From assembly GCA_947626505.1 (NCBI GenBank), contig CANQSN010000002.1, positions 1 through 64,000 of the forward strand: DNA of 64,000 bases. The letters run 5' to 3'. The DNA is from an uncultured Lachnospiraceae bacterium (GTDB lineage: Bacteria; Bacillota; Clostridia; Lachnospirales; Lachnospiraceae). This document shows, piece by piece, positions 1 to 64,000 of this stretch; the first letter of the stretch is position 1, and every line of letters starts with the position of its first letter. The notes under the pieces are model-generated. The model searched no databases and was not told where the DNA came from. It worked only from the letters and a program-made list of their open reading frames with translations. Made by a program: the position numbers and the translations under genes.

Positions 1-357
1 GTAATTCTGGTATCTAACCTTTCTTCAACATCAGTTATCTTTGTATCAAGACCTGCTATTTGGTCGCCAAGATTTTCCTCAACGCTTGTTATTCTGGTAT
101 CCAGTCTTTCCTCAACGTCAGTAATCCTGTTGCCAAGATTTTCTTCGACGCTTGTTATTCTGGCATCCAGTCTTTCTTCAACATCAGTAATCCTGTTACC
201 AAGATTTTCCTCAACGTTTGTTATTCTGGTATCTAACCTTTCCTCAACATCGGTTATCCTGTTGCCAAGATTTTCCTCAACGCTTGTTATTCTGGCATCC
301 AGTCTTTCTTCAACATCAGTAATCCTGTTGCCAAGATTTTCCTCAACGCTTGTTATT
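1..357. repeat. Tandem 33-bp (66-bp higher order) repeats encoding 11-aa coiled-coil units
   Basis: Alternating units ccaagattttcctcaacgcttgttattctggnn / tccagtctttcttcaacatcagtaatcctgttn repeat in phase with the minus-strand reading frame. Confidence 0.9.
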
Positions 358-395
358 GTAGATAAAATTAAATTAAGTTTTTCACTATCCGACAC
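1..395 (-). CDS. Hendecad-repeat coiled-coil protein, partial (C-terminus beyond window)
   Basis: Minus-strand reading from GTG at 395 with RBS-like AAAGGGGGA (402-410): MSDSEKLNLILSTITSVEENLGNRITDVEERLDARITSVEENLGNR... Open to the window edge; about 10 tandem 11-aa units (33-bp DNA period). Absent from ORF track because of GTG start and truncation. Confidence 0.8.
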   Translation of the reverse strand, partial: MSDSEKLNLILSTITSVEENLGNRITDVEERLDARITSVEENLGNRITDVEERLDTRITNVEENLGNRITDVEERLDARITSVEENLGNRITDVEERLDTRITSVEENLGDQIAGLDTKITDVEERLDTRI

Positions 396-625
396 TTACT
401 TTCCCCCTTTACATAATATGTAATAACTTAGCTATATTCATATTGAATAAACTCATACCTCGTGTTTCATGAATTGTAAACATGCATACGCATGTAAATA
501 TAATTTATGATGCTGCTAGATTTGTATTCTAAAATTATTATAAACTATATAAGTTTATAGTGTCAATAAAAAAAATCAATATTCGACAGAATTTTCTCAA
601 AGCAAAAGAAAGACTATTTTCAATA

Positions 626-2617
626 TTATTTATCCTGAATACGTTTAAATTTCTTTTCTATATCCGCTTTGGTCATAGAAATAATCGTTGGTCTGCCATG
701 TGGACATGTAAACGGTGACTCCAATGTAAAAAGCTCATCAACCAGTCTGTCCGCCTCCTCAAAGCTTAAATGCTGATTTCCCTTTACCGAAGCCTTGCAC
801 GCCATAGTAGCGATTTTCATTGAGATAACATCTGACGTATTACCGCTTTTCCTGACTAAATCACCCTTTAGTGTAAGAGATGTACCACTTATACTGTCCG
901 CCAGCTCGTCAAGCAATGCAACGAATGCATCTTTATCTGTAATTCCGTATAAATCTGTAGGTACTCCGCTGATACTGTATTCCTCACCGCCAAAATGTGA
1001 AATCTCAAAACCAAAGTCAGCAAAATAATCTCTGTACTCCTCATAAACCAATGCTTCTTTAGGTGACAAAGTTACGATGATAGGAGGAGAAACCTGTTGC
1101 ACATATATATTTTTTTTATCCTGTAAATGCTTTATAAATCGTTCATAATTAACTTTTTCATGAGCAGCATGCTGGTCCATAATAAAAAGCTTGTTATCAT
1201 ACTCAATCAGCCAATAGGTTTTAAATAGCTGTCCGATAATCCGATGTTTTGGCTTTGCCTGTTCTCCCAAAAATCCTGAATCTGCAAATGTCATCTGTTC
1301 AGGCATTTTAGTAACTTCCTTCGGTACAGTTAAATTAATATTAGAATTTTCATTGTCAGATAAAACATTTGCCTTATTATTTAGATTATTTGTATTATCC
1401 TTGTCCGAATTATATGAAGCCGGTTCCTCATTAAGCTGCACAGCATTAAAAAAGTCCTGTGGTATTTCCTGCAAATCCTTGCTCTTTTGAATTACCGGTT
1501 CTAAAATCTTCTGCTCCATTGCCCTTCTCTGTGTTTCAAAAGGCTCAGCGCCCCTTCGAATACTTTTAGCAGCATATGATTTCACTTCCCTTTTCGTATC
1601 CACAGGAAGCTCCGGAATTAAATCCTGATTTAATAAAACTTGTCGAATTTCAGTTTTTAATACTTCATAAATTCTACGTTCATCCTTAAACTTTAACTCC
1701 ATTTTAGTTGGATGTACATTGATATCAAGGTGGTCTGGTTTAATTGTAAACATTAAACATACAAATGGAAAACGATGTACCATTGTAAAGGTTTTATAAG
1801 CCTCTTCTACTGATTTGTAAATAATATTACTTTTAACATAACGTTTGTTTACATAATAATTTTCAAATGAACGGTTTCCACGACTGACCACCGGCTTTCC
1901 TATAAATCCTGTGACAGACATTTTAAGCTCTTCGCTAGTAAATGAGAATGGAAGCAGATTTTTTGCTACATCTTTACCAAATACTGTATAAATAATATCT
2001 TTGATATTACCATTACCAGAGGTATGAAAGCGGTTTTGTCCATTCATTATAAATTGAAATGAAATTTCCGGGTGTGACAGAGCAAGCTGTTGCACCAAAT
2101 CATAAATATGTGCGCCTTCGGTCTGAGGCGTCTTTAAAAATTTTTGACGGGCAGGTACATTATAAAAAATATTGCGGACAATAAATGTAGTACCTTCCGG
2201 ACATCCGATATGCTCAATTGATTGTTCTTTTCCACCGGCAATCATATACCTTACTCCGGTAAGTTCAGAGCTTGTCTTGGTAATTAACTCCACTTGTGAC
2301 ACTGCAGCAATGCTTGAAAGCGCCTCTCCTCTAAATCCCAGTGAAGAAATATTTAATAAATCGGTTGCGCTTCTGATTTTGCTTGTCGCATGTCTTAAAA
2401 ATGCTGTTGGTACATCAGAATCTTCAATACCGGTTCCATTGTCCGTAATTCGTATTAAGCTTATTCCACCATCCTTTATTTCAATGGTAATGGCATTTGC
2501 CTTGCTGTCGATAGAATTTTCCACCAACTCTTTTACTACAGATGACGGACGTTCAATAACCTCTCCTGCAGCAATTTTGTCAATTGTGAGTTCGTCTAAT
2601 ATCTGTATATTTCCCAT
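626..2617 (-). CDS. mutL: DNA mismatch repair protein MutL
   Basis: MGNIQILDELTIDKIAAGEVIERPSSVVKELVENSIDS, GFRGEAL, C-terminal QLFKTYWLIEYDNKLFIMDQHAAHE. Second ATG (2617) preferred because GAGGTG precedes it. Confidence 0.97.
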   Translation of the reverse strand: MGNIQILDELTIDKIAAGEVIERPSSVVKELVENSIDSKANAITIEIKDGGISLIRITDNGTGIEDSDVPTAFLRHATSKIRSATDLLNISSLGFRGEALSSIAAVSQVELITKTSSELTGVRYMIAGGKEQSIEHIGCPEGTTFIVRNIFYNVPARQKFLKTPQTEGAHIYDLVQQLALSHPEISFQFIMNGQNRFHTSGNGNIKDIIYTVFGKDVAKNLLPFSFTSEELKMSVTGFIGKPVVSRGNRSFENYYVNKRYVKSNIIYKSVEEAYKTFTMVHRFPFVCLMFTIKPDHLDINVHPTKMELKFKDERRIYEVLKTEIRQVLLNQDLIPELPVDTKREVKSYAAKSIRRGAEPFETQRRAMEQKILEPVIQKSKDLQEIPQDFFNAVQLNEEPASYNSDKDNTNNLNNKANVLSDNENSNINLTVPKEVTKMPEQMTFADSGFLGEQAKPKHRIIGQLFKTYWLIEYDNKLFIMDQHAAHEKVNYERFIKHLQDKKNIYVQQVSPPIIVTLSPKEALVYEEYRDYFADFGFEISHFGGEEYSISGVPTDLYGITDKDAFVALLDELADSISGTSLTLKGDLVRKSGNTSDVISMKIATMACKASVKGNQHLSFEEADRLVDELFTLESPFTCPHGRPTIISMTKADIEKKFKRIQDK

Positions 2618-2721
2618 ACCACACCTCATCTTTCTAAAATCAAAATGTATTTTGATTAAAGCTCTTTCTTATAGTTGCCCTATACTTTAACTAGATTAAC
2701 CCGTAACTTTAAGGAAATGAT

Positions 2722-5340
2722 TTATACCTCTTTTTTAAGCTCACTAAGCGTTTTAAGCGCCTGCATAGGCGTCATATTATCAATATCCAACGCCTTAATC
2801 CGTTCAATTACAGGATTAGGGCCTGCAAAATCAAATAGAGATATCTGACGTTCCTCCTCCTTATCCATATGCTGCAATGATTTACTAATTGTAATTTCAC
2901 TAACCTTATCCGCCAAATAATTGTCGCTTAACTGTGCACTAATCTCCCTAGCCCGCTTAAGCACCGGCTCAGGAACACCTGCAAGCCTTGCCACTTGTAT
3001 TCCGTAGCTTTTATCTGTACCGCCCTTTCTGATTTTCCTTAAGAATACTATCTCGTTCCCTTCCTCCTTTACCGCAATACAGTAATTGTTAACTCCGTCT
3101 AAACGCCCCTCAAGTTCTGTCAGTTCATGGTAGTGAGTGGCAAATAGCGCTTTTGCACCAAGAAGTTTACGGTTTGCAATGTATTCAACTACTGCCCATG
3201 CAATGCTTAGTCCATCGAAGGTAGACGTCCCGCGTCCAATCTCATCAAGAATCAACAAGCTTTTTTCAGTTGCGTTTCTAAGAATATTTGCAACCTCACT
3301 CATTTCTACCATAAATGTACTATGTCCTGAAGCTAAATCATCTGACGCCCCTACTCTTGTGAAAATACGGTCTGCAATAGAAATACTGGCGCTGCTGGCA
3401 GGAACAAACGAGCCTGCCTGTGCCATAAGCACAATCAATGCAGTCTGGCGCATATAGGTGGATTTTCCTGCCATATTGGGTCCCGTAATAATAGAAATAC
3501 GATGGTCTTTACTGTCTAAATAGGTATCGTTTACAATAAAGGAATCATTGGGAATCATTTTTTCCACAACAGGATGTCGTCCGTCTTTAATGTTAATAAT
3601 CCCATCTTCGTTAAGCTCAGGACGCACATAATGGTTATGATCAGCTACATAAGCTAATGATGCATAAACATCAAGCCGAGCGATTAAATGTGCAGTTTTC
3701 TGCACACGCTCCATAGCAGCCGCCAACGAGTCCCTAACTGATACAAAAAGCTCGTACTCCATTGAATACAGCTTGTCTTGTGCACCGGTTATAGTATTGG
3801 CAATGTTGTTTAATTCTTCTGTGGTATATCTCTCCGCATTGGATAATGTCTGCTTTCTTATGTAATAATCAGGAACTAAATCCTTATAAGAATTGGTAAC
3901 TTCCAAGTAATATCCAAACACCTTGTTGTATTTAATACGGAGATTTTTAATTCCTGTACTTTCCCTCTCCTTTGCCTCATATTCCGCCAGCCACTGCTTT
4001 CCTTCTGTTTTTGCCCTTTTTAAAACATCCAGTTTATCACTAAAACCGTCCTTGATAATTCCGCCCTCCTTTATTGCGAGAGGAGGCTCCTCTACAATGG
4101 CGCGTTCAATAAGCTCATACAAATCCGTAAGAGTATCAAATTCATCTTTAATTTCAGGGAAATAGCCATTTTCCAAATCTTTAATAACATTTTTTATATG
4201 TGGCAGCATTTCCATAGAATTACGAAATGCAATCAAGTCCCTTGGATTAGCAGTTTTATAACTAACCCGACTTATAAGTCTTTCCAAATCGTAAATAGAT
4301 CCAAGATATTCCCTAAGCTCCTCTCTAAGCATCATTTGATCATTCAGGGCGTCAATGGTGTCATAGCGTAAAATCAAAGACGCCTTATCCATTAGCGGCT
4401 GCTCTATGTACGAGCGCAGCAGCCTTGCTCCCATGGCAGTTTTTGTTTTATCAAGCACCCATAAAAGAGAACCGCGTTTATTTTTATCCCTAAGCGTACT
4501 TGTAAGCTCTAAATTTCTTCTGGTAGAGCTGTCAAGCAGCATAAACTGGTCCGTAATATACGGAGTAATATGCAGCAAATGAGCAAGATTATTTTTCTGT
4601 GTTTCCTGCAAATAAGTAAGCGCCGCCCCGCAGGCAACAACTGCAGATTTCATATCGCTTAAACCAAGTCCCTCTAAAGATTTAACATGAAAATGGCTAT
4701 AAATAATATTTTTACAATTATCCTCTGTAAAATAGTATTTTTGTACAGAATTAATTGAAATATTAAGCTGTTCACGATAATATTCCGTATCAAAATCTTC
4801 CTTTAAAAACTCCTTATTGCAAATAATTTCTGCCGGTGAAAATTTATTAATTTCATCAAGAGTTTTGGCCAAGCTTATAATTTCAGTAGTAAGAAAATCC
4901 CCTGTTGTAATATCAATGGTGGCAATTCCATAAACACCGTCATTTGCATAAATTGCCATCAGGTAATTGTTTTTTCCTTCGTCAAGGTTCTGGGGTGAGA
5001 TATTTGTTCCGGGCGTAACTATACGAATGACCTCACGCTTCACCAGTCCTTTTACAAGCTTTGGATCTTCCACCTGCTCACATATTCCAACCTTATAACC
5101 ATTTTCAACAAGCTTATTTAAGTAGGTATCGCATGCGTGATATGGAACGCCGCACATGGGAGCCCGCTCCTCTTGTCCGCAATTTTTTCCGGTTAATGCA
5201 ATTTCTAATATTTTAGAGGCAGTCAGCGCATCCTCAAAAAACATTTCATAAAAGTCACCCAGACGATAAAACAGAATACAGTCAGGATACTGTTTTTTAA
5301 TTTCAAAATACTGTTTCATCATTGGCGTAAGCTCTGCCAT
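2722..5340 (-). CDS. mutS: DNA mismatch repair protein MutS
   Basis: TPMMKQYFEIKKQYPDCILFYRLGDFYEMF; Walker A TGPNMAGKSTYMRQ; LDEIGRGTSTFDG. Confidence 0.98.
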   Translation of the reverse strand: MAELTPMMKQYFEIKKQYPDCILFYRLGDFYEMFFEDALTASKILEIALTGKNCGQEERAPMCGVPYHACDTYLNKLVENGYKVGICEQVEDPKLVKGLVKREVIRIVTPGTNISPQNLDEGKNNYLMAIYANDGVYGIATIDITTGDFLTTEIISLAKTLDEINKFSPAEIICNKEFLKEDFDTEYYREQLNISINSVQKYYFTEDNCKNIIYSHFHVKSLEGLGLSDMKSAVVACGAALTYLQETQKNNLAHLLHITPYITDQFMLLDSSTRRNLELTSTLRDKNKRGSLLWVLDKTKTAMGARLLRSYIEQPLMDKASLILRYDTIDALNDQMMLREELREYLGSIYDLERLISRVSYKTANPRDLIAFRNSMEMLPHIKNVIKDLENGYFPEIKDEFDTLTDLYELIERAIVEEPPLAIKEGGIIKDGFSDKLDVLKRAKTEGKQWLAEYEAKERESTGIKNLRIKYNKVFGYYLEVTNSYKDLVPDYYIRKQTLSNAERYTTEELNNIANTITGAQDKLYSMEYELFVSVRDSLAAAMERVQKTAHLIARLDVYASLAYVADHNHYVRPELNEDGIINIKDGRHPVVEKMIPNDSFIVNDTYLDSKDHRISIITGPNMAGKSTYMRQTALIVLMAQAGSFVPASSASISIADRIFTRVGASDDLASGHSTFMVEMSEVANILRNATEKSLLILDEIGRGTSTFDGLSIAWAVVEYIANRKLLGAKALFATHYHELTELEGRLDGVNNYCIAVKEEGNEIVFLRKIRKGGTDKSYGIQVARLAGVPEPVLKRAREISAQLSDNYLADKVSEITISKSLQHMDKEEERQISLFDFAGPNPVIERIKALDIDNMTPMQALKTLSELKKEV

Positions 5341-5359
5341 TATTTCACCTAATCCTTTC

Positions 5360-6853
5360 TCACCTAACTTCTCCTAAATAATAAAAGCCCATAGCTTTCT
5401 TTAGATACACGTTTTTAAATGTACCAATATCATTTTTAGAGCCCTTAAAATGTACTAATATGTTGTTATCAAGTCTTCCTGTTACCATTGAACAATCGTG
5501 AGCGTTTACATTTTCTACCAAAACCTCAGCAGTTTTTCCCTCAAGCCTTCCTGTACGTTTTTTAGAAATTTCATTTACCAATGTTAAAAGCCGGTCAAAC
5601 CGGTCCTTTACTATATCTTCAGGCACCTGCTCCATATCTGCCGCCGGTGTGCCGCTTCTTCTAGAATATATAAATGTGTATGCTGAATCATATTTTACCC
5701 GGCGCACCACATCCATTGTCTCCAAAAAATCATCTTCCGTCTCACCGGGATATCCTACAATAATATCAGTAGTAATAGATAAGTCCGGCATGGCCTCTCT
5801 AAGTTTTTCAACCAAGCCAATATACTGTTCCTTTGTATATTTGCGGTTCATGCTTTTAAGCAGCCGGCTGCTCCCCGACTGCAATGGTAAATGAAAATGC
5901 CTGCAAACCTTTTTGGAATTTGCCATAACAGAAATAAGCTCGTCTGACAAATCCTTTGGATGTGATGTCATAAATCTTATCCTTTGTAATCCATCTATCT
6001 TATCTACCTCTTTAAGTAATTCGGCAAAATTTATTGGCTCACAAAGTCCGTTTCCGTAGGAATTTACATTCTGTCCTAACAGCATTATCTCTACTACGCC
6101 ATCCTCTACAAGATGTTCAATTTCACGTAAAATGGCTTTTGGTTCCCTGCTTCTCTCCCGACCTCTTACGTAGGGTACAATGCAATAGCTGCAAAAATTA
6201 TTACATCCATACATAATATTAACTCCGGCCTTAAAAGGAAACTTACGTCTGCTTGGAAGCTCCTCCACAATCTGGTCTGTATTCTCCCAAATATCAACAA
6301 TCTGATTGCCTGATTGTAACCGGTAATATAATAGTTCTGCAAATTTGAAAATATTATGAGTGCCAAATATTAAATCTACAAAGGGATAGCTTTTACATAT
6401 TTTTTCTACCACATGGGCCTCCTGCATCATACACCCGCACAATCCTATTATCATATAAGGATTATCGCGCTTTTGGGATTTTAAATGTCCAAGACGCCCA
6501 TAAACCTTTTGGTTAGCATTTTCCCTTACAGTACAGGTATTATAAAGAATAAAATCACAGGCTCCTTCTTCAGCTTCTTCATACCCAAGACATTCTAAAA
6601 TAGCGGTAAGCTTTTCGCTGTCTCTGGCATTCATCTGACAGCCGAAGGTTTTTATATAATATCTAAGAGGTCTTCCGATTTCATCACTTATATTCTTTAC
6701 AAGCTGTTTGCATTTTCCCATAAAATAATATTGACGCCCGGGCTCAGTATCCGGAACAGGCATATCAAGATTTACATCATCAAGATTAATATTTTTAAGA
6801 GCCTCTATTGATATATTGTTTATATCTGATTTATTATCCATATTATTAAACAT
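5360..6853 (-). CDS. miaB: tRNA-2-methylthio-N6-dimethylallyladenosine synthase MiaB
   Basis: YYIKTFGCQMNARDSEK; radical SAM CNNFCSYC; C-terminal TRAM-like domain; adjacent to mutS. Confidence 0.95.
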   Translation of the reverse strand: MFNNMDNKSDINNISIEALKNINLDDVNLDMPVPDTEPGRQYYFMGKCKQLVKNISDEIGRPLRYYIKTFGCQMNARDSEKLTAILECLGYEEAEEGACDFILYNTCTVRENANQKVYGRLGHLKSQKRDNPYMIIGLCGCMMQEAHVVEKICKSYPFVDLIFGTHNIFKFAELLYYRLQSGNQIVDIWENTDQIVEELPSRRKFPFKAGVNIMYGCNNFCSYCIVPYVRGRERSREPKAILREIEHLVEDGVVEIMLLGQNVNSYGNGLCEPINFAELLKEVDKIDGLQRIRFMTSHPKDLSDELISVMANSKKVCRHFHLPLQSGSSRLLKSMNRKYTKEQYIGLVEKLREAMPDLSITTDIIVGYPGETEDDFLETMDVVRRVKYDSAYTFIYSRRSGTPAADMEQVPEDIVKDRFDRLLTLVNEISKKRTGRLEGKTAEVLVENVNAHDCSMVTGRLDNNILVHFKGSKNDIGTFKNVYLKKAMGFYYLGEVR

Positions 6854-6901
6854 TGTCCCTTCTGTTTGAATTACAATGAGCGCTTGCCGACGCTTTGTTT
6901 T

Positions 6902-8143
6902 CTACTCACGAATCTGACCATCACCGTAGATTATATATTTGGTAGTGGTTAATGCAAGCAGCCCCATTGGCCCTCTGGCATGCAGCTTCTGTGTGCTGAT
7001 TCCAATCTCCGCTCCGAATCCGAATTCAAATCCATCAGTAAAGCGCGTGGAAGCATTTACATACACGCAGGCAGCATCAATCTCTTTAAGGAAACGTTCA
7101 GCATTTGCATAATCCTTAGTCACAATAGTTTCGGAATGTTTTGTATTATACTTGTTAATATGCGTAATTGCCTCATCTAAAGAGTCTACTGTTTTAACAG
7201 AAATAATAGAATCCAAATATTCCGTTCCCCAGTCTTCTTCAGTGGCAGGAATTATGTTGTCTGCAATAGAACGACATACCTCATCTCCACGAATCTCCAC
7301 TCCCTTTTCATTAAGCCTCGCAGCTATTGCCCTTATAAATTGTTTTGCAATGGCGCTATGAACCACAAGGGATTCACAGGCATTGCACACTCCAAGCCGC
7401 TGGGTTTTTGCGTTAAATACAATATTACATGCCATATCAATATCTGCGCTTTCATCTACATATACATGGCAGTTTCCGGTTCCCGTCTCAATCACTGGTA
7501 CAGTAGCATTTTTAACAACGCTGTTAATTAAGCCTGCTCCACCTCTTGGAATCAGCACATCGATATATTGGTTCATCTTCATAAGCTTTGTGGCGGTTTC
7601 TCTCGAAGTATCTGAAAGAACCTGAATGGCTGCTTCTGGAAGTCCCTCCTGTTTAAGAACATTGGAAATAACATTACCAATGGCAAGATTGGAATTAATG
7701 GCATCAGAGCCGCCTCTTAAAATTACAGCATTTCCAGCTTTAAAGCACAATGAAAATGCATCTGCAGTCACATTAGGACGAGATTCATAAATGATTCCAA
7801 TAACTCCTAGCGGAACTCTCATTTGGCCAATTTTAAGACCATTTGGCCTAAGCTTCATTCCCAGAATTTCTCCCACAGGATCCTCCAGCTCAGAAACCTG
7901 TTTAACCCCCAATGCAATTCCCTCTATCCGTTCCTTAGTAAGCCGCAGTCTGTCCACCAGTGAAGCCTTCATTTTATTTTCTAATGCTGCTGCAATATCT
8001 TTTTCATTCTCCTTTAAAATCTCATCAACATTATCATTCAATGCTTCTGATATTTTTACCAGCGCCTCATTTTTTTTAATTGTTGAAGTTTTACCAAGCA
8101 CAAATGCCGCTTCTCTTGCATTCTTTCCGATTATATCTAACAT
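6902..8143 (-). CDS. proA: Gamma-glutamyl phosphate reductase (glutamate-5-semialdehyde dehydrogenase)
   Basis: [47 protein letters not shown]. Confidence 0.97.
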
Positions 8144-8162
8144 ATCTGTCTCCTTTCATTAT

Positions 8163-8717
8163 TCACAATATCATCTGCGTATCTGTAATAATAATATCAG
8201 CCGGCTTATCGTAGTCCTCCGTTTCAAAGGAATCTACAACTTGGAAATCGTAAGCCAGACCAATTGCATACAAATCTGGATATCTCTCCATATATCGGTC
8301 ATAGTATCCTTTACCATACCCAATTCTGTTTTTACGTTTATCATATGCTACTGCCGGAAGAAAAATCATAGCATCCCTAACGGGCTCAATTAAAATGCTT
8401 TCGGGAGGCTCCAGTATTCCAAATCTTCCCGGTGAGAGCAGCGACAAATCAAATACTGAATAAAACTCCATTTTTCCATCGTCATAGGAAACAGGAAGGC
8501 CAACTGTCTTTTTATTATCTAATGCATTCTTAATAATAGCAGTTGTATCAATTTCATTTTGAATAGCAGAATAAACTAAAATAGTTTGACATTCCTGATA
8601 TTCAGCTAACGATAAAAGTCTTGCAGTACAAGCGGCGCTTGCCCTTTTTACTTCCTCTTTTGTAAGACGAAGCCTTTGCGATTTAATTTGTTCTCTTATT
8701 GCGTCCTTAGTGAACAT
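8163..8717 (-). CDS. 5-formyltetrahydrofolate cyclo-ligase family protein
   Basis: Family motifs: LSPGRFGILEP, FLPAVAYDKRKNRIGYGKGYYDRYM. Confidence 0.92.
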   Translation of the reverse strand: MFTKDAIREQIKSQRLRLTKEEVKRASAACTARLLSLAEYQECQTILVYSAIQNEIDTTAIIKNALDNKKTVGLPVSYDDGKMEFYSVFDLSLLSPGRFGILEPPESILIEPVRDAMIFLPAVAYDKRKNRIGYGKGYYDRYMERYPDLYAIGLAYDFQVVDSFETEDYDKPADIIITDTQMIL

Positions 8718-8916
8718 CTTTCTTTTTTAACTCCTCTATCGAACCGTCTTTATTTACTACTTTGACATTATCCAAAGTATTTTTTAAATTTGTCTTTATT
8801 GAATTGATATACTCCCTTCTAAGAGCAGCCTGTTCGGATTTTTCTTCCTCTGTCAATTCCGAAGTCTTCATTTTATGATATAACTCGTTAATACGTGCAA
8901 TCTTCTTCTCGTCCAT
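8707..8916 (-). CDS. DUF896 family (YnzC-like) protein
   Basis: MDEKKIARINELYHKMKTSELTEEEKSEQAALRREYINSIKTNLKNTLDNVKVV; internal ATG at 8916 follows GGAGGGCAGG. Confidence 0.9.
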   Translation of the reverse strand: MDEKKIARINELYHKMKTSELTEEEKSEQAALRREYINSIKTNLKNTLDNVKVVNKDGSIEELKKKDVH

Positions 8917-8927
8917 CCTGCCCTCCG

Positions 8928-9764
8928 TCAATCGTTAAGGAAATGCTTCATATCAAAATCATTTAACTTATTACGCACAAATAAAGTGCCTACATCCTCA
9001 CCGTTAATAATACTGTTTAAAACGCTTACATCTTCACCGTTGGCAATAACCATATCACAGCCGGAGCTGTTAGCAATCCTTGCCGCCTGAAACTTAGTTA
9101 TCATTCCGCCGGTTCCAAAGGCAGTATCTGAATCCTTTGCCATCTTTACAATATCCTCTGTCATATCCTCTACAACACTAACTAAACGAGCGTTAGGATT
9201 GTTTCTGGGATCATCTGTAAACAACCCGTCAATATCTGATAAAAGAATAAGTAAATCAGCTTCCACAAGATTAGCCACTACTGCCGATAGAGTATCATTA
9301 TCTCCAAATTCAATCTCATGGGTAGATACGGTATCATTTTCATTTACGACAGGAATAACATCCAATTGCATAAGCTCATTAAATGTATTAACTACATTCA
9401 TACGACGTTTGTCATTGGTTAATACCCGTTTTGTAAGAAGCACCTGAGCGGTAGTCTGATGGTATTCAGAAAATAACTTCTGGTAAATCATCATAAGCTG
9501 CCCTTGCCCTACTGCAGCACAAGCCTGTTTTAGCGATAAGGTCTTAGGCTTTTTTAATAACCCTAAGGATTTAAATCCAACTCCAATTGCACCGGAGGAA
9601 ACTAGAATAACATCCCTGCCCTGATTCTTAATATCACACAGAATACGCACCAAGCGTTCCAGCTTGTTATAATTTATATTTCCGGTTTCCTCATGCACTA
9701 GAGTAGAGGAACCGACCTTAATTACAATCTTTTTTCTATTAACTAACTGTTTCCTGTAATCCAT
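8928..9764 (-). CDS. proB: Glutamate 5-kinase
   Basis: KIVIKVGSSTLVHEETG, ILVSSGAIGVG, PVVNENDTVSTHEIEFGDNDTLSA. Confidence 0.97.
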   Translation of the reverse strand: MDYRKQLVNRKKIVIKVGSSTLVHEETGNINYNKLERLVRILCDIKNQGRDVILVSSGAIGVGFKSLGLLKKPKTLSLKQACAAVGQGQLMMIYQKLFSEYHQTTAQVLLTKRVLTNDKRRMNVVNTFNELMQLDVIPVVNENDTVSTHEIEFGDNDTLSAVVANLVEADLLILLSDIDGLFTDDPRNNPNARLVSVVEDMTEDIVKMAKDSDTAFGTGGMITKFQAARIANSSGCDMVIANGEDVSVLNSIINGEDVGTLFVRNKLNDFDMKHFLND

Positions 9765-9831
9765 AGCTGTCTCCTGTATCTTTTATTTTAATTCAATAAT
9801 AACACATTTTACTATTTTTCACTACTCAAAA

Positions 9832-9847
9832 ATTTGTTTAGACAAAT
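9832..9847 (-). terminator. Short intrinsic terminator downstream of proB, upstream of nothing annotated on minus; candidate
   Basis: ATTTGT-ttag-ACAAAT inverted repeat followed on the minus strand by TTTTTGAG; lies between the FAD protein stop (9861) and proB. Confidence 0.4.
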
Positions 9848-9860
9848 AGTATAGCATATA

Positions 9861-11456
9861 TCATGCCTTTATCACTGCCATAGCCACCCTTATTCCATCC
9901 TGCGCTGCGGACATAATTCCTCCCGCATACCCAGCCCCCTCGCCGCATGGATAAAGTCCCTTAATATTACTGTTTAATTCTTTATTGCGAACAATCTTAA
10001 CAGGCGAAGAAGTCCGGCTTTCCACTCCTAAAACCAACGAATCTGCTCTTGCATATCCCGGCATGTTTTTGTCCCATGCGCATACAGCCTCAATTATAGC
10101 GGATGAAATGCTTTCCGGAAGACATCTTCTAATATTACCAAAAGCGACCGCGCCCTTAGTACACGCTTTAACTCCTCCATATTCCGTTGATACAGTATTA
10201 TTTTTAAAATCCTCAAAAAGCTGTATCGGAATTCGTCCCTTTCCTTCAATAAATGCAGCCTGCTCTAACTGACGTTGAAAATCAATTCCTGCAAGCGGAG
10301 ACTCTCCTTTATAATCATCCGGAGTAACGCTGGCAACAACTGCGCTATTAGAATTGTCGGCCATACGCGCATGGTTGCTCATACCATTAACTACTATACA
10401 TCCTTCTTCCGAGGATGCATTGACAACATACCCGCCCGGACACATGCAAAATGTAAAAACACTCCTTTTGTTGCTGGCATGATACGTCATTTTATAATTA
10501 GCTGTAGGAAGTTTAACCTTTCCATAATGCTCCTTATACTGCAGTGCGTCAATTTGTGTTCTGGGATGTTCTATTCGGATTCCGACTGCAAATGGTTTTT
10601 GCTCAATATGTACCCCCTTATCTAAAAGCATTTCAAATGTATCTCTTGCACTGTGTCCAATGGCCAGTACTACATGGTCGCCTAGAAGCTTACTTCCATC
10701 CTCCAATACCACCCCTTTTATCTCTATACCGTTTTTATCCATAATAAAATCGACAACTTTAGAAGAAAAATGTATCTCGCCGCCGAGAGCAATAATTTTT
10801 TTCCGCAAATTACTAACTACATTTTTTAAATAATCTGTTCCTATATGCGGATTTGAAAGATAAAGAATGTCCTCCGGTGCGCCGCATTCTACAAAGCTTT
10901 TTAGAATAAAACGCTGCTGTCCGTTTTTATCCTTTGCAGAAGTATTTAATTTCCCATCGGAAAATGTTCCCGCCCCGCCTTCTCCAAACTGTACATTTGA
11001 ATCAGGGTTAAGCTTCTCTTTCTCCTGCCAAAAGGCATCCACATCCTTAAAACGCTCCTCCACGCATTTCCCCCGTTCCAATAAAATTGGATTAAAACCA
11101 TTTAGCGCTAATATATATCCACAAAACAAACCTGCCGGTCCGGTACCTATGACAATAGGCCGTCTGTCAAATGAAGGAACATTTTTAACTATTGGATTAA
11201 ATTCAACTCTTTTAGTTGACATAATATTTTTATTTTTAATCTTCTTGACAAGCTTCTCCTCTTCACTGTCAGAATCAAGCCTTATCTCCACAGAATAAAC
11301 AACCTTAAGCGGATGTTTTATCCTACAGTCATAGGACATTTTTACAAGCTCATATGTAAAATTCCTGTTATAAAGCCTTAATTTTTTCTCAATTGCCCTT
11401 CTTAATTCTTCCTCACTGTGTCCCACATCAAGCTTAATCTCATTTATTCTAATCAC
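9861..11456 (-). CDS. FAD-dependent dehydrogenase-like protein (COG2509-type)
   Basis: Dinucleotide-binding RPIVIGTGPAGLFCGYILALNGFNPILLERG, GGAGTFSDGKLNT, C-terminal GLYPCGEGAGYAGGIMSAAQDGI. Confidence 0.9.
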   Translation of the reverse strand: MIRINEIKLDVGHSEEELRRAIEKKLRLYNRNFTYELVKMSYDCRIKHPLKVVYSVEIRLDSDSEEEKLVKKIKNKNIMSTKRVEFNPIVKNVPSFDRRPIVIGTGPAGLFCGYILALNGFNPILLERGKCVEERFKDVDAFWQEKEKLNPDSNVQFGEGGAGTFSDGKLNTSAKDKNGQQRFILKSFVECGAPEDILYLSNPHIGTDYLKNVVSNLRKKIIALGGEIHFSSKVVDFIMDKNGIEIKGVVLEDGSKLLGDHVVLAIGHSARDTFEMLLDKGVHIEQKPFAVGIRIEHPRTQIDALQYKEHYGKVKLPTANYKMTYHASNKRSVFTFCMCPGGYVVNASSEEGCIVVNGMSNHARMADNSNSAVVASVTPDDYKGESPLAGIDFQRQLEQAAFIEGKGRIPIQLFEDFKNNTVSTEYGGVKACTKGAVAFGNIRRCLPESISSAIIEAVCAWDKNMPGYARADSLVLGVESRTSSPVKIVRNKELNSNIKGLYPCGEGAGYAGGIMSAAQDGIRVAMAVIKA

Positions 11457-12726
11457 CTAACTCAACACCTTCCGCCGCCCTAAGCATTTTAATTCTTTTT
11501 TCTATTCCTCTAGCCGCTACCATAGCGCTGCTAAATGCAAATTGCAGATTGTATCCTCCGCAGGTACCGTCAACATTTAGTATTTCTCCGGCAAAAAAGC
11601 ACCCCGGGCTTAAAACAGATTCCATCGTATCCGAAGAAATTCCGGCAGTATCCACTCCTCCGGCAGTTACCTGAGCATGGTCAAAATCCTCGCTTCCAGT
11701 TATTTCCACAACAAATCCCTTGACAATATTAATTATACTGTCAAATTCTTTATCAGTAATCGTGAGAATCGGTTTCTCTTTGTCCACGTCGGAACGTTTA
11801 CATACCAAATCACACAAAGGATAACTTATATAGCCTGACAAGTAATTTAGTACGGTAGCATCACTCTCAAATTTTGTCTGGTTTAACATAGCCGCCAAAT
11901 CCTTCACACTGTAATCCGGAAGAAAATCAAGTTTTATGTATACTTCTTTATTCTGTTTAAGAAGCTCATTAGCATATCGGCTGATTTGAAAAACCGGAAT
12001 TCCACTAATACCTTTTTCTGTAAACTGCACCTCGCCATCGCTTTTTGCATATATATGATTTTTCATTTTCTTGCCCTCATATAGCGATAAAGCGGCTCTT
12101 GCTCGAAGACCTTTCCAATTGAAAGCTTTCCCGTTTGGTATATGCAAAGCGCATAGCGCCGGAAATGTTGATATTATGGTATGTCCTAAGCTTTCCGCCA
12201 GTTTATATCCATTATAAGGTTCGCGCTTAAAATATACCGACGCTTTTCCGCCGCATGCTAAAAGAACACATCTTGCATCATATTTTCCATAAGATGTGGT
12301 CACATGGTATATATGTTTTTTTGTTAGCTTTATTTCTTTTACAATTCTGTCCGTACATAAAGTAACATTATCCTTTGACTGCGCGTTAATCATGGCGTTC
12401 ACCACCGTTTTAGCCTGATTAGTATAAGGATAATAGTATCCCTGCTTTTGCTGCTCAAGAATCCCAATACTTCTCATAAACGTTATCGTATTTACATATG
12501 TAAACTGTTCATACACCCTATTGGCAAATGCAGAATCGCCGCGAAAACTAGTTTCGTCATATTGGGAATTAGTAAAATTACATCTTCCGTTTCCTGTAGC
12601 ATAAAGCTTTTTACCAAGCTCCTTAAGCTGCTCAATTAATAAAACCTTATAACCTTTACGCCCAAGCTCAATGCTTGCGGTAATTCCGGCAGCTCCGCCT
12701 CCGACTATAATACAATCATATACCAT
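11449..12726 (-). CDS. NAD(P)/FAD-dependent oxidoreductase, HI0933/BaiN-like family
   Basis: MVYDCIIVGGGAAGITASIELGRKGYKVLLIEQ; LYATGNGRCNFTN; FFAGEILNVDGTCGGYNLQFAFSSA. ATG at 12726 has an upstream GGAGG; the ORF-track start at 12780 lies inside an intergenic repeat. Confidence 0.92.
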   Translation of the reverse strand: MVYDCIIVGGGAAGITASIELGRKGYKVLLIEQLKELGKKLYATGNGRCNFTNSQYDETSFRGDSAFANRVYEQFTYVNTITFMRSIGILEQQKQGYYYPYTNQAKTVVNAMINAQSKDNVTLCTDRIVKEIKLTKKHIYHVTTSYGKYDARCVLLACGGKASVYFKREPYNGYKLAESLGHTIISTFPALCALHIPNGKAFNWKGLRARAALSLYEGKKMKNHIYAKSDGEVQFTEKGISGIPVFQISRYANELLKQNKEVYIKLDFLPDYSVKDLAAMLNQTKFESDATVLNYLSGYISYPLCDLVCKRSDVDKEKPILTITDKEFDSIINIVKGFVVEITGSEDFDHAQVTAGGVDTAGISSDTMESVLSPGCFFAGEILNVDGTCGGYNLQFAFSSAMVAARGIEKRIKMLRAAEGVELGD

Positions 12727-12742
12727 AATAATCCTCCAATAT

Positions 12743-12786
12743 GTTACTCGCCGCCTATAAAAGTGAAAGTCATCTCCCATCTGATA
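12743..12786 (-). repeat. Intergenic repeat family copy A (TATCAGATGGGAGA...GGCGGCGAGTAAC)
   Basis: Minus strand TATCAGATGGGAGATGACTTTCACTTTTATAGGCGGCGAGTAAC, alignable to copy B at 33364-33407. Confidence 0.8.
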
Positions 12787-12805
12787 TATAACTGTGCAGG
12801 CGCTG

Positions 12806-14128
12806 TCAGTTACATCCGCTGTCAGGAGCTATTCCTGCCAAATAATTTATAAACTGCTGTGCCGTCCGCCCCGAAATACCTCCATGGCTAAGCTCCCATT
12901 TGTTAGCTTCATTGCATAATTCCTCATCTGACATGGTAATCATAGGATAATGCTTCCTAAGCTCTTTTACAATTGTAAAATACTCCTTCTGACTGGGTTT
13001 GGAATAATAAATTGTAACACCAAAGCGGTTAACTAAGGACAGTTTCTCCTGCATAGTGTCAGATTTATGCATTCCATTGTCCACTTGAATATCATTTCTG
13101 TCACTCCATGTTTCCTTAATCAAATGTCTGCGGTTAGATGTTGCATAAATAAGCACATTGTCCGGCTTAGTCTCTACCCCGCCTTCAATTACAGCCTTTA
13201 AGAACTTATACTCCGTCTCAAACTCCTCAAAGGATAAATCATCCATATAAATTATAAAGCGATAATTCCTGTTTTTAATCATGGAAATAACTGTGGATAA
13301 ATCCTTAAACTGATGTTTATAAATTTCAATCATTCTAAGCCCCTGATCATAAAACTCATTTATAATTGCTTTAACAGATGTGGACTTACCTGTACCGCTG
13401 TCCCCAAAAAGTAACACATTATTGGCAGCTCTGCCCTCCACAAATGCCTTGGTATTATCAATAAGCTTTTTCTTTTGTATTTCGTAGCCAACTAAATCCT
13501 TTAACAGCACCTTATCCATATTGTTTATTGCTACAAATTTTACATTTTGGGAATGCTCCTTTAAGCGAAATGCTTTATTTAATCCAAACATTCCTACGCC
13601 ATAATTCTTATAGAAATCTGTAACAAGCGTAAAAATATCTTCTTCCCCTAAAGCTTGTTCAATCTTTAAGCTCAATGCCTGCACCTTTTCACTTACATTG
13701 TGGTTGTACATCCGCTCAGTTTTCGGAATAGCCTTATAATTGGAAATAACAGAGAAACAGTCAATATTAAGAGCATCCTCAATCGGCTTAAAATCATAAT
13801 TAAACAAATTTTTAAAAATTCTGAAATCATTTTTTGCAAAATAATTAACAGTTCCATCATTTGCTCCCACCTTTTCGCAGGTAAGAGAAAATGAATTTTC
13901 ATTTGTAATTAAAATATAAGTTAAATAATTATGCCATAAATTGCAATCAAAACCATAGCTTGTAGATAAATCTAACAATCGTTTAATTTCTACATAAATC
14001 CTTGTGGTCAAATCCGCTTTGTCAAATTGTCCCTTATCAAATTCCTCAAAAATATTTGACAACCTAAATAAAATACAATCCTTTGGCAAATCTCGGTATA
14101 ATACCAATTTTGCAATATCCCTGTACAT
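12806..14128 (-). CDS. DUF815 family AAA-type ATPase
   Basis: [51 protein letters not shown]; architecture typical of DUF815. Confidence 0.88.
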
Positions 14129-14217
14129 TTAAAAAACCTCTTTCCTTTGTATTTTTATTCTTAACTCAAACTTTGCATATAAAAAGCTTTAAGCGCAAAG
14201 TGTGATTTCTCATTTAA

Positions 14218-14248
14218 GACTTGCTTACAAGTCGTCTTCCATCTGATA
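14218..14248 (-). repeat. Intergenic repeat family copy D
   Basis: Minus strand TATCAGATGGAAGACGACTTGTAAGCAAGTC, with hairpin GACTTG-taag-CAAGTC, about 8 nt after stop of the 14257-14760 gene. Confidence 0.75.
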
Positions 14249-14256
14249 AGAAAGCT

Positions 14257-14760
14257 TTAGCTGCTTAGGGATTCTAACAATGAATACAGCTCGTCTTCAT
14301 TCTTTACACATATTCCACGTATCAATTTTTCCTTATATTCAGACGTCATGTGAGATTCATCAATAGCAGTTTCCTCAAATACAGTAACCTTATCCTTAAG
14401 ATACACAGTAAGCTTATCTGAAGAATAGACCACATAGTATTTCCAATCAGGCACCTTACTTGAAGCTTCAACATCTTCTGCATTAATAGAAGAATGTACT
14501 ATGTCGTCGCTGTTATCCTGTGCAGAGCCATCTTTAAAAGCCTGCTCGGTTTTGTTACTATCCGCCGCAGCATACTTGTCCGCATTAGTTTTACCGTCTG
14601 CAATCTCTCCATCTATTACATTCTCCTGATTTTCCTTAATATTCTTTATTTCTTCATTTATACTGTTTGCTCTTTTCTCATACCAATGAAAGCTGTATCC
14701 ATATGCAGCGCAAAACAATGCCATCATAAGAAAAAGGGCAACACTAATACGTTTCTTCAT
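14257..14760 (-). CDS. Membrane-anchored protein with BofC C-terminal-like domain
   Basis: N-terminal TM (MKKRISVALFLMMALFCAAYGYSF); C-terminal YYVVYSSDKLTVYLKDKVTVFEETAIDESHMTSEYKEKLIRGICVKNEDELYSLLESLSS resembles BofC C-terminal domains. Confidence 0.6.
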   Translation of the reverse strand: MKKRISVALFLMMALFCAAYGYSFHWYEKRANSINEEIKNIKENQENVIDGEIADGKTNADKYAAADSNKTEQAFKDGSAQDNSDDIVHSSINAEDVEASSKVPDWKYYVVYSSDKLTVYLKDKVTVFEETAIDESHMTSEYKEKLIRGICVKNEDELYSLLESLSS

Positions 14761-14887
14761 AAAATATCACCTCGTATTCAGTGTTACCTCTTTTCACTTA
14801 TTTATACATAATTTTACAATTCCCCAAATACATCTTCGTTTAAATAATATAACTCAAGCTTCTCACATACAAAATTATTATAAGCAG

Positions 14888-17182
14888 TTAAGTCTGCTTT
14901 GTAGTATCTTCATTAATGTCATCTAAGCTCAACAATTCAATATCATCCTCCTGTTTCTGAAACTTTTTTAAAATTTCAGAAACATTAATCGGCTCTGTAT
15001 CATCCGTAATGTGAGATTTTAATGCGCTTTGCTCAGATGAAGCTTCCCTTATGGGAGTAATTACAGTTTCTGTTTTAGCCCCGTTTAATGCAGGCGATGT
15101 TTTAACTGACGTAACATTTTTTAAAGCTTCATTTGCATTTCTTTCTATATAAGGCTTAACTGTATCCTCCTGTTCTGTCTGTTTTACATTAGAGGACTCT
15201 TTTGACGCAACAGTCTTAACAGGTTTAGCCGCTTCTGAAGGCTTGGTATCTGAAGAAGGCGATACCGGCGATTCCTTTTGAATAGATGCAAGCAGAGAAG
15301 CAACTACCTCGTCTCCCGTATTAATAACGCTATCACTTTTAGAAACAGGCTCTGTATGTGCGCTGTATAATTCATCCTCTTTAGACTGTTTTACTTCTGA
15401 ACCATATAAATTCTGCTGAATCTCATCAATATTTGAAGGTATATCCTCTGCCTCCTGTTTTCGGAAAATAAACTTCTTTTGCGGACGCTTTTGTCTTGGA
15501 GGCTCCTCATAAATCTCTGCCAGTTCTTCCTCGAAAGGGTGGTCGTAGGTTTCAACCAAATGAAGCTTAATACCAAGAGAACGAATCTTATTTCCCATAG
15601 GCAGCATTTCATAATCATTTTCAGTAAATGCATTTGAAAGATAAAGAAAAAGCAGGTAGCTGGCCAGCGCAGTAATTATTCCGGCAATGAGTCCTATATA
15701 TTCCTTTCCTTCCCCAAACAGCAGATAAAATACCTGATATACGAAAAATGTACAAAAACCCATTTCCACAGAAGCCAATGTAATATTAATCACTTTGCTT
15801 CCAAACAGCTTTCGATAACCTGTAATACGATAAATGGCTATCCAATTCAATATCCATATTACAAGTGAAAATGCCAAAGTTCCCAAAATCAATGCATATA
15901 TTCCATAATTTTTATTGAGGAAATATATAACTACTGCAATGTGCACAGTAAGCGCTATCAAACCATGAATAACCGGCGACTTCATATCATCAAGTCCCTG
16001 CAAAACAGCATTGGTCAAGGTTGAAATACAGTTAAATATTACTGTAACCGCACCCCAAATCAACACATGAACCGCCACTACCAGAGTTGTAGACCTTCCA
16101 AACAAAAGCATGATGGGCCTTGCAAGCACAATCAAACCAACAGTTGATGGCAACGCAATAAGCATGGTGAACTTCATAGCTGTATCTATCTTATGATTAG
16201 CTGCTTTAAGATTATTTTTTACTACATTGGCAGTAATAGCCGGAATAATAGCGCTTGACAAAGCGGCCGCAATACTTGCCGGTACGCTGACAAGCTTTAA
16301 ATATTTAGCAGAATATATTCCCTGCAGTACGCTTATATCCTGTCCATGAATCTTTTTTGCCTCTAAAATATTAGCAAACAATGTCTGGTCAATAATAGGG
16401 CATACATTGTAAATCAGCGAACTGAAAAGAACCGGAGTAACGGTAACAAATATAAGTTTAAAAATATCGCCATAATCTTCGGTTTTTCTATGGCGGTCAT
16501 GGCGTATACGCCTAACAATCCTCGGGCGGTATGCCACATAAACAAAAAGCATGAACAAAAGACCGATAGCAACTCCGGCAGCAGTACCAAGGGTACTTCC
16601 CACAGCGCCATAGGTAGCCCGCTTTACTGAGCCCGCTGCATAGGGCATAACTAAAATATATGCTGCCAGCACACTTATAACCGCATTTAAAATTCCTTCT
16701 AAAATCTGTGAAAATGAAGTAGGAATCATGGTGTTATATCCTTGAAAATAGCCTCTTAAAACACCTAATATACCTGCTAAAAAAATAACAGGACACAAAA
16801 CCTTAAGCGCAGGAACAGCCCCCGACTGACTGTCAGGTAACAGCCTTGAAGCAAACACAAATGTTAAAATAGCGCATATGCCCGCCACTACCATAACATA
16901 AATCAAAGATGCATAAAGTACTCTTTGGGCATTCTTAAATTGATGTTTTACTAATCTGGCAGATACAATCTTAGAGACTGCCAGCGGTATACTAAATGAA
17001 GAAATCAAAAGAACAAGTGAATAAATGTTATAAGCATAGCTGTAATAACCATTACCCATATCACCTATAACCCTTGTCAAAGGCATCTGATACAGAAGTC
17101 CTAAAACCCTGACAAGGATTGCCGCAACTCCCAAAATTGCTCCCTGTACAATAAAATTATTAGAATTTTCCTTTTGACTCAT
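14888..17182 (-). CDS. Polysaccharide flippase / SpoVB-MurJ-like (MOP superfamily) with long C-terminal extension
   Basis: Multi-TM N-terminal ~520 aa (GAILGVAAILVRVLGLLYQMPLTRVIGDMGNGYYSYAYNIYSL); C-terminal ~240 aa charged, low complexity. Confidence 0.87.
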   Translation of the reverse strand: MSQKENSNNFIVQGAILGVAAILVRVLGLLYQMPLTRVIGDMGNGYYSYAYNIYSLVLLISSFSIPLAVSKIVSARLVKHQFKNAQRVLYASLIYVMVVAGICAILTFVFASRLLPDSQSGAVPALKVLCPVIFLAGILGVLRGYFQGYNTMIPTSFSQILEGILNAVISVLAAYILVMPYAAGSVKRATYGAVGSTLGTAAGVAIGLLFMLFVYVAYRPRIVRRIRHDRHRKTEDYGDIFKLIFVTVTPVLFSSLIYNVCPIIDQTLFANILEAKKIHGQDISVLQGIYSAKYLKLVSVPASIAAALSSAIIPAITANVVKNNLKAANHKIDTAMKFTMLIALPSTVGLIVLARPIMLLFGRSTTLVVAVHVLIWGAVTVIFNCISTLTNAVLQGLDDMKSPVIHGLIALTVHIAVVIYFLNKNYGIYALILGTLAFSLVIWILNWIAIYRITGYRKLFGSKVINITLASVEMGFCTFFVYQVFYLLFGEGKEYIGLIAGIITALASYLLFLYLSNAFTENDYEMLPMGNKIRSLGIKLHLVETYDHPFEEELAEIYEEPPRQKRPQKKFIFRKQEAEDIPSNIDEIQQNLYGSEVKQSKEDELYSAHTEPVSKSDSVINTGDEVVASLLASIQKESPVSPSSDTKPSEAAKPVKTVASKESSNVKQTEQEDTVKPYIERNANEALKNVTSVKTSPALNGAKTETVITPIREASSEQSALKSHITDDTEPINVSEILKKFQKQEDDIELLSLDDINEDTTKQT

Positions 17183-17233
17183 ATTTACCTCTTCTCATCA
17201 CATAATTATGTATGTCGTTTTATCTTTCATTTT

Positions 17234-17617
17234 TTAATCCAATATAAACCCATGTGGAAGCAAATCCCTTAACTGATACTCTACAATTCCATCAGGACCT
17301 TCTAATACTACAATTCCCTCCGGCATAAATTCCCATAAAACCTGAAGACATATTCCGCAGGGAAATGTAAGTTCATCGTTATTCTCTCCCACTATAGCTA
17401 TTTTTGTAAATGTGCGCTCTCCCTCAGACACTGCCTTGAAAACAGCAGTACGCTCAGCGCAGTTTGTTGCGCCATAGGAGGAATTTTCAATGTTGCATCC
17501 TGTATAAGTCTTTCCACCCTTAGTTAAAAGGCAGGCTCCTACATGAAATTTAGAATAAGGGGCGTAAGAAAAATTTCTTGCTTCCTTTGCCAATTCTATC
17601 AATTGTGCATTATCCAT
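17234..17617 (-). CDS. cdd: Cytidine deaminase
   Basis: APYSKFHVGACLLTKGGKTYTGCNIENSSYGATNCAERTA; FPCGICLQVLWEF. ATG at 17617 preceded by AGAGAGG. Confidence 0.95.
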   Translation of the reverse strand: MDNAQLIELAKEARNFSYAPYSKFHVGACLLTKGGKTYTGCNIENSSYGATNCAERTAVFKAVSEGERTFTKIAIVGENNDELTFPCGICLQVLWEFMPEGIVVLEGPDGIVEYQLRDLLPHGFILD

Positions 17618-17679
17618 ATAATTAACCTCTCTATTTAAAGACTTGCTTGCCATGAAAACCACATCTGCAAAGTTTTGAA

Positions 17680-18753
17680 TCACTTGCTAAATGTAACGCC
17701 TTTTTTATTATTAGCAGGGAATACACAAATCCACGTTTTTCCCGGATTAACGGAAAGAGAATCGCCATTGGAGTTATAATAATTGGTATATTCATTTAAA
17801 GAGTTTTTCTCCCATGTTATAGGTATATACTTGCCCTCTGTAATATAATAACCCTTTCCACTGCCAATTAAGTCCAAATCCTGATACCCCTTGCGGTCGA
17901 TGTTGGAATACTTTGTAAACTGCACGATTATATTCTCATAGGCAAGCTGTTTTCCTGTCTGGTCATCAATATGCTTGTTGCCATACTGCCATCGGTAATA
18001 TAATCCATCCTTTTTGTTATATTTAAAATATGGATGGGAATATGCATTAAATGTAAGATTGACGGTACCTGCCTTTTTAGAATCTTCACTGTCAGGTTTT
18101 TGACGTTCCACGTTAAAGTTAAATCTTGGTTCTGTAATTGTAACATTTTTTTCAAACTTTGACTTTTTAATACCGGCCACTATCTTCTTACCGTCAGTAT
18201 AAGCATTATGAGGCGCCACTCTTGAATTATCGCGATAAAAAATAACGCTGCCCAATGCGCTCAGACCACTTAATTCATTAGTTCCCAACTCTTCCATCTC
18301 GGAAACTGCATACTTTGTCTGTCCGAAATGAGTGTAAATAGCGTCATATTCATGAGAATAATCGACATAATAATGTCTTGCACTTCTAACCGGTCCCAGC
18401 TTTGGAATCTTCTTATAATCCTGAAATACTCCCATCAAACGTGTAATTCCGCCTTCAACAACACATTCATACATGATATCTGCACTGCTTAATCCTGACT
18501 GAGGCATTGCCACATCAATATTATTAATCATGCATGTAACAACTCTGTTTTTTGCTACCTTCTCGTCTACCAGTTCTCCGGTCAGAAGGCTTACAACCTT
18601 ACCCTTAGCAAAATCATATTCGATAGCTCCCGATACAGCGCTGCCCTCTGTAGGCGGAACTGTCATGTCCACGCTTCCCATCTCGCCTCCGCAGCCTGTA
18701 AGAATTGCACTTACCAATGTCATTACAACCAGTATTTTAATAATGTTTTTCAT
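17680..18753 (-). CDS. DUF3048 domain-containing lipoprotein (YerB-like)
   Basis: Lipobox LTGC near N-terminus; VVTCMINNIDVAMPQSGLSSADIMYECVVEGGITRLMGVFQ; GPVRSARHYYVDYSHEYDAIYTHFGQT. Confidence 0.9.
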   Translation of the reverse strand: MKNIIKILVVMTLVSAILTGCGGEMGSVDMTVPPTEGSAVSGAIEYDFAKGKVVSLLTGELVDEKVAKNRVVTCMINNIDVAMPQSGLSSADIMYECVVEGGITRLMGVFQDYKKIPKLGPVRSARHYYVDYSHEYDAIYTHFGQTKYAVSEMEELGTNELSGLSALGSVIFYRDNSRVAPHNAYTDGKKIVAGIKKSKFEKNVTITEPRFNFNVERQKPDSEDSKKAGTVNLTFNAYSHPYFKYNKKDGLYYRWQYGNKHIDDQTGKQLAYENIIVQFTKYSNIDRKGYQDLDLIGSGKGYYITEGKYIPITWEKNSLNEYTNYYNSNGDSLSVNPGKTWICVFPANNKKGVTFSK

Positions 18754-18765
18754 TTTGTTATCCTC

Positions 18766-19269
18766 CTACACCATAGTTCTTGTGTATCCTTTATTTTTCA
18801 ACAGAAGCTCCTGACGAGCCTCCATATCTATACGTTCAGTATCTTCCATATGGTCAAAGCCAAATAAATGCAGCATTGAATGTGCAGTTAAAAATGCTAA
18901 CTCCCTGACCGCAGAATGATTATAGGCTTCAGCCTGTGAAATAACCTTATCCACAGATATCATAATATCTCCAAGCATTAAATTACCGGTATCCGGATTA
19001 AATGCAGTATCCTCCTCTGAAATATTACTGAAATCTCCGGGTATTTCATATTCCAGCATGGGAAATGACAATACGTCTGTCGGCTGATTGATTCCCCGAA
19101 AGCTCTCATTCACTTCCTGAATTCTTTTATTATCTGTAAGAGTAACGGAAATCTCTGAATCAAAAGGAAATTTATATTCTGATAAAGCCTCTTCTACAAT
19201 ATCTGTGATAACTTTTTTATAATCAAAATCAAGCAAAGCTGATGCTTCATATTCTATCATCAATTCCAT
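18766..19269 (-). CDS. ybeY: Endoribonuclease YbeY (rRNA maturation)
   Basis: NESFRGINQPTDVLSFPM; HSMLHLFGFDHMED zinc-binding motif. Confidence 0.95.
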   Translation of the reverse strand: MELMIEYEASALLDFDYKKVITDIVEEALSEYKFPFDSEISVTLTDNKRIQEVNESFRGINQPTDVLSFPMLEYEIPGDFSNISEEDTAFNPDTGNLMLGDIMISVDKVISQAEAYNHSAVRELAFLTAHSMLHLFGFDHMEDTERIDMEARQELLLKNKGYTRTMV

Positions 19270-19286
19270 AACTATTCACCGGTATA

Positions 19287-20315
19287 TCATCTATTATATT
19301 TTTGAGCATTGGTCTTTCCTGTACCATTCTTTTTATTATTCTTAGATGCGCTGCTTAAAGACTTCTTCTCATAATCCTCATATGCTTTAACAATCTTCTG
19401 TACCAACGGATGCCTTACAACATCTGTGCTTGTCAAATGACAAATACCAATCTCATCCATCCTTCCAAGAACCTTTAGCGCCACCTCCAGTCCTGATTTC
19501 GCATCAGGAGCAAGATCCTTCTGAGTTAAATCTCCTGTAATAACAGCCTTAGAGCCAAAACCAATGCGGGTTAAAAACATTTTCATCTGTGCCGGAGTAG
19601 TGTTCTGCGCTTCGTCCAAAACAACAAATGCATTATCCAGTGTACGTCCGCGCATGTAAGCTAGAGGCGCAACCTCAATAAGTCCTTTTTCCATATTTTT
19701 TTGGAATGTCTCCGCTCCCATAATCTGATACAGCGCGTCATAGAGAGGCCTTAAGTATGGATCCACCTTGCTTTGCAAATCACCCGGAAGAAAGCCCAGC
19801 TTCTCGCCAGCTTCAATGGCAGGTCTGGTTAAAATAATTCTGTTGACTTCGTTATTTTTAAAAGCTGTAATTGCCAATGCCATAGCAAGATAAGTTTTAC
19901 CGGTTCCAGCAGGTCCTACGCCAAATACAATCATTTTATTCTTCATTTCCTGAACATATTTTTTCTGACCAATGGTTTTAGGCTTAACAGCGCCGCCTAA
20001 TACAGTATGGCATATTACCTCTTTATCAAGTTCTACAATCTCCTGCTCATTCTCTTCTTTGCTTAAAGACAATGCATAATCAACCTGCTGCTCTGTAATG
20101 TCGTTTCCACGCTCCGATAAAATAAGCAGCTCTTTAATTACCTTTATGGCTCTTATTACGTCAGACTCTTCACCGATAATCTTTAAAAGGTCGTCGCGAA
20201 ATACCATAGATACAGAAAGCTCATTTTCCATTTTCTTCATGTATGAATCATAACGTCCAAATACATTCTGAATATGAGAATCGGAAATTTTAATCAGTCT
20301 CTCTACTTTGTTCAT
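19287..20315 (-). CDS. PhoH family ATPase
   Basis: VFGVGPAGTGKTYLAMALAI; RPAIEAGEKLGFLPGDLQSKVDPYLRPLYDAL; ATG at 20315 (MNKVERLIKI) preferred. Confidence 0.93.
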   Translation of the reverse strand: MNKVERLIKISDSHIQNVFGRYDSYMKKMENELSVSMVFRDDLLKIIGEESDVIRAIKVIKELLILSERGNDITEQQVDYALSLSKEENEQEIVELDKEVICHTVLGGAVKPKTIGQKKYVQEMKNKMIVFGVGPAGTGKTYLAMALAITAFKNNEVNRIILTRPAIEAGEKLGFLPGDLQSKVDPYLRPLYDALYQIMGAETFQKNMEKGLIEVAPLAYMRGRTLDNAFVVLDEAQNTTPAQMKMFLTRIGFGSKAVITGDLTQKDLAPDAKSGLEVALKVLGRMDEIGICHLTSTDVVRHPLVQKIVKAYEDYEKKSLSSASKNNKKNGTGKTNAQKYNR

Positions 20316-21528
20316 TTGCCTTATCCCTCTCTCTTTTCTTGGTGTCAATTAACGCTATCTTGCCAATGGGTTCAATTACCACAAGCTTACCGGAACTAGA
20401 TAAATTTTCACCAGATATCTTTATTGTAACATTATTTTCAACTATTTCTACCCCCTTTTTACATAAATTATCACAAAACTTTTCTAAATGAGCTTTTGCA
20501 AGGGATTTAGCCTCCTCGTTTGTATACCTTTTTTGTGTAATTTTGCAGGAAAAATACTGCCTTCGCTCGACAGAAACCGGAAAATAAAACGTTTTTCCCA
20601 ATTTAAATTGATATTTTTTGTCTTTTAAAATATACTCCTGCTTTGAATTATCAATTGCAAACAATTCCCATGAACTGCCGAATAAATTTATTTTATAACT
20701 TGTATGATAGCGTTTAATAGGCGTTCTTTCATAGTAGTCCAAAGGAATACTGTCATTATAATCATATACCGTTTTGCATTTTATATCCCCATCAGCCGGC
20801 ACATAGGCCTCCTCATATACTTCCTTGCTGTCATTTTGATATGAAATTACTCCTGATATCAGTACATCTCCCTTCTTTACAGTATTGCCCTGTTCAACTA
20901 AAGCAGTACCGGAACGAGTTATAATAGAAGTAATAATACCCTCCTTGTTAGCAATTAAGTCACAAGGAGCTGTTTCCTTATGCGTCTTTGCAAGAGGAAC
21001 AGTTTCCTTTATATGGACAATAAGTCTGGTTCCTTTTATTTCACAGCTTACCCATGCAAATTTGTCAAAATGAGTTCTAAGTCTTTCCTCCAGCACCAAA
21101 GGCTTAATCGTTGAAAGTCTCTGACCGCCATGAGCATATTCGCTTGTAATAAATTTCATGATTTCTTCTTTTTTATAGCTTTCATTTCCTTCAATTGTTA
21201 TATCCCATAGAAAAAGAGAAATAATATAAAGCATAATCAGGGAAATGAGAAATGCAAAGAGAAAGACAGATCGCTTTTTGTATTTTTTAAATAAATATGG
21301 AAGACCGCATCTTTTTACGATTTCAATTTTAGTACTTGTCTTTTTGCTTATATCCTTTATCTTACCCAGAGAACTACGGCTTACGCATACTAAAACAGAG
21401 TCCTCCACCCTTTTTATGTTCCAAAACAACAGCTTCTGGCTGATACACTGGTTTAAAAAGCGAGTAACCATAGGCCCTGCAAGTGACAGGACTACGTAAC
21501 CGCGAATAAACTTTAAGAATGAAATCAT
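20290..21528 (-). CDS. yqfD: Sporulation protein YqfD
   Basis: Position between yqfC and phoH; single TM then WDITIEGNESYKKEEIMKFITSEYAHGGQ...; YqfD-like sequence. Confidence 0.88.
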   Translation of the reverse strand: MISFLKFIRGYVVLSLAGPMVTRFLNQCISQKLLFWNIKRVEDSVLVCVSRSSLGKIKDISKKTSTKIEIVKRCGLPYLFKKYKKRSVFLFAFLISLIMLYIISLFLWDITIEGNESYKKEEIMKFITSEYAHGGQRLSTIKPLVLEERLRTHFDKFAWVSCEIKGTRLIVHIKETVPLAKTHKETAPCDLIANKEGIITSIITRSGTALVEQGNTVKKGDVLISGVISYQNDSKEVYEEAYVPADGDIKCKTVYDYNDSIPLDYYERTPIKRYHTSYKINLFGSSWELFAIDNSKQEYILKDKKYQFKLGKTFYFPVSVERRQYFSCKITQKRYTNEEAKSLAKAHLEKFCDNLCKKGVEIVENNVTIKISGENLSSSGKLVVIEPIGKIALIDTKKRERDKANEQSRETD

Positions 21529-21537
21529 AGCTACCTC

Positions 21538-21828
21538 TTATTCAAAGGATATTTGTTTTATGGCTCCCTTCACCTTCATTTCTCTTTCTGTATAATAATC
21601 AATAACCAGATTTTTTCCATTAATGGAAATAACTGATTTTTTGGTTTTAACAACAATCAGCTCCTCCTCACACTTTAGTATTCCTTTATAATTTTCTAAA
21701 ATCAGTTCCTGATTACCTAGTATATGCATATTAAAAAGCCCCAGCACAACATCCTTGGGCAGTGAAAATGTATCCGAAACCCGCTGTTCAACCTTAGCAG
21801 GAGTCAATTTTTTCATATTTTTCCCCAT
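21538..21828 (-). CDS. yqfC: YabP/YqfC family sporulation protein
   Basis: SLPKDVVLGLFNMHILGNQELILENYKGILKCEEELIVVKTKKSVISINGKNLVIDYYTEREMKVKG. Confidence 0.88.
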   Translation of the reverse strand: MGKNMKKLTPAKVEQRVSDTFSLPKDVVLGLFNMHILGNQELILENYKGILKCEEELIVVKTKKSVISINGKNLVIDYYTEREMKVKGAIKQISFE

Positions 21829-21927
21829 TTTTCTTTTCTACAATATATGAAGAATATGCCTGTATTAATACCATAAACTTCTATATTTAGGAATAAGAGT
21901 TATAAGATAATTTAAAACACAGAAAAA

Positions 21928-21950
21928 AAGAAGGTGTAAAACACCTTCTT
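21928..21950 (-). terminator. Intrinsic terminator of rpsU
   Basis: Perfect 10-bp stem AAGAAGGTGT-ttt-ACACCTTCTT followed by a T run on the minus strand. Confidence 0.9.
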
Positions 21951-21963
21951 ATTCACTGAAATA

Positions 21964-22140
21964 CTATTTATACTTGCGTTTTCTAGCTGCTTCAGACTTT
22001 TTCTTACGTTTTACGCTTGGCTTTTCGTAATGCTCTCTTTTGCGAATCTCTTGCTGGATTCCAGCTTTCGCACAATTTCTCTTAAATCTGCGAAGAGCAC
22101 TCTCTAACGTTTCATTTTCTTTAACTACAACGTTTGACAT
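21964..22140 (-). CDS. rpsU: 30S ribosomal protein S21
   Basis: [61 protein letters not shown] at 22140 with RBS AGGTGAG. Confidence 0.97.
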
Positions 22141-22228
22141 CTTCTCACCTAACCTCCCTCCAGTTGCAAGCTGCAAAAGTGCCAATCCAATACAACTGTT
22201 TGGGTATTATTTCTTAGCACTAAACTAA

Positions 22229-22256
22229 ATTATATCATAAAATTTTCTTACGTCAA
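22229..22256 (-). promoter_or_regulatory. Putative sigma-A promoter of rpsU
   Basis: Minus strand TTGACG-N16-TATAAT. Confidence 0.65.
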
Positions 22257-22281
22257 CACCAAAACGAAAATTATTTCACAT

Positions 22282-23895
22282 TTATTTCATTTTCAGGAAG
22301 AACCAGCCATCCTTGTATTCATATTGAAAGTCTGTATTACCAAGCAATCTGTTTATAATTGTGCTATAAGCCCCTTTTATATATGAAAAATCTCCTTTTG
22401 TAAGATTTGACGTATAGCGTTCGTCCTCATAAGGTTCGTTTTCCTTTTCTCCCACTGCTGACGTTCTGATGTAAAATGGCATCAGTTTCTTTGTAATACC
22501 ATCGGGAACAATTTCCTCTGTAGTAATTTCTTCAGTAGATGTTTCTGTTGTAGCAGGAGTCTCTGTATAAACCTCCTCCGTAGAAGCGGCGTCACTGGAC
22601 GCCTCCTCAGTAGCGGCTGCCGGCGGCGCTTCAGTGGTAGAATCATGCCCTCCTCTGTCTCGTTTTGGTTGAGGATAAGTGGAGCTTACAAGTGATTTAG
22701 TAACGCCTCCCGCTTCCATGTACTCATAAACCTCAGGAATGGAAAATACTTTGACATGATTACCGGCATCCTCTTCATCATGCATAGTAGGATAAGATAC
22801 GCAATAGGTTGGGAGAAAAGAAACACCGTCTAAATACACTCCCGTATTATCCTCATCATAAGAAAATCTGGCAACAACTCCTGTGTTTCTGGTTATATTA
22901 CCAACTTTCCCTGTTTGCCCTGTAATAAAATTGCCTAAAGAATACATGACAAACTGATATTTTTCTTTTCCACCCTTCTTATTATAGCGAATTTCTATAG
23001 GCTCAACAATGTCAGGATTAGCTCCAACTATAATATCTGCGCCGGCTGCTATAAGCCTGTCGACTGCCTCTTTCTGCTTATTATCAATTCTGCCGGCAGC
23101 ATTTTTCTTAAAATAAATATACACGCAGGAAATATCAACTCCCAGATGTGAATTTTTATCAATCAGTTCACAAAGTTCATTTACCTGCTTTTCATCCTTC
23201 AAATCAATTTGATGAACTGCATAGTCATGATTACCGCTGGGTTTCCACTTCAAATCTTCAGTATATGAATATATTCCAAAGGTAATTTCTCCAATATCAA
23301 AGGCTTCATAATCATAAATGTCATCCTTATTCTGAAATATTCCCACAGGAGTTATATTTGCCCTGCTGAGAGTTTTCTTTGTGGCAGCTATTCCGCTGAA
23401 ATTACCATCATAGGCATGTTTATTCGCCATTGCAAGCATGTCTACACCTGAGCTCCCAAGCATATCTGCAAAAACATCAGGAGCATTGTAGCTGCTTTTC
23501 CCCGAATAACCAAACGCCTCGTCTGCCCCCGGACTTTTACCCTCTCCTGCAAATACTCCGTCAACGCTGCCTACGAAGCATCCCTGTGAGGAAATGTAAT
23601 CATTCATGTATGATAAAATATCATCGCCATTAAAATTTTTCCATGTGCCATCATAGCTGTTTAATAAAATGCTGTTATCAAATTGTATGTTACCGGATAA
23701 ACACAACGAGCCATTAGTACCTGTTTTTAAATATGTGTAAATATTTTCATTTACCTGAGAAAATGCAGATACATTCGGAATAATAATAACGTTATGCTCC
23801 TGCTTCTGTTCATAGACTTTCACAAAACCTAAACCTGCGCCGACAAATGCGGCGCAGAAAAATAGAAAAATTATAAAAAATGTTTTAAACTTCAT
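22282..23895 (-). CDS. CapA family (PgsA-like) metallophosphatase-fold protein
   Basis: N-terminal TM; DMLAMANKHAYDGNFSGIAATKKTL; GADIIVGANPDIVEPIEI; Thr/Glu-rich linker. Confidence 0.85.
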   Translation of the reverse strand: MKFKTFFIIFLFFCAAFVGAGLGFVKVYEQKQEHNVIIIPNVSAFSQVNENIYTYLKTGTNGSLCLSGNIQFDNSILLNSYDGTWKNFNGDDILSYMNDYISSQGCFVGSVDGVFAGEGKSPGADEAFGYSGKSSYNAPDVFADMLGSSGVDMLAMANKHAYDGNFSGIAATKKTLSRANITPVGIFQNKDDIYDYEAFDIGEITFGIYSYTEDLKWKPSGNHDYAVHQIDLKDEKQVNELCELIDKNSHLGVDISCVYIYFKKNAAGRIDNKQKEAVDRLIAAGADIIVGANPDIVEPIEIRYNKKGGKEKYQFVMYSLGNFITGQTGKVGNITRNTGVVARFSYDEDNTGVYLDGVSFLPTYCVSYPTMHDEEDAGNHVKVFSIPEVYEYMEAGGVTKSLVSSTYPQPKRDRGGHDSTTEAPPAAATEEASSDAASTEEVYTETPATTETSTEEITTEEIVPDGITKKLMPFYIRTSAVGEKENEPYEDERYTSNLTKGDFSYIKGAYSTIINRLLGNTDFQYEYKDGWFFLKMK

Positions 23896-26534
23896 TATGA
23901 TAATTGTCCCTCTAATACTGTAATTGCTTCTTTTAAAGCATCATCTATGCCTTGTGGATTTTTGCCTCCGGCCTGTGCCATATTAGGACGTCCGCCGCCG
24001 CCGCCGCCAACCTTTGACGCCACAGCTTTAATAAGATTTCCTGCATGAACTCCCTGCTTCATTGCAGAATCAGTTGCCATTGCAACCAGATTTACCTTGT
24101 CTGCCCCCTGGCTGCTGGCAAGAAGAATAACTCCTTCACCTAACTTCTCTTTTAAACGATCTCCAAGATTCCTAAGAGCGTTCATATCCACATCCTTTAC
24201 TGATACAGGCAGGAATTTAACCCCTTTAACATCTGTAACACTTTCCATAACATCTCCTACAGCCTCTCCTGCAAGCTTATTCTTTAACGACTCATTTTCT
24301 GACTTTAATTCTTTAAGCTCCCTCTCTAAAGAAATAATTTTATCCTTAAGCTTAAGAGGTTCTGACTTGGCCGCCTTAGCCGCCTCCTTTAGAACGTCCT
24401 CCATCTCACTGTAATATGACATAACGCCTTCTCCGGTCAACGCTTCAATACGCCGCACTCCGGATGAAATTCCCGTCTCTGATAAAATCTTAAACCGGCT
24501 GATAGCCGCTGTATTACTTACATGAGTTCCACCGCAAAGCTCGATGGAATAACCTCCCATATCAACCACTCTGACTATATCGCCATATTTTTCATCAAAT
24601 AGAGCCATAGCGCCGCTTTTCTTTGCATCGTCAATGGACATTTCTTTCGTATCAACTATATAATCCTTTGCAATGGCGTCATTTACCAATTTCTCCACCT
24701 TGACAAGTTCCTCCTCTGTCAGATGGGAAAAATGCGAAAAATCAAAACGCAAACGATCCGGTGCAACAAACGAGCCTTTTTGCTGTACGTGGTCTCCAAG
24801 CACTGTTTTTAGCGCTTTCTGTAACAGGTGTGTCGCACTGTGGTTTTTACATGTATTATTACGTTTCGATTCGTCAACTGTCAAGGTGACTTTATCACCA
24901 ACCTTAAACATACCCTCCGCTACGATTCCGATATGGCCAATCTTGTCTCCCTTTAGTTTGATAGTATCAGAAACAACAAAACGCCCTCCGTCAGTAGTAA
25001 TCAAACCGGTATCACCCTGCTGTCCGCCCATTGTCGCATAAAATGGAGTTTCGTTTACAATAATAGCAGCCTTATCTCCCTCTGCAATCGCCTCTACAAT
25101 TGCATCTGTTGTAAGCGCTACAATCTCTGAATTATGATTAAGTCTGTCATATCCCACAAATTTGCTTGTAATAGAAGTGTCAAGCTCATCATAAACAGTT
25201 GCATCGGCTCCCATGTAATTTGTAGTTTTTCTTGCCTTTCTTGCAGTATCCTTCTGTACCTGCATACATTTGTCAAAACCGGCCTCATCAATAGTATAAC
25301 CCTTTTCCTCTAAAATCTCAGTAGTTAAGTCAATCGGGAATCCATAAGTATCATATAATTTAAATGCTTTATCTCCAGCAAGCTCTTTATTCCCCGATAA
25401 CTTTAATTCCTCTGCATATTCATTTAAAATTGACAATCCCTGATCAATGGTTTTGTTAAACTGCTCCTCCTCCTGATTCAACACCTTAAATATAAATGCC
25501 TTCTTTTCGTCAAGCTCAGGGTAGCCATCCTTAGAACCTTCAATAACCGTCTCTGAAAGCTTTGCTAAAAAATTGCCGGAAACACCTAACTTTTTACCAT
25601 GTCTTGCGGCACGTCTAATCAAGCGTCTCAATACATATCCGCGTCCCTCGTTCGTAGGCATAATACCATCAGAAATCATAAATGTTGCCGAACGTATATG
25701 ATCAGTAATTAAACGTATGGATACGTCGTCATTATAGTTTTCCTGATAAGTTTTTCCCGAAAATTCGCACACTTTATTGCGAAGCGCCTGTATAGTATCT
25801 ACATCAAAAATGGAATCTACATCCTGTACAACCACCGCCAGACGCTCTAAGCCCATACCTGTATCAATATTCTTAGCAGCCAGTTCTTCATAATTACCTT
25901 TACCATCGTTATTAAACTGGGTAAATACATTATTCCACACCTCTATATAGCGGTCACAATCGCATCCTACTTTACAGTCCGGCTTGCCGCATCCATACTT
26001 TTCACCTCTGTCATAGTAAATCTCAGAACATGGTCCGCATGGTCCCGCGCCATGCTCCCAAAAATTATCCTCCTTACCAAAACGACTTATACGTTCTGCA
26101 TCAATTCCGATGTCCTTATTCCAAATGTCAAATGCTTCGTCATCCTCCTCATAGACAGAAGGATATAATCGCTCCTTATCAAGACCTACAACCTCTGTTA
26201 AAAACTCCCAACTCCATGCAATTGCTTCCTTCTTAAAATAATCTCCAAATGAAAAATTGCCAAGCATTTCAAAAAATGTACCATGTCTTGCAGTCTTACC
26301 GACATTTTCAATATCACCGGTACGTATGCACTTCTGACATGTAGTGACTCTCTTCTTTGGAGGAATCTCCTGTCCTGTAAAATATGGCTTCAGAGGCGCC
26401 ATACCTGCATTAATTAACAACAAACTGTTATCATTATGTGGAACTAATGAAAAACTATTCATACGCAAATGATCTTTGCTCTCAAAAAATGATAAATACA
26501 TTTCTCTTAATTCGTTGACTCCATATTTTTTCAT
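23895..26534 (-). CDS. alaS: Alanyl-tRNA synthetase
   Basis: MKKYGVNELREMYLSFFESKDHLRMNSFSLVPHNDNSLLLINAGMAPLKPYF; HSATHLLQKAL; CGGTHV; GGGGGGRPNMAQAGGK. Confidence 0.98.
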   Translation of the reverse strand: MKKYGVNELREMYLSFFESKDHLRMNSFSLVPHNDNSLLLINAGMAPLKPYFTGQEIPPKKRVTTCQKCIRTGDIENVGKTARHGTFFEMLGNFSFGDYFKKEAIAWSWEFLTEVVGLDKERLYPSVYEEDDEAFDIWNKDIGIDAERISRFGKEDNFWEHGAGPCGPCSEIYYDRGEKYGCGKPDCKVGCDCDRYIEVWNNVFTQFNNDGKGNYEELAAKNIDTGMGLERLAVVVQDVDSIFDVDTIQALRNKVCEFSGKTYQENYNDDVSIRLITDHIRSATFMISDGIMPTNEGRGYVLRRLIRRAARHGKKLGVSGNFLAKLSETVIEGSKDGYPELDEKKAFIFKVLNQEEEQFNKTIDQGLSILNEYAEELKLSGNKELAGDKAFKLYDTYGFPIDLTTEILEEKGYTIDEAGFDKCMQVQKDTARKARKTTNYMGADATVYDELDTSITSKFVGYDRLNHNSEIVALTTDAIVEAIAEGDKAAIIVNETPFYATMGGQQGDTGLITTDGGRFVVSDTIKLKGDKIGHIGIVAEGMFKVGDKVTLTVDESKRNNTCKNHSATHLLQKALKTVLGDHVQQKGSFVAPDRLRFDFSHFSHLTEEELVKVEKLVNDAIAKDYIVDTKEMSIDDAKKSGAMALFDEKYGDIVRVVDMGGYSIELCGGTHVSNTAAISRFKILSETGISSGVRRIEALTGEGVMSYYSEMEDVLKEAAKAAKSEPLKLKDKIISLERELKELKSENESLKNKLAGEAVGDVMESVTDVKGVKFLPVSVKDVDMNALRNLGDRLKEKLGEGVILLASSQGADKVNLVAMATDSAMKQGVHAGNLIKAVASKVGGGGGGRPNMAQAGGKNPQGIDDALKEAITVLEGQLS

Positions 26535-26553
26535 GTTTACATATCCTCCTAGT

Positions 26554-27810
26554 TTAACGACGTTCAGCCAGCTCGTCTGTAATATCCTTCCATGTTATTC
26601 CGCGTTCAGCCATAAGCACCATTAAATGATACAAATAATCCGAAATCTCATACTTTATCTCTTCCGCATCCGGATTCTTGGCGGCAATTACAATCTCTGT
26701 ACATTCCTCTCCTACCTTTTTAAGTATCTTGTCAATTCCCTTGTCAAAAAGATAGTTAGTATAAGAGCCTTCCCTTGGATGCTCCTTACGGTCTAAAATT
26801 ACATTATATACATCCTCAAATACTGTAAGAGGATTGGTATCATCATATTCCTTCTTCAAAAGGTCAGTAAAAAAGCATGTAGGGCTGCCGGTATGACATG
26901 CTGCTCCCACTTGGGCAACCTTTGCAAGAATAGTATCTTTATCACAGTCAATAGTAAGAGACTTCACATACTGGTAATGTCCGCTTGTTTCTCCTTTTGT
27001 CCAAAGCTCTTTGCGGCTCCTGCTCCAATAAGTCATTTTTCCTGTTTTAATAGTCTTATTAAAGGATTCCTTATTCATATATGCCATCATCAAAACTTCA
27101 TTAGTCTTATAATGCTGCACAATTGTAGGAATTAAACCTTCATTATCTGTTTTAAATGTGTCAAATGAAAGCGAGCTTTCAAAGGTATTGACCTCAATAT
27201 GATTAGAAGCGCATTCCTGTTTTAATGCCATAATATCCACTTCATCATCTGTGTAAAGAGAAACAGAGGATGCTCCTGTTTCTTCTAAAAGCTTAATTAC
27301 ATCATCATTGTTATCATAAGCAATGGAGGCAATAACCGGAATTTTAACCGCCTTAATAACTTTTTTTGCAGTTTTTATATAATTATCTTTATCATTTCCA
27401 ATAAGAAGAAGTTGTCCGGCTCCAAGCGCCTGTACCTTTTTTGCCCAATTCTCCGCCCCTTTTTGCTCTAAATCAATTGTGACAATCAGACGGTCAGAAC
27501 CAAAACGTTCCGCTACCTCCTTCAAAATATCAGGATTATTTATGGCAGCAGATTTAATGCATACCTTAGCAGCTCCAGCATAAAGTACCTTTTTAACATC
27601 TTCAAGGTTTTTGATTCCTCCGCAATACAACAGCGGAACATCAATAGACCTTGTAATACTTTTTATTAAATGGATATCCGGTTCCCTGCCCTCCTTTGAG
27701 GCAGCGCTGTCAAAATAAGCAATTTCGTCGGCTCCGCAATTATTGTAATACTCTGCCATTTGAAATGGCTTACTTAAACTTAATTTGGGGATAATCCTTG
27801 TATATTCCAT
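26554..27810 (-). CDS. hisIE: HisF-like (degenerate) TIM-barrel domain fused to phosphoribosyl-AMP cyclohydrolase / phosphoribosyl-ATP pyrophosphatase (HisIE)
   Basis: His[54 protein letters not shown]...; His[22 protein letters not shown]-terminal ~200 aa HisA/HisF-like ([34 protein letters not shown]). Confidence 0.9.
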
Positions 27811-27841
27811 ATCTTTCTCTCCTTACTTGTATTTTATATTG

Positions 27842-27853
27842 CCTAATCTGATA
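27842..27853 (-). repeat. Possible truncated intergenic repeat (TATCAGATTAGG) after hisB
   Basis: TATCAGATtaGG begins about 8 nt after the hisB stop, same position as other family members. Confidence 0.35.
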
Positions 27854-27860
27854 AAAACTG

Positions 27861-28457
27861 TTACCCTTCCAGCGTCCCTTTTGTGGAAAGCACAGAATCA
27901 ATTCTGCTGTCTATTGTTGTTGCTTCATCCAGCGCCTTTGCAAATGCCTTAAATGCAGCTTCAATAATATGATGGTTATTTTCTCCATCCATATGCTTTA
28001 AATGAATATTCATTCCCGCACTATAAGATATCGCATAAAAAAATTCCTTTACCATTTCGGTATCAAAATACCCCACCCTATCTGTGGTAAATCTGAAATC
28101 CTCGGATAAATATGGTCTTCCCGATATATCAATGGCACATAAAACCAGCGTATCATCCATAGGCAGCAAAAATGAGCCGAATCTCTTTATCCCCTTTTTG
28201 TCGCCGCAGCATTTGCGGATTGCCTGCCCTAATACAATTCCGGTATCCTCAATGGTATGGTGGCAGTCCACTACCAAATCGCCCTTAACCGTTACCTTTA
28301 AATCAAACAGTCCATGTTTTGCAAAGCTTGCCAGCATATGGTCAAAAAATCCTATGCCCGTATTGACTGTTGATTTCCCGCTCCCATCAAGGTTCAAATC
28401 CAAACGGATATCCGTCTCCGTAGTCTTACGAACAAGACTAATCTTTCTCTCTGCCAT
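27861..28457 (-). CDS. hisB: Imidazoleglycerol-phosphate dehydratase
   Basis: RTTETDIRLDLNLDGSGKSTVNTGIGFFDHMLASFAKHGLFDLKV; DCHHTIEDTGIVLGQA; NNHHIIEAAFKAFAKAL. Start trimmed to ATG 28457; the longer ORF start overlaps hisD. Confidence 0.96.
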   Translation of the reverse strand: MAERKISLVRKTTETDIRLDLNLDGSGKSTVNTGIGFFDHMLASFAKHGLFDLKVTVKGDLVVDCHHTIEDTGIVLGQAIRKCCGDKKGIKRFGSFLLPMDDTLVLCAIDISGRPYLSEDFRFTTDRVGYFDTEMVKEFFYAISYSAGMNIHLKHMDGENNHHIIEAAFKAFAKALDEATTIDSRIDSVLSTKGTLEG

Positions 28458-28587
28458 ATATGCACCACTCTTTTCTATAATAGATTGATATGTTAAAACA
28501 CACCTCGTTACAGTATACAAAAAAATATGGCTTTTGTCTACCAATAGCCATATTTTTCCAGATATAGTTATTATGAAGCCTTTAATT

Positions 28588-29883
28588 TTACTGCTGCTCA
28601 AACCGTACCCTGATGGAATTGGCATGGGCGGTAAGCTGCTCCGATTCAGCAAATGCAATAATATCCTTGCTGACCGGCTCCAATGCTTCACTGCTGTAGT
28701 ATATAACACTTGATTTTTTTATAAAATCATCTACACTAAGCGGTGAGAAAAATTTTGCAGTTCCATTTGTGGGAAGTACATGATTTGGGCCGGCAAAATA
28801 ATCCCCCAATGGCTCAGAGCTGTATTCCCCTAAGAAAATAGCTCCGGCATTTTTAATTTTTGTCATAACATAAAAAGGATCTCTTGTCACAATTTCTAAA
28901 TGCTCAGAGGCAATTTCATTTGCAATCTCAACCGCCTCGTCTAAATCTTTTGCAATCAGTATATATCCATAATTGTCAAGAGACTTTTTAATTATCTCTG
29001 AACGGGAAAGTACCTTTAAGTACTCGTCGATTTCTCTTTCCACCTGTCCGGCAATTTCTTTGCTTGTAGTAACTAAAATTGCGCTTGCAAGCTCGTCATG
29101 CTCCGCTTGGCTTAATAAATCGGCAGCTACATAATGTGCGTTTGCGCTTTCATCGGCAATCACCATAATCTCGCTGGGGCCTGCAATAGAATCAATGCTG
29201 ACATGTCCGTATACTGCTTTCTTTGCCAGCGCAACAAATATATTGCCCGGGCCGACAATCTTATCCACTTTAGGTATTGATTCAGTTCCATACGCCATTG
29301 CTGCAATAGCTTGAGCTCCTCCACATTTAAACACCCTGTCCACACCCGCTTCCCTTGCGGCTACTAAAGTCGTTGCGCATACCTTGCCGCTGGAATCCGG
29401 AGGAGTACACATGAAAATGTTAGATACATTTGCCACTTTCGCCGGCACAATATTCATAAGAACCGATGATGGATACACTGCCTTTCCTCCCGGCACATAA
29501 ACTCCCACTTTATTCAAAGGAGTAACCTTCTGCCCCAAAAGCGTTCCGTTTGGCTGGGCGTCAAACCAACTGTTCTGACGCTGCTTTTCATGGAAACTCC
29601 TAATATTTTTTAATGATTTTCTAATAATCTCTATAAGAGACTCATCCACCTCTTTATAAGCCTCGGCAATCTCTGCTTCTGTCACTTCAACATTAGCTGC
29701 GCTTATATCCGCCTTATCGAACTTTTTTGTATAGGCAAATACTGCCTCGTCCTTTTTCTCCTTTACATCATCTAAAATCTCCTTAACGGTTGCCTCATAT
29801 TCTGTATAATTGTTAGGGCTTCTCTTTAACAAATCCTCCAAAATTCCTTCAATGGAGCCTTCTTTAACTTCTAATGTACGCAT
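28588..29883 (-). CDS. hisD: Histidinol dehydrogenase
   Basis: GVYVPGGKAVYPSSVLMNIVPAKVA; KIVGPGNIFVALAKKAVYGHVSIDSIAGPSEIMVIAD. Confidence 0.97.
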   Translation of the reverse strand: MRTLEVKEGSIEGILEDLLKRSPNNYTEYEATVKEILDDVKEKKDEAVFAYTKKFDKADISAANVEVTEAEIAEAYKEVDESLIEIIRKSLKNIRSFHEKQRQNSWFDAQPNGTLLGQKVTPLNKVGVYVPGGKAVYPSSVLMNIVPAKVANVSNIFMCTPPDSSGKVCATTLVAAREAGVDRVFKCGGAQAIAAMAYGTESIPKVDKIVGPGNIFVALAKKAVYGHVSIDSIAGPSEIMVIADESANAHYVAADLLSQAEHDELASAILVTTSKEIAGQVEREIDEYLKVLSRSEIIKKSLDNYGYILIAKDLDEAVEIANEIASEHLEIVTRDPFYVMTKIKNAGAIFLGEYSSEPLGDYFAGPNHVLPTNGTAKFFSPLSVDDFIKKSSVIYYSSEALEPVSKDIIAFAESEQLTAHANSIRVRFEQQ

Positions 29884-29910
29884 TTTTAATCCTCCTACTA
29901 TTTATAACGT

Positions 29911-30543
29911 TTAAACCTCTGACAGCTTTTCAATCAAAGCCTGTATCCTTTCCTGTTCCATTTTCATGCTTACCTGATTAACTACCATTCTGGCAGACAG
30001 AGGGCAAACCTCCTCAAGCACTGTAAGTCCGTTTTCCTTTAATGTTGTTCCCGTTTCCACAATATCAACAATTACCTCCGACAAACCCACAATCGGCGCT
30101 AACTCTACCGAACCGTTAAGCTTTATAATCTCTACTGTCTGCTGCTTTATATTATGAAAATAATCCCTTGCAATCTCAGGATACTTTGATGCTACCCTAA
30201 TCATGGCATGGCTGTTTAAAAGTTCTTTTGCCGACTCCGGACCGCACACGCACATTCTGCATTTTCCAAAACCTAAATCCATTACCTCGTAAAGGTTTCG
30301 TCCTTCCTCCAATATGGTATCCTCACCAACTACGCCAATGTCGGCGGCGCCATACTCCACATAGGTAGGGACATCTGAAGCCTTGGCAAGAAAAAACTTA
30401 AGCTTAAGCTCCTCGTTTGTAAAAATCAGTTTACGCGTATCCTTGTCCTTCATTTCCTCACAGGTAATGCCAATCTGTTCTAAAAGCTTCAAGGTAGTCT
30501 TTGCCAATCTCCCCTTCGCCAGTGCAAATGTCAAATACCTCAT
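29911..30543 (-). CDS. hisG: ATP phosphoribosyltransferase, short form (HisZ-dependent)
   Basis: [60 protein letters not shown]; 210 aa short form paired with hisZ. Confidence 0.96.
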
Positions 30544-31811
30544 AATGCACCTCCTGTTATTTCAGAAATTTTTATTGTATTTTCTGTTCCTTTATCAACG
30601 TCAATCACTTTTACCTGTTCCCCGTTTTTAAGCATACATAGCATCTTTGTAATTCCATGCTTTTTGCAATGACCAATATATTCTTCAATTGTACTTCTGG
30701 AAGATTTTCTTGTAAGCTGCGTCACCTGTTTTCTGCCTCTAAACTGCTTTGCCAGTTTAGTAGCCTCCCGCTCTAATTTTGTATCATATAAAATCATGAC
30801 AGCAGCTTCTTTTTCCAAAACACTAACCTTCTGGTGCAATAGCGCCATCATAAGCTCGTCCACCAGAAATGCAAATCCTACGCTTGGAGCGTCAACGCCA
30901 AACTGTTTTACCAAATCATTATATCTTCCACCTGTAACCACAGGAGCCCCGCTTCCATATGTATACCCTTTAAAAATAACGCCTGTATAGTATTTATATT
31001 CAGAAAGCATCCCCAAATCAATACTTATATAGCCATTATAATCATAGTATTCCATAATGTGATAAAGCTTTTCAAGACGGTCAATTGCTTTTAAGGATTT
31101 CTTATTTGAAACCATTTCTTTTGCACGCTGTAAAATCTCCAATCCCCCATATTCATTTGTCATTCCTACAAATGCTCTTGACAATGTATCATTGAGACCT
31201 TCCTCTTTACAAATATTTTTAATGGCAAATGTATTTTTGTTTTGAATTGCTGTTATTAGCTTTGAAATAGCCTCTTTGCCAAGACCTGCCTCCTCTACAA
31301 GACCTTTAAAATAATCTACCTGTCCAATGCTTACCTGAAACTCGCTTAGTCCTGCGGCAAGCAGACAGTCAATCATCATAGAAACAATTTCCCCATCCGC
31401 AGCGGAAGTGTCATCTCCGATAAGCTCTGCGCCAAGCTGTGTAAATTCATTGAGCTTACCCTGCAAACGGGATACATTTTTAAATGCCTGTCCCTGATAC
31501 CACAGACGGATATGGTGCTTTTCATTTGAAAAATATTTTGAAACACATCTTGCAATTGATGGCGTCATATCAGGACGCATAACCAGTGTATTGTTCTCTC
31601 TGTCAAAGCACTTGTACATCTCACTGCTCATTGCAGTTCCCTTATCCCCACTGAAAATGTCAAAAAACTCAAGCGTTGGAGTTTCTATTTCATCATAGTG
31701 GTACAAATGCATTACCTCCTGAAGCTTGTCCATAATAGCGCGTTTTTTGCGGCACTCTGCACCATAAATATCTCTGACGCCCTCTGGGGTATGGATTAGT
31801 CTTTCATTCAT
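30540..31811 (-). CDS. hisZ: ATP phosphoribosyltransferase regulatory subunit
   Basis: HisRS-like: [48 protein letters not shown]; upstream of hisG with 4-bp overlap. Confidence 0.92.
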
Positions 31812-31948
31812 ATAAATACCTCGCTTTTAAATGCTTTTTATGTCATTTTTATCATTATTATGTATACTATGTTCATATTTGGCAATTGTAAACTTTAATG
31901 ATTTAAAGTGCTAATTGGTTAGATTGGTAGCACAATAAAATATCTGTT

Positions 31949-31977
31949 ATTATACACAGTATAATCTATCATGTCAA
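31949..31977 (-). promoter_or_regulatory. Putative sigma-A promoter of the his operon
   Basis: Minus strand TTGACA-N17-TATAAT, exact consensus boxes, about 140 nt upstream of hisZ ATG. Confidence 0.85.
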
Positions 31978-32002
31978 CTTAGGTTATTGTGTTTAGGTCG
32001 CG

Positions 32003-32026
32003 CAAAGACTCTAAGGCGAGTCTTTA
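32003..32026 (-). repeat. 3' hairpin of recU, possible repeat family relative (copy J)
   Basis: AAAGACTC-gcctta-GAGTCTTT directly downstream of recU stop; resembles AAGACTCGCAAGCGAGTTTT of copy E. Confidence 0.45.
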
Positions 32027-32029
32027 GTA

Positions 32030-32566
32030 TTAAAGATTACGATTATTTATATCCTTTTGCAAAATCTTTAAATAATTTATATACACCTGATGCTCCAGAG
32101 GAATAAAATAATCCTTGTCAAGCTCATCATATTTTATATGCTTTAAACCGCCTTTATCCATTCTATCCACATGGTAATGCGCTTCGCGCAAGGTAAGATA
32201 ATAGTATTTTTCATATTTTTTAAAATAGACAATAAAAAAGCCGATTCCGCCCTGCTGTTCAAACTCCGTCATATACTGTATCTGGTGGGTATGGATATTT
32301 TGAAGTGAAAACCTGTCGGATGCACATTCCTTTGCATCAAAGCAAATAGGAAGCCCCTGTGTTACGCCAACGTAATCAACAGTACTCTTTTCCTCAAAAT
32401 ATGCAAGGGTAATCTGCCTTGTTGACTGGTTAATCTTAATTGGAGTAATAGGCGTGGGGATTTTATTCACCAAGGCCAGCCCGCACTCGCGAAAACGTTC
32501 ATTTGTATAATTTAACATCTGCTCCAAGGTTGAACCTCGAAGTCCTCTGGAATTCCATGTTGCCAT
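32030..32566 (-). CDS. recU: Holliday junction resolvase RecU
   Basis: WNSRGLRGSTLEQMLNYTNERFRECGLALVNKIPTPITPI; STVDYVGVTQGLPICFDAKEC; HQIQYMTEFEQQGGIGFFIVYF. Confidence 0.93.
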   Translation of the reverse strand: MATWNSRGLRGSTLEQMLNYTNERFRECGLALVNKIPTPITPIKINQSTRQITLAYFEEKSTVDYVGVTQGLPICFDAKECASDRFSLQNIHTHQIQYMTEFEQQGGIGFFIVYFKKYEKYYYLTLREAHYHVDRMDKGGLKHIKYDELDKDYFIPLEHQVYINYLKILQKDINNRNL

Positions 32567-32620
32567 AGATTACTCCTTTATCATACATTATAAGTTGAAC
32601 CTGCCATATTACAACTATGG

Positions 32621-32640
32621 AAGTCTTCTCCTATCTAATA
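32621..32640 (-). repeat. Intergenic repeat family copy H (degenerate)
   Basis: Minus strand TATTAGATAGGAGAAGACTT. Confidence 0.6.
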
Positions 32641-32688
32641 AAGCTTTTGGAACATTGGTCTAACACCTTTGCCAAAAGCTTACATTTG

Positions 32689-33261
32689 TTACACATTATA
32701 TATCAATATGTGTTTTTTCACCTTCTCCAAAAACTCCATATTGGTTTCTTCAGAATAATTGATTTCTTCCAGAATCTTATTCATTTCACTAATGTTATGA
32801 ACCATTATAATCTCCATAGGAAATCCCGCATTTTTAAGTATCTTATTCAAATACTGTTTTACCATATCTGTAGAAATCTTAGATGTAACGTTAATCATAA
32901 GGCAATAGAGCTTTCCCTCCACTAAATATATGTATGGGGAGTACATAATGACATCCTCAGACGCAAGAGTCACATCATAAATAGTAATGCCAAACTTTTT
33001 ATCTCTGGTGTGTTCATCCAAGTCCTCAATACTCTGACTGTCAAGCGTATGGTAATCAATTACTACAATTACTGCCACCAAATGCTTGGCTCCCGGCAGA
33101 ACAAGAAGTATTGCGCTTATATAGCATAACAGTATAACAGCTTTATATTCCACAAACAGCGTTGCCAAAACTAACACCAGTATTAAAAATGCATATATTA
33201 AAACAGCAATGCAATGCTTTTTTTTATATTGGTTCATATAACCATAATCGCCCTTGTTCAT
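32689..33261 (-). CDS. Uncharacterised protein with two N-terminal TM helices and a cytosolic domain
   Basis: ATG at 33261 after AAAGGAAA; HCIAVLIYAFLILVLVLATLFVEYKAVILLCYISAILLVLPG hydrophobic hairpin. ORF-track start at 33372 lies in the repeat element. Confidence 0.7.
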   Translation of the reverse strand: MNKGDYGYMNQYKKKHCIAVLIYAFLILVLVLATLFVEYKAVILLCYISAILLVLPGAKHLVAVIVVIDYHTLDSQSIEDLDEHTRDKKFGITIYDVTLASEDVIMYSPYIYLVEGKLYCLMINVTSKISTDMVKQYLNKILKNAGFPMEIIMVHNISEMNKILEEINYSEETNMEFLEKVKKHILIYNV

Positions 33262-33324
33262 AATAATATTTCCTTTCCATCTTGAACATAATACCATCTT
33301 TTTGCAATTATGGCAATTTATATT

Positions 33325-33407
33325 TATCAGATGGGGATTGAATCCCGCCGCTGATACAAATTTGTTACTCACCGCCTATAGAGGCGGGAGTCGTCTCCCA
33401 TCTGATA
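33325..33407. repeat. 83-bp MITE-like intergenic element with 11-bp perfect terminal inverted repeats (TATCAGATGGG / CCCATCTGATA), copies C+B
   Basis: Left TIR 33325-33335, right TIR 33397-33407; internal hairpins GGGAT-tga-ATCCC, CCGCC-tataga-GGCGG, GGGAG-tcgt-CTCCC; abuts GH1 stop codon (33408-33410). Confidence 0.85.
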
Positions 33408-34844
<1,437 letters not shown>

Positions 34845-34882
34845 CTATTCATTATATTAAAACTATCTTGCGAGTGCTTAAT

Positions 34883-35818
34883 TTATACCTCATAGAGTAG
34901 CTTATAATTATAAAATGCTCCTATAAGGTTGGAATCATTCATATATTTACATGTATCCACCTTAATGTTCCTAAATACGTTTGTTTTTGAAAACTTCTTT
35001 ACCTGATTAACATACCTCTTAACCCCATCTAAAAATTCAGGTCTTGAGCTTATTCCACCGCCAATTAAAATAACTTCAGGCGCTAAAATCAAATATATAT
35101 TACAAATCTGCTTTGCAATACTTAGATATATATTTTCCAAAAGCGCATTAATATATTGGTCGCCTGCATTTGCCCATTCATAAATCTGTTCTCCGCCTAC
35201 ATCTTTATAGTCAAGTCCTTTATATTTTGCAATGGTTTTGCGAAGACATATAAGAGACACTTTATTATGCCATAAGCTCTTTGGAATATTCATAGGGAGA
35301 TCATCTATCTGAATATTGTCCAGACACATTGACACCTCGCCTGCTACCAAATCCTGACCGTGATGAACCTTTCCATCCAAAATGATTCCGCCTCCGATAC
35401 TTGTTCCAAAAACAATCACCACTGCTGTCTTACAGCCTTTAGCATTCCCAACCCATGCTTCTGCCAAAGCAGCGCATTTGGCGTCATTTTCCAATGCCAC
35501 ATTAATACCGTCGCATTTGTCTTGTAATAGCTTTCCAAGATGTACTTCATCAAGATATGTAAGCGCACCGCCGCCATACACAATTCCATTTTCCACATCA
35601 ATCTGCCCGGGCAGACTGACGCATATACCCTCAATATGGTTTTCAACCTTATAATCCTTGTAAATATTAACTAAAATACTGATAAACTGATCCAGCAAAT
35701 CTTCACCTTCATAAGGCGTCGGCGCCTTTCCTTTTTGCTGAATATCTCCATTTTCATTAATTAATGCATGTTTTATAAAAGTTCCGCCCACATCATATGC
35801 CAAATACATGTATTTCAC
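34883..35818 (-). CDS. ROK family sugar kinase (possibly beta-glucoside kinase-like)
   Basis: YLAYDVGGTFIKHALINENG; NDAKCAALAEAWVGNAKGCKTAVVIVFGTSIGGGIILDG; lacks the CxCGxxGCxE zinc motif. Confidence 0.88.
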   Translation of the reverse strand: MKYMYLAYDVGGTFIKHALINENGDIQQKGKAPTPYEGEDLLDQFISILVNIYKDYKVENHIEGICVSLPGQIDVENGIVYGGGALTYLDEVHLGKLLQDKCDGINVALENDAKCAALAEAWVGNAKGCKTAVVIVFGTSIGGGIILDGKVHHGQDLVAGEVSMCLDNIQIDDLPMNIPKSLWHNKVSLICLRKTIAKYKGLDYKDVGGEQIYEWANAGDQYINALLENIYLSIAKQICNIYLILAPEVILIGGGISSRPEFLDGVKRYVNQVKKFSKTNVFRNIKVDTCKYMNDSNLIGAFYNYKLLYEV

Positions 35819-35874
35819 CTCCCAAATTTTCTTGTTATTATTTTTATCATACCAATAACTATACTACTCCACAC

Positions 35875-37686
35875 CTATCTTTTTTTCTTGATTTTTCGCG
35901 GCGGAATAAGACATTCCTTTCCAAATCCAATCAAATCCTCTCTGTGTTCCATTTTAAGAGCCTTATAAACCAAATTGTAGTTTGCCGGATTACGATACTG
36001 AATCAAAGCCCGCTGCATAGCTTTTTCTTCAGGACCCCTGGCTACATAAACCTTTTTCCCTGTTCTGGGATCAAGTCCGGTATAATACATACAGGTGGAA
36101 ATTGTTGCAGGCGTAGGATAAAAATCCTGAACCTGCTCAGGCATATACCCAATATCCCGTATGTATTCAGCAAGCATAATGGCGTCCTTGAGTGTGGAGC
36201 CGGGATGGGAAGACATAAGATAAGGAACCATATACTGTTTTAACTTAAACTTTTTGTTTACTGAATCATACTGTTTTGTAAACTGCTGATAAATCTCATG
36301 CTTTGGTTTTCCCATTAACGATAAAACTCTATCGCTAACATGCTCCGGCGCTACTCTAAGCTGCCCGCTTACATGATATTTGCAAAGTTCCTCTAAAAAA
36401 CCACTTTTTTTATCTGCCAATACATAATCAAAACGTATTCCTGAACGGACAAATACTTTTTTTACTTTTGGCAGCTTACGCAATTTCCTTAACAATGAAA
36501 TATAATCCGAGTGGTCGGCTTTAAGATTACTACAGGGCTTTGGAAACAGGCATTGTTTGTCCCTGCACACTCCATACTTCAATTGTTTCTCGCATGCCTC
36601 ATGCCTGAAATTTGCTGTCGGCCCGCCAACATCATGAATATATCCTTTAAAATCAGGAGAATTGGTTATAAGCTTCGCCTCATCCAAAATAGATTCATGG
36701 CTTCTGACCTGTATTCTGCGCCCCTGATGAAAAGTAAGAGCGCAAAAACTACAGCCGCCAAAACAACCTCTGTTACTTGTAATGGAAAACTTAATTTCTG
36801 AAATTGCCGGTACTCCTCCCTGCTTTTTATAAGCCGGATGATAGTCTCTCATATAAGGCAGTGCATACACATCATCCATTTCCTGTGTTGTAAGAGGTTC
36901 TGCCGGCGGATTCTGAACCACATACTCATATGGCCGGTACTCCTCCACCAAAGTTTTTGCTGTAATGTGGTCTGTATTTTCATACTGCATCAAAAAACTC
37001 TTGGCATACATTTCTTTGCTGCAAGATACCTCGGTATATGTTGGCAGCTTTATATAGTCATAGACATTTTCCACTGATTTTGTTTTGTAAACTGTACCTT
37101 TAATAAATGTGATATCTTTTACATTCAATCCGCTTTTTAGCGCCTCCGCAATATCAATTATTGCATGTTCCCCCATGCCATAGCTTAACAAATCTGCGCC
37201 TGAATCCAGCAAAATAGAACGCCTGACCTTATTATCCCAATAATCATAATGTGACAGCCTCCTTAGACTTGCCTCAATTCCACCTATGATAATTGGAGTA
37301 TTCTTATATGCCTGTCGAATCAGATTACAATATACAATGGTGGCGCGATCCGGCCTTAATCCTATCTTCCCTCCGGGCGAAAATGCATCCGTACTGCGGC
37401 GTTTTTTATTTACAGTATAATGGTTCACCATAGAATCCATATTGCCTGCGCTGACCAAAAATCCCAATTCAGGTTCTCCATATTCCATAATGCTTTCTTT
37501 TTTTCTCCAGTCCGGCTGTGAAATAATTGCAACCTTATATCCATATGCCTCAAGTAAACGGGTGATAATAGCGTGTCCAAATGATGGATGGTCCACATAG
37601 GCATCGCCGCATACATAAACAAACTCAGGTTTAACCCAGCCAAGCTTATTCATTTCTTTTTTGGATAAAGGTAAAAATCCACTCAT
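35875..37686 (-). CDS. YgiQ family radical SAM protein (UPF0313)
   Basis: [33 protein letters not shown]; radical [46 protein letters not shown]. Confidence 0.95.
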
Positions 37687-37738
37687 TATTAATATCCCTT
37701 CAAATCATTGGTATATATGTTTATCATACACGCTATTT

Positions 37739-37768
37739 ATTAGATGGAGAAATACTCCCATTTGATAA
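37739..37768 (-). repeat. Intergenic repeat family copy G (30-bp short form)
   Basis: TATTAGATGGAGAAATACTCCCATTTGATA; imperfect inverted repeat 13 nt after pseudouridine synthase stop. Confidence 0.7.
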
Positions 37769-37780
37769 ACGCTTTATAAA

Positions 37781-38554
37781 TTACTTATACTCTTTTAATA
37801 TATGTATTTCCTCCTCTGTCAACATACGGTACTCACCCACAGCCAGTTTTTCATCCAGCGCAAGCGGTCCCATAGAAATCCGCTTCAAATATATTACCGG
37901 TTTTCTAACCTTATCAAACATTCTTTTAACCTGATGAAACTTTCCCTCATAAATAGTCAACTCCACCTGTGAAAATTCTTCTCCTATATTTTCCTGAAAC
38001 CCATTTAAAAGTTCTTCTTTATCAATAACGGGAAGAATTGTTAATTGAGCAGGCTTTACGGGTTCATTCTGTCCGTTTATTCCAATATCCATGCCATTTG
38101 CAAATACTTTAACATCTTCTTCGTTCACTACCCCTTTAACAATAGCATAATAGCGCTTAGCCACATGCTTGTCAGGCGACAGTAAATTATGACACAGCTT
38201 GCCATCATTTGTAATTAATATTAACCCTTCGGTGTCAATATCCAATCTTCCAACAGGAAACAAATCCTTTCGGCGTCTGTCCTTAATCAAATCAACCACC
38301 GTCTGATAATTAGAATCGATGGTGGCTGAAACTACTCCTTGGGGCTTATTTAACATATAATATTCCTTTTCGCAATAAGTTATGGGTATTTCCTCAACCG
38401 TAATACGGTTCTTTATTATATCAACCTTCATCTCCGGCTTCTTCACAACATACCCGTCTACTTTAACGCTTCCGCTATGAATCTTCTTCTTAACTTCACT
38501 ACGGGTTCCTATCTGCATATCTGCCAAAAACTTATCAAGCCGCACTAAAGACAT
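37781..38554 (-). CDS. rsuA: RsuA-family 16S rRNA pseudouridine synthase
   Basis: S4 domain MSLVRLDKFLADMQIGTRSEVKKKIHSGSVKVDG; FPVGRLDIDTEGLILITNDGKL; GKFHQVKRMF. Confidence 0.88.
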   Translation of the reverse strand: MSLVRLDKFLADMQIGTRSEVKKKIHSGSVKVDGYVVKKPEMKVDIIKNRITVEEIPITYCEKEYYMLNKPQGVVSATIDSNYQTVVDLIKDRRRKDLFPVGRLDIDTEGLILITNDGKLCHNLLSPDKHVAKRYYAIVKGVVNEEDVKVFANGMDIGINGQNEPVKPAQLTILPVIDKEELLNGFQENIGEEFSQVELTIYEGKFHQVKRMFDKVRKPVIYLKRISMGPLALDEKLAVGEYRMLTEEEIHILKEYK

Positions 38555-38595
38555 TATATTCCTCCCGCCGGCAGATTAAATATCTGCTTTCATTC

Positions 38596-39609
38596 TTAAT
38601 GCCAAGATAAATCCTCATGTTCCCTCTTAGTATCTCGTAAAAACAAATCTTCAACCGCTTCTTTAACCGGTTTATTGTAGAACAAAACTTCATTTACCTG
38701 CTCAATAATCGGAATCTCCACATTATACTTTGCCGCCAGCATTAACGCCGCCTTTGCAGAATACACGCCCTCCACAACCATTTTCACTTCATCCATGGCC
38801 TCCTGCATGGTTTTCCCCTGACCTAAAAGATACCCTGCATTATGGTTTCGGCTGTGGGTGCTTGTACAGGTTACAATTAAATCTCCAATACCTGACAATC
38901 CCGCAAATGTCTCCGGTTTACCGCCCATAGCAACTCCTAAACGACTAAGCTCGGCAACGCCTCTGGTAATAAGAGCAGCCTTACTGTTATCTCCAAACTT
39001 TAAGCCATCGCAAATACCCGCCGCCAGAGCAATTACATTCTTAAGCGCCCCGCCAAGCTCGATTCCCAAAATATCCGGACTGGTATATGCCCTAAACCAA
39101 CTGTTAGAAAAATCATTTTGAAGCTCTTTTGCCATAGCATGATCCTTAGCTCCCACCACTACTGTTGTTGGAATCCTTCTGGCAACCTCCTCTGCGTGAG
39201 AAGGCCCTGAGAGTACACAGACAATTGAGCCCTTAATCTCATCCTCAATAATCTCAGACAGGCGCATAAGGGTATTTTCCTCAATTCCCTTCGCCACATC
39301 AATAATAATCTGCCCCTTCTCGTAAAAAGGCGCTGCGCTTTTTGCTGTAGAACGCACAAATACAGAAGGAACTGCAAATATTAAAACTTGTCGGCCCTTT
39401 ATAGCCTCCTCCAAATTATTAGTCACATGAATGGAATCTGCAATCTTAACTCCCGGCAGCTTCTCCTTCTGCTCTCTTTCGTTATTTAACATATCGACTT
39501 CCTTTTGGTCAATAGACCATATTGTCACTTCATGTCCATTTTCATCCAATAACATTGCCAAAGCAGTTCCCCAGCTTCCGGCGCCTAACACACTAATCTT
39601 TTTCATCAT
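38596..39609 (-). CDS. gpsA: Glycerol-3-phosphate dehydrogenase [NAD(P)+]
   Basis: KISVLGAGSWGTALAMLLDENGHEVTIW; GPSHAEEVARRIPTTVV; ELGGALKNVIALAAGICDGL. Confidence 0.97.
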   Translation of the reverse strand: MMKKISVLGAGSWGTALAMLLDENGHEVTIWSIDQKEVDMLNNEREQKEKLPGVKIADSIHVTNNLEEAIKGRQVLIFAVPSVFVRSTAKSAAPFYEKGQIIIDVAKGIEENTLMRLSEIIEDEIKGSIVCVLSGPSHAEEVARRIPTTVVVGAKDHAMAKELQNDFSNSWFRAYTSPDILGIELGGALKNVIALAAGICDGLKFGDNSKAALITRGVAELSRLGVAMGGKPETFAGLSGIGDLIVTCTSTHSRNHNAGYLLGQGKTMQEAMDEVKMVVEGVYSAKAALMLAAKYNVEIPIIEQVNEVLFYNKPVKEAVEDLFLRDTKREHEDLSWH

Positions 39610-39681
39610 CTAATCCTCCATTATTTATCGTAATTAATGTACATTATTACACTATTGTTTTACATTATCCGAAAAAATTCA

Positions 39682-39713
39682 AAACTCGCTTGCGAGTCTT
39701 CTTTCGTCTGATA
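39682..39713 (-). repeat. Intergenic repeat family copy E with terminator-like hairpin
   Basis: Minus strand TATCAGACGAAAGAAGACTCGCAAGCGAGTTTT followed by GAATTTTTTC; perfect ACTCGC-aa-GCGAGT... palindrome. Confidence 0.75.
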
Positions 39714-39729
39714 AAATCATATTTTATTC

Positions 39730-40437
39730 CTAAACATTGTGCGTTTCTGACGACATATCTTCAATATGCACATCCTCCTTTGGATCTCCGAGCTTACGCT
39801 CAGTACCATGAACAAGGCGGACAATATTTTCCCTGTGCTGAAAAAAGGCAGACGCAGTAAATGCTAACGCAACCACATAACATTCCAGCAAATGCTTCTC
39901 ATGTACATAAGAACCTGCAAGCCCAATATGCCCAAACTGCCCAAAGAGCAGCATACACAAAAGAAATGAAGTAACTACCGCCAATGATGCCAGCGACATA
40001 TATTTTGTAATGAAAACAAAGGAAATAAAAACTGCCAGACAAATTACAATGATACGCCAGTCTCCAAATGCCAACACTGCACCTGAGGTAGCGGCAATTC
40101 CTTTACCTCCTTTAAAATTCATATAAAATGGATAATTGTGCCCAAGCACAACGCCAAATCCGGCGTAAAGAACCAGCAGTCCCACTAAATCAGGTTCTAT
40201 TCCGCCAAATATAATACGGATAATAATACAGCATATTAATGCCTTTAAGCAATCACCCACATAAACCATAATTCCCGCTTTCTTGCCAAGTACGCGACTC
40301 GCATTTGTTGTGCCGGAATTGCCGCTTCCATACTGTCTTATATCCACACCTTTAAGCCTTCCCAAAATATATCCTGTCTGAAATAATCCAAAGCAATACC
40401 CGATTACCAAACTAATTATACGATATAAAACCAACAT
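39730..40437 (-). CDS. plsY: Acyl-phosphate glycerol-3-phosphate acyltransferase PlsY
   Basis: YGSGNSGTTNASRVLGKKAG; LGHNYPFYMNFKGGKGIAATSG. Confidence 0.95.
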   Translation of the reverse strand: MLVLYRIISLVIGYCFGLFQTGYILGRLKGVDIRQYGSGNSGTTNASRVLGKKAGIMVYVGDCLKALICCIIIRIIFGGIEPDLVGLLVLYAGFGVVLGHNYPFYMNFKGGKGIAATSGAVLAFGDWRIIVICLAVFISFVFITKYMSLASLAVVTSFLLCMLLFGQFGHIGLAGSYVHEKHLLECYVVALAFTASAFFQHRENIVRLVHGTERKLGDPKEDVHIEDMSSETHNV

Positions 40438-41759
40438 TATTTTTCTTTCCTTTCCCTTGTTATAAAATGAATTGGCGTCCCCTTAAAACCGAAGGTATTG
40501 CGAATCTGGTTCTCAATATACCTTGTATAAGAAAAATGCATCAATTTCTTATCATTTACAAACATAACAAATGTAGGCGGTTTCACAGATACCTGCGTCA
40601 TATAGTATATTCTGAGCCGCTTACCTTTATCTGAAGGAGGCTGCTTCATTGCCACCGCCTCGGACAAAATCTCATTTAACACACCTGTCTGAATCCTTAA
40701 CGCATGATTTTCAATAACCACATCAATCATATCAAAAAGCTTGTTAAGCCGCTGTCCCGTTTTTGCGGAAATAAATAAAATCTCCGCATAATTCATAAAT
40801 GACAATGTCTGCCTTATTCTGTCAGTGAATTTATAAATAGTTTTATCATCTTTTTCTATTGCATCCCATTTATTAACCGCAATAATAATTCCTTTTCCTC
40901 TTTCATGGGCAATACCTGCAATTTTGGCGTCCTGCTCGGTAACGCCTTCTGTTGCATCAATCAGTAAAACCACAATGTCTGCACGTTCCACTGCGCTTAC
41001 TGTTCTTATAATACTATAGCGTTCCAATTCTTCCTTAATCTTATTCTTTCTGCGAAGCCCTGCTGTATCAATAAAGATATACTCCCTGCCATCATAGATA
41101 ACCTCCGTATCAATGGCGTCCCTTGTAGTTCCCGCTATATCGGAAACAATTAAACGTTTTTCGCCAAGGAGTTTATTAATCAAAGAAGATTTACCAACAT
41201 TGGGCTTACCTACAATGGCAATCTTTGGACGTTCATCCTCCTCTTCTTCAAATGCTTCTTTATCAAAATGCTTCACAACCTCATCAAGCATATCACCGAT
41301 TCCAAGACGCCCTGTACCGGAAATGGGCACCGGATCTCCCAGCCCTAAATTGTAAAATTCATATACATCCGGCATCTGTTTATCAAAGTTATCTACTTTA
41401 TTAACGACCAGCACAACGGGTTTATGCGAGCGCCTAAGCATATCCGCCACTTTACTGTCAGCATCCTGTAATCCCTGCTTAACGTCCACAAGAAACATAA
41501 TTACATCTGCGGTTGCAATAGCAATCTCCGCCTGCTCTCTCATATGCGACAGCATGATATCGCTGGTATCCGGCTCAATTCCTCCTGTATCAATCAAGGT
41601 AAAACTACCGTTAAGCCACGTAACATCCGCATAGATTCTATCCCTCGTAACGCCGGGAGTATCCTTTACAATCGCTATATTCTTACCTGCCAAAGCATTA
41701 AATAAAGTAGACTTTCCCACATTGGGGCGTCCCACAATGGCAACTATCGGTTTGCTCAT
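40437..41759 (-). CDS. der: Ribosome biogenesis GTPase Der (EngA)
   Basis: Two G domains: [16 protein letters not shown] and [19 protein letters not shown] at 41759 with GGAGGTAATAAG upstream. Confidence 0.97.
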
Positions 41760-41911
41760 CTTATTACCTCCAAATACAAGCACATAAAACACACAATTAG
41801 ATATAGTATAATGTGCAAATGACTTTTTGGCAAGCATTTACAATAATAAATTTTAATATCTAAAATCCGTAGATATAATTTGTTTATGAATATATGCATA
41901 TATCTAATTTT

Positions 41912-41939
41912 TTGACATAATTTTTAATTACGATATAGC
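41912..41939 (+). promoter_or_regulatory. Putative promoter of the chemoreceptor gene
   Basis: TTGACA-N16-TATAGC upstream of 42013. Confidence 0.45.
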
Positions 41940-42012
41940 ATATGCATAAAATATATGTTAATATAACTAAGACTCTTATGACACTGTTATTTTATGAGAA
42001 AGGATTAAGATT

Positions 42013-43893
42013 ATGAGAAAAGGGTTTACAAAAAATGCAGTAAAATATATGCTGATTTCTGCAATAGTAGTAATTATAGCTGTTTTTGCATATCAGACGA
42101 TAACGATATTTAATTCCAACAATAAACAATCGTCAGAAAAACTTGAAGCTGTAAAACAAAAGCTTGACAGCAACAGCGCTGAGATTGATCGTCTTACCAA
42201 AAACGTAGGCGATAACAACCTTGCAAAGGCTAGAGCATTTGCCGACATGCTGGTTTACAGGCCGGAAATCGCAGACACAAACGAGCTTTTGAAGCTTTGC
42301 GAAGACCTTATGGTAAGCGAGCTGCATATTATTGATGAGAAAGGAATTATTACAAGCAGCAGTATTACCGACTATATAGGATTTGACATGGGAAGCGGCG
42401 AGCAATCCAAAGTTTTTCTTGATATTATAGATGATCCGAGTAAGGAAATCGTACAGGAGCCGCAGAAAAATTCCGCCGCCGGCGTTATTACACAGTACAT
42501 AGGCGTTGCCAGAAAGGACGCAAAAGGTCTGGTTCAGGTAGGAATACAGCCGACAATACTTGACGAGGCTTTAGCCGGCAATGCAACTGATGTAGTTTTA
42601 GCTGATTTTGATTATGGCAAAAATGGCTATGTATTTGCCATTGATAAAGAAAGCAATGAGATACTTGCGCACAAGAACAAGGAATGTATCGGGAAAAAGG
42701 CTTCTGAAATTGGTTTTCCTGAAAAGCTGAGCAAGGGAAGAGGCAAAGGTAAAATAGACGGTACGTTTGGTTATTATAACATAGATGAATACGGTGATAT
42801 TCTTATTGGGACTATGCTTCCCGGCAGCGAATTTTTTATTGAAATTATAAGGCAGGCTATCATTGTTTGTCTTGCTATCATTATTATTAATATCATTATG
42901 ATTTTCATGATTAATCGATATGTATCAGATAATATAGTTACAGGAATTGTGTCCATTTCCGAATCCATGAGAAGGATTGCAGAAGGCGATTATTCAGTAA
43001 AAGTTCAAGAGTTTGGCAATGACGAATTCCAACAGCTAAGCAATAATATTAATATAATGGTTAGCAAGATTACTGAGAATCTTGATAAAAATGAAGATAT
43101 TCTCAAGCAACAGCAAGCTGCTATGCAAAATACAACCGAAATAATCAACGAAATCAAAGGCGTAAGCTCTAATATGGAAACAATTTCCAAAGAAACCTTG
43201 CAGAATTCCATATCCATTCACGAGGGAAGCGAAGAACAAAAGGAAGCTATTGAACAACTGCGTACTACTATGGAAGGACTGTCAAATAAGCTTTCAGATG
43301 GCGCTTCCTCTGCAGTAAAGATTTCAAAGGAAACATTAGAAGCTGTAGACGGACTGGTTAATATTAAGGAGCAGGTATTAATGTTATCTGATTCAATGGA
43401 AAAAATCAGCGCTTCCTCACAGGAGATTGAAAAGATTATTGATGATATCAACCAGATTGCCCAGCAGACCAACATGCTTTCTCTAAATGCGTCTATTGAA
43501 GCTGCAAGAGCCGGCGAACTTGGAAAAGGATTTTCTGTCGTTGCTTCCGAGGTTGGCGCATTAGCCGAGAGAAGTTCTGAAGCGGTAAAGCAAACTAATA
43601 CATTGATACACAATTCATTAGAAGCAATTTCTGATGGACGATCTATAACACAGCAAGCAGTGGAAGGATTTGTGCAGGCAGTGGAGCGCATTGAAAATAC
43701 AAGCAAAAATGTAGAACAGGTAAGTCAAATGATGGATTCCCACGTTGAGATGGTAACTCAGGCAGTAAGCGGACTTGGAAAGATTTCTCAGGTTGTGGAC
43801 AACAATGTGGCGGTTGCAAAGGACAGTGAAGCTTCCGCAAGAAATATGGCTGACGAAGCAGGTCGTTTACTTGAACTTGTAGTAGAACAGTAA
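42013..43893 (+). CDS. Methyl-accepting chemotaxis protein
   Basis: Two TM segments, HAMP region, signalling tip QIAQQTNMLSLNASIEAARAGELGKGFSVVASEVGALAERS. Confidence 0.95.
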   Translation: MRKGFTKNAVKYMLISAIVVIIAVFAYQTITIFNSNNKQSSEKLEAVKQKLDSNSAEIDRLTKNVGDNNLAKARAFADMLVYRPEIADTNELLKLCEDLMVSELHIIDEKGIITSSSITDYIGFDMGSGEQSKVFLDIIDDPSKEIVQEPQKNSAAGVITQYIGVARKDAKGLVQVGIQPTILDEALAGNATDVVLADFDYGKNGYVFAIDKESNEILAHKNKECIGKKASEIGFPEKLSKGRGKGKIDGTFGYYNIDEYGDILIGTMLPGSEFFIEIIRQAIIVCLAIIIINIIMIFMINRYVSDNIVTGIVSISESMRRIAEGDYSVKVQEFGNDEFQQLSNNINIMVSKITENLDKNEDILKQQQAAMQNTTEIINEIKGVSSNMETISKETLQNSISIHEGSEEQKEAIEQLRTTMEGLSNKLSDGASSAVKISKETLEAVDGLVNIKEQVLMLSDSMEKISASSQEIEKIIDDINQIAQQTNMLSLNASIEAARAGELGKGFSVVASEVGALAERSSEAVKQTNTLIHNSLEAISDGRSITQQAVEGFVQAVERIENTSKNVEQVSQMMDSHVEMVTQAVSGLGKISQVVDNNVAVAKDSEASARNMADEAGRLLELVVEQ

Positions 43894-43939
43894 TTTTTCA
43901 AGACTCCCATCTTATAAATAAAATAATATTAATATAACA

Positions 43940-43977
43940 AATTAAGAGACTGACCGCAATTGACCAGTCTCTTAATT
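43940..43977. terminator. Bidirectional intrinsic terminator between MCP and DUF4179 gene
   Basis: AATTAAGAGACTG-N12-CAGTCTCTTAATT flanked by A/T runs. Confidence 0.85.
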
Positions 43978-44002
43978 TATTTTTTATACCTGTTACTATA
44001 AG

Positions 44003-45184
44003 CTATTTTACTCTGGTCAGTTTAATAACTGTTGATTTGCCGCTTTCCTTAAAATATACTCTGACGCTTAATGTATCTGTAAATTCCATCAGGTCATACT
44101 GCATTTCATCTTTAAAATTCTTACCGCCTTCCGGTGTAATGCAGCCATCATAACCTTTTGCATCCTCGCCATCTTTATTCATAATTTGGAATGTGATGAA
44201 ATCTCCATTGTCATCATCCTCATTGTCTATATAGGAAATGACGGAATAAGTGCTGATTTCTGTATTAGTAAGAGTAAGCTCTTTCAAATAAGCGTCGCGT
44301 CCCTCTATCTTTCCATCGTTTTCCAATAGCTTATAGGTGGCAATATCCTCCTTGCTGCTGTTGTCATTAATAGTAACTGTTTTTTCTTCTGACCATTGCT
44401 TATAGTCATAGCCTTTTTTTTCATTAATTGTCTCTTTAAAAGCTTTTAAGTCATCATATTCATTGACGCCGGTAATAATCGGAAGCTTGAATGAATTGTC
44501 GTCTGTAATGCGTTCAAGCTCCAATACCTGCACTAATTTGCCATCCAATGAAGTTCTCCAGTCTTCTGAAATCTCCGGTGAGACTTTTGAGTTTTTACCT
44601 GTATCAACATATACCTCTAACAATTTTCTTCCGGTACTTATGCAATAATCTGTCACCAGCTCATCAGAGTCTATGCCGACATCTAAATCTTTCATAGTAA
44701 GATACTCTAAATCTGCTCCGCTTCCTAATATCAGATACTTGTCGGCATCCTTAACATTTGCCTCCACAGTCAAGTAAACGCTTTTTTTGTCGCATAAGGC
44801 AGAGGTAACATTAAATTCTACTTTCTTAATATCCTCGCTGTCAGCGCCCTTTCCATATTTCTCTGAAACCTTAGCTGCTGTTACATCTGTATCTACAAGT
44901 TTTCTTGCCTCCTCTGAAAAACCTCCGGCATGAAAATACTGTGACAATCCGAAAATTTTATTTGTTGCATATGCAGTAGTTCCCAGCAACAGAACTACTC
45001 CCATTATTGCCGCCGCTGCACCAAAACGTGAAAAACCAACGACCTTTTTAATTTTTTTATTATTTCTGTTAGAGTTATTATTAAGCTGTAATAATTGCTC
45101 CTCCAACTGTTCAGGAACAGGTATTTGATTCAAAAAGGCTTTCATTTGTTTCTTGTTTAAATTGTCTTGATTTTGATTCTCCAT
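44003..45184 (-). CDS. DUF4179-type membrane protein, putative anti-sigma factor
   Basis: Cytosolic N-terminus, TM FSRFGAAAAIMGVVLLLGTTAYATNKIFGL, large extracellular domain; overlaps ECF sigma gene. Confidence 0.75.
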   Translation of the reverse strand: MENQNQDNLNKKQMKAFLNQIPVPEQLEEQLLQLNNNSNRNNKKIKKVVGFSRFGAAAAIMGVVLLLGTTAYATNKIFGLSQYFHAGGFSEEARKLVDTDVTAAKVSEKYGKGADSEDIKKVEFNVTSALCDKKSVYLTVEANVKDADKYLILGSGADLEYLTMKDLDVGIDSDELVTDYCISTGRKLLEVYVDTGKNSKVSPEISEDWRTSLDGKLVQVLELERITDDNSFKLPIITGVNEYDDLKAFKETINEKKGYDYKQWSEEKTVTINDNSSKEDIATYKLLENDGKIEGRDAYLKELTLTNTEISTYSVISYIDNEDDDNGDFITFQIMNKDGEDAKGYDGCITPEGGKNFKDEMQYDLMEFTDTLSVRVYFKESGKSTVIKLTRVK

Positions 45185-45650
45185 TGTTCCAATCCTCCAA
45201 TCTCTTTCTTAATTGCTCTCTGGCCCGCTGCAGCCTTGTTTGTATGGTACTTTCTTTTACATTTAAAATTTGGCTTATTTCACGCACAGAATATTCCTCA
45301 TAGTAATATAACAGAATTACCTCACGATAATTATCCTTAAGCTCTAAAATCACCTCATAAAGCTCAATGTCTCTATCATACTTAAAAGGAATGTCTTGCA
45401 CCAGCTCCTCTCTCTGGTTCCATAAGTTCTTTTTTAAATTCTTTGCATAATTCATTGCAACCTTGTAAAGCCAGTTTTTTACATGCTCCTTAGATGCAAA
45501 ATGTTTCTTCCCCTGTAACAATTTTAAATAGGCAAACTGTACTGCATCCTCTGCATCGAAGGAATTACCGCAAAAGCCATACATAACTCGGTAAATGGAC
45601 TTATAATAAGATTTTACAACATCTTCATAATCCTCCTGCACATTATACAT
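45111..45650 (-). CDS. ECF-type RNA polymerase sigma factor
   Basis: IYRVMYGFCGNSFDAEDAVQFAYLKLL; VILLYYYEEYSVREISQILNVKESTIQTRLQRAREQLRKRL. Confidence 0.93.
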   Translation of the reverse strand: MYNVQEDYEDVVKSYYKSIYRVMYGFCGNSFDAEDAVQFAYLKLLQGKKHFASKEHVKNWLYKVAMNYAKNLKKNLWNQREELVQDIPFKYDRDIELYEVILELKDNYREVILLYYYEEYSVREISQILNVKESTIQTRLQRAREQLRKRLEDWNNGESKSRQFKQETNESLFESNTCS

Positions 45651-45798
45651 CCAATTCCTCCTTTAATATTGCAAATGATAGAATTTATATTTATCTATCT
45701 GCCATTCTTACTTAGTAGCTACTACTTATACTACAATTAAGGACGTCAAAATATCTCATTTTTTAATTTTTTTAATAAAATTAAATTGCGCAGTATAA

Positions 45799-45829
45799 AA
45801 GACCTCCAATCATAAGTATAGAAGGTCTT
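45799..45829 (-). terminator. Putative intrinsic terminator downstream of pgeF
   Basis: AAGACCT ... AGGTCTT stem then TTTTAT on the minus strand. Confidence 0.6.
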
Positions 45830-45888
45830 AAAATATAAGTATTATACTAATCAATCCGGTATAACAATCGCTCTCAAATCCTTTTAAT

Positions 45889-46746
45889 CTATTTACATGC
45901 AATAAACGCAGCAAGGTTTCCTCTCATTCCGCGGCTTGCGCGATGAGAAAACAAAAGTTTAGAATTACAGCAGGTACAAATATCCGTCACATCCATATTT
46001 TTTGTCTGAATGCCAGCATTTAAAAGAATCAGCTCATTAGCTTTCCATAAATCCAATTGATATTTTCCATTTCCCTTATCCTCAAAAAACTCCAAAAGCT
46101 CCTCCTTAGAAAATGCATCTGCAAATTCATCATATACATCCCTGCTAACTTCATAACAGTCTTTGCAAATGCTTGGTCCAATGGCAGCTACAATATTATA
46201 GTTCATCGAGCCATAATCACTTTCCATAAGACGAACCATTTTCTCACCGATTTTTCCTACAGTTCCGCGCCATCCTGAATGTGCCAGCGCCGCCACATTT
46301 TCCTTTGGATCATAGAAAAAAAGCGGAACACAGTCTGCAAAAAAAGTAGCTAAAACTACTCCTGCTTCATTTGTAACCAACCCGTCTATGCAGTCATAAT
46401 CTCTCTTTCTTGTGATGCCCTTTCCCATATCCTCTTTTGTAACCTTGCGGATAATCGTCTGATGCTGCTGGTCAGAAAATACAAGCTGCTCCGGAGTAAA
46501 TCCAATAGCGCTTCCAATCCTTTTAAAATTCTCATGTACATTTAATGGAGAATCTCCTCTGGAAAAACTTAAGTTCATACTGGACAAATGATTCCTGCTG
46601 ACGCCGCCCTCCCTTGTGGAAAATCCATGCATAACATTAAGCTCATCAAGCTTAGGAAATGCAATATATGGCACATTATTCTTATTTTTAACCAATGTAG
46701 AAAAGTTGTTGTTACTCAACTTAAAGTCTGATTTATCCATACTCAT
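45889..46746 (-). CDS. pgeF: Peptidoglycan editing factor PgeF (YfiH/multicopper oxidase-like domain)
   Basis: MHGFSTREGGVSRNHLSSMNLSF; FADCVPLFFYDPKENVAALAHSGWRGTVGKI; FSHRASRGMRGNLAAFIA. Confidence 0.93.
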   Translation of the reverse strand: MSMDKSDFKLSNNNFSTLVKNKNNVPYIAFPKLDELNVMHGFSTREGGVSRNHLSSMNLSFSRGDSPLNVHENFKRIGSAIGFTPEQLVFSDQQHQTIIRKVTKEDMGKGITRKRDYDCIDGLVTNEAGVVLATFFADCVPLFFYDPKENVAALAHSGWRGTVGKIGEKMVRLMESDYGSMNYNIVAAIGPSICKDCYEVSRDVYDEFADAFSKEELLEFFEDKGNGKYQLDLWKANELILLNAGIQTKNMDVTDICTCCNSKLLFSHRASRGMRGNLAAFIACK

Positions 46747-46791
46747 ACCTCTAATTTTACTATATACTCCAATTATAATGTAAACAAAACA

Positions 46792-47157
46792 TTATATATA
46801 ATGTTCATAGCAAAATGGGAACGCATCAGCTATCACCGACATATGCCTTCCATTTACAGCAACAACATCAAACCTGATACTTTGGGAATCCGGAATACCC
46901 TTCTGCTGCATATAATAGAGAGCCACCTTACTAATCTGACGCTGTTTTCTTAAATTAACTGCATCAAATGCATCCCCGCTCTTATTGTTCTTTCTGTACT
47001 TTACCTCCATAAACACTAAATAATCCGATTCTCTGGCAATAATATCAATCTCACCCTGACGCACTCGGTAGTTGCGTGCCTCAATGCTATATCCACGCTC
47101 CTTCAATACCTCGCATACCATATTCTCTACATTCTCCCCTATATTTCTCTTGTTCAT
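46792..47157 (-). CDS. YraN family (UPF0102) endonuclease-fold protein
   Basis: GENVENMVCEVLKERGYSIEARNYRVRQGEIDIIARESDYLVFMEVKYRKN. Confidence 0.93.
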   Translation of the reverse strand: MNKRNIGENVENMVCEVLKERGYSIEARNYRVRQGEIDIIARESDYLVFMEVKYRKNNKSGDAFDAVNLRKQRQISKVALYYMQQKGIPDSQSIRFDVVAVNGRHMSVIADAFPFCYEHYI

Positions 47158-47173
47158 CTTACACCTTCTCTTA

Positions 47174-47449
47174 CTATAGCTTTCCCTTTATACGGTCCAT
47201 ATCGTCTACATAGACAAGAATCTCCGCTACAACCCCGTAAAGCTCCTCCGGAATATAATCCCCTAAATCAAGCTTTAACAATGTTTTTGCAAGCCTTGAA
47301 TCTTCATAAAGCGGAACATCATTTTCCTGTGCGGTTGAAATAATCTTGTCTGCCACATATCCCTCTCCGGAAGCCACAATCTTAGGCGCACCCTCCGAAG
47401 GCTCATAAGATAACGCAACCGCTGCCCGCTTTCTTCTTCCATCTTCCAT
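47174..47449 (-). CDS. FlhB C-terminal-like protein (FhlB/YlqH-type export switch domain)
   Basis: RKRAAVALSYEPSEGAPKIVASGEGYVADKIISTAQENDVPLYEDSRLAKTLLKLDLGDYIPEELYGVVAEILVYV. Confidence 0.9.
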   Translation of the reverse strand: MEDGRRKRAAVALSYEPSEGAPKIVASGEGYVADKIISTAQENDVPLYEDSRLAKTLLKLDLGDYIPEELYGVVAEILVYVDDMDRIKGKL

Positions 47450-47504
47450 ACTCTATCATCTCCTGCCATAATTCCATATTATTATTGAATAATACTTACA
47501 TACC

Positions 47505-47562
47505 TCAATGTGGGATTGCAGTATCCTGCTTTAAAGTCTTGGAGCAAACTTCTCATCTGCTC
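47505..47562 (-). repeat. Degenerate intergenic repeat candidate (copy L)
   Basis: Minus strand GCAGATGAGAAGTTTGCTCC...GGATACTGCAATCCCACATTG resembles both ends of the 83-bp element. Confidence 0.35.
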
Positions 47563-47598
47563 TCTAAGACACCTTCTGCTATGAATAGCTGTAATGAA

Positions 47599-49479
47599 TT
47601 ATGCCCTCACATCAAAAGTATAACGCTTAATCTGCTGGCTTGCAGGAATCTCCTTAGCTAAAAAGTCTTCAACTAAATCTTCAATCTGTTCCTTCTTGCC
47701 TACTCGTTTTACCACTTCGGTTTCAAGCGTAAGCCCCAGCTTTTCAATTTGCTTCTGAAGCTCATCTATATGATTCTTAACAATAGACATAGAACGCCCA
47801 TCCTCCAAATAAAAGCGGGCATTTACTTTTTTTCCGTTAAGCTGCACATACACATCAGTAGAACCAAGATAATCCATATCCAAATGCAGCATAACGCTAA
47901 TATCCTTTTTTTGCATTGCCAGAGACTTTTTATTGGTATAAACATAAAGCTCGCTATTAGCATCCTGATTGCTAAGCTGAATAGGAATCTGAGCAAATGT
48001 ATAATTCTCATTTAAATCCTTCATAAACTGAATATTTTCATTCATATCCTTAGCATTCTGCTCCATCTGTTCTCCGGCGCCCCCGAAAAACTGTTCTCCC
48101 GCTGACATAAGCTTTGAACTCTGCTCGGCAATTCTTTCAAACAACTGATCCACTTCCTTAGGAGACTTCATTTGCTCCGGATTGAGCTTCCACTGTCTGT
48201 CTATAACGCTTTCAATCAAAACTGCATATTCCTTAGATGAAAAGAAATTTTTAACCGCCGAATCACTTAACTCTTTATTATTACTAATATAATCATGTAC
48301 TGCTTTCATTAAATCCTCTGACGTATTCTTAGGATCAAGCATAACCTTTATTGCATCTTCATGAATCCCTAAGGACTTTAGCTGTTCTGCAAATGCAGAC
48401 TGAATCTCATTGGTAAACGCCGCGCCGCTGTTAATATTAAACTCACCCTTTGCAAGGCTGCTTAATACCTGCTCTTTTGTCAGCTCAGGATTCTCTTTAA
48501 TCACCTGTTCAACAAATTTGGGATCAAATGTAAACTTACCGGAATTATCAAGAACCGGCTGCACCTCCTCATTCATTAATATGCTTCCCTTAGGATATGT
48601 GTTGCCAGAGGCATCCTTTAAAACATTGCCCTCCCCATCTGTTTCCATCATACCCATACGCTGGTAAAATGCATCAACCTCTCCGTCCTCCATTACAAAT
48701 ACATCCTTCAAAAATAATGTCGGCAGCGGTTCCTCCATTGAAGTCTCTGTAAATGTATTTATAATATACTGGTTAAAACGCACCAAATCTCCTTGCGGAG
48801 CTTCCGGCATAGCCAGCGCCTCATAAGTTGATAAAATTCCATTAGTTACTGAATTTATCTGGGTATTAAGCTGGGCATTATGATTCTGGTACTGCTGAAA
48901 CTGTCTGACATTAACATCATTTATAGGAATATTACACCGCATCATATCTATAATTGTCTTAATGCTTGCTTCAGGATGGTTGACTAAATGCTGTAAAACC
49001 TTCATAATTGAATTACGGTCAATAGGCATGTTTGCATCCATCAATTCCTTTACCACTGCCATATTTTTTTCATTTAACTGAAGCCCTGCCGATTGCAGGG
49101 ACTTTTCTATTGTCTGGTTTTGCGGGCTGAATTTCTCATCTAACAAAGGTCTGATTGTAACAGTATCACCCGTATTCTCTTTTACTTCAAAATACAGGCT
49201 GTTGCCAATATTTATCGGCACATTTTCCATCAGAAGCGCAGTAAGCACTTGACCATTTCCCAGAGAAACCGTAACTGACTTCCCTGTAATATTTGTAATT
49301 TCTCCCTTAAAAACATCGCCTTTTTCTAATGCGGCAATACTTACCTCATTGTTGACTCCACTTCCCTTTAACGCTCTGGACGCCATAAGGCTCTTGGAAT
49401 AATTACTGCTTGCCATAGCTTGGCTGTTGCTATTGCTTTTTGCCGCTGTAGCGGCTGCTGCTGTTGTAATAATCTCCAT
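47599..49479 (-). CDS. FliK-like (YlqG-type) flagellar hook-length-control domain protein
   Basis: C-terminal LHLDMDYLGSTDVYVQLNGKKVNARFYLEDGRSMSIVKNHIDELQKQIEKLGL; located between rnhB and flhB-like gene. Confidence 0.65.
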   Translation of the reverse strand: MEIITTAAAATAAKSNSNSQAMASSNYSKSLMASRALKGSGVNNEVSIAALEKGDVFKGEITNITGKSVTVSLGNGQVLTALLMENVPINIGNSLYFEVKENTGDTVTIRPLLDEKFSPQNQTIEKSLQSAGLQLNEKNMAVVKELMDANMPIDRNSIMKVLQHLVNHPEASIKTIIDMMRCNIPINDVNVRQFQQYQNHNAQLNTQINSVTNGILSTYEALAMPEAPQGDLVRFNQYIINTFTETSMEEPLPTLFLKDVFVMEDGEVDAFYQRMGMMETDGEGNVLKDASGNTYPKGSILMNEEVQPVLDNSGKFTFDPKFVEQVIKENPELTKEQVLSSLAKGEFNINSGAAFTNEIQSAFAEQLKSLGIHEDAIKVMLDPKNTSEDLMKAVHDYISNNKELSDSAVKNFFSSKEYAVLIESVIDRQWKLNPEQMKSPKEVDQLFERIAEQSSKLMSAGEQFFGGAGEQMEQNAKDMNENIQFMKDLNENYTFAQIPIQLSNQDANSELYVYTNKKSLAMQKKDISVMLHLDMDYLGSTDVYVQLNGKKVNARFYLEDGRSMSIVKNHIDELQKQIEKLGLTLETEVVKRVGKKEQIEDLVEDFLAKEIPASQQIKRYTFDVRA

Positions 49480-49494
49480 TTAATTTCCTCTTTT

Positions 49495-50265
49495 CTATGA
49501 CACAAAATTTTTTATGAAGCTCTTTCTATGTATTGGACAGGGACCATACTTTTTGAGTGCGTCAATGTGCTTTTCGACGCCATAACCAACATTCTGTGCA
49601 AAACCATATTCCGGATATATACTGTCGTATTCCTCCATAATAGAATCCCTTGCCACCTTTGCTACAATACTTGCAGCAGCTATGGAAATAGACTTTGCAT
49701 CACCTTTTATAATCGGAACCTGTTTAACGCTAAGATTTGGAATCTTTACAGCGTCAACTAATAAAATATCAGGTTTTACCGATAAATGCTCCACTGCCTC
49801 TTTCATCGCTTTATATGTTGCATTTAAAATATTAATCTCATCAATAACATCAGGTTCAACCACTCCCAACTCACAGGCAATGGCGCATTCCTTAATACGT
49901 TCTGATAAAAGCTCACGACGCTTCTTTGGAACCTTCTTGGAATCATTTATAAAAAGCAAATCACAGTCCTTAGGCAAAATAACCGCGCACGTTACAACCG
50001 GGCCCGCAAGCGGGCCTCTGCCCACCTCGTCAATTCCGGCAATATACCGGCACATTTCATATTGCCTTTCGTATTGCTTCATATTATCCATGCGGTTAAT
50101 TTCTTCATGCAGCACATTTAAATGCCTGCCGGCAGATATTATGAGCTTTTTTACACCTGCGCGCTCATCCTTCTCATATTCATGTATGAATAACTCTAGT
50201 TCCTGTGTGTTTACAGAGCCTTTTATTGCATCAAATTCTTTCTTAATTTCATTGATTGCCTTCAT
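49495..50265 (-). CDS. rnhB: Ribonuclease HII
   Basis: IAGIDEVGRGPLAGPVVTCAVILP; INDSKKVPKKRRELL; KVARDSIMEEYDSIYPEYGFAQNVGYG. Confidence 0.97.
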   Translation of the reverse strand: MKAINEIKKEFDAIKGSVNTQELELFIHEYEKDERAGVKKLIISAGRHLNVLHEEINRMDNMKQYERQYEMCRYIAGIDEVGRGPLAGPVVTCAVILPKDCDLLFINDSKKVPKKRRELLSERIKECAIACELGVVEPDVIDEINILNATYKAMKEAVEHLSVKPDILLVDAVKIPNLSVKQVPIIKGDAKSISIAAASIVAKVARDSIMEEYDSIYPEYGFAQNVGYGVEKHIDALKKYGPCPIHRKSFIKNFVS

Positions 50266-50287
50266 ATCCGCTCCTTATTTATATTAT

Positions 50288-51769
50288 CTACTCAACCTTA
50301 CCAATATCCTTAAGCGGCCAGATACGGAATATTACTTTACCAATAATACGTTCCCTCGGAATATTGCCTACTTCCGGATCGCGGCTGTCCGTACTGTTGT
50401 TTCTATTATCTCCCAGCACAAAGTATTCATCACTTCCCAATTTGACAGGCTGCTCCAAAAGATAATAATTTGACGGTGAAATAGCCTCCTTACCATATAT
50501 ATCGTCAGAAAGCAGTTCGCCATTGATATAAATAAATCCTTCCGCTACAGAAACTGTCTCGCCGGGCAGACCTATAATGCGCTTTACATAATTGCTTCTT
50601 TCATTCTCCGGAAATACTATAACATCATAACGTTCCGGCTCATGGGATCTATAGCTAATCTTATCAATAATAAGCTGTTGTCCGTCTACTAACGTATCAT
50701 TCATAGATGAACCATGTACCTCTGTTTTCTGCCCGACATAACGCACAATAACTACCGCCAGTACCATAGCAATCACAACACATATTGCATACATAAATAA
50801 ATTCTTTACAACATCTGCAAATGTTACTTCCTGTTTTTCCTTTACAATTCTTGGCTCGGCAGTTCCTGAAACCGTATTATTGCCGCTTCCGGAGCTCATA
50901 GCCTTAACATAGCTTGCTCTCGACATTACCATACCCTGTGGAAGCGGGGTTTGCTGATTAATATTAACTGAATTGCCGCCTTGCGTCTGAGCGTTACCTA
51001 CAGGCGATATACCCAACTGCTGCTCCAGCAACTGCCTTTGAATAAGCTGGGCTCTCCCCACTCTTGCAGAAGATGTCCTTGGCGGGGTATTTCCCGCCGG
51101 TGATGTTCCTGAAGCGGCTGCGCCTCTTAACGGTGCCTTTGCTGCCTGCTCAGCTTCTCTTGGTGCAGCGCTGCTCTCACTTATTGTCTGTCGTACAGTA
51201 TTAGCCGGTTTTGCAACCGACTCCGGAGAAACATATGGGTTGACAGTTGGCTGCGTTTGCACTCGTTTCTTTGGTTTTTCCTCCTCAAAAGAAAAATCTC
51301 CAAAAATTGACTGCTGAATACGGAGCTGCGCCTCTGAAAGACCGTCCACCACCTCGGTATCTTCTTCATTTGCATCCTCGTTAGTTATATCTTCGTCTTC
51401 AATCAAAGATGATAAGTATTCCTCGTTCAATCCATTAGAATAAAATCCGGTTCCTAAATCAGACGTATCCGTAGTATCCTTTACCGGAACAGTACCATTC
51501 TCGTCTACCTTTACATATTTTTTAGCCTCCGGCTCCAAATGCACATTTGAACCATACTTTTCGCCTGAGCGGCCATAATAAATTGGAGCCTTTTCACGTA
51601 CCTTGTTAAGTTCTTCAACACTCTTCATAGGCTCAGGAATTACGCCATCTTTACGAAAATATGTAATCATTCCTTCGTACTGATTATGCTTCTGGTTAAG
51701 CTCCTCTAAAGTCTTAATCCGAAATCCCTCCGGCAATCCGTTATTTGTATTGTTATCCACTTCTGCCAT
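50288..51769 (-). CDS. lepB: Signal peptidase I with ~310-aa N-terminal cytoplasmic extension
   Basis: Ser motif VHGSSMNDTLVDGQ; Lys motif NYVKRIIGLPGETV; GDNRNNSTDSRDPEVG; N-terminal part low complexity. Confidence 0.92.
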   Translation of the reverse strand: MAEVDNNTNNGLPEGFRIKTLEELNQKHNQYEGMITYFRKDGVIPEPMKSVEELNKVREKAPIYYGRSGEKYGSNVHLEPEAKKYVKVDENGTVPVKDTTDTSDLGTGFYSNGLNEEYLSSLIEDEDITNEDANEEDTEVVDGLSEAQLRIQQSIFGDFSFEEEKPKKRVQTQPTVNPYVSPESVAKPANTVRQTISESSAAPREAEQAAKAPLRGAAASGTSPAGNTPPRTSSARVGRAQLIQRQLLEQQLGISPVGNAQTQGGNSVNINQQTPLPQGMVMSRASYVKAMSSGSGNNTVSGTAEPRIVKEKQEVTFADVVKNLFMYAICVVIAMVLAVVIVRYVGQKTEVHGSSMNDTLVDGQQLIIDKISYRSHEPERYDVIVFPENERSNYVKRIIGLPGETVSVAEGFIYINGELLSDDIYGKEAISPSNYYLLEQPVKLGSDEYFVLGDNRNNSTDSRDPEVGNIPRERIIGKVIFRIWPLKDIGKVE

Positions 51770-51785
51770 ATGCTCACCTCAAATA

Positions 51786-52628
51786 TTAGTTTGGATATTC
51801 TAATGTAATTTTCCCCAGTTTACCGCTGCGGTACTCATCTAAAAGCAAATCCGACGCCTTTTTTAAATCCAACTCAGCCCCTTTTTTTATGCATTTACGC
51901 CTTTTTGCAATCTCTGTCAGAATCGATACTTCATCCTGAGCTTCCAAGAGCTCGTAACGCTTTGCTAAAACTCCGCTGTAATGCTCTTTTAAAATAAGAA
52001 TCAATTTAATTGCCAATTCCTCTGATACCAGCAAATCATCATTTACCGAGCCGATTAACGCCAGATTGACTCCTACCTGTTCATCCTCAAATTTAGGCCA
52101 TAAAACACCCGGAGTATCTAAAAGCTCAATACTCTTATTAAGCTTAATCCACTGTTTCCCCTTCGTAACTCCCGGCTTGTTTCCGGTTTTTGTACATGCT
52201 TTACCGACTAATGAATTGATGAATGTAGATTTTCCTACATTGGGAATACCCGCTACCATCGCCCTAATCGGTCTGTTCTTAATCCCGCGTTTTCTGTCGC
52301 GCTCAAGCTTTTCCTTACATGCCTCCATCACAATGCCTTGTATTCCCTTAACGCCGGTTCCCTTCTGTGAATTAACCTCTGCTGTAAAATATCCCTGTTC
52401 CTCAAAATATTCCTTCCATTTACCGGTATATCTGCTGTCTGCCAAATCAGCTTTGTTAAGCAGAATTAACCTGTATTTGTTATTTGCAAGCTTGTCAATA
52501 TCCGGATTGCGGCTGCTCATAGGAATACGGGCGTCCACCAGTTCAATCACAATATCAATCAGCTTAATATTTTCCTGCATCATTCTCATGGCCTTTGTCA
52601 TATGCCCCGGATACCACTGTATATTCAT
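51786..52628 (-). CDS. rbgA: Ribosome biogenesis GTPase RbgA/YlqF
   Basis: Circularly permuted GTPase: WYPGHMTKAMRMM; LLNKADL; AGIPNVGKSTFIN; DTPGVLWPKF. Confidence 0.95.
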   Translation of the reverse strand: MNIQWYPGHMTKAMRMMQENIKLIDIVIELVDARIPMSSRNPDIDKLANNKYRLILLNKADLADSRYTGKWKEYFEEQGYFTAEVNSQKGTGVKGIQGIVMEACKEKLERDRKRGIKNRPIRAMVAGIPNVGKSTFINSLVGKACTKTGNKPGVTKGKQWIKLNKSIELLDTPGVLWPKFEDEQVGVNLALIGSVNDDLLVSEELAIKLILILKEHYSGVLAKRYELLEAQDEVSILTEIAKRRKCIKKGAELDLKKASDLLLDEYRSGKLGKITLEYPN

Positions 52629-52650
52629 CTTCTTCCTCTTTCCTTTATAA

Positions 52651-53214
52651 TTATTCTATTCTTACAATCTTAAAACCGTTTAATTTAAATATAATCTTTC
52701 CTTCAATCTCCTCAGAAGTGACAGTTCCCACATTGGTAAAACGGGAATCCTCGCTATTATTGCAATTATCTCCAATAACAAAATATTCATCCTCGCCAAG
52801 TTCAATCTCCTCATCTGCAATTCCGGCGGAAACTATCAAATCATCAAATGGCACATCTGTAAGTTTTTTACCGTCAATATAAATACTTCCATCGCGAATC
52901 TGCAGCTTCTCCTTTGGAAGCCCTACAACACGCTTTACATATTCGTGCTCGTTTTCTGTTTTTTTAATCTTGAACTTTATGACGTCATAACGCTTTGGCT
53001 TAGAAAATATATATGCGCTGCGCATTATTACAACCTTATCATTATCTGTAAGAGTGGGCGACATAGAATCTCCCACTACAGTTGTAGCCTGAAATAAAAA
53101 ATACACAAAGCAAAATGCCAGCGCCAGCGCCAGTATAATTATAATAGCATAGTTGACAATTTCTCTAATAATACGGGCTCGCTTGTCCCTCTTTCTATCC
53201 ATATATAAATTCAT
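52651..53214 (-). CDS. lepB: Signal peptidase I (conventional length)
   Basis: VVGDSMSPTLTDNDKV; EYVKRVVGLPKEKLQI; IGDNCNNSEDSRFTNVGTV. Confidence 0.95.
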   Translation of the reverse strand: MNLYMDRKRDKRARIIREIVNYAIIIILALALAFCFVYFLFQATTVVGDSMSPTLTDNDKVVIMRSAYIFSKPKRYDVIKFKIKKTENEHEYVKRVVGLPKEKLQIRDGSIYIDGKKLTDVPFDDLIVSAGIADEEIELGEDEYFVIGDNCNNSEDSRFTNVGTVTSEEIEGKIIFKLNGFKIVRIE

Positions 53215-53255
53215 TATCCGCTTACCTCTATAATTGTATAATCCACATAACTACA

Positions 53256-53276
53256 AATGCCCTGTCAGCGGGCATT
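53256..53276 (-). terminator. Hairpin upstream of lepB (terminator/attenuator-like)
   Basis: AATGCCC-N7-GGGCATT. Confidence 0.4.
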
Positions 53277-53294
53277 ATTATTTCATTATACAAC

Positions 53295-53330
53295 AAAAGC
53301 GCACTAAATAAAACCTTTTAGCGCACTTTT
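53295..53330 (-). terminator. Putative terminator downstream of the aryl-sulfotransferase gene
   Basis: AAAAGTGCGCTA...TAGTGCGCTTTT stem (two G-U pairs) then TTTTGTTG on the minus strand. Confidence 0.6.
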
Positions 53331-53376
53331 ATTATATGTTTATTAAAATTTTCACAAATATACTTAACATCCGATA

Positions 53377-55458
53377 TCAGTATATATCAAAACAATCCTC
53401 AATAATATATGTACCATTTTGTGTCTTGAAAAATAAAGAATATTTACCATCTTCAATTTTTTTAAGACTAATAGGTATGGCGTATGTAGTTTCGTAAATA
53501 AGCTTTTTATCCTCCAATCCCTTTGTAAAACTAACCTTATATATATTACCTCCCGAAGCAATGCATATTTCACTAAGCACATGGTCGTAAGACCTCGCAT
53601 ATAGAACATCCTCGTCACAATAAAAATGAATATCGGGCATATTAAGACAAACTCTTTTAACCTCTTTTGCAGTATCAGATTTTATTTTTACCTTTCCCTT
53701 AGACATAATACATAAAACCGGATTTTTATATTCTTCAGGCAGTTCTTCTATCTTTTCAAGATAAACAGTATCCCCTACTATTAAGTTTCCCTTTTCATAA
53801 GTTGTTTTCTCCATTTCTGCACCGTCTGCTTCAAAACCATAAGCAGTAAAAAATTCCTGCTTAATCAAATATATATTTTTACGTTCCCCGTTTTCATAGT
53901 CCATTTCCTCAATCATTCCGCCGCAGTTTTCTATAGGGGAAAGCAGATTGCCCGACATCTGAAACAATCTGTTTTCTTCCTCCATAAACAGTGTGTTTCC
54001 GCGAATTGTAGATTTAGGAAATGCATGTGTTTTTTCCATACAAACAGTATTATTTACTTCGTCAATTATAAATGTAGTTGCATAGGAATATGTTTCATCT
54101 CCATCAAAACAATCTGTTTTTCTCCTTTTTGCCCAGTGATTATCATATAAAATAACGCGTTTTTTACCAAATTCACCGCATGATAACAGTCCTGCCGCGT
54201 GCTGCTGGTAAAACCATTTAATATCCCCTTTTGGTGTAAGAACATACTTCTTCATATCAGTATTATTCCAAAATTCGGGATTTGCCAAAATCCACTCAAG
54301 CTTCATTGTTTCCCAGTCTACCTTAATAACGCTGTGAACATTTCTCATACTTATTATAACACTATTTTCATCCTCCACATAATATACGGAGTTGACATGC
54401 GCCCAATCCTTCCAATTTCTGTAATGCTCATCAAAAAGGTCGTCTAATACCAGCATTTTTATAATTTTTCCGGTTGCAAGTTCAACCTGCGCTACTGCAT
54501 TTTCCACCGAACCAAAAAAACTGCTGCTGCACATCAGTACATAATCTCTCCCCATAGGGCAGGCATTATGATGAATGCCCTTTGGAGTAAAATATGTTCT
54601 GTTCACCCCTCCCAAATAATTCATATCATAATACATGGCTCCCTGAGGTACAAAATACGAAGGTATGGATATATTCCTTACCGTATATAAAAAGCGTCCG
54701 TTTTGTATTGGGAAAATACCATAGGATTTAGCTCTATGCTTAAGATAAAATCTAACCTCTCCGTTTTGGTCAAATGCAAGAGTTTTAATATTCCTTCCTC
54801 CTGAAATAAGAATAAAGGCAAGCGCTGTAGAATCAGACTGCTTATTGACCTTAATAATATTTACAAGTTTTTTGGGCAAAGCCTTTGTAGAAATTACAAT
54901 ACTGCCTTCCTTAAATATGTTTCCCTGCTCGTCCACAAGCTTAATCCTTACAATATTATCCGTACCTGCATATAATCCGTAGATTGCCACCTTGTGATTG
55001 TTACACAAACTGCTTTCATTGCAGTAGGACGCATTTTCCTTCTTTCCGACTACCTCATAACAAACCTTTAATTTCTCCTTCGTCCAAAAAATTAAAATTG
55101 ACGTAAGCGGCGACTGTCCATAAACGTCGTTTATTAAAAGCATATTACCCCATCGGTAATAGTGGGTATTAACTCTTTCATCTAGGAAAATATTTATTTT
55201 TTCAGTAAATCTTGCCATATTATTATGGCTGCACTTAATATTTGAAGAAGTAATATTTCTTTCATTTATTTTTACTCTGTCATTATATTTATCAGAACAT
55301 TTTCTTGCCCATTCTCCATCGCGAACAATATAACAAAAGCCTTTATCACCCCGCAAAATGCTGATAAACCGCCTTATCCATATCGGTATCCGCTCAACTC
55401 CATTTTCATAATAATACCATTTTTTTATTCTTTTTATCCATTTCTCTGCCTTACTCAT
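53377..55458 (-). CDS. Aryl-sulfate sulfotransferase (ASST) family protein
   Basis: GIHHNACPMGRDYVLMCSSS; DWAHVNSVYYVEDENSVIISMRNVHSVIKVDWETMKLEWILANPEFW; FYQQHAAGLL. Start likely MSKAEKW (55458). Confidence 0.8.
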   Translation of the reverse strand: MSKAEKWIKRIKKWYYYENGVERIPIWIRRFISILRGDKGFCYIVRDGEWARKCSDKYNDRVKINERNITSSNIKCSHNNMARFTEKINIFLDERVNTHYYRWGNMLLINDVYGQSPLTSILIFWTKEKLKVCYEVVGKKENASYCNESSLCNNHKVAIYGLYAGTDNIVRIKLVDEQGNIFKEGSIVISTKALPKKLVNIIKVNKQSDSTALAFILISGGRNIKTLAFDQNGEVRFYLKHRAKSYGIFPIQNGRFLYTVRNISIPSYFVPQGAMYYDMNYLGGVNRTYFTPKGIHHNACPMGRDYVLMCSSSFFGSVENAVAQVELATGKIIKMLVLDDLFDEHYRNWKDWAHVNSVYYVEDENSVIISMRNVHSVIKVDWETMKLEWILANPEFWNNTDMKKYVLTPKGDIKWFYQQHAAGLLSCGEFGKKRVILYDNHWAKRRKTDCFDGDETYSYATTFIIDEVNNTVCMEKTHAFPKSTIRGNTLFMEEENRLFQMSGNLLSPIENCGGMIEEMDYENGERKNIYLIKQEFFTAYGFEADGAEMEKTTYEKGNLIVGDTVYLEKIEELPEEYKNPVLCIMSKGKVKIKSDTAKEVKRVCLNMPDIHFYCDEDVLYARSYDHVLSEICIASGGNIYKVSFTKGLEDKKLIYETTYAIPISLKKIEDGKYSLFFKTQNGTYIIEDCFDIY

Positions 55459-55580
55459 AATGTCCTCCCAAGACTTACATTTTCTACCCAATATGGTAAA
55501 ATCTACTTGTGAAGTTTATGAAATTTTAATTTGAGAATACAGTGATAATAATGTGAGAAAAGCACGCAGTATAGCGCATT

Positions 55581-55610
55581 TATCAGCCGGCAATCTTCTC
55601 CTGTCTGATA
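55581..55610. repeat. Intergenic repeat family copy F (30-bp short form)
   Basis: TATCAGCCGGCAATCTTCTCCTGTCTGATA with TATCAG/CTGATA ends, in the divergent spacer ahead of the response regulator. Confidence 0.7.
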
Positions 55611-55680
55611 AAAATACGCTTGCAAAAAATATATCATTATGATATAGATAGAAATATCACAAATCAATTCAGAGGTGAAA

Positions 55681-56340
55681 ATGATGTCCAGAATACTGGT
55701 TGTAGATGATGATACACACATCAGCAATCTATTGACGGAAGCTCTTAAAAGGGAAGGATATATAGTAGATAAGGCATTTTCAGGAACAGAGGCTATGATT
55801 GTACTATCAAAAAATAAGCCTGATTTGATTTTGCTTGACCTTATGCTGCCCGACCTTTGCGGCGAAGAATTGCTGCCCCAAATAAAGGATATTCCCATTA
55901 TTGTAGTAAGTGCAAAAGCAGATGTGGCGGACAAAGTCGGACTTCTGCTCGGCGGCGCGGTTGATTATGTCACAAAACCGTTCCATATGCATGAACTGCT
56001 TGCCAGAATTGCCGTCCAACTTCGGAAACGGTATACAGGCGACCATGCTCTTACCCATCGGAATCTCACGCTGTATCCGGATAAATTGACGGTTATACTT
56101 GAAAAAACTGAAATCCGCCTTACACGTACAGAATGCGCCATTTTGAAATTATTGATGAGCAATCCCAATATGCCTATCGGGAAAACTACCATTCTTGAAA
56201 ATATCAGCCATGATACGCCGGATTGCACCGAGCGTTCCCTGAAACAGCATATCAGTAATATCCGTCATAAATTACAGGCGGTAGACGGAAATGATTACAT
56301 CGAGGCGGTTTACGGAATCGGATTCAAAATGAAATCTTGA
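55681..56340 (+). CDS. OmpR-family response regulator
   Basis: RILVVDDDTHISNLLTEALKREGY; LILLDLMLPDLCGEELL; DYVTKPFHMHELLARI; winged-helix C-terminus. GAGGTG precedes ATG 55681. Confidence 0.93.
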   Translation: MMSRILVVDDDTHISNLLTEALKREGYIVDKAFSGTEAMIVLSKNKPDLILLDLMLPDLCGEELLPQIKDIPIIVVSAKADVADKVGLLLGGAVDYVTKPFHMHELLARIAVQLRKRYTGDHALTHRNLTLYPDKLTVILEKTEIRLTRTECAILKLLMSNPNMPIGKTTILENISHDTPDCTERSLKQHISNIRHKLQAVDGNDYIEAVYGIGFKMKS

Positions 56341-56412
56341 CATTTTCTTGACTGCTTTTTTGACTTTTTAATGGTATACTGTTTTCAGAAATCAAAAGGA
56401 GGTATTAGGTAT

Positions 56413-57279
56413 TTGTGTCTGGTTCTTTTTGTTGTAATAATAATTTTACTTTTGAAAATCGTGATGATGAAAAAAACTGCAAAGGAAATCTCCGCGCAAT
56501 TTGAACAGATTCTGAAAACTGATACCAATAAAATCATTACCATTTCAGGCAATGACAAAGAAATGAAAAAACTTGCCGACAATATCAACAGGCAATTGAA
56601 AATTCTGCGGAAAGAATATCTCCGGTATAAACAGGGAGATTTTGAACTAAAAGCTGCAATCACAAATATTTCCCACGACATCCGCACGCCCTTGACTGCA
56701 ATCTGCGGTTATCTTGATTTGCTGCAGGATAATTCCGATACCAAAAAGGCTGAGGAATATATTTCTATCATGAAAGAGCGCGCTGAATTGATGAAACAGC
56801 TAACGGAAGAATTATTCCGGTATTCTGTGATTCTTTCAGACAATGCAAAACCGGAAACAGAAGAAATTATCATTAATCAGGTGCTTGAAGACAGCATTAT
56901 GGACTATTATGCTGTCCTCACAAAAAGAGGAATTTCGCCGGAAATACACATGACGGAAAAACAAATTACTGCAAAATTAAACAAAGAATATCTTACAAGA
57001 ATTATTTATAATCTGCTTAATAATGCTGTGAAATACAGCGATGGTGATTTGCAGATTACGCTGACAAAAAGCGGTGAAATTATTTTTTCAAATACAGCAA
57101 AAGAGTTATCTCCTGTGCAGGTGGAATGTCTTTTTGACAGATTTTACACCGTAAAAACAGCAAGAAATTCCACAGGCTTGGGTTTGTCTATCGCACGAAC
57201 GCTTGCGGAAGAAATGGGCGGAACTATTTCAGCGGAATATAAAGATGATACTTTATCAATCATGGTTTCATTATCGTGA
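56413..57279 (+). CDS. Sensor histidine kinase (single N-terminal TM, no large extracytoplasmic sensor domain)
   Basis: NISHDIRTPLTAICGYLDLL; NLLNNAVKYS; STGLGLSIARTLAEEMGG. TTG at 56413 placed ~10 nt after AAGGAGGT; ORF-track ATG 56371 has no RBS. Confidence 0.88.
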   Translation: MCLVLFVVIIILLLKIVMMKKTAKEISAQFEQILKTDTNKIITISGNDKEMKKLADNINRQLKILRKEYLRYKQGDFELKAAITNISHDIRTPLTAICGYLDLLQDNSDTKKAEEYISIMKERAELMKQLTEELFRYSVILSDNAKPETEEIIINQVLEDSIMDYYAVLTKRGISPEIHMTEKQITAKLNKEYLTRIIYNLLNNAVKYSDGDLQITLTKSGEIIFSNTAKELSPVQVECLFDRFYTVKTARNSTGLGLSIARTLAEEMGGTISAEYKDDTLSIMVSLS

Positions 57280-57315
57280 AAAACCCTTTATCATTAAAAG
57301 GATACTGTTAAGTTC

Positions 57316-57546
57316 CTAACCCATTGACATATAATTCATTTGTAATACAGCTTCTAATTTCCAGCTTATCCCACGCATGTAAATACTGTATACATAATAG
57401 AGATCCTTTACTCTTCTGAATCTTTTTTGTGAAAAGATAACATGTATCTTATCACTAAGCATTCGTTCTACAGAAAATGCTAAATTCTCCTGATTATCAC
57501 CAAATAAATTTATATTCTCCAAAGTCTTTCCCACACTCTTACACAT
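57316..57546 (-). pseudogene. Remnant of an AbiEii/AbiGii-type nucleotidyltransferase toxin C-terminus
   Basis: FSVERMLSDKIHVIFSQKRFRRVKDLYYVYSI resembles the conserved AbiEii 'EKI ... R.KD.YDLY' region; N-terminal nucleotidyltransferase part absent. Confidence 0.6.
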
Positions 57547-57572
57547 TTATTACTACTATTTTACAAAAGACA

Positions 57573-57779
57573 CTAAGAAATATCTACTACTTCTTGGACT
57601 TTCTTAGTATCTACAGAAATTGTATGCCCTGTAGCAGTATCATGTACATAATTTGCATCAAAGTATTTAAGCAGCCTAAACTCACGTCTAGGAATACCAT
57701 TGAAAAATTTATCCAATTTAGTACCCCATTTTTTTGAGCCTAGTACCACCCTAGTACCCCATTTTTTATGTAAAAACAT
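57573..57779 (-). other. Short ORF/fragment of unknown function with duplicated KKWGT motif
   Basis: MFLHKKWGTRVVLGSKKWGTKLDKFFNGIPRREFRLLKYFDANYVHDTATGHTISVDTKKVQEVVDIS; upstream of the AbiEii-like remnant. Confidence 0.45.
57719..57767. repeat. Direct repeat TAGTACCCCATTTTTT x2 with a partial TAGTACC copy between
   Basis: Copies at 57719-57734 and 57752-57767 (33 bp apart), partial at 57741. Confidence 0.8.
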
Positions 57780-57853
57780 GTAAAATTACGCCAAATTATG
57801 AGAATTTGGCAACTTCTGAAACATGCTTGAAACCTGCATTCTATAAGGGTTTA

Positions 57854-58759
57854 TCACCATTCGTAGGGTGTATTCTGGTATACGTAATAATTAAGCCAGT
57901 TATAATAAAGCGTATTAGCATGACACCTCCATGTCTTTGGTGGAATATTATCCGGATTATCATCAGGATAATATCTTACCGGAAGCTTAGGGTTAATTCC
58001 CTTTGCTACATCTCTCTTATATTCCTTATCCAGAGTTAGCTGGTCATATTCCGGATGTCCTGTAACAAAAACATTCTTCATTCTTTTATCAAGAATAAGA
58101 TAAGGTCCCGCCTCTTCAGATTCTGCCACAATCTCCAAGTCCTCAATAGCATCAATATCCGCTTTATCAAAACCGGTATAACGTGAATGCGGTACAAGGA
58201 AGCTGTCGTCAAAGCCTCTGACCAATGGCGTGCGCTTGTGAAATGTATGATGTTCATAAATACCCGATAATTTTTCCTTGAGCAAATGCTTACCTACGCC
58301 ATAATGATAATAGAGCCCCGCCTGAGCTCCCCAGCAAATATGTAAGGTGGAGGTGACATGCTCCTTGCTCCACTCCATCACGCCTGTGAGTTCCTCCCAG
58401 TAATCTACATCTTCAAATGATAACGTTTCCACCGGTGCGCCTGTTATAATTAGTCCGTCATAATTATTCTTCTTTATATCATGGAAGGACACATAAAACC
58501 TTTCCAAATGCTCCTCAGATGTATTCTTAGACTCATGGCTATCCATACGGACAAATGAAATATCTACTTGAAGAGGAGTATTGGCAAGGCTTCTGAGCAA
58601 TGCCAATTCCGTATCTTCCTTTAATGGCATAAGATTCACAATCAAAATCTTCAAAGGTCTTATATCCTGATTTTTGGCGCGTTCCTGATCCATCACAAAT
58701 ATATTTTCATCTTCCAATATCTTTTTAACCGGTAAATCATTATCAATACATATTGGCAT
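57854..58759 (-). CDS. metA: Homoserine O-acetyl/succinyltransferase MetA
   Basis: MPICIDNDLPVKKILEDENIFVMDQERAKNQDIRPLKILIVNLMPLKEDTE; TLHICWGAQAGLYYHYG; HPEYD. Confidence 0.96.
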   Translation of the reverse strand: MPICIDNDLPVKKILEDENIFVMDQERAKNQDIRPLKILIVNLMPLKEDTELALLRSLANTPLQVDISFVRMDSHESKNTSEEHLERFYVSFHDIKKNNYDGLIITGAPVETLSFEDVDYWEELTGVMEWSKEHVTSTLHICWGAQAGLYYHYGVGKHLLKEKLSGIYEHHTFHKRTPLVRGFDDSFLVPHSRYTGFDKADIDAIEDLEIVAESEEAGPYLILDKRMKNVFVTGHPEYDQLTLDKEYKRDVAKGINPKLPVRYYPDDNPDNIPPKTWRCHANTLYYNWLNYYVYQNTPYEW

Positions 58760-58762
58760 TTT

Positions 58763-60739
58763 CTAGTTCCTTCCTTCCTGATTCATCATTTTTACATATT
58801 CTTTCTCCGTTATAATAGGAATCCCTAATTCCTTTGCCTTTTTATTTTTTGCAGAATTGGAATTAATATCGTTGTTAATCAGATAATCCGTCTTAGACGA
58901 AACCGAACCTGATACCTTTCCACCCAACCGTTCAATTTCACTCTTTATCGCATTGCGGTTTTCATAAATATTAAGACTTCCTGTCACTACAAAAGTCTTA
59001 CCTGCGAAAGACATTTCCTCCTTAGACAAAATATCTTCCTGTATAAATGAAACCTCATTAAGCAATTCATCAACCACCTGTTTTTTATCTTCATCATTAA
59101 AATAATCCACAAAAGCCTTAGCAATCAAATCGCCAATACCATCAATTTCAATAAGCTCATCTGTATCCGCATTACTTAGCTTCTCTAAATCATAATCATA
59201 ATGCCTGCATAAAAGCTTAGCATTGCTAAGACCTATATTTGCAATACCAAGGCTGTATATAAAGTTAGCAAGGTATACATTTCTGCTCTCATCAACCGCC
59301 TTTATAAGCTTATTATAGGATTTCTTTCCAAATCCCTCCAGTGCAGTAATCTCCTCCTCATAATCAGACAAATGAAATAAATCAGGAAGCTTTGAAATAA
59401 ATCCATTCTGAATAAACTTCTCCAGCGTTGCCTCTGACAACCCGTCTATATTCATAGCATCTCGGCTTACAAAATGGGCAAACTGCTTTATCTGTTTTGC
59501 CGGACAAGCTTGATTGTCACACATTAAAACCTTAACGCCATTTTCCTCTTTAACGACTGCTTTACCGCCGCAAACAGGACAGTGGGTTGGGAGCTTTAGA
59601 GTATTGCTTCTTGTAAGATTATCTGCAAGCTGCGGAATAATCATATTCGCCTTAAATACAGTAATTCTGTCGCCCTTCCCAAGCTCATATGATTCCAAAA
59701 TACTGACATTGTGAAGGCTGGCTCTGCTCACAGTAGTACCCTCAATCTCGACAGGCTCAAATACCGCTACAGGATTAATAAGACCTGTTCTTGAAGCGCT
59801 CCAAAATATCTCATTAAATGTTGTTTCCGAAACTTCATCACGCCATTTAAAAGCGATAGAATCCCTCGGAAACTTTGAAGTTGTGCCCAGACTTTTCCCA
59901 TATGCAATATCCTCAAATGAAAGTACTAATCCATCTGAAGGAAAATCATTTTCTATAACATTAGCGGAAAATTTTTCCACAGTATCCATAATAGTATCCT
60001 TTGTAACCTTATGATACTCCACCACTGTAAATCCCTGTTCTGACAGCCATTCAAATCTTTTACTAAATGTATCAAGCTTATTTAATTCACCTGCATCCAC
60101 CAGATTAAATGCAATAAAATGTACATTACGTTTTGCGCAAATAGCGCTATTTAACTGTCTTACTGTACCGCTGCACAGATTTCTTGGATTTTTATATTTT
60201 GCTTCCGCATCTGCAATTTCTTCATTAATGCGATTAAAATCAGAGTACTTAATAATAGACTCTCCTCGAATTGTTAATTTACCTTTATATTCAATATTCT
60301 TAGGTACATTACAAAACACTCTGGCATTGTGGGTGATATCTTCCCCGACCTGCCCGTTTCCACGAGTAACCGCCTGTTTTAAAATGCCCCCTTCATATAT
60401 CAGTACGGTAGTTAGTCCGTCTAACTTCCATGACAGCACTCCCTCCCTGTCGCCTAACCACGAAACTAATTCCTCCACTTCCTTTGTCTTATCAAGCGAA
60501 AGCATAGGATATTCATGAGTAACCTTAACAAGCTCACTGACTGCTTCGTAACCAACTGAAGCTGTAGGGCTGTTAGGAAGAGTAACATTAAGCTCTTTTT
60601 CTAAGGACACCAGTTCATCATACAAAGCATCATATTCATAATTACTCATAAGTTCTTCATTCTTGTTATAGTATGCTTCCGCCGCCCTATTTAGAAGCCC
60701 TATAAGTTCTTCCATTCTAGCCCTGCTTTTACTATCCAT
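58763..60739 (-). CDS. ligA: NAD-dependent DNA ligase
   Basis: YDALYDELVSLEKE; SWKLDGLTTVLIYEGG; zinc motif CPVCGGK...CDNQACPAK; C-terminal BRCT. Confidence 0.96.
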   Translation of the reverse strand: MDSKSRARMEELIGLLNRAAEAYYNKNEELMSNYEYDALYDELVSLEKELNVTLPNSPTASVGYEAVSELVKVTHEYPMLSLDKTKEVEELVSWLGDREGVLSWKLDGLTTVLIYEGGILKQAVTRGNGQVGEDITHNARVFCNVPKNIEYKGKLTIRGESIIKYSDFNRINEEIADAEAKYKNPRNLCSGTVRQLNSAICAKRNVHFIAFNLVDAGELNKLDTFSKRFEWLSEQGFTVVEYHKVTKDTIMDTVEKFSANVIENDFPSDGLVLSFEDIAYGKSLGTTSKFPRDSIAFKWRDEVSETTFNEIFWSASRTGLINPVAVFEPVEIEGTTVSRASLHNVSILESYELGKGDRITVFKANMIIPQLADNLTRSNTLKLPTHCPVCGGKAVVKEENGVKVLMCDNQACPAKQIKQFAHFVSRDAMNIDGLSEATLEKFIQNGFISKLPDLFHLSDYEEEITALEGFGKKSYNKLIKAVDESRNVYLANFIYSLGIANIGLSNAKLLCRHYDYDLEKLSNADTDELIEIDGIGDLIAKAFVDYFNDEDKKQVVDELLNEVSFIQEDILSKEEMSFAGKTFVVTGSLNIYENRNAIKSEIERLGGKVSGSVSSKTDYLINNDINSNSAKNKKAKELGIPIITEKEYVKMMNQEGRN

Positions 60740-60751
60740 ATTAAAACCCCC

Positions 60752-61438
60752 CTAAAAATTAAGCATATTTTTTAATTCTTCAAGCTCTGCCCCAGTAATC
60801 TCACGATACTGTCCCTCCGGCAAATCTCCAAGACATATATTCATAACTCTTGTCCGTTTCAAAGAACGCACCCGAAAACCTAACGCCTCGCACATTCTGC
60901 GAATCTGTCTGTTTAATCCCTGCGTGAGTATTATTGTAAAACTGTTTCTGCTTGTTTTTTTAACCTTGCAAGGCCTTGTAACTGTATCAAGGATTGGCAC
61001 GCCGCTTCTCATGGCGTCCACAAATTCCTTTGTAACTGTCTGATTTACAGTAACCTCGTATTCCTTTTCATGACAATTTCTGGCATGGCTTATAGCATTG
61101 TTAAGCTCTCCCTGATTAGTTAAAAGCACCAGTCCTGATGAATCCTTATCAAGCCTTCCGACAGGATAAATTCTCTCAGGATAACCAATAGCGTCTATTA
61201 TATTGTCCTTTTCTTTAGTAGAGCATACAAGCCCAATAGGCTTATTATAGGCTAATAGAATAAAAGGGGCTTTTTGCATAACTTCCTTTCCGCAAAAAAC
61301 CACCTTATCACCGTCTTCAACATTATCGCCAATAACTGCATTCCTTCCATTGATTATAACCTTTCCCGCCTCAATGAGGCGGTCTGCTTCTCTCCTGCTG
61401 CACACTCCGGCAGCGCTTAAATATTTATTTATCCGCAT
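60752..61438 (-). CDS. RsuA/RluF-family pseudouridine synthase
   Basis: MRINKYLSAAGVCSRREADRLIEAGKVIING; YPVGRLDKDSSGLVLLTNQGEL; GLNRQIRRMCEALGF. Confidence 0.92.
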   Translation of the reverse strand: MRINKYLSAAGVCSRREADRLIEAGKVIINGRNAVIGDNVEDGDKVVFCGKEVMQKAPFILLAYNKPIGLVCSTKEKDNIIDAIGYPERIYPVGRLDKDSSGLVLLTNQGELNNAISHARNCHEKEYEVTVNQTVTKEFVDAMRSGVPILDTVTRPCKVKKTSRNSFTIILTQGLNRQIRRMCEALGFRVRSLKRTRVMNICLGDLPEGQYREITGAELEELKNMLNF

Positions 61439-61450
61439 AACTCCTCCTGA

Positions 61451-62227
61451 TTATTTTGAATAGAAAAAAGAATATTCCGAAGTAAAGCCTATTGAATCTG
61501 AATGAATCATCTGCTCTGTACTTCCTACAAACAAAATTCCATTAGGATTAAGCGCCTCATAAAACTTCCTGTAAATATCATCTTTGGCTTCTTCCGTAAA
61601 ATAAATCATAACATTACGACATACAATCAAATCATAATTTTTTTCGTATCTGTCCTTGAGAAGATTATGCTGTCTAAAATTAACCCTTTTCTTAATCTCA
61701 TCGCTAATCTTATAGGAATCCGCGCCAAGCTTCGTAAAATACTTTTTCTTAAACTCCTCCGGAAGATTTAAAATGCTTTTCTCAGAGTAAACCCCAAGCT
61801 GCGCCTTTTGTAAAATCTGCTTGTCAATATCAGTAGCGTCAACGCTGATTTTATTCAGCGGAAAATGCTTTGACAACATCATAATCAAAGAATAAGGCTC
61901 ATCACCTGTAGAACATGCTGCACTCCAAATCTTTAACGGTCTGTTACCGGCATTACTACGCAGTTTGGGAAGCATATTATTTTCTAATACTCTCCACTGC
62001 TCCGGATTTCTATAAAATTCAGATACATTTATAGTTAAGTATGCCAAAAAAGCCTCATATAATTCACTATCCTTTTGAATCGCAGCTACAAACTCCTTAA
62101 ATCCCGGCAGCTTGTTTCTCTTTATTAACGCCTCTATGCGCCGCTTCATTTGACGCTCCTTATAACATGCCAAATCAATTCCTGTCAACTTCTTAATGTC
62201 TTGAATGAATTCTGGGTAATCGTACAT
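61451..62227 (-). CDS. cheR: CheR-type protein-glutamate O-methyltransferase
   Basis: VSEFYRNPEQWRVLENNMLP; IWSAACSTGDEPYSLIMML; CRNVMIYFTEEAKDDIYRKFYEALNPNGILFVGSTE. Confidence 0.93.
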   Translation of the reverse strand: MYDYPEFIQDIKKLTGIDLACYKERQMKRRIEALIKRNKLPGFKEFVAAIQKDSELYEAFLAYLTINVSEFYRNPEQWRVLENNMLPKLRSNAGNRPLKIWSAACSTGDEPYSLIMMLSKHFPLNKISVDATDIDKQILQKAQLGVYSEKSILNLPEEFKKKYFTKLGADSYKISDEIKKRVNFRQHNLLKDRYEKNYDLIVCRNVMIYFTEEAKDDIYRKFYEALNPNGILFVGSTEQMIHSDSIGFTSEYSFFYSK

Positions 62228-62318
62228 ACGCCCTCCTGTAAATATAGTTAAATTCTCAATACATTTATGTAATCTCTTGCGAGTCTTGAATTAGTCAACT
62301 GCTATTGCTTTAACAAAA

Positions 62319-62349
62319 AATAGTGTCTATAAAAGTTATAGACACTATT
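62319..62349 (-). terminator. Strong intrinsic terminator of the ispH-S1 gene
   Basis: AATAGTGTCTATAA-N3-TTATAGACACTATT followed by TTTTTG on the minus strand. Confidence 0.92.
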
Positions 62350-62378
62350 TAATGATTCATATGAAATTGAAGGGGGAA

Positions 62379-64000
62379 TTATTCTTCAATCTCCTCAATC
62401 TCTTCAACCTCCTCAAGGTCTTCAATCTCCTCCATCTCGACTACCTGCTCTGCCGATTCTTCCTTCATTAATGCCTTAATGCTTAAGCTAATCTTATGCT
62501 CTTCAAGCTTAAAATCAACAACCTTAGCGGTAATCTCCTGTCCAATACTAAGTACAGATGAAGGTTTTTCAATATGTTCCTGCGCAATCTGCGAAACATG
62601 AAGCAGAGCATCTACTCCCGGCTCCAACTCAACAAATGCACCAAAATCTGTCATGCGGGCAACCTTACCTGTGACCACATTACCCACTGCATACTTCTCA
62701 TCTGCTTTAAGCCAAGGATTCTGGTCATTAAACTTAAGGCTTAAAGCAATCTTTTCACCTTGAATATCCTTTATTAAAACAGTTACCTTATCTCCAACCT
62801 TAAATACCTTTTTAGGATTCTCGACACGTCCCCATGACATCTCTGAAATATGAAGAAGTCCATCTGCGCCGCCTAAGTCAATAAATGCACCGAAGTCTGT
62901 CAAATTCTTAACTACGCCCTCCACAACATCATCAACCTTTATTTTTTCAAGCAACTCCTTCTTCTTCTTCTCACGCTCTGCTATAAGCAATTGCTTACGG
63001 TCGCCAATAATTCTTCTCTTATGAGGATTATACTCTGTAATAATAAACTGTAATTCTTGGTTAGCATATTTGTCCAGATTCTTCTCATACTGGTCTGAAA
63101 CCAAACTTGCCGGAATAAACACTCTTGACTCTTCAAAATTGACAATCAATCCACCATCGCGAACCTCTGAAACAGTACCACTGACAATCTCTTTACTCTC
63201 GTATGCCGCCTCAAGCTTCTCGTTAGACTTATCTACTGCAAGACGCTTGTATGTCAACAAAACCTGTCCTTCTCCATCATTAACCTTCAAAACCTTAACT
63301 GTCATCTGTTGACCAACAGAAACCTCCTTGGTCAAATCTACACCCTGTTGATTGGTGTATTCGGAGCGGGTAATAATACCATCAGCCTTATACCCAATGT
63401 TCAAAACAATCTCGTCCTCTTTGACGCTGATTACAGTACCTTCTACAACAGCTCCATTGCGTACATTGTTTTTCTCCTTAAAGCTTTCCTCCAACATTTC
63501 TTCAAAATTCTGTTCTTCTGCCATGCTATCATGAACCTCCTTGATAATATTGTTTGGGGTAGATGCCCCTGCTGTAATACCTACGCTACCAACGGACTCC
63601 AACATGGTTAGATCCAAATCAACAAGTGTCTGTATATAGTAAGTGCGTTCACATTCTTTACTACTTATGTCATATAGTTTCTGGGTGTTAGAACTATTTC
63701 TGCCCCCGATGACAATCATTGCGTCTACTTTCTTTGCCAAAGCAGCCGCCTCAGACTGACGCTCTTCGGTCGCATTGCAAATCGTATTACATACTTCTAT
63801 ATCATAACCTTTTTTTTGAAAAATTTCAACTATTTCTATAAATTTCTTGTAATTAAATGTCGTTTGTGAAACTAAACAGTACTTTGTATTAGTGTCTAAA
63901 GACACTTCTTTTGCGTGCTCTATACTATCTATTACAATTGGCTCGCTCTGACACCACTCCCTTATTCCTTCCACCTCCGGATGTTCTGGATTACCCGTAA
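62379..64000 (-). CDS. ispH: IspH (HMBPP reductase) C-terminal part fused to ribosomal protein S1-like domains; 5' partial
   Basis: Frame remains open to window edge (TGNPEHPEVEGIREWCQ...), IspH features TTFN, CNTICNATEERQ, GITAGASTP; then four S1 domains and an acidic E/I/V tail. Confidence 0.93.
   Translation of the reverse strand, partial: TGNPEHPEVEGIREWCQSEPIVIDSIEHAKEVSLDTNTKYCLVSQTTFNYKKFIEIVEIFQKKGYDIEVCNTICNATEERQSEAAALAKKVDAMIVIGGRNSSNTQKLYDISSKECERTYYIQTLVDLDLTMLESVGSVGITAGASTPNNIIKEVHDSMAEEQNFEEMLEESFKEKNNVRNGAVVEGTVISVKEDEIVLNIGYKADGIITRSEYTNQQGVDLTKEVSVGQQMTVKVLKVNDGEGQVLLTYKRLAVDKSNEKLEAAYESKEIVSGTVSEVRDGGLIVNFEESRVFIPASLVSDQYEKNLDKYANQELQFIITEYNPHKRRIIGDRKQLLIAEREKKKKELLEKIKVDDVVEGVVKNLTDFGAFIDLGGADGLLHISEMSWGRVENPKKVFKVGDKVTVLIKDIQGEKIALSLKFNDQNPWLKADEKYAVGNVVTGKVARMTDFGAFVELEPGVDALLHVSQIAQEHIEKPSSVLSIGQEITAKVVDFKLEEHKISLSIKALMKEESAEQVVEMEEIEDLEEVEEIEEIEE

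Follow-up and report, generated by a model that had tools for sequence, protein, structure and literature searches.

What is the 83-bp repeat at positions 33325-33407 of the window, i.e. the whole 64,000-nucleotide stretch of Lachnospiraceae DNA analysed here, and does its folded form belong to a mobile element or to the gene beside it? An earlier note on this DNA had described the repeat as a MITE-like element with perfect 11-bp terminal inverted repeats abutting a stop codon, with the look of a nested composite, and had allowed for either non-autonomous transposition or a structured 3′-UTR RNA. Direct reading of the window sequence confirmed that 33325-33335 (TATCAGATGGG) and 33397-33407 (CCCATCTGATA) are perfect 11-bp reverse complements, and that the repeat contains CAAATTTG, the listed inner hairpins and a left 32-bp part that starts with TATCAG and finishes with CTGATA. 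The GH1 ORF (33408-34829, minus strand; PF00232, E=2.8e-131) ends at 33408, and its stop codon therefore abuts the repeat, as had been described. When both strands of the 83 bp were folded, each gave an energy of ~-36 kcal/mol compared with ~-20 kcal/mol for shuffled sequences (z-scores of -4.73 and -4.65 for the two strands), and 0 of 200 shuffles were equally stable.

We searched the organism's own assembly (2.25 Mb in 115 contigs, 84% complete) with the 83-mer by nucleotide search. About 26 loci, i.e. not fewer than a handful, matched at E<=1e-5, and the repeat is therefore not a chance structure. When the copies were set in one orientation, many of them ran on for ~95 bp further on one side, and a consensus of this longer unit, read by eye, could be aligned end to end with 7 own-genome copies, plus further partial ones. 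On the minus strand of the window, the order of parts in a complete copy is a hairpin (P1), (TA)CGCTCCGCGAGGATGCGC, a ~9-bp stem that encloses an inner hairpin, and a 3′ hairpin with the end CTTGA(A/C). In its long form P1 is ~83 bp, with an additional hairpin inside it and the TATCAG motif present for a third time; this third copy is the source of the nested look. The long form of the whole element is about 175-190 bp in length and the short form, which lacks the extra hairpin, ~125 bp. The 11-bp repeats serve as the paired arms of a single 5′ hairpin rather than as transposon ends, and full copies continue beyond them. The ends of the element itself, CTCAG.../...CTTGAC (or TATCAG.../...CTTGAA), are not complementary, so there are no terminal inverted repeats, and palindromes lie near both termini (P1 at the 5′ end and the 3′ hairpin at the 3′ end).

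In a survey of 27 own-genome loci, ~11 were full-length or nearly so and reached the 3′ end, 5 carried internal deletions of 51-101 bp with both extreme ends kept, and 11, including the window copy, kept the 5′ part alone; the end-finding script behind these counts left the variant 3′ end of copy L003 (AAGCTTGAA) unscored, and copy L017 lacks its 5′ end. The palindrome-only loci were the window copy, L011, L023 and L026. Among truncated Lachnospira copies, a search for a gene-bearing parent returned only internal deletions and decayed ends, with no gene between the ends. In L140, L306 and further loci of two genomes (G060 and G061), the inner-hairpin loop carries a hairpin-rich insert of ~80 nt at a shared position, which suggests a nested sub-element or a subfamily.

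The window copy has no 3′ end and kept only the 5′ part in the own-genome comparison, and is therefore a P1-only remnant. Its features are as follows.

33325..33407, minus strand (the canonical strand): P1-only remnant, the 5′ palindromic module in its long form, from the alignment of own-genome copies; full copies lie elsewhere.
33397..33407, minus strand: 5′ arm of P1 and true 5′ end of the element, reading TATCAGATGGG on this strand, from the sequence and the own-genome alignment.
33325..33335, minus strand: 3′ arm of P1, reading CCCATCTGATA on this strand, from the alignment; full copies continue from it into the core CGCTCCGCGAGGATGCGC.
33368..33390, minus strand: inner hairpin CTCCCGCC-tctata-GGCGGTGAG, the counterpart of the hairpin in other genomes that resembles an IS605 left end.
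33344..33356, minus strand: third, internal copy of the TATCAG motif, reading TATCAGCGGCGGG on this strand, which gives the 32-bp nested look, from the sequence and the comparison of copies.
33408..33412, minus strand: A+T-rich 5′ flank TATAA at the position of the target motif, containing the GH1 stop TAA, from the sequence.

The core, the branched stem and the 3′ hairpin are missing from the window copy, and a scan of the adjoining window DNA with a model of the core gave no match. The best reading is that it is a decayed fragment of the longer element, and without a 3′ end it is probably immobile. The TATAA beside it may have been its target motif; the GH1 gene is intact because this flank includes its stop codon. 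An exact 24-mer from the window copy had no match in the genome contigs or viral contigs, and GH1 and its neighbour gene do not occur together in congeners, which therefore offer no empty site for this copy. Two other observations concern the window. A second, shorter remnant of the 5′ module lies at 12738-12791; its broken end directly precedes an RBS-like stretch and the initiation codon of a gene on the minus strand (GGAGGATTATTATGG). A 227-aa ORF with no Pfam match occupies 32689-33372 on the minus strand; its mechanical start is a GTG inside the element, and its true start is likely to lie downstream of this GTG.

Beyond its own genome, the full-length consensus matched relatives in 6 other genera (60 genomes searched) and had no match in 4 congeners. 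The pattern AWACGCTCCGCGAGGATGCGC occurred in at least 120 stretches of one-genome-per-species data and in no viral contig; by their titles, nearly all of the matches listed come from Lachnospiraceae or related Clostridia. More than 40 matches each were found in Eubacterium oxidoreducens, Lachnospira multipara, L. pectinoschiza M83 and Lachnospiraceae bacterium C10, and many matches across these four genomes were 95-100% identical between genera, in either the 191-bp long form or the 125-bp short form. A covariance model of the core detected it at E<=1e-4 in 76/150 Lachnospiraceae genomes (one per genus), the E-values being rough, such that the weakest of these 76 matches may be due to chance. 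Rfam covariance models run over the element gave only far-below-threshold matches, with no family at gathering score, and we found the element described neither in Rfam nor, by sequence or topic, in the open-access papers covered.

The core sequence CGCTCCGCGAGGATGCGC is near-invariant across genera, and the stems around it covary. For the core alignment we used a structure drawn by hand from its first row, because the automatic structure from RNAalifold missed the main stem. In 28 diverse cores, two-sided changes were present at 24/30 core pairs, and 85.6% of the cells in paired positions could pair, whereas shuffles reached 66.9% and alignments with a slid partner 32-43%; a structure taken from one member favours the unslid version, although the gap to the slid partner is nevertheless large. 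The arms of P1 paired at 11.9/14 positions with their own partner versus 7.7 with the partner from another copy, and the main stem at 7.1/8 versus 3.5; the own-arm register was the best fit for both helices, which somewhat favours the own-arm figures. The core also contains TCC-GCGA-GGA, a GNRA-type hairpin. The pairing across copies for which the earlier note had asked is therefore conserved, and conserved pairing alone cannot tell a selected RNA from a selected folded ssDNA. Two divergent members from one genome (loci L033 and L046 of G031) have the core GCCTCCGGCGGATTGCA, and their outer stem shows a compensatory change from GCGC/GCGC to TGC/GCA.

Insertion sites were examined in ~70 copies from four genomes. 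The sequence upstream of the target motif was unconserved, the motif itself was TTTAA with its T's partly degenerate (a few long-form copies were anchored by the script at the inner motif, slightly lowering the T frequencies), and the 3′ end was CTTGA, followed by C in 91%. The first empty site was found between Lachnospira flanks that are 98% identical, and a joined-flank search then gave 11 contiguous alignments of L. multipara with L. pectinoschiza, of which 10 were empty sites, some of them fuzzy at the junction, and one (L309) retained a remnant of the element. At the clean empty sites (L305/L330 and L233/L334) TTTAA was pre-existing, and CTCAG...CTTGAC had been placed 3′ of it with no duplication; L208/L331 fits the same pattern, with substitutions just 3′ of the junction. 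Four empty sites deviated from TTTAA by 1-2 bases (CTTAA, CGTAA, CTTGA and, at the first site, TTTGA). In Lachnospira, the element inserts 3′ of a pre-existing TTTAA-like motif without target duplication, and the duplications that the earlier note had proposed to look for were absent from these sites. The intergenic region that holds own-genome copy L005 was likewise empty in all 4 congeners. Type-A copies were intergenic in 86/94 cases; 56 were co-directional with both neighbours and 11 were opposed. This bias is compatible with insertion on the lagging-strand template, with the direction of genes as a confounder.

Members of the IS200/IS605 family integrate on the 3′ side of a motif of four or five nucleotides; the hairpins near their ends are bound as ssDNA by the transposase, which acts on the lagging-strand template (PMC6006769, PMC7290912). 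The inner hairpin of the long form in Eubacterium oxidoreducens is 84% identical over 38 nt to the left-end hairpin of an L. multipara IS605 element of the tnpA-tnpB type; the inner hairpin of the window copy matches a Clostridium fessum IS605 over only 17 nt at 88%. Five IS605 copies in a relative (G029) sit after TTTAAC with differing flanks, and TTTAA for the element and TTTAAC for IS605 amount to a common target motif, observed in different genomes. The right end of the element (TTGAC) is dissimilar to the putative IS605 right ends (TTCAC and GTCAC), and the conserved core has no counterpart in standard IS605. In the same relative, two IS605 copies (L071 and L075) contain the core module of the element between tnpA and tnpB, and others (L063 and L066) are without it.

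A profile search for the Y1 transposase (PF01797) found none in the own genome (84% complete assembly), none in L. pectinoschiza, which has >40 copies of the element, and none in relative G015, despite its near-identical copies. Y1 genes were present in several other carrier genomes, and across 60 relatives their presence does not follow the element (5/7 with it versus 27/53 without). TnpB (PF07282) was found in only one relative when the own genome and 6 relatives were searched, and is therefore not required. In one genome (G014) a RAYT-like Y1 gene of 270 aa has a copy of the element (L070) ~400 bp upstream; this gene is flanked by different repeats (CCGGGGACGGAGACAGGTTCCG), and we judged its proximity to be probably coincidental.

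A second group of copies shares the same core and has P1 arms such as TTTTTTATGTAATAGG...CCTATTACATAAAAAA. In this sister subfamily, which was assigned by sequence pattern, a simple hairpin test found a hairpin plus T-run preceding 30/44 copies, compared with 15% of control T-runs and 15/71 type-A copies. Several sister copies (L096, L144, L155, L169 and others) lie directly behind intrinsic terminators of the host, such that the terminator T-run is the 5′ arm of P1 and its partner is the A-run of the element; L155 and L169 hold tandem copies. The 3′ foot of P1 complements the T-rich flank in type-A and sister copies alike, and pairing between foot and flank may select the target. One subfamily resembles an integron attC site (TTTAAC...GTTAAAC), an idea rejected by eye since other subfamilies lack the motif, and inspection of the terminator-linked subfamily for a group II intron revealed no domain V-like sequence.

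Our preferred reading, to which we assign a probability of about 0.7, is that the 83 bp are the 5′ module of a gene-less, PATE-like element of the IS200/IS605 type that is mobilised in trans as folded ssDNA. We infer both this mode of mobilisation and a target choice based on pairing: a Y1 HUH transposase (IS200/IS605 TnpA), supplied in trans by other elements, would cut the element out and insert it in the form of folded single-stranded DNA, insertion would probably take place on the lagging-strand template, and the P1 bases facing the target (TTAAA, or A-runs in the sister subfamily) would take part in its recognition. A tentative alternative, which we hold to be improbable, is that the core marks a distinct, family-wide gene-less class whose target is set by pairing of the 3′ foot of P1 with the T-rich flank, and which may be moved by an enzyme not yet known or act through an RNA; the two groups would then be subfamilies with re-programmed targets, i.e. 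TTTAA with a TTAAA foot and terminator T-runs with an A-run foot. We consider it unlikely that a structured RNA, either the element itself or its product, underlies the spread of the element by way of an RNA step or its retention for an RNA function. On that view the conserved pairing would reflect the activity of the RNA, and a tie to transcript 3′ ends would explain why the sister subfamily lies behind terminators. The very strong covariation, the GNRA-type capped hairpin, the invariant 19-nt core and the excess of sister copies after a hairpin and T-run (30/44 versus 15% of control T-runs) would all suit such an RNA. However, a HUH enzyme reading folded ssDNA would conserve pairing too, ssDNA transposition is in keeping with both the IS605-like left end and insertion after a fixed pentanucleotide without duplication, no Rfam family matches, and both ends are retained in internal deletions that have lost the core.

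However it arose, the window copy could now form a structured 3′ end of the GH1 mRNA, serving stability or end formation, much as the 3′-UTR RNA envisaged in the earlier note. The repeat lies immediately 3′ of the stop codon and folds at -35.7 kcal/mol on the GH1 strand with its 11-bp stem still perfect, but neither a terminator-like T-run nor a terminator call was found 3′ of the hairpin, GH1 is not beside the same gene in congeners, and other copies lie in unrelated places. With no terminator-like tail behind the hairpin, a role for GH1 is conceivable yet unsupported, and we consider it quite unlikely. The reading with the lowest probability, which we regard as very unlikely indeed, is that the 11-bp repeats are the ends of a classical MITE mobilised by a DDE transposase; the perfect inverted arms and the few palindrome-only loci in the own genome (the window copy and the three others) would agree with it, whereas most well-preserved copies extend past the arm, the true ends are not inverted repeats, and there is no target duplication in Lachnospira. 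The earlier idea of a non-autonomous mobile repeat is supported by the many copies and their conserved pairing, and not in the form of a classical MITE, as the complete element is ~175-190 bp with no inverted repeats at its ends and with no target duplication at the sites in related species.

With its core scoring in 76/150 Lachnospiraceae genera and dozens of near-identical copies in some, the element would count as a major gene-less repeat in bacteria that abound in gut and rumen, and the covariation together with the ready-made empty sites makes two questions testable, i.e. which transposase moves it and whether the target is read by base pairing.

Among known systems, classical MITEs are similarly short, gene-less, present in high copy number and accompanied by deletion derivatives, but the element described here lacks terminal inverted repeats at its true ends and makes no target duplication. 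Like REP sequences with TnpA-REP (RAYT), it is a high-copy intergenic hairpin repeat linked to Y1-type enzymes; unlike them it is much longer and composite, and a dedicated tnpA was seen nearby only at L070, probably by coincidence. With IS200/IS605 elements (IS608 and ISDra2; tnpA with or without tnpB) it shares duplication-free insertion on the 3′ side of a short motif, which is TTTAA in this case, subterminal hairpins and the close match of its long form to the L. multipara left-end hairpin (84% over 38 nt), whereas it has no genes, and its right end and core are unlike those of the IS605 elements compared. The closest comparison is with PATEs, gene-less relatives without terminal inverted repeats or duplication and with palindromes near their termini (PMC3119063), which come from Haloquadratum walsbyi (PMC3119063), with one PATE-like element in Halanaerobium (PMC7290912). 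The element is likewise gene-less, with true ends that are not inverted repeats, near-terminal palindromes, no target duplication, an IS605-type palindrome at the left end, and both terminal-only and core-deleted versions. It differs from PATEs in its structured core, whose near-invariant sequence and covarying stems extend across many genera, in hairpins that are flush with both ends and in a sister subfamily at terminator T-runs. The testable features of PATEs are thus found here, the likeness to IS605 being at the left end only, and the element is best filed as a variant within the PATE kind, of which the window copy is merely a fragment.
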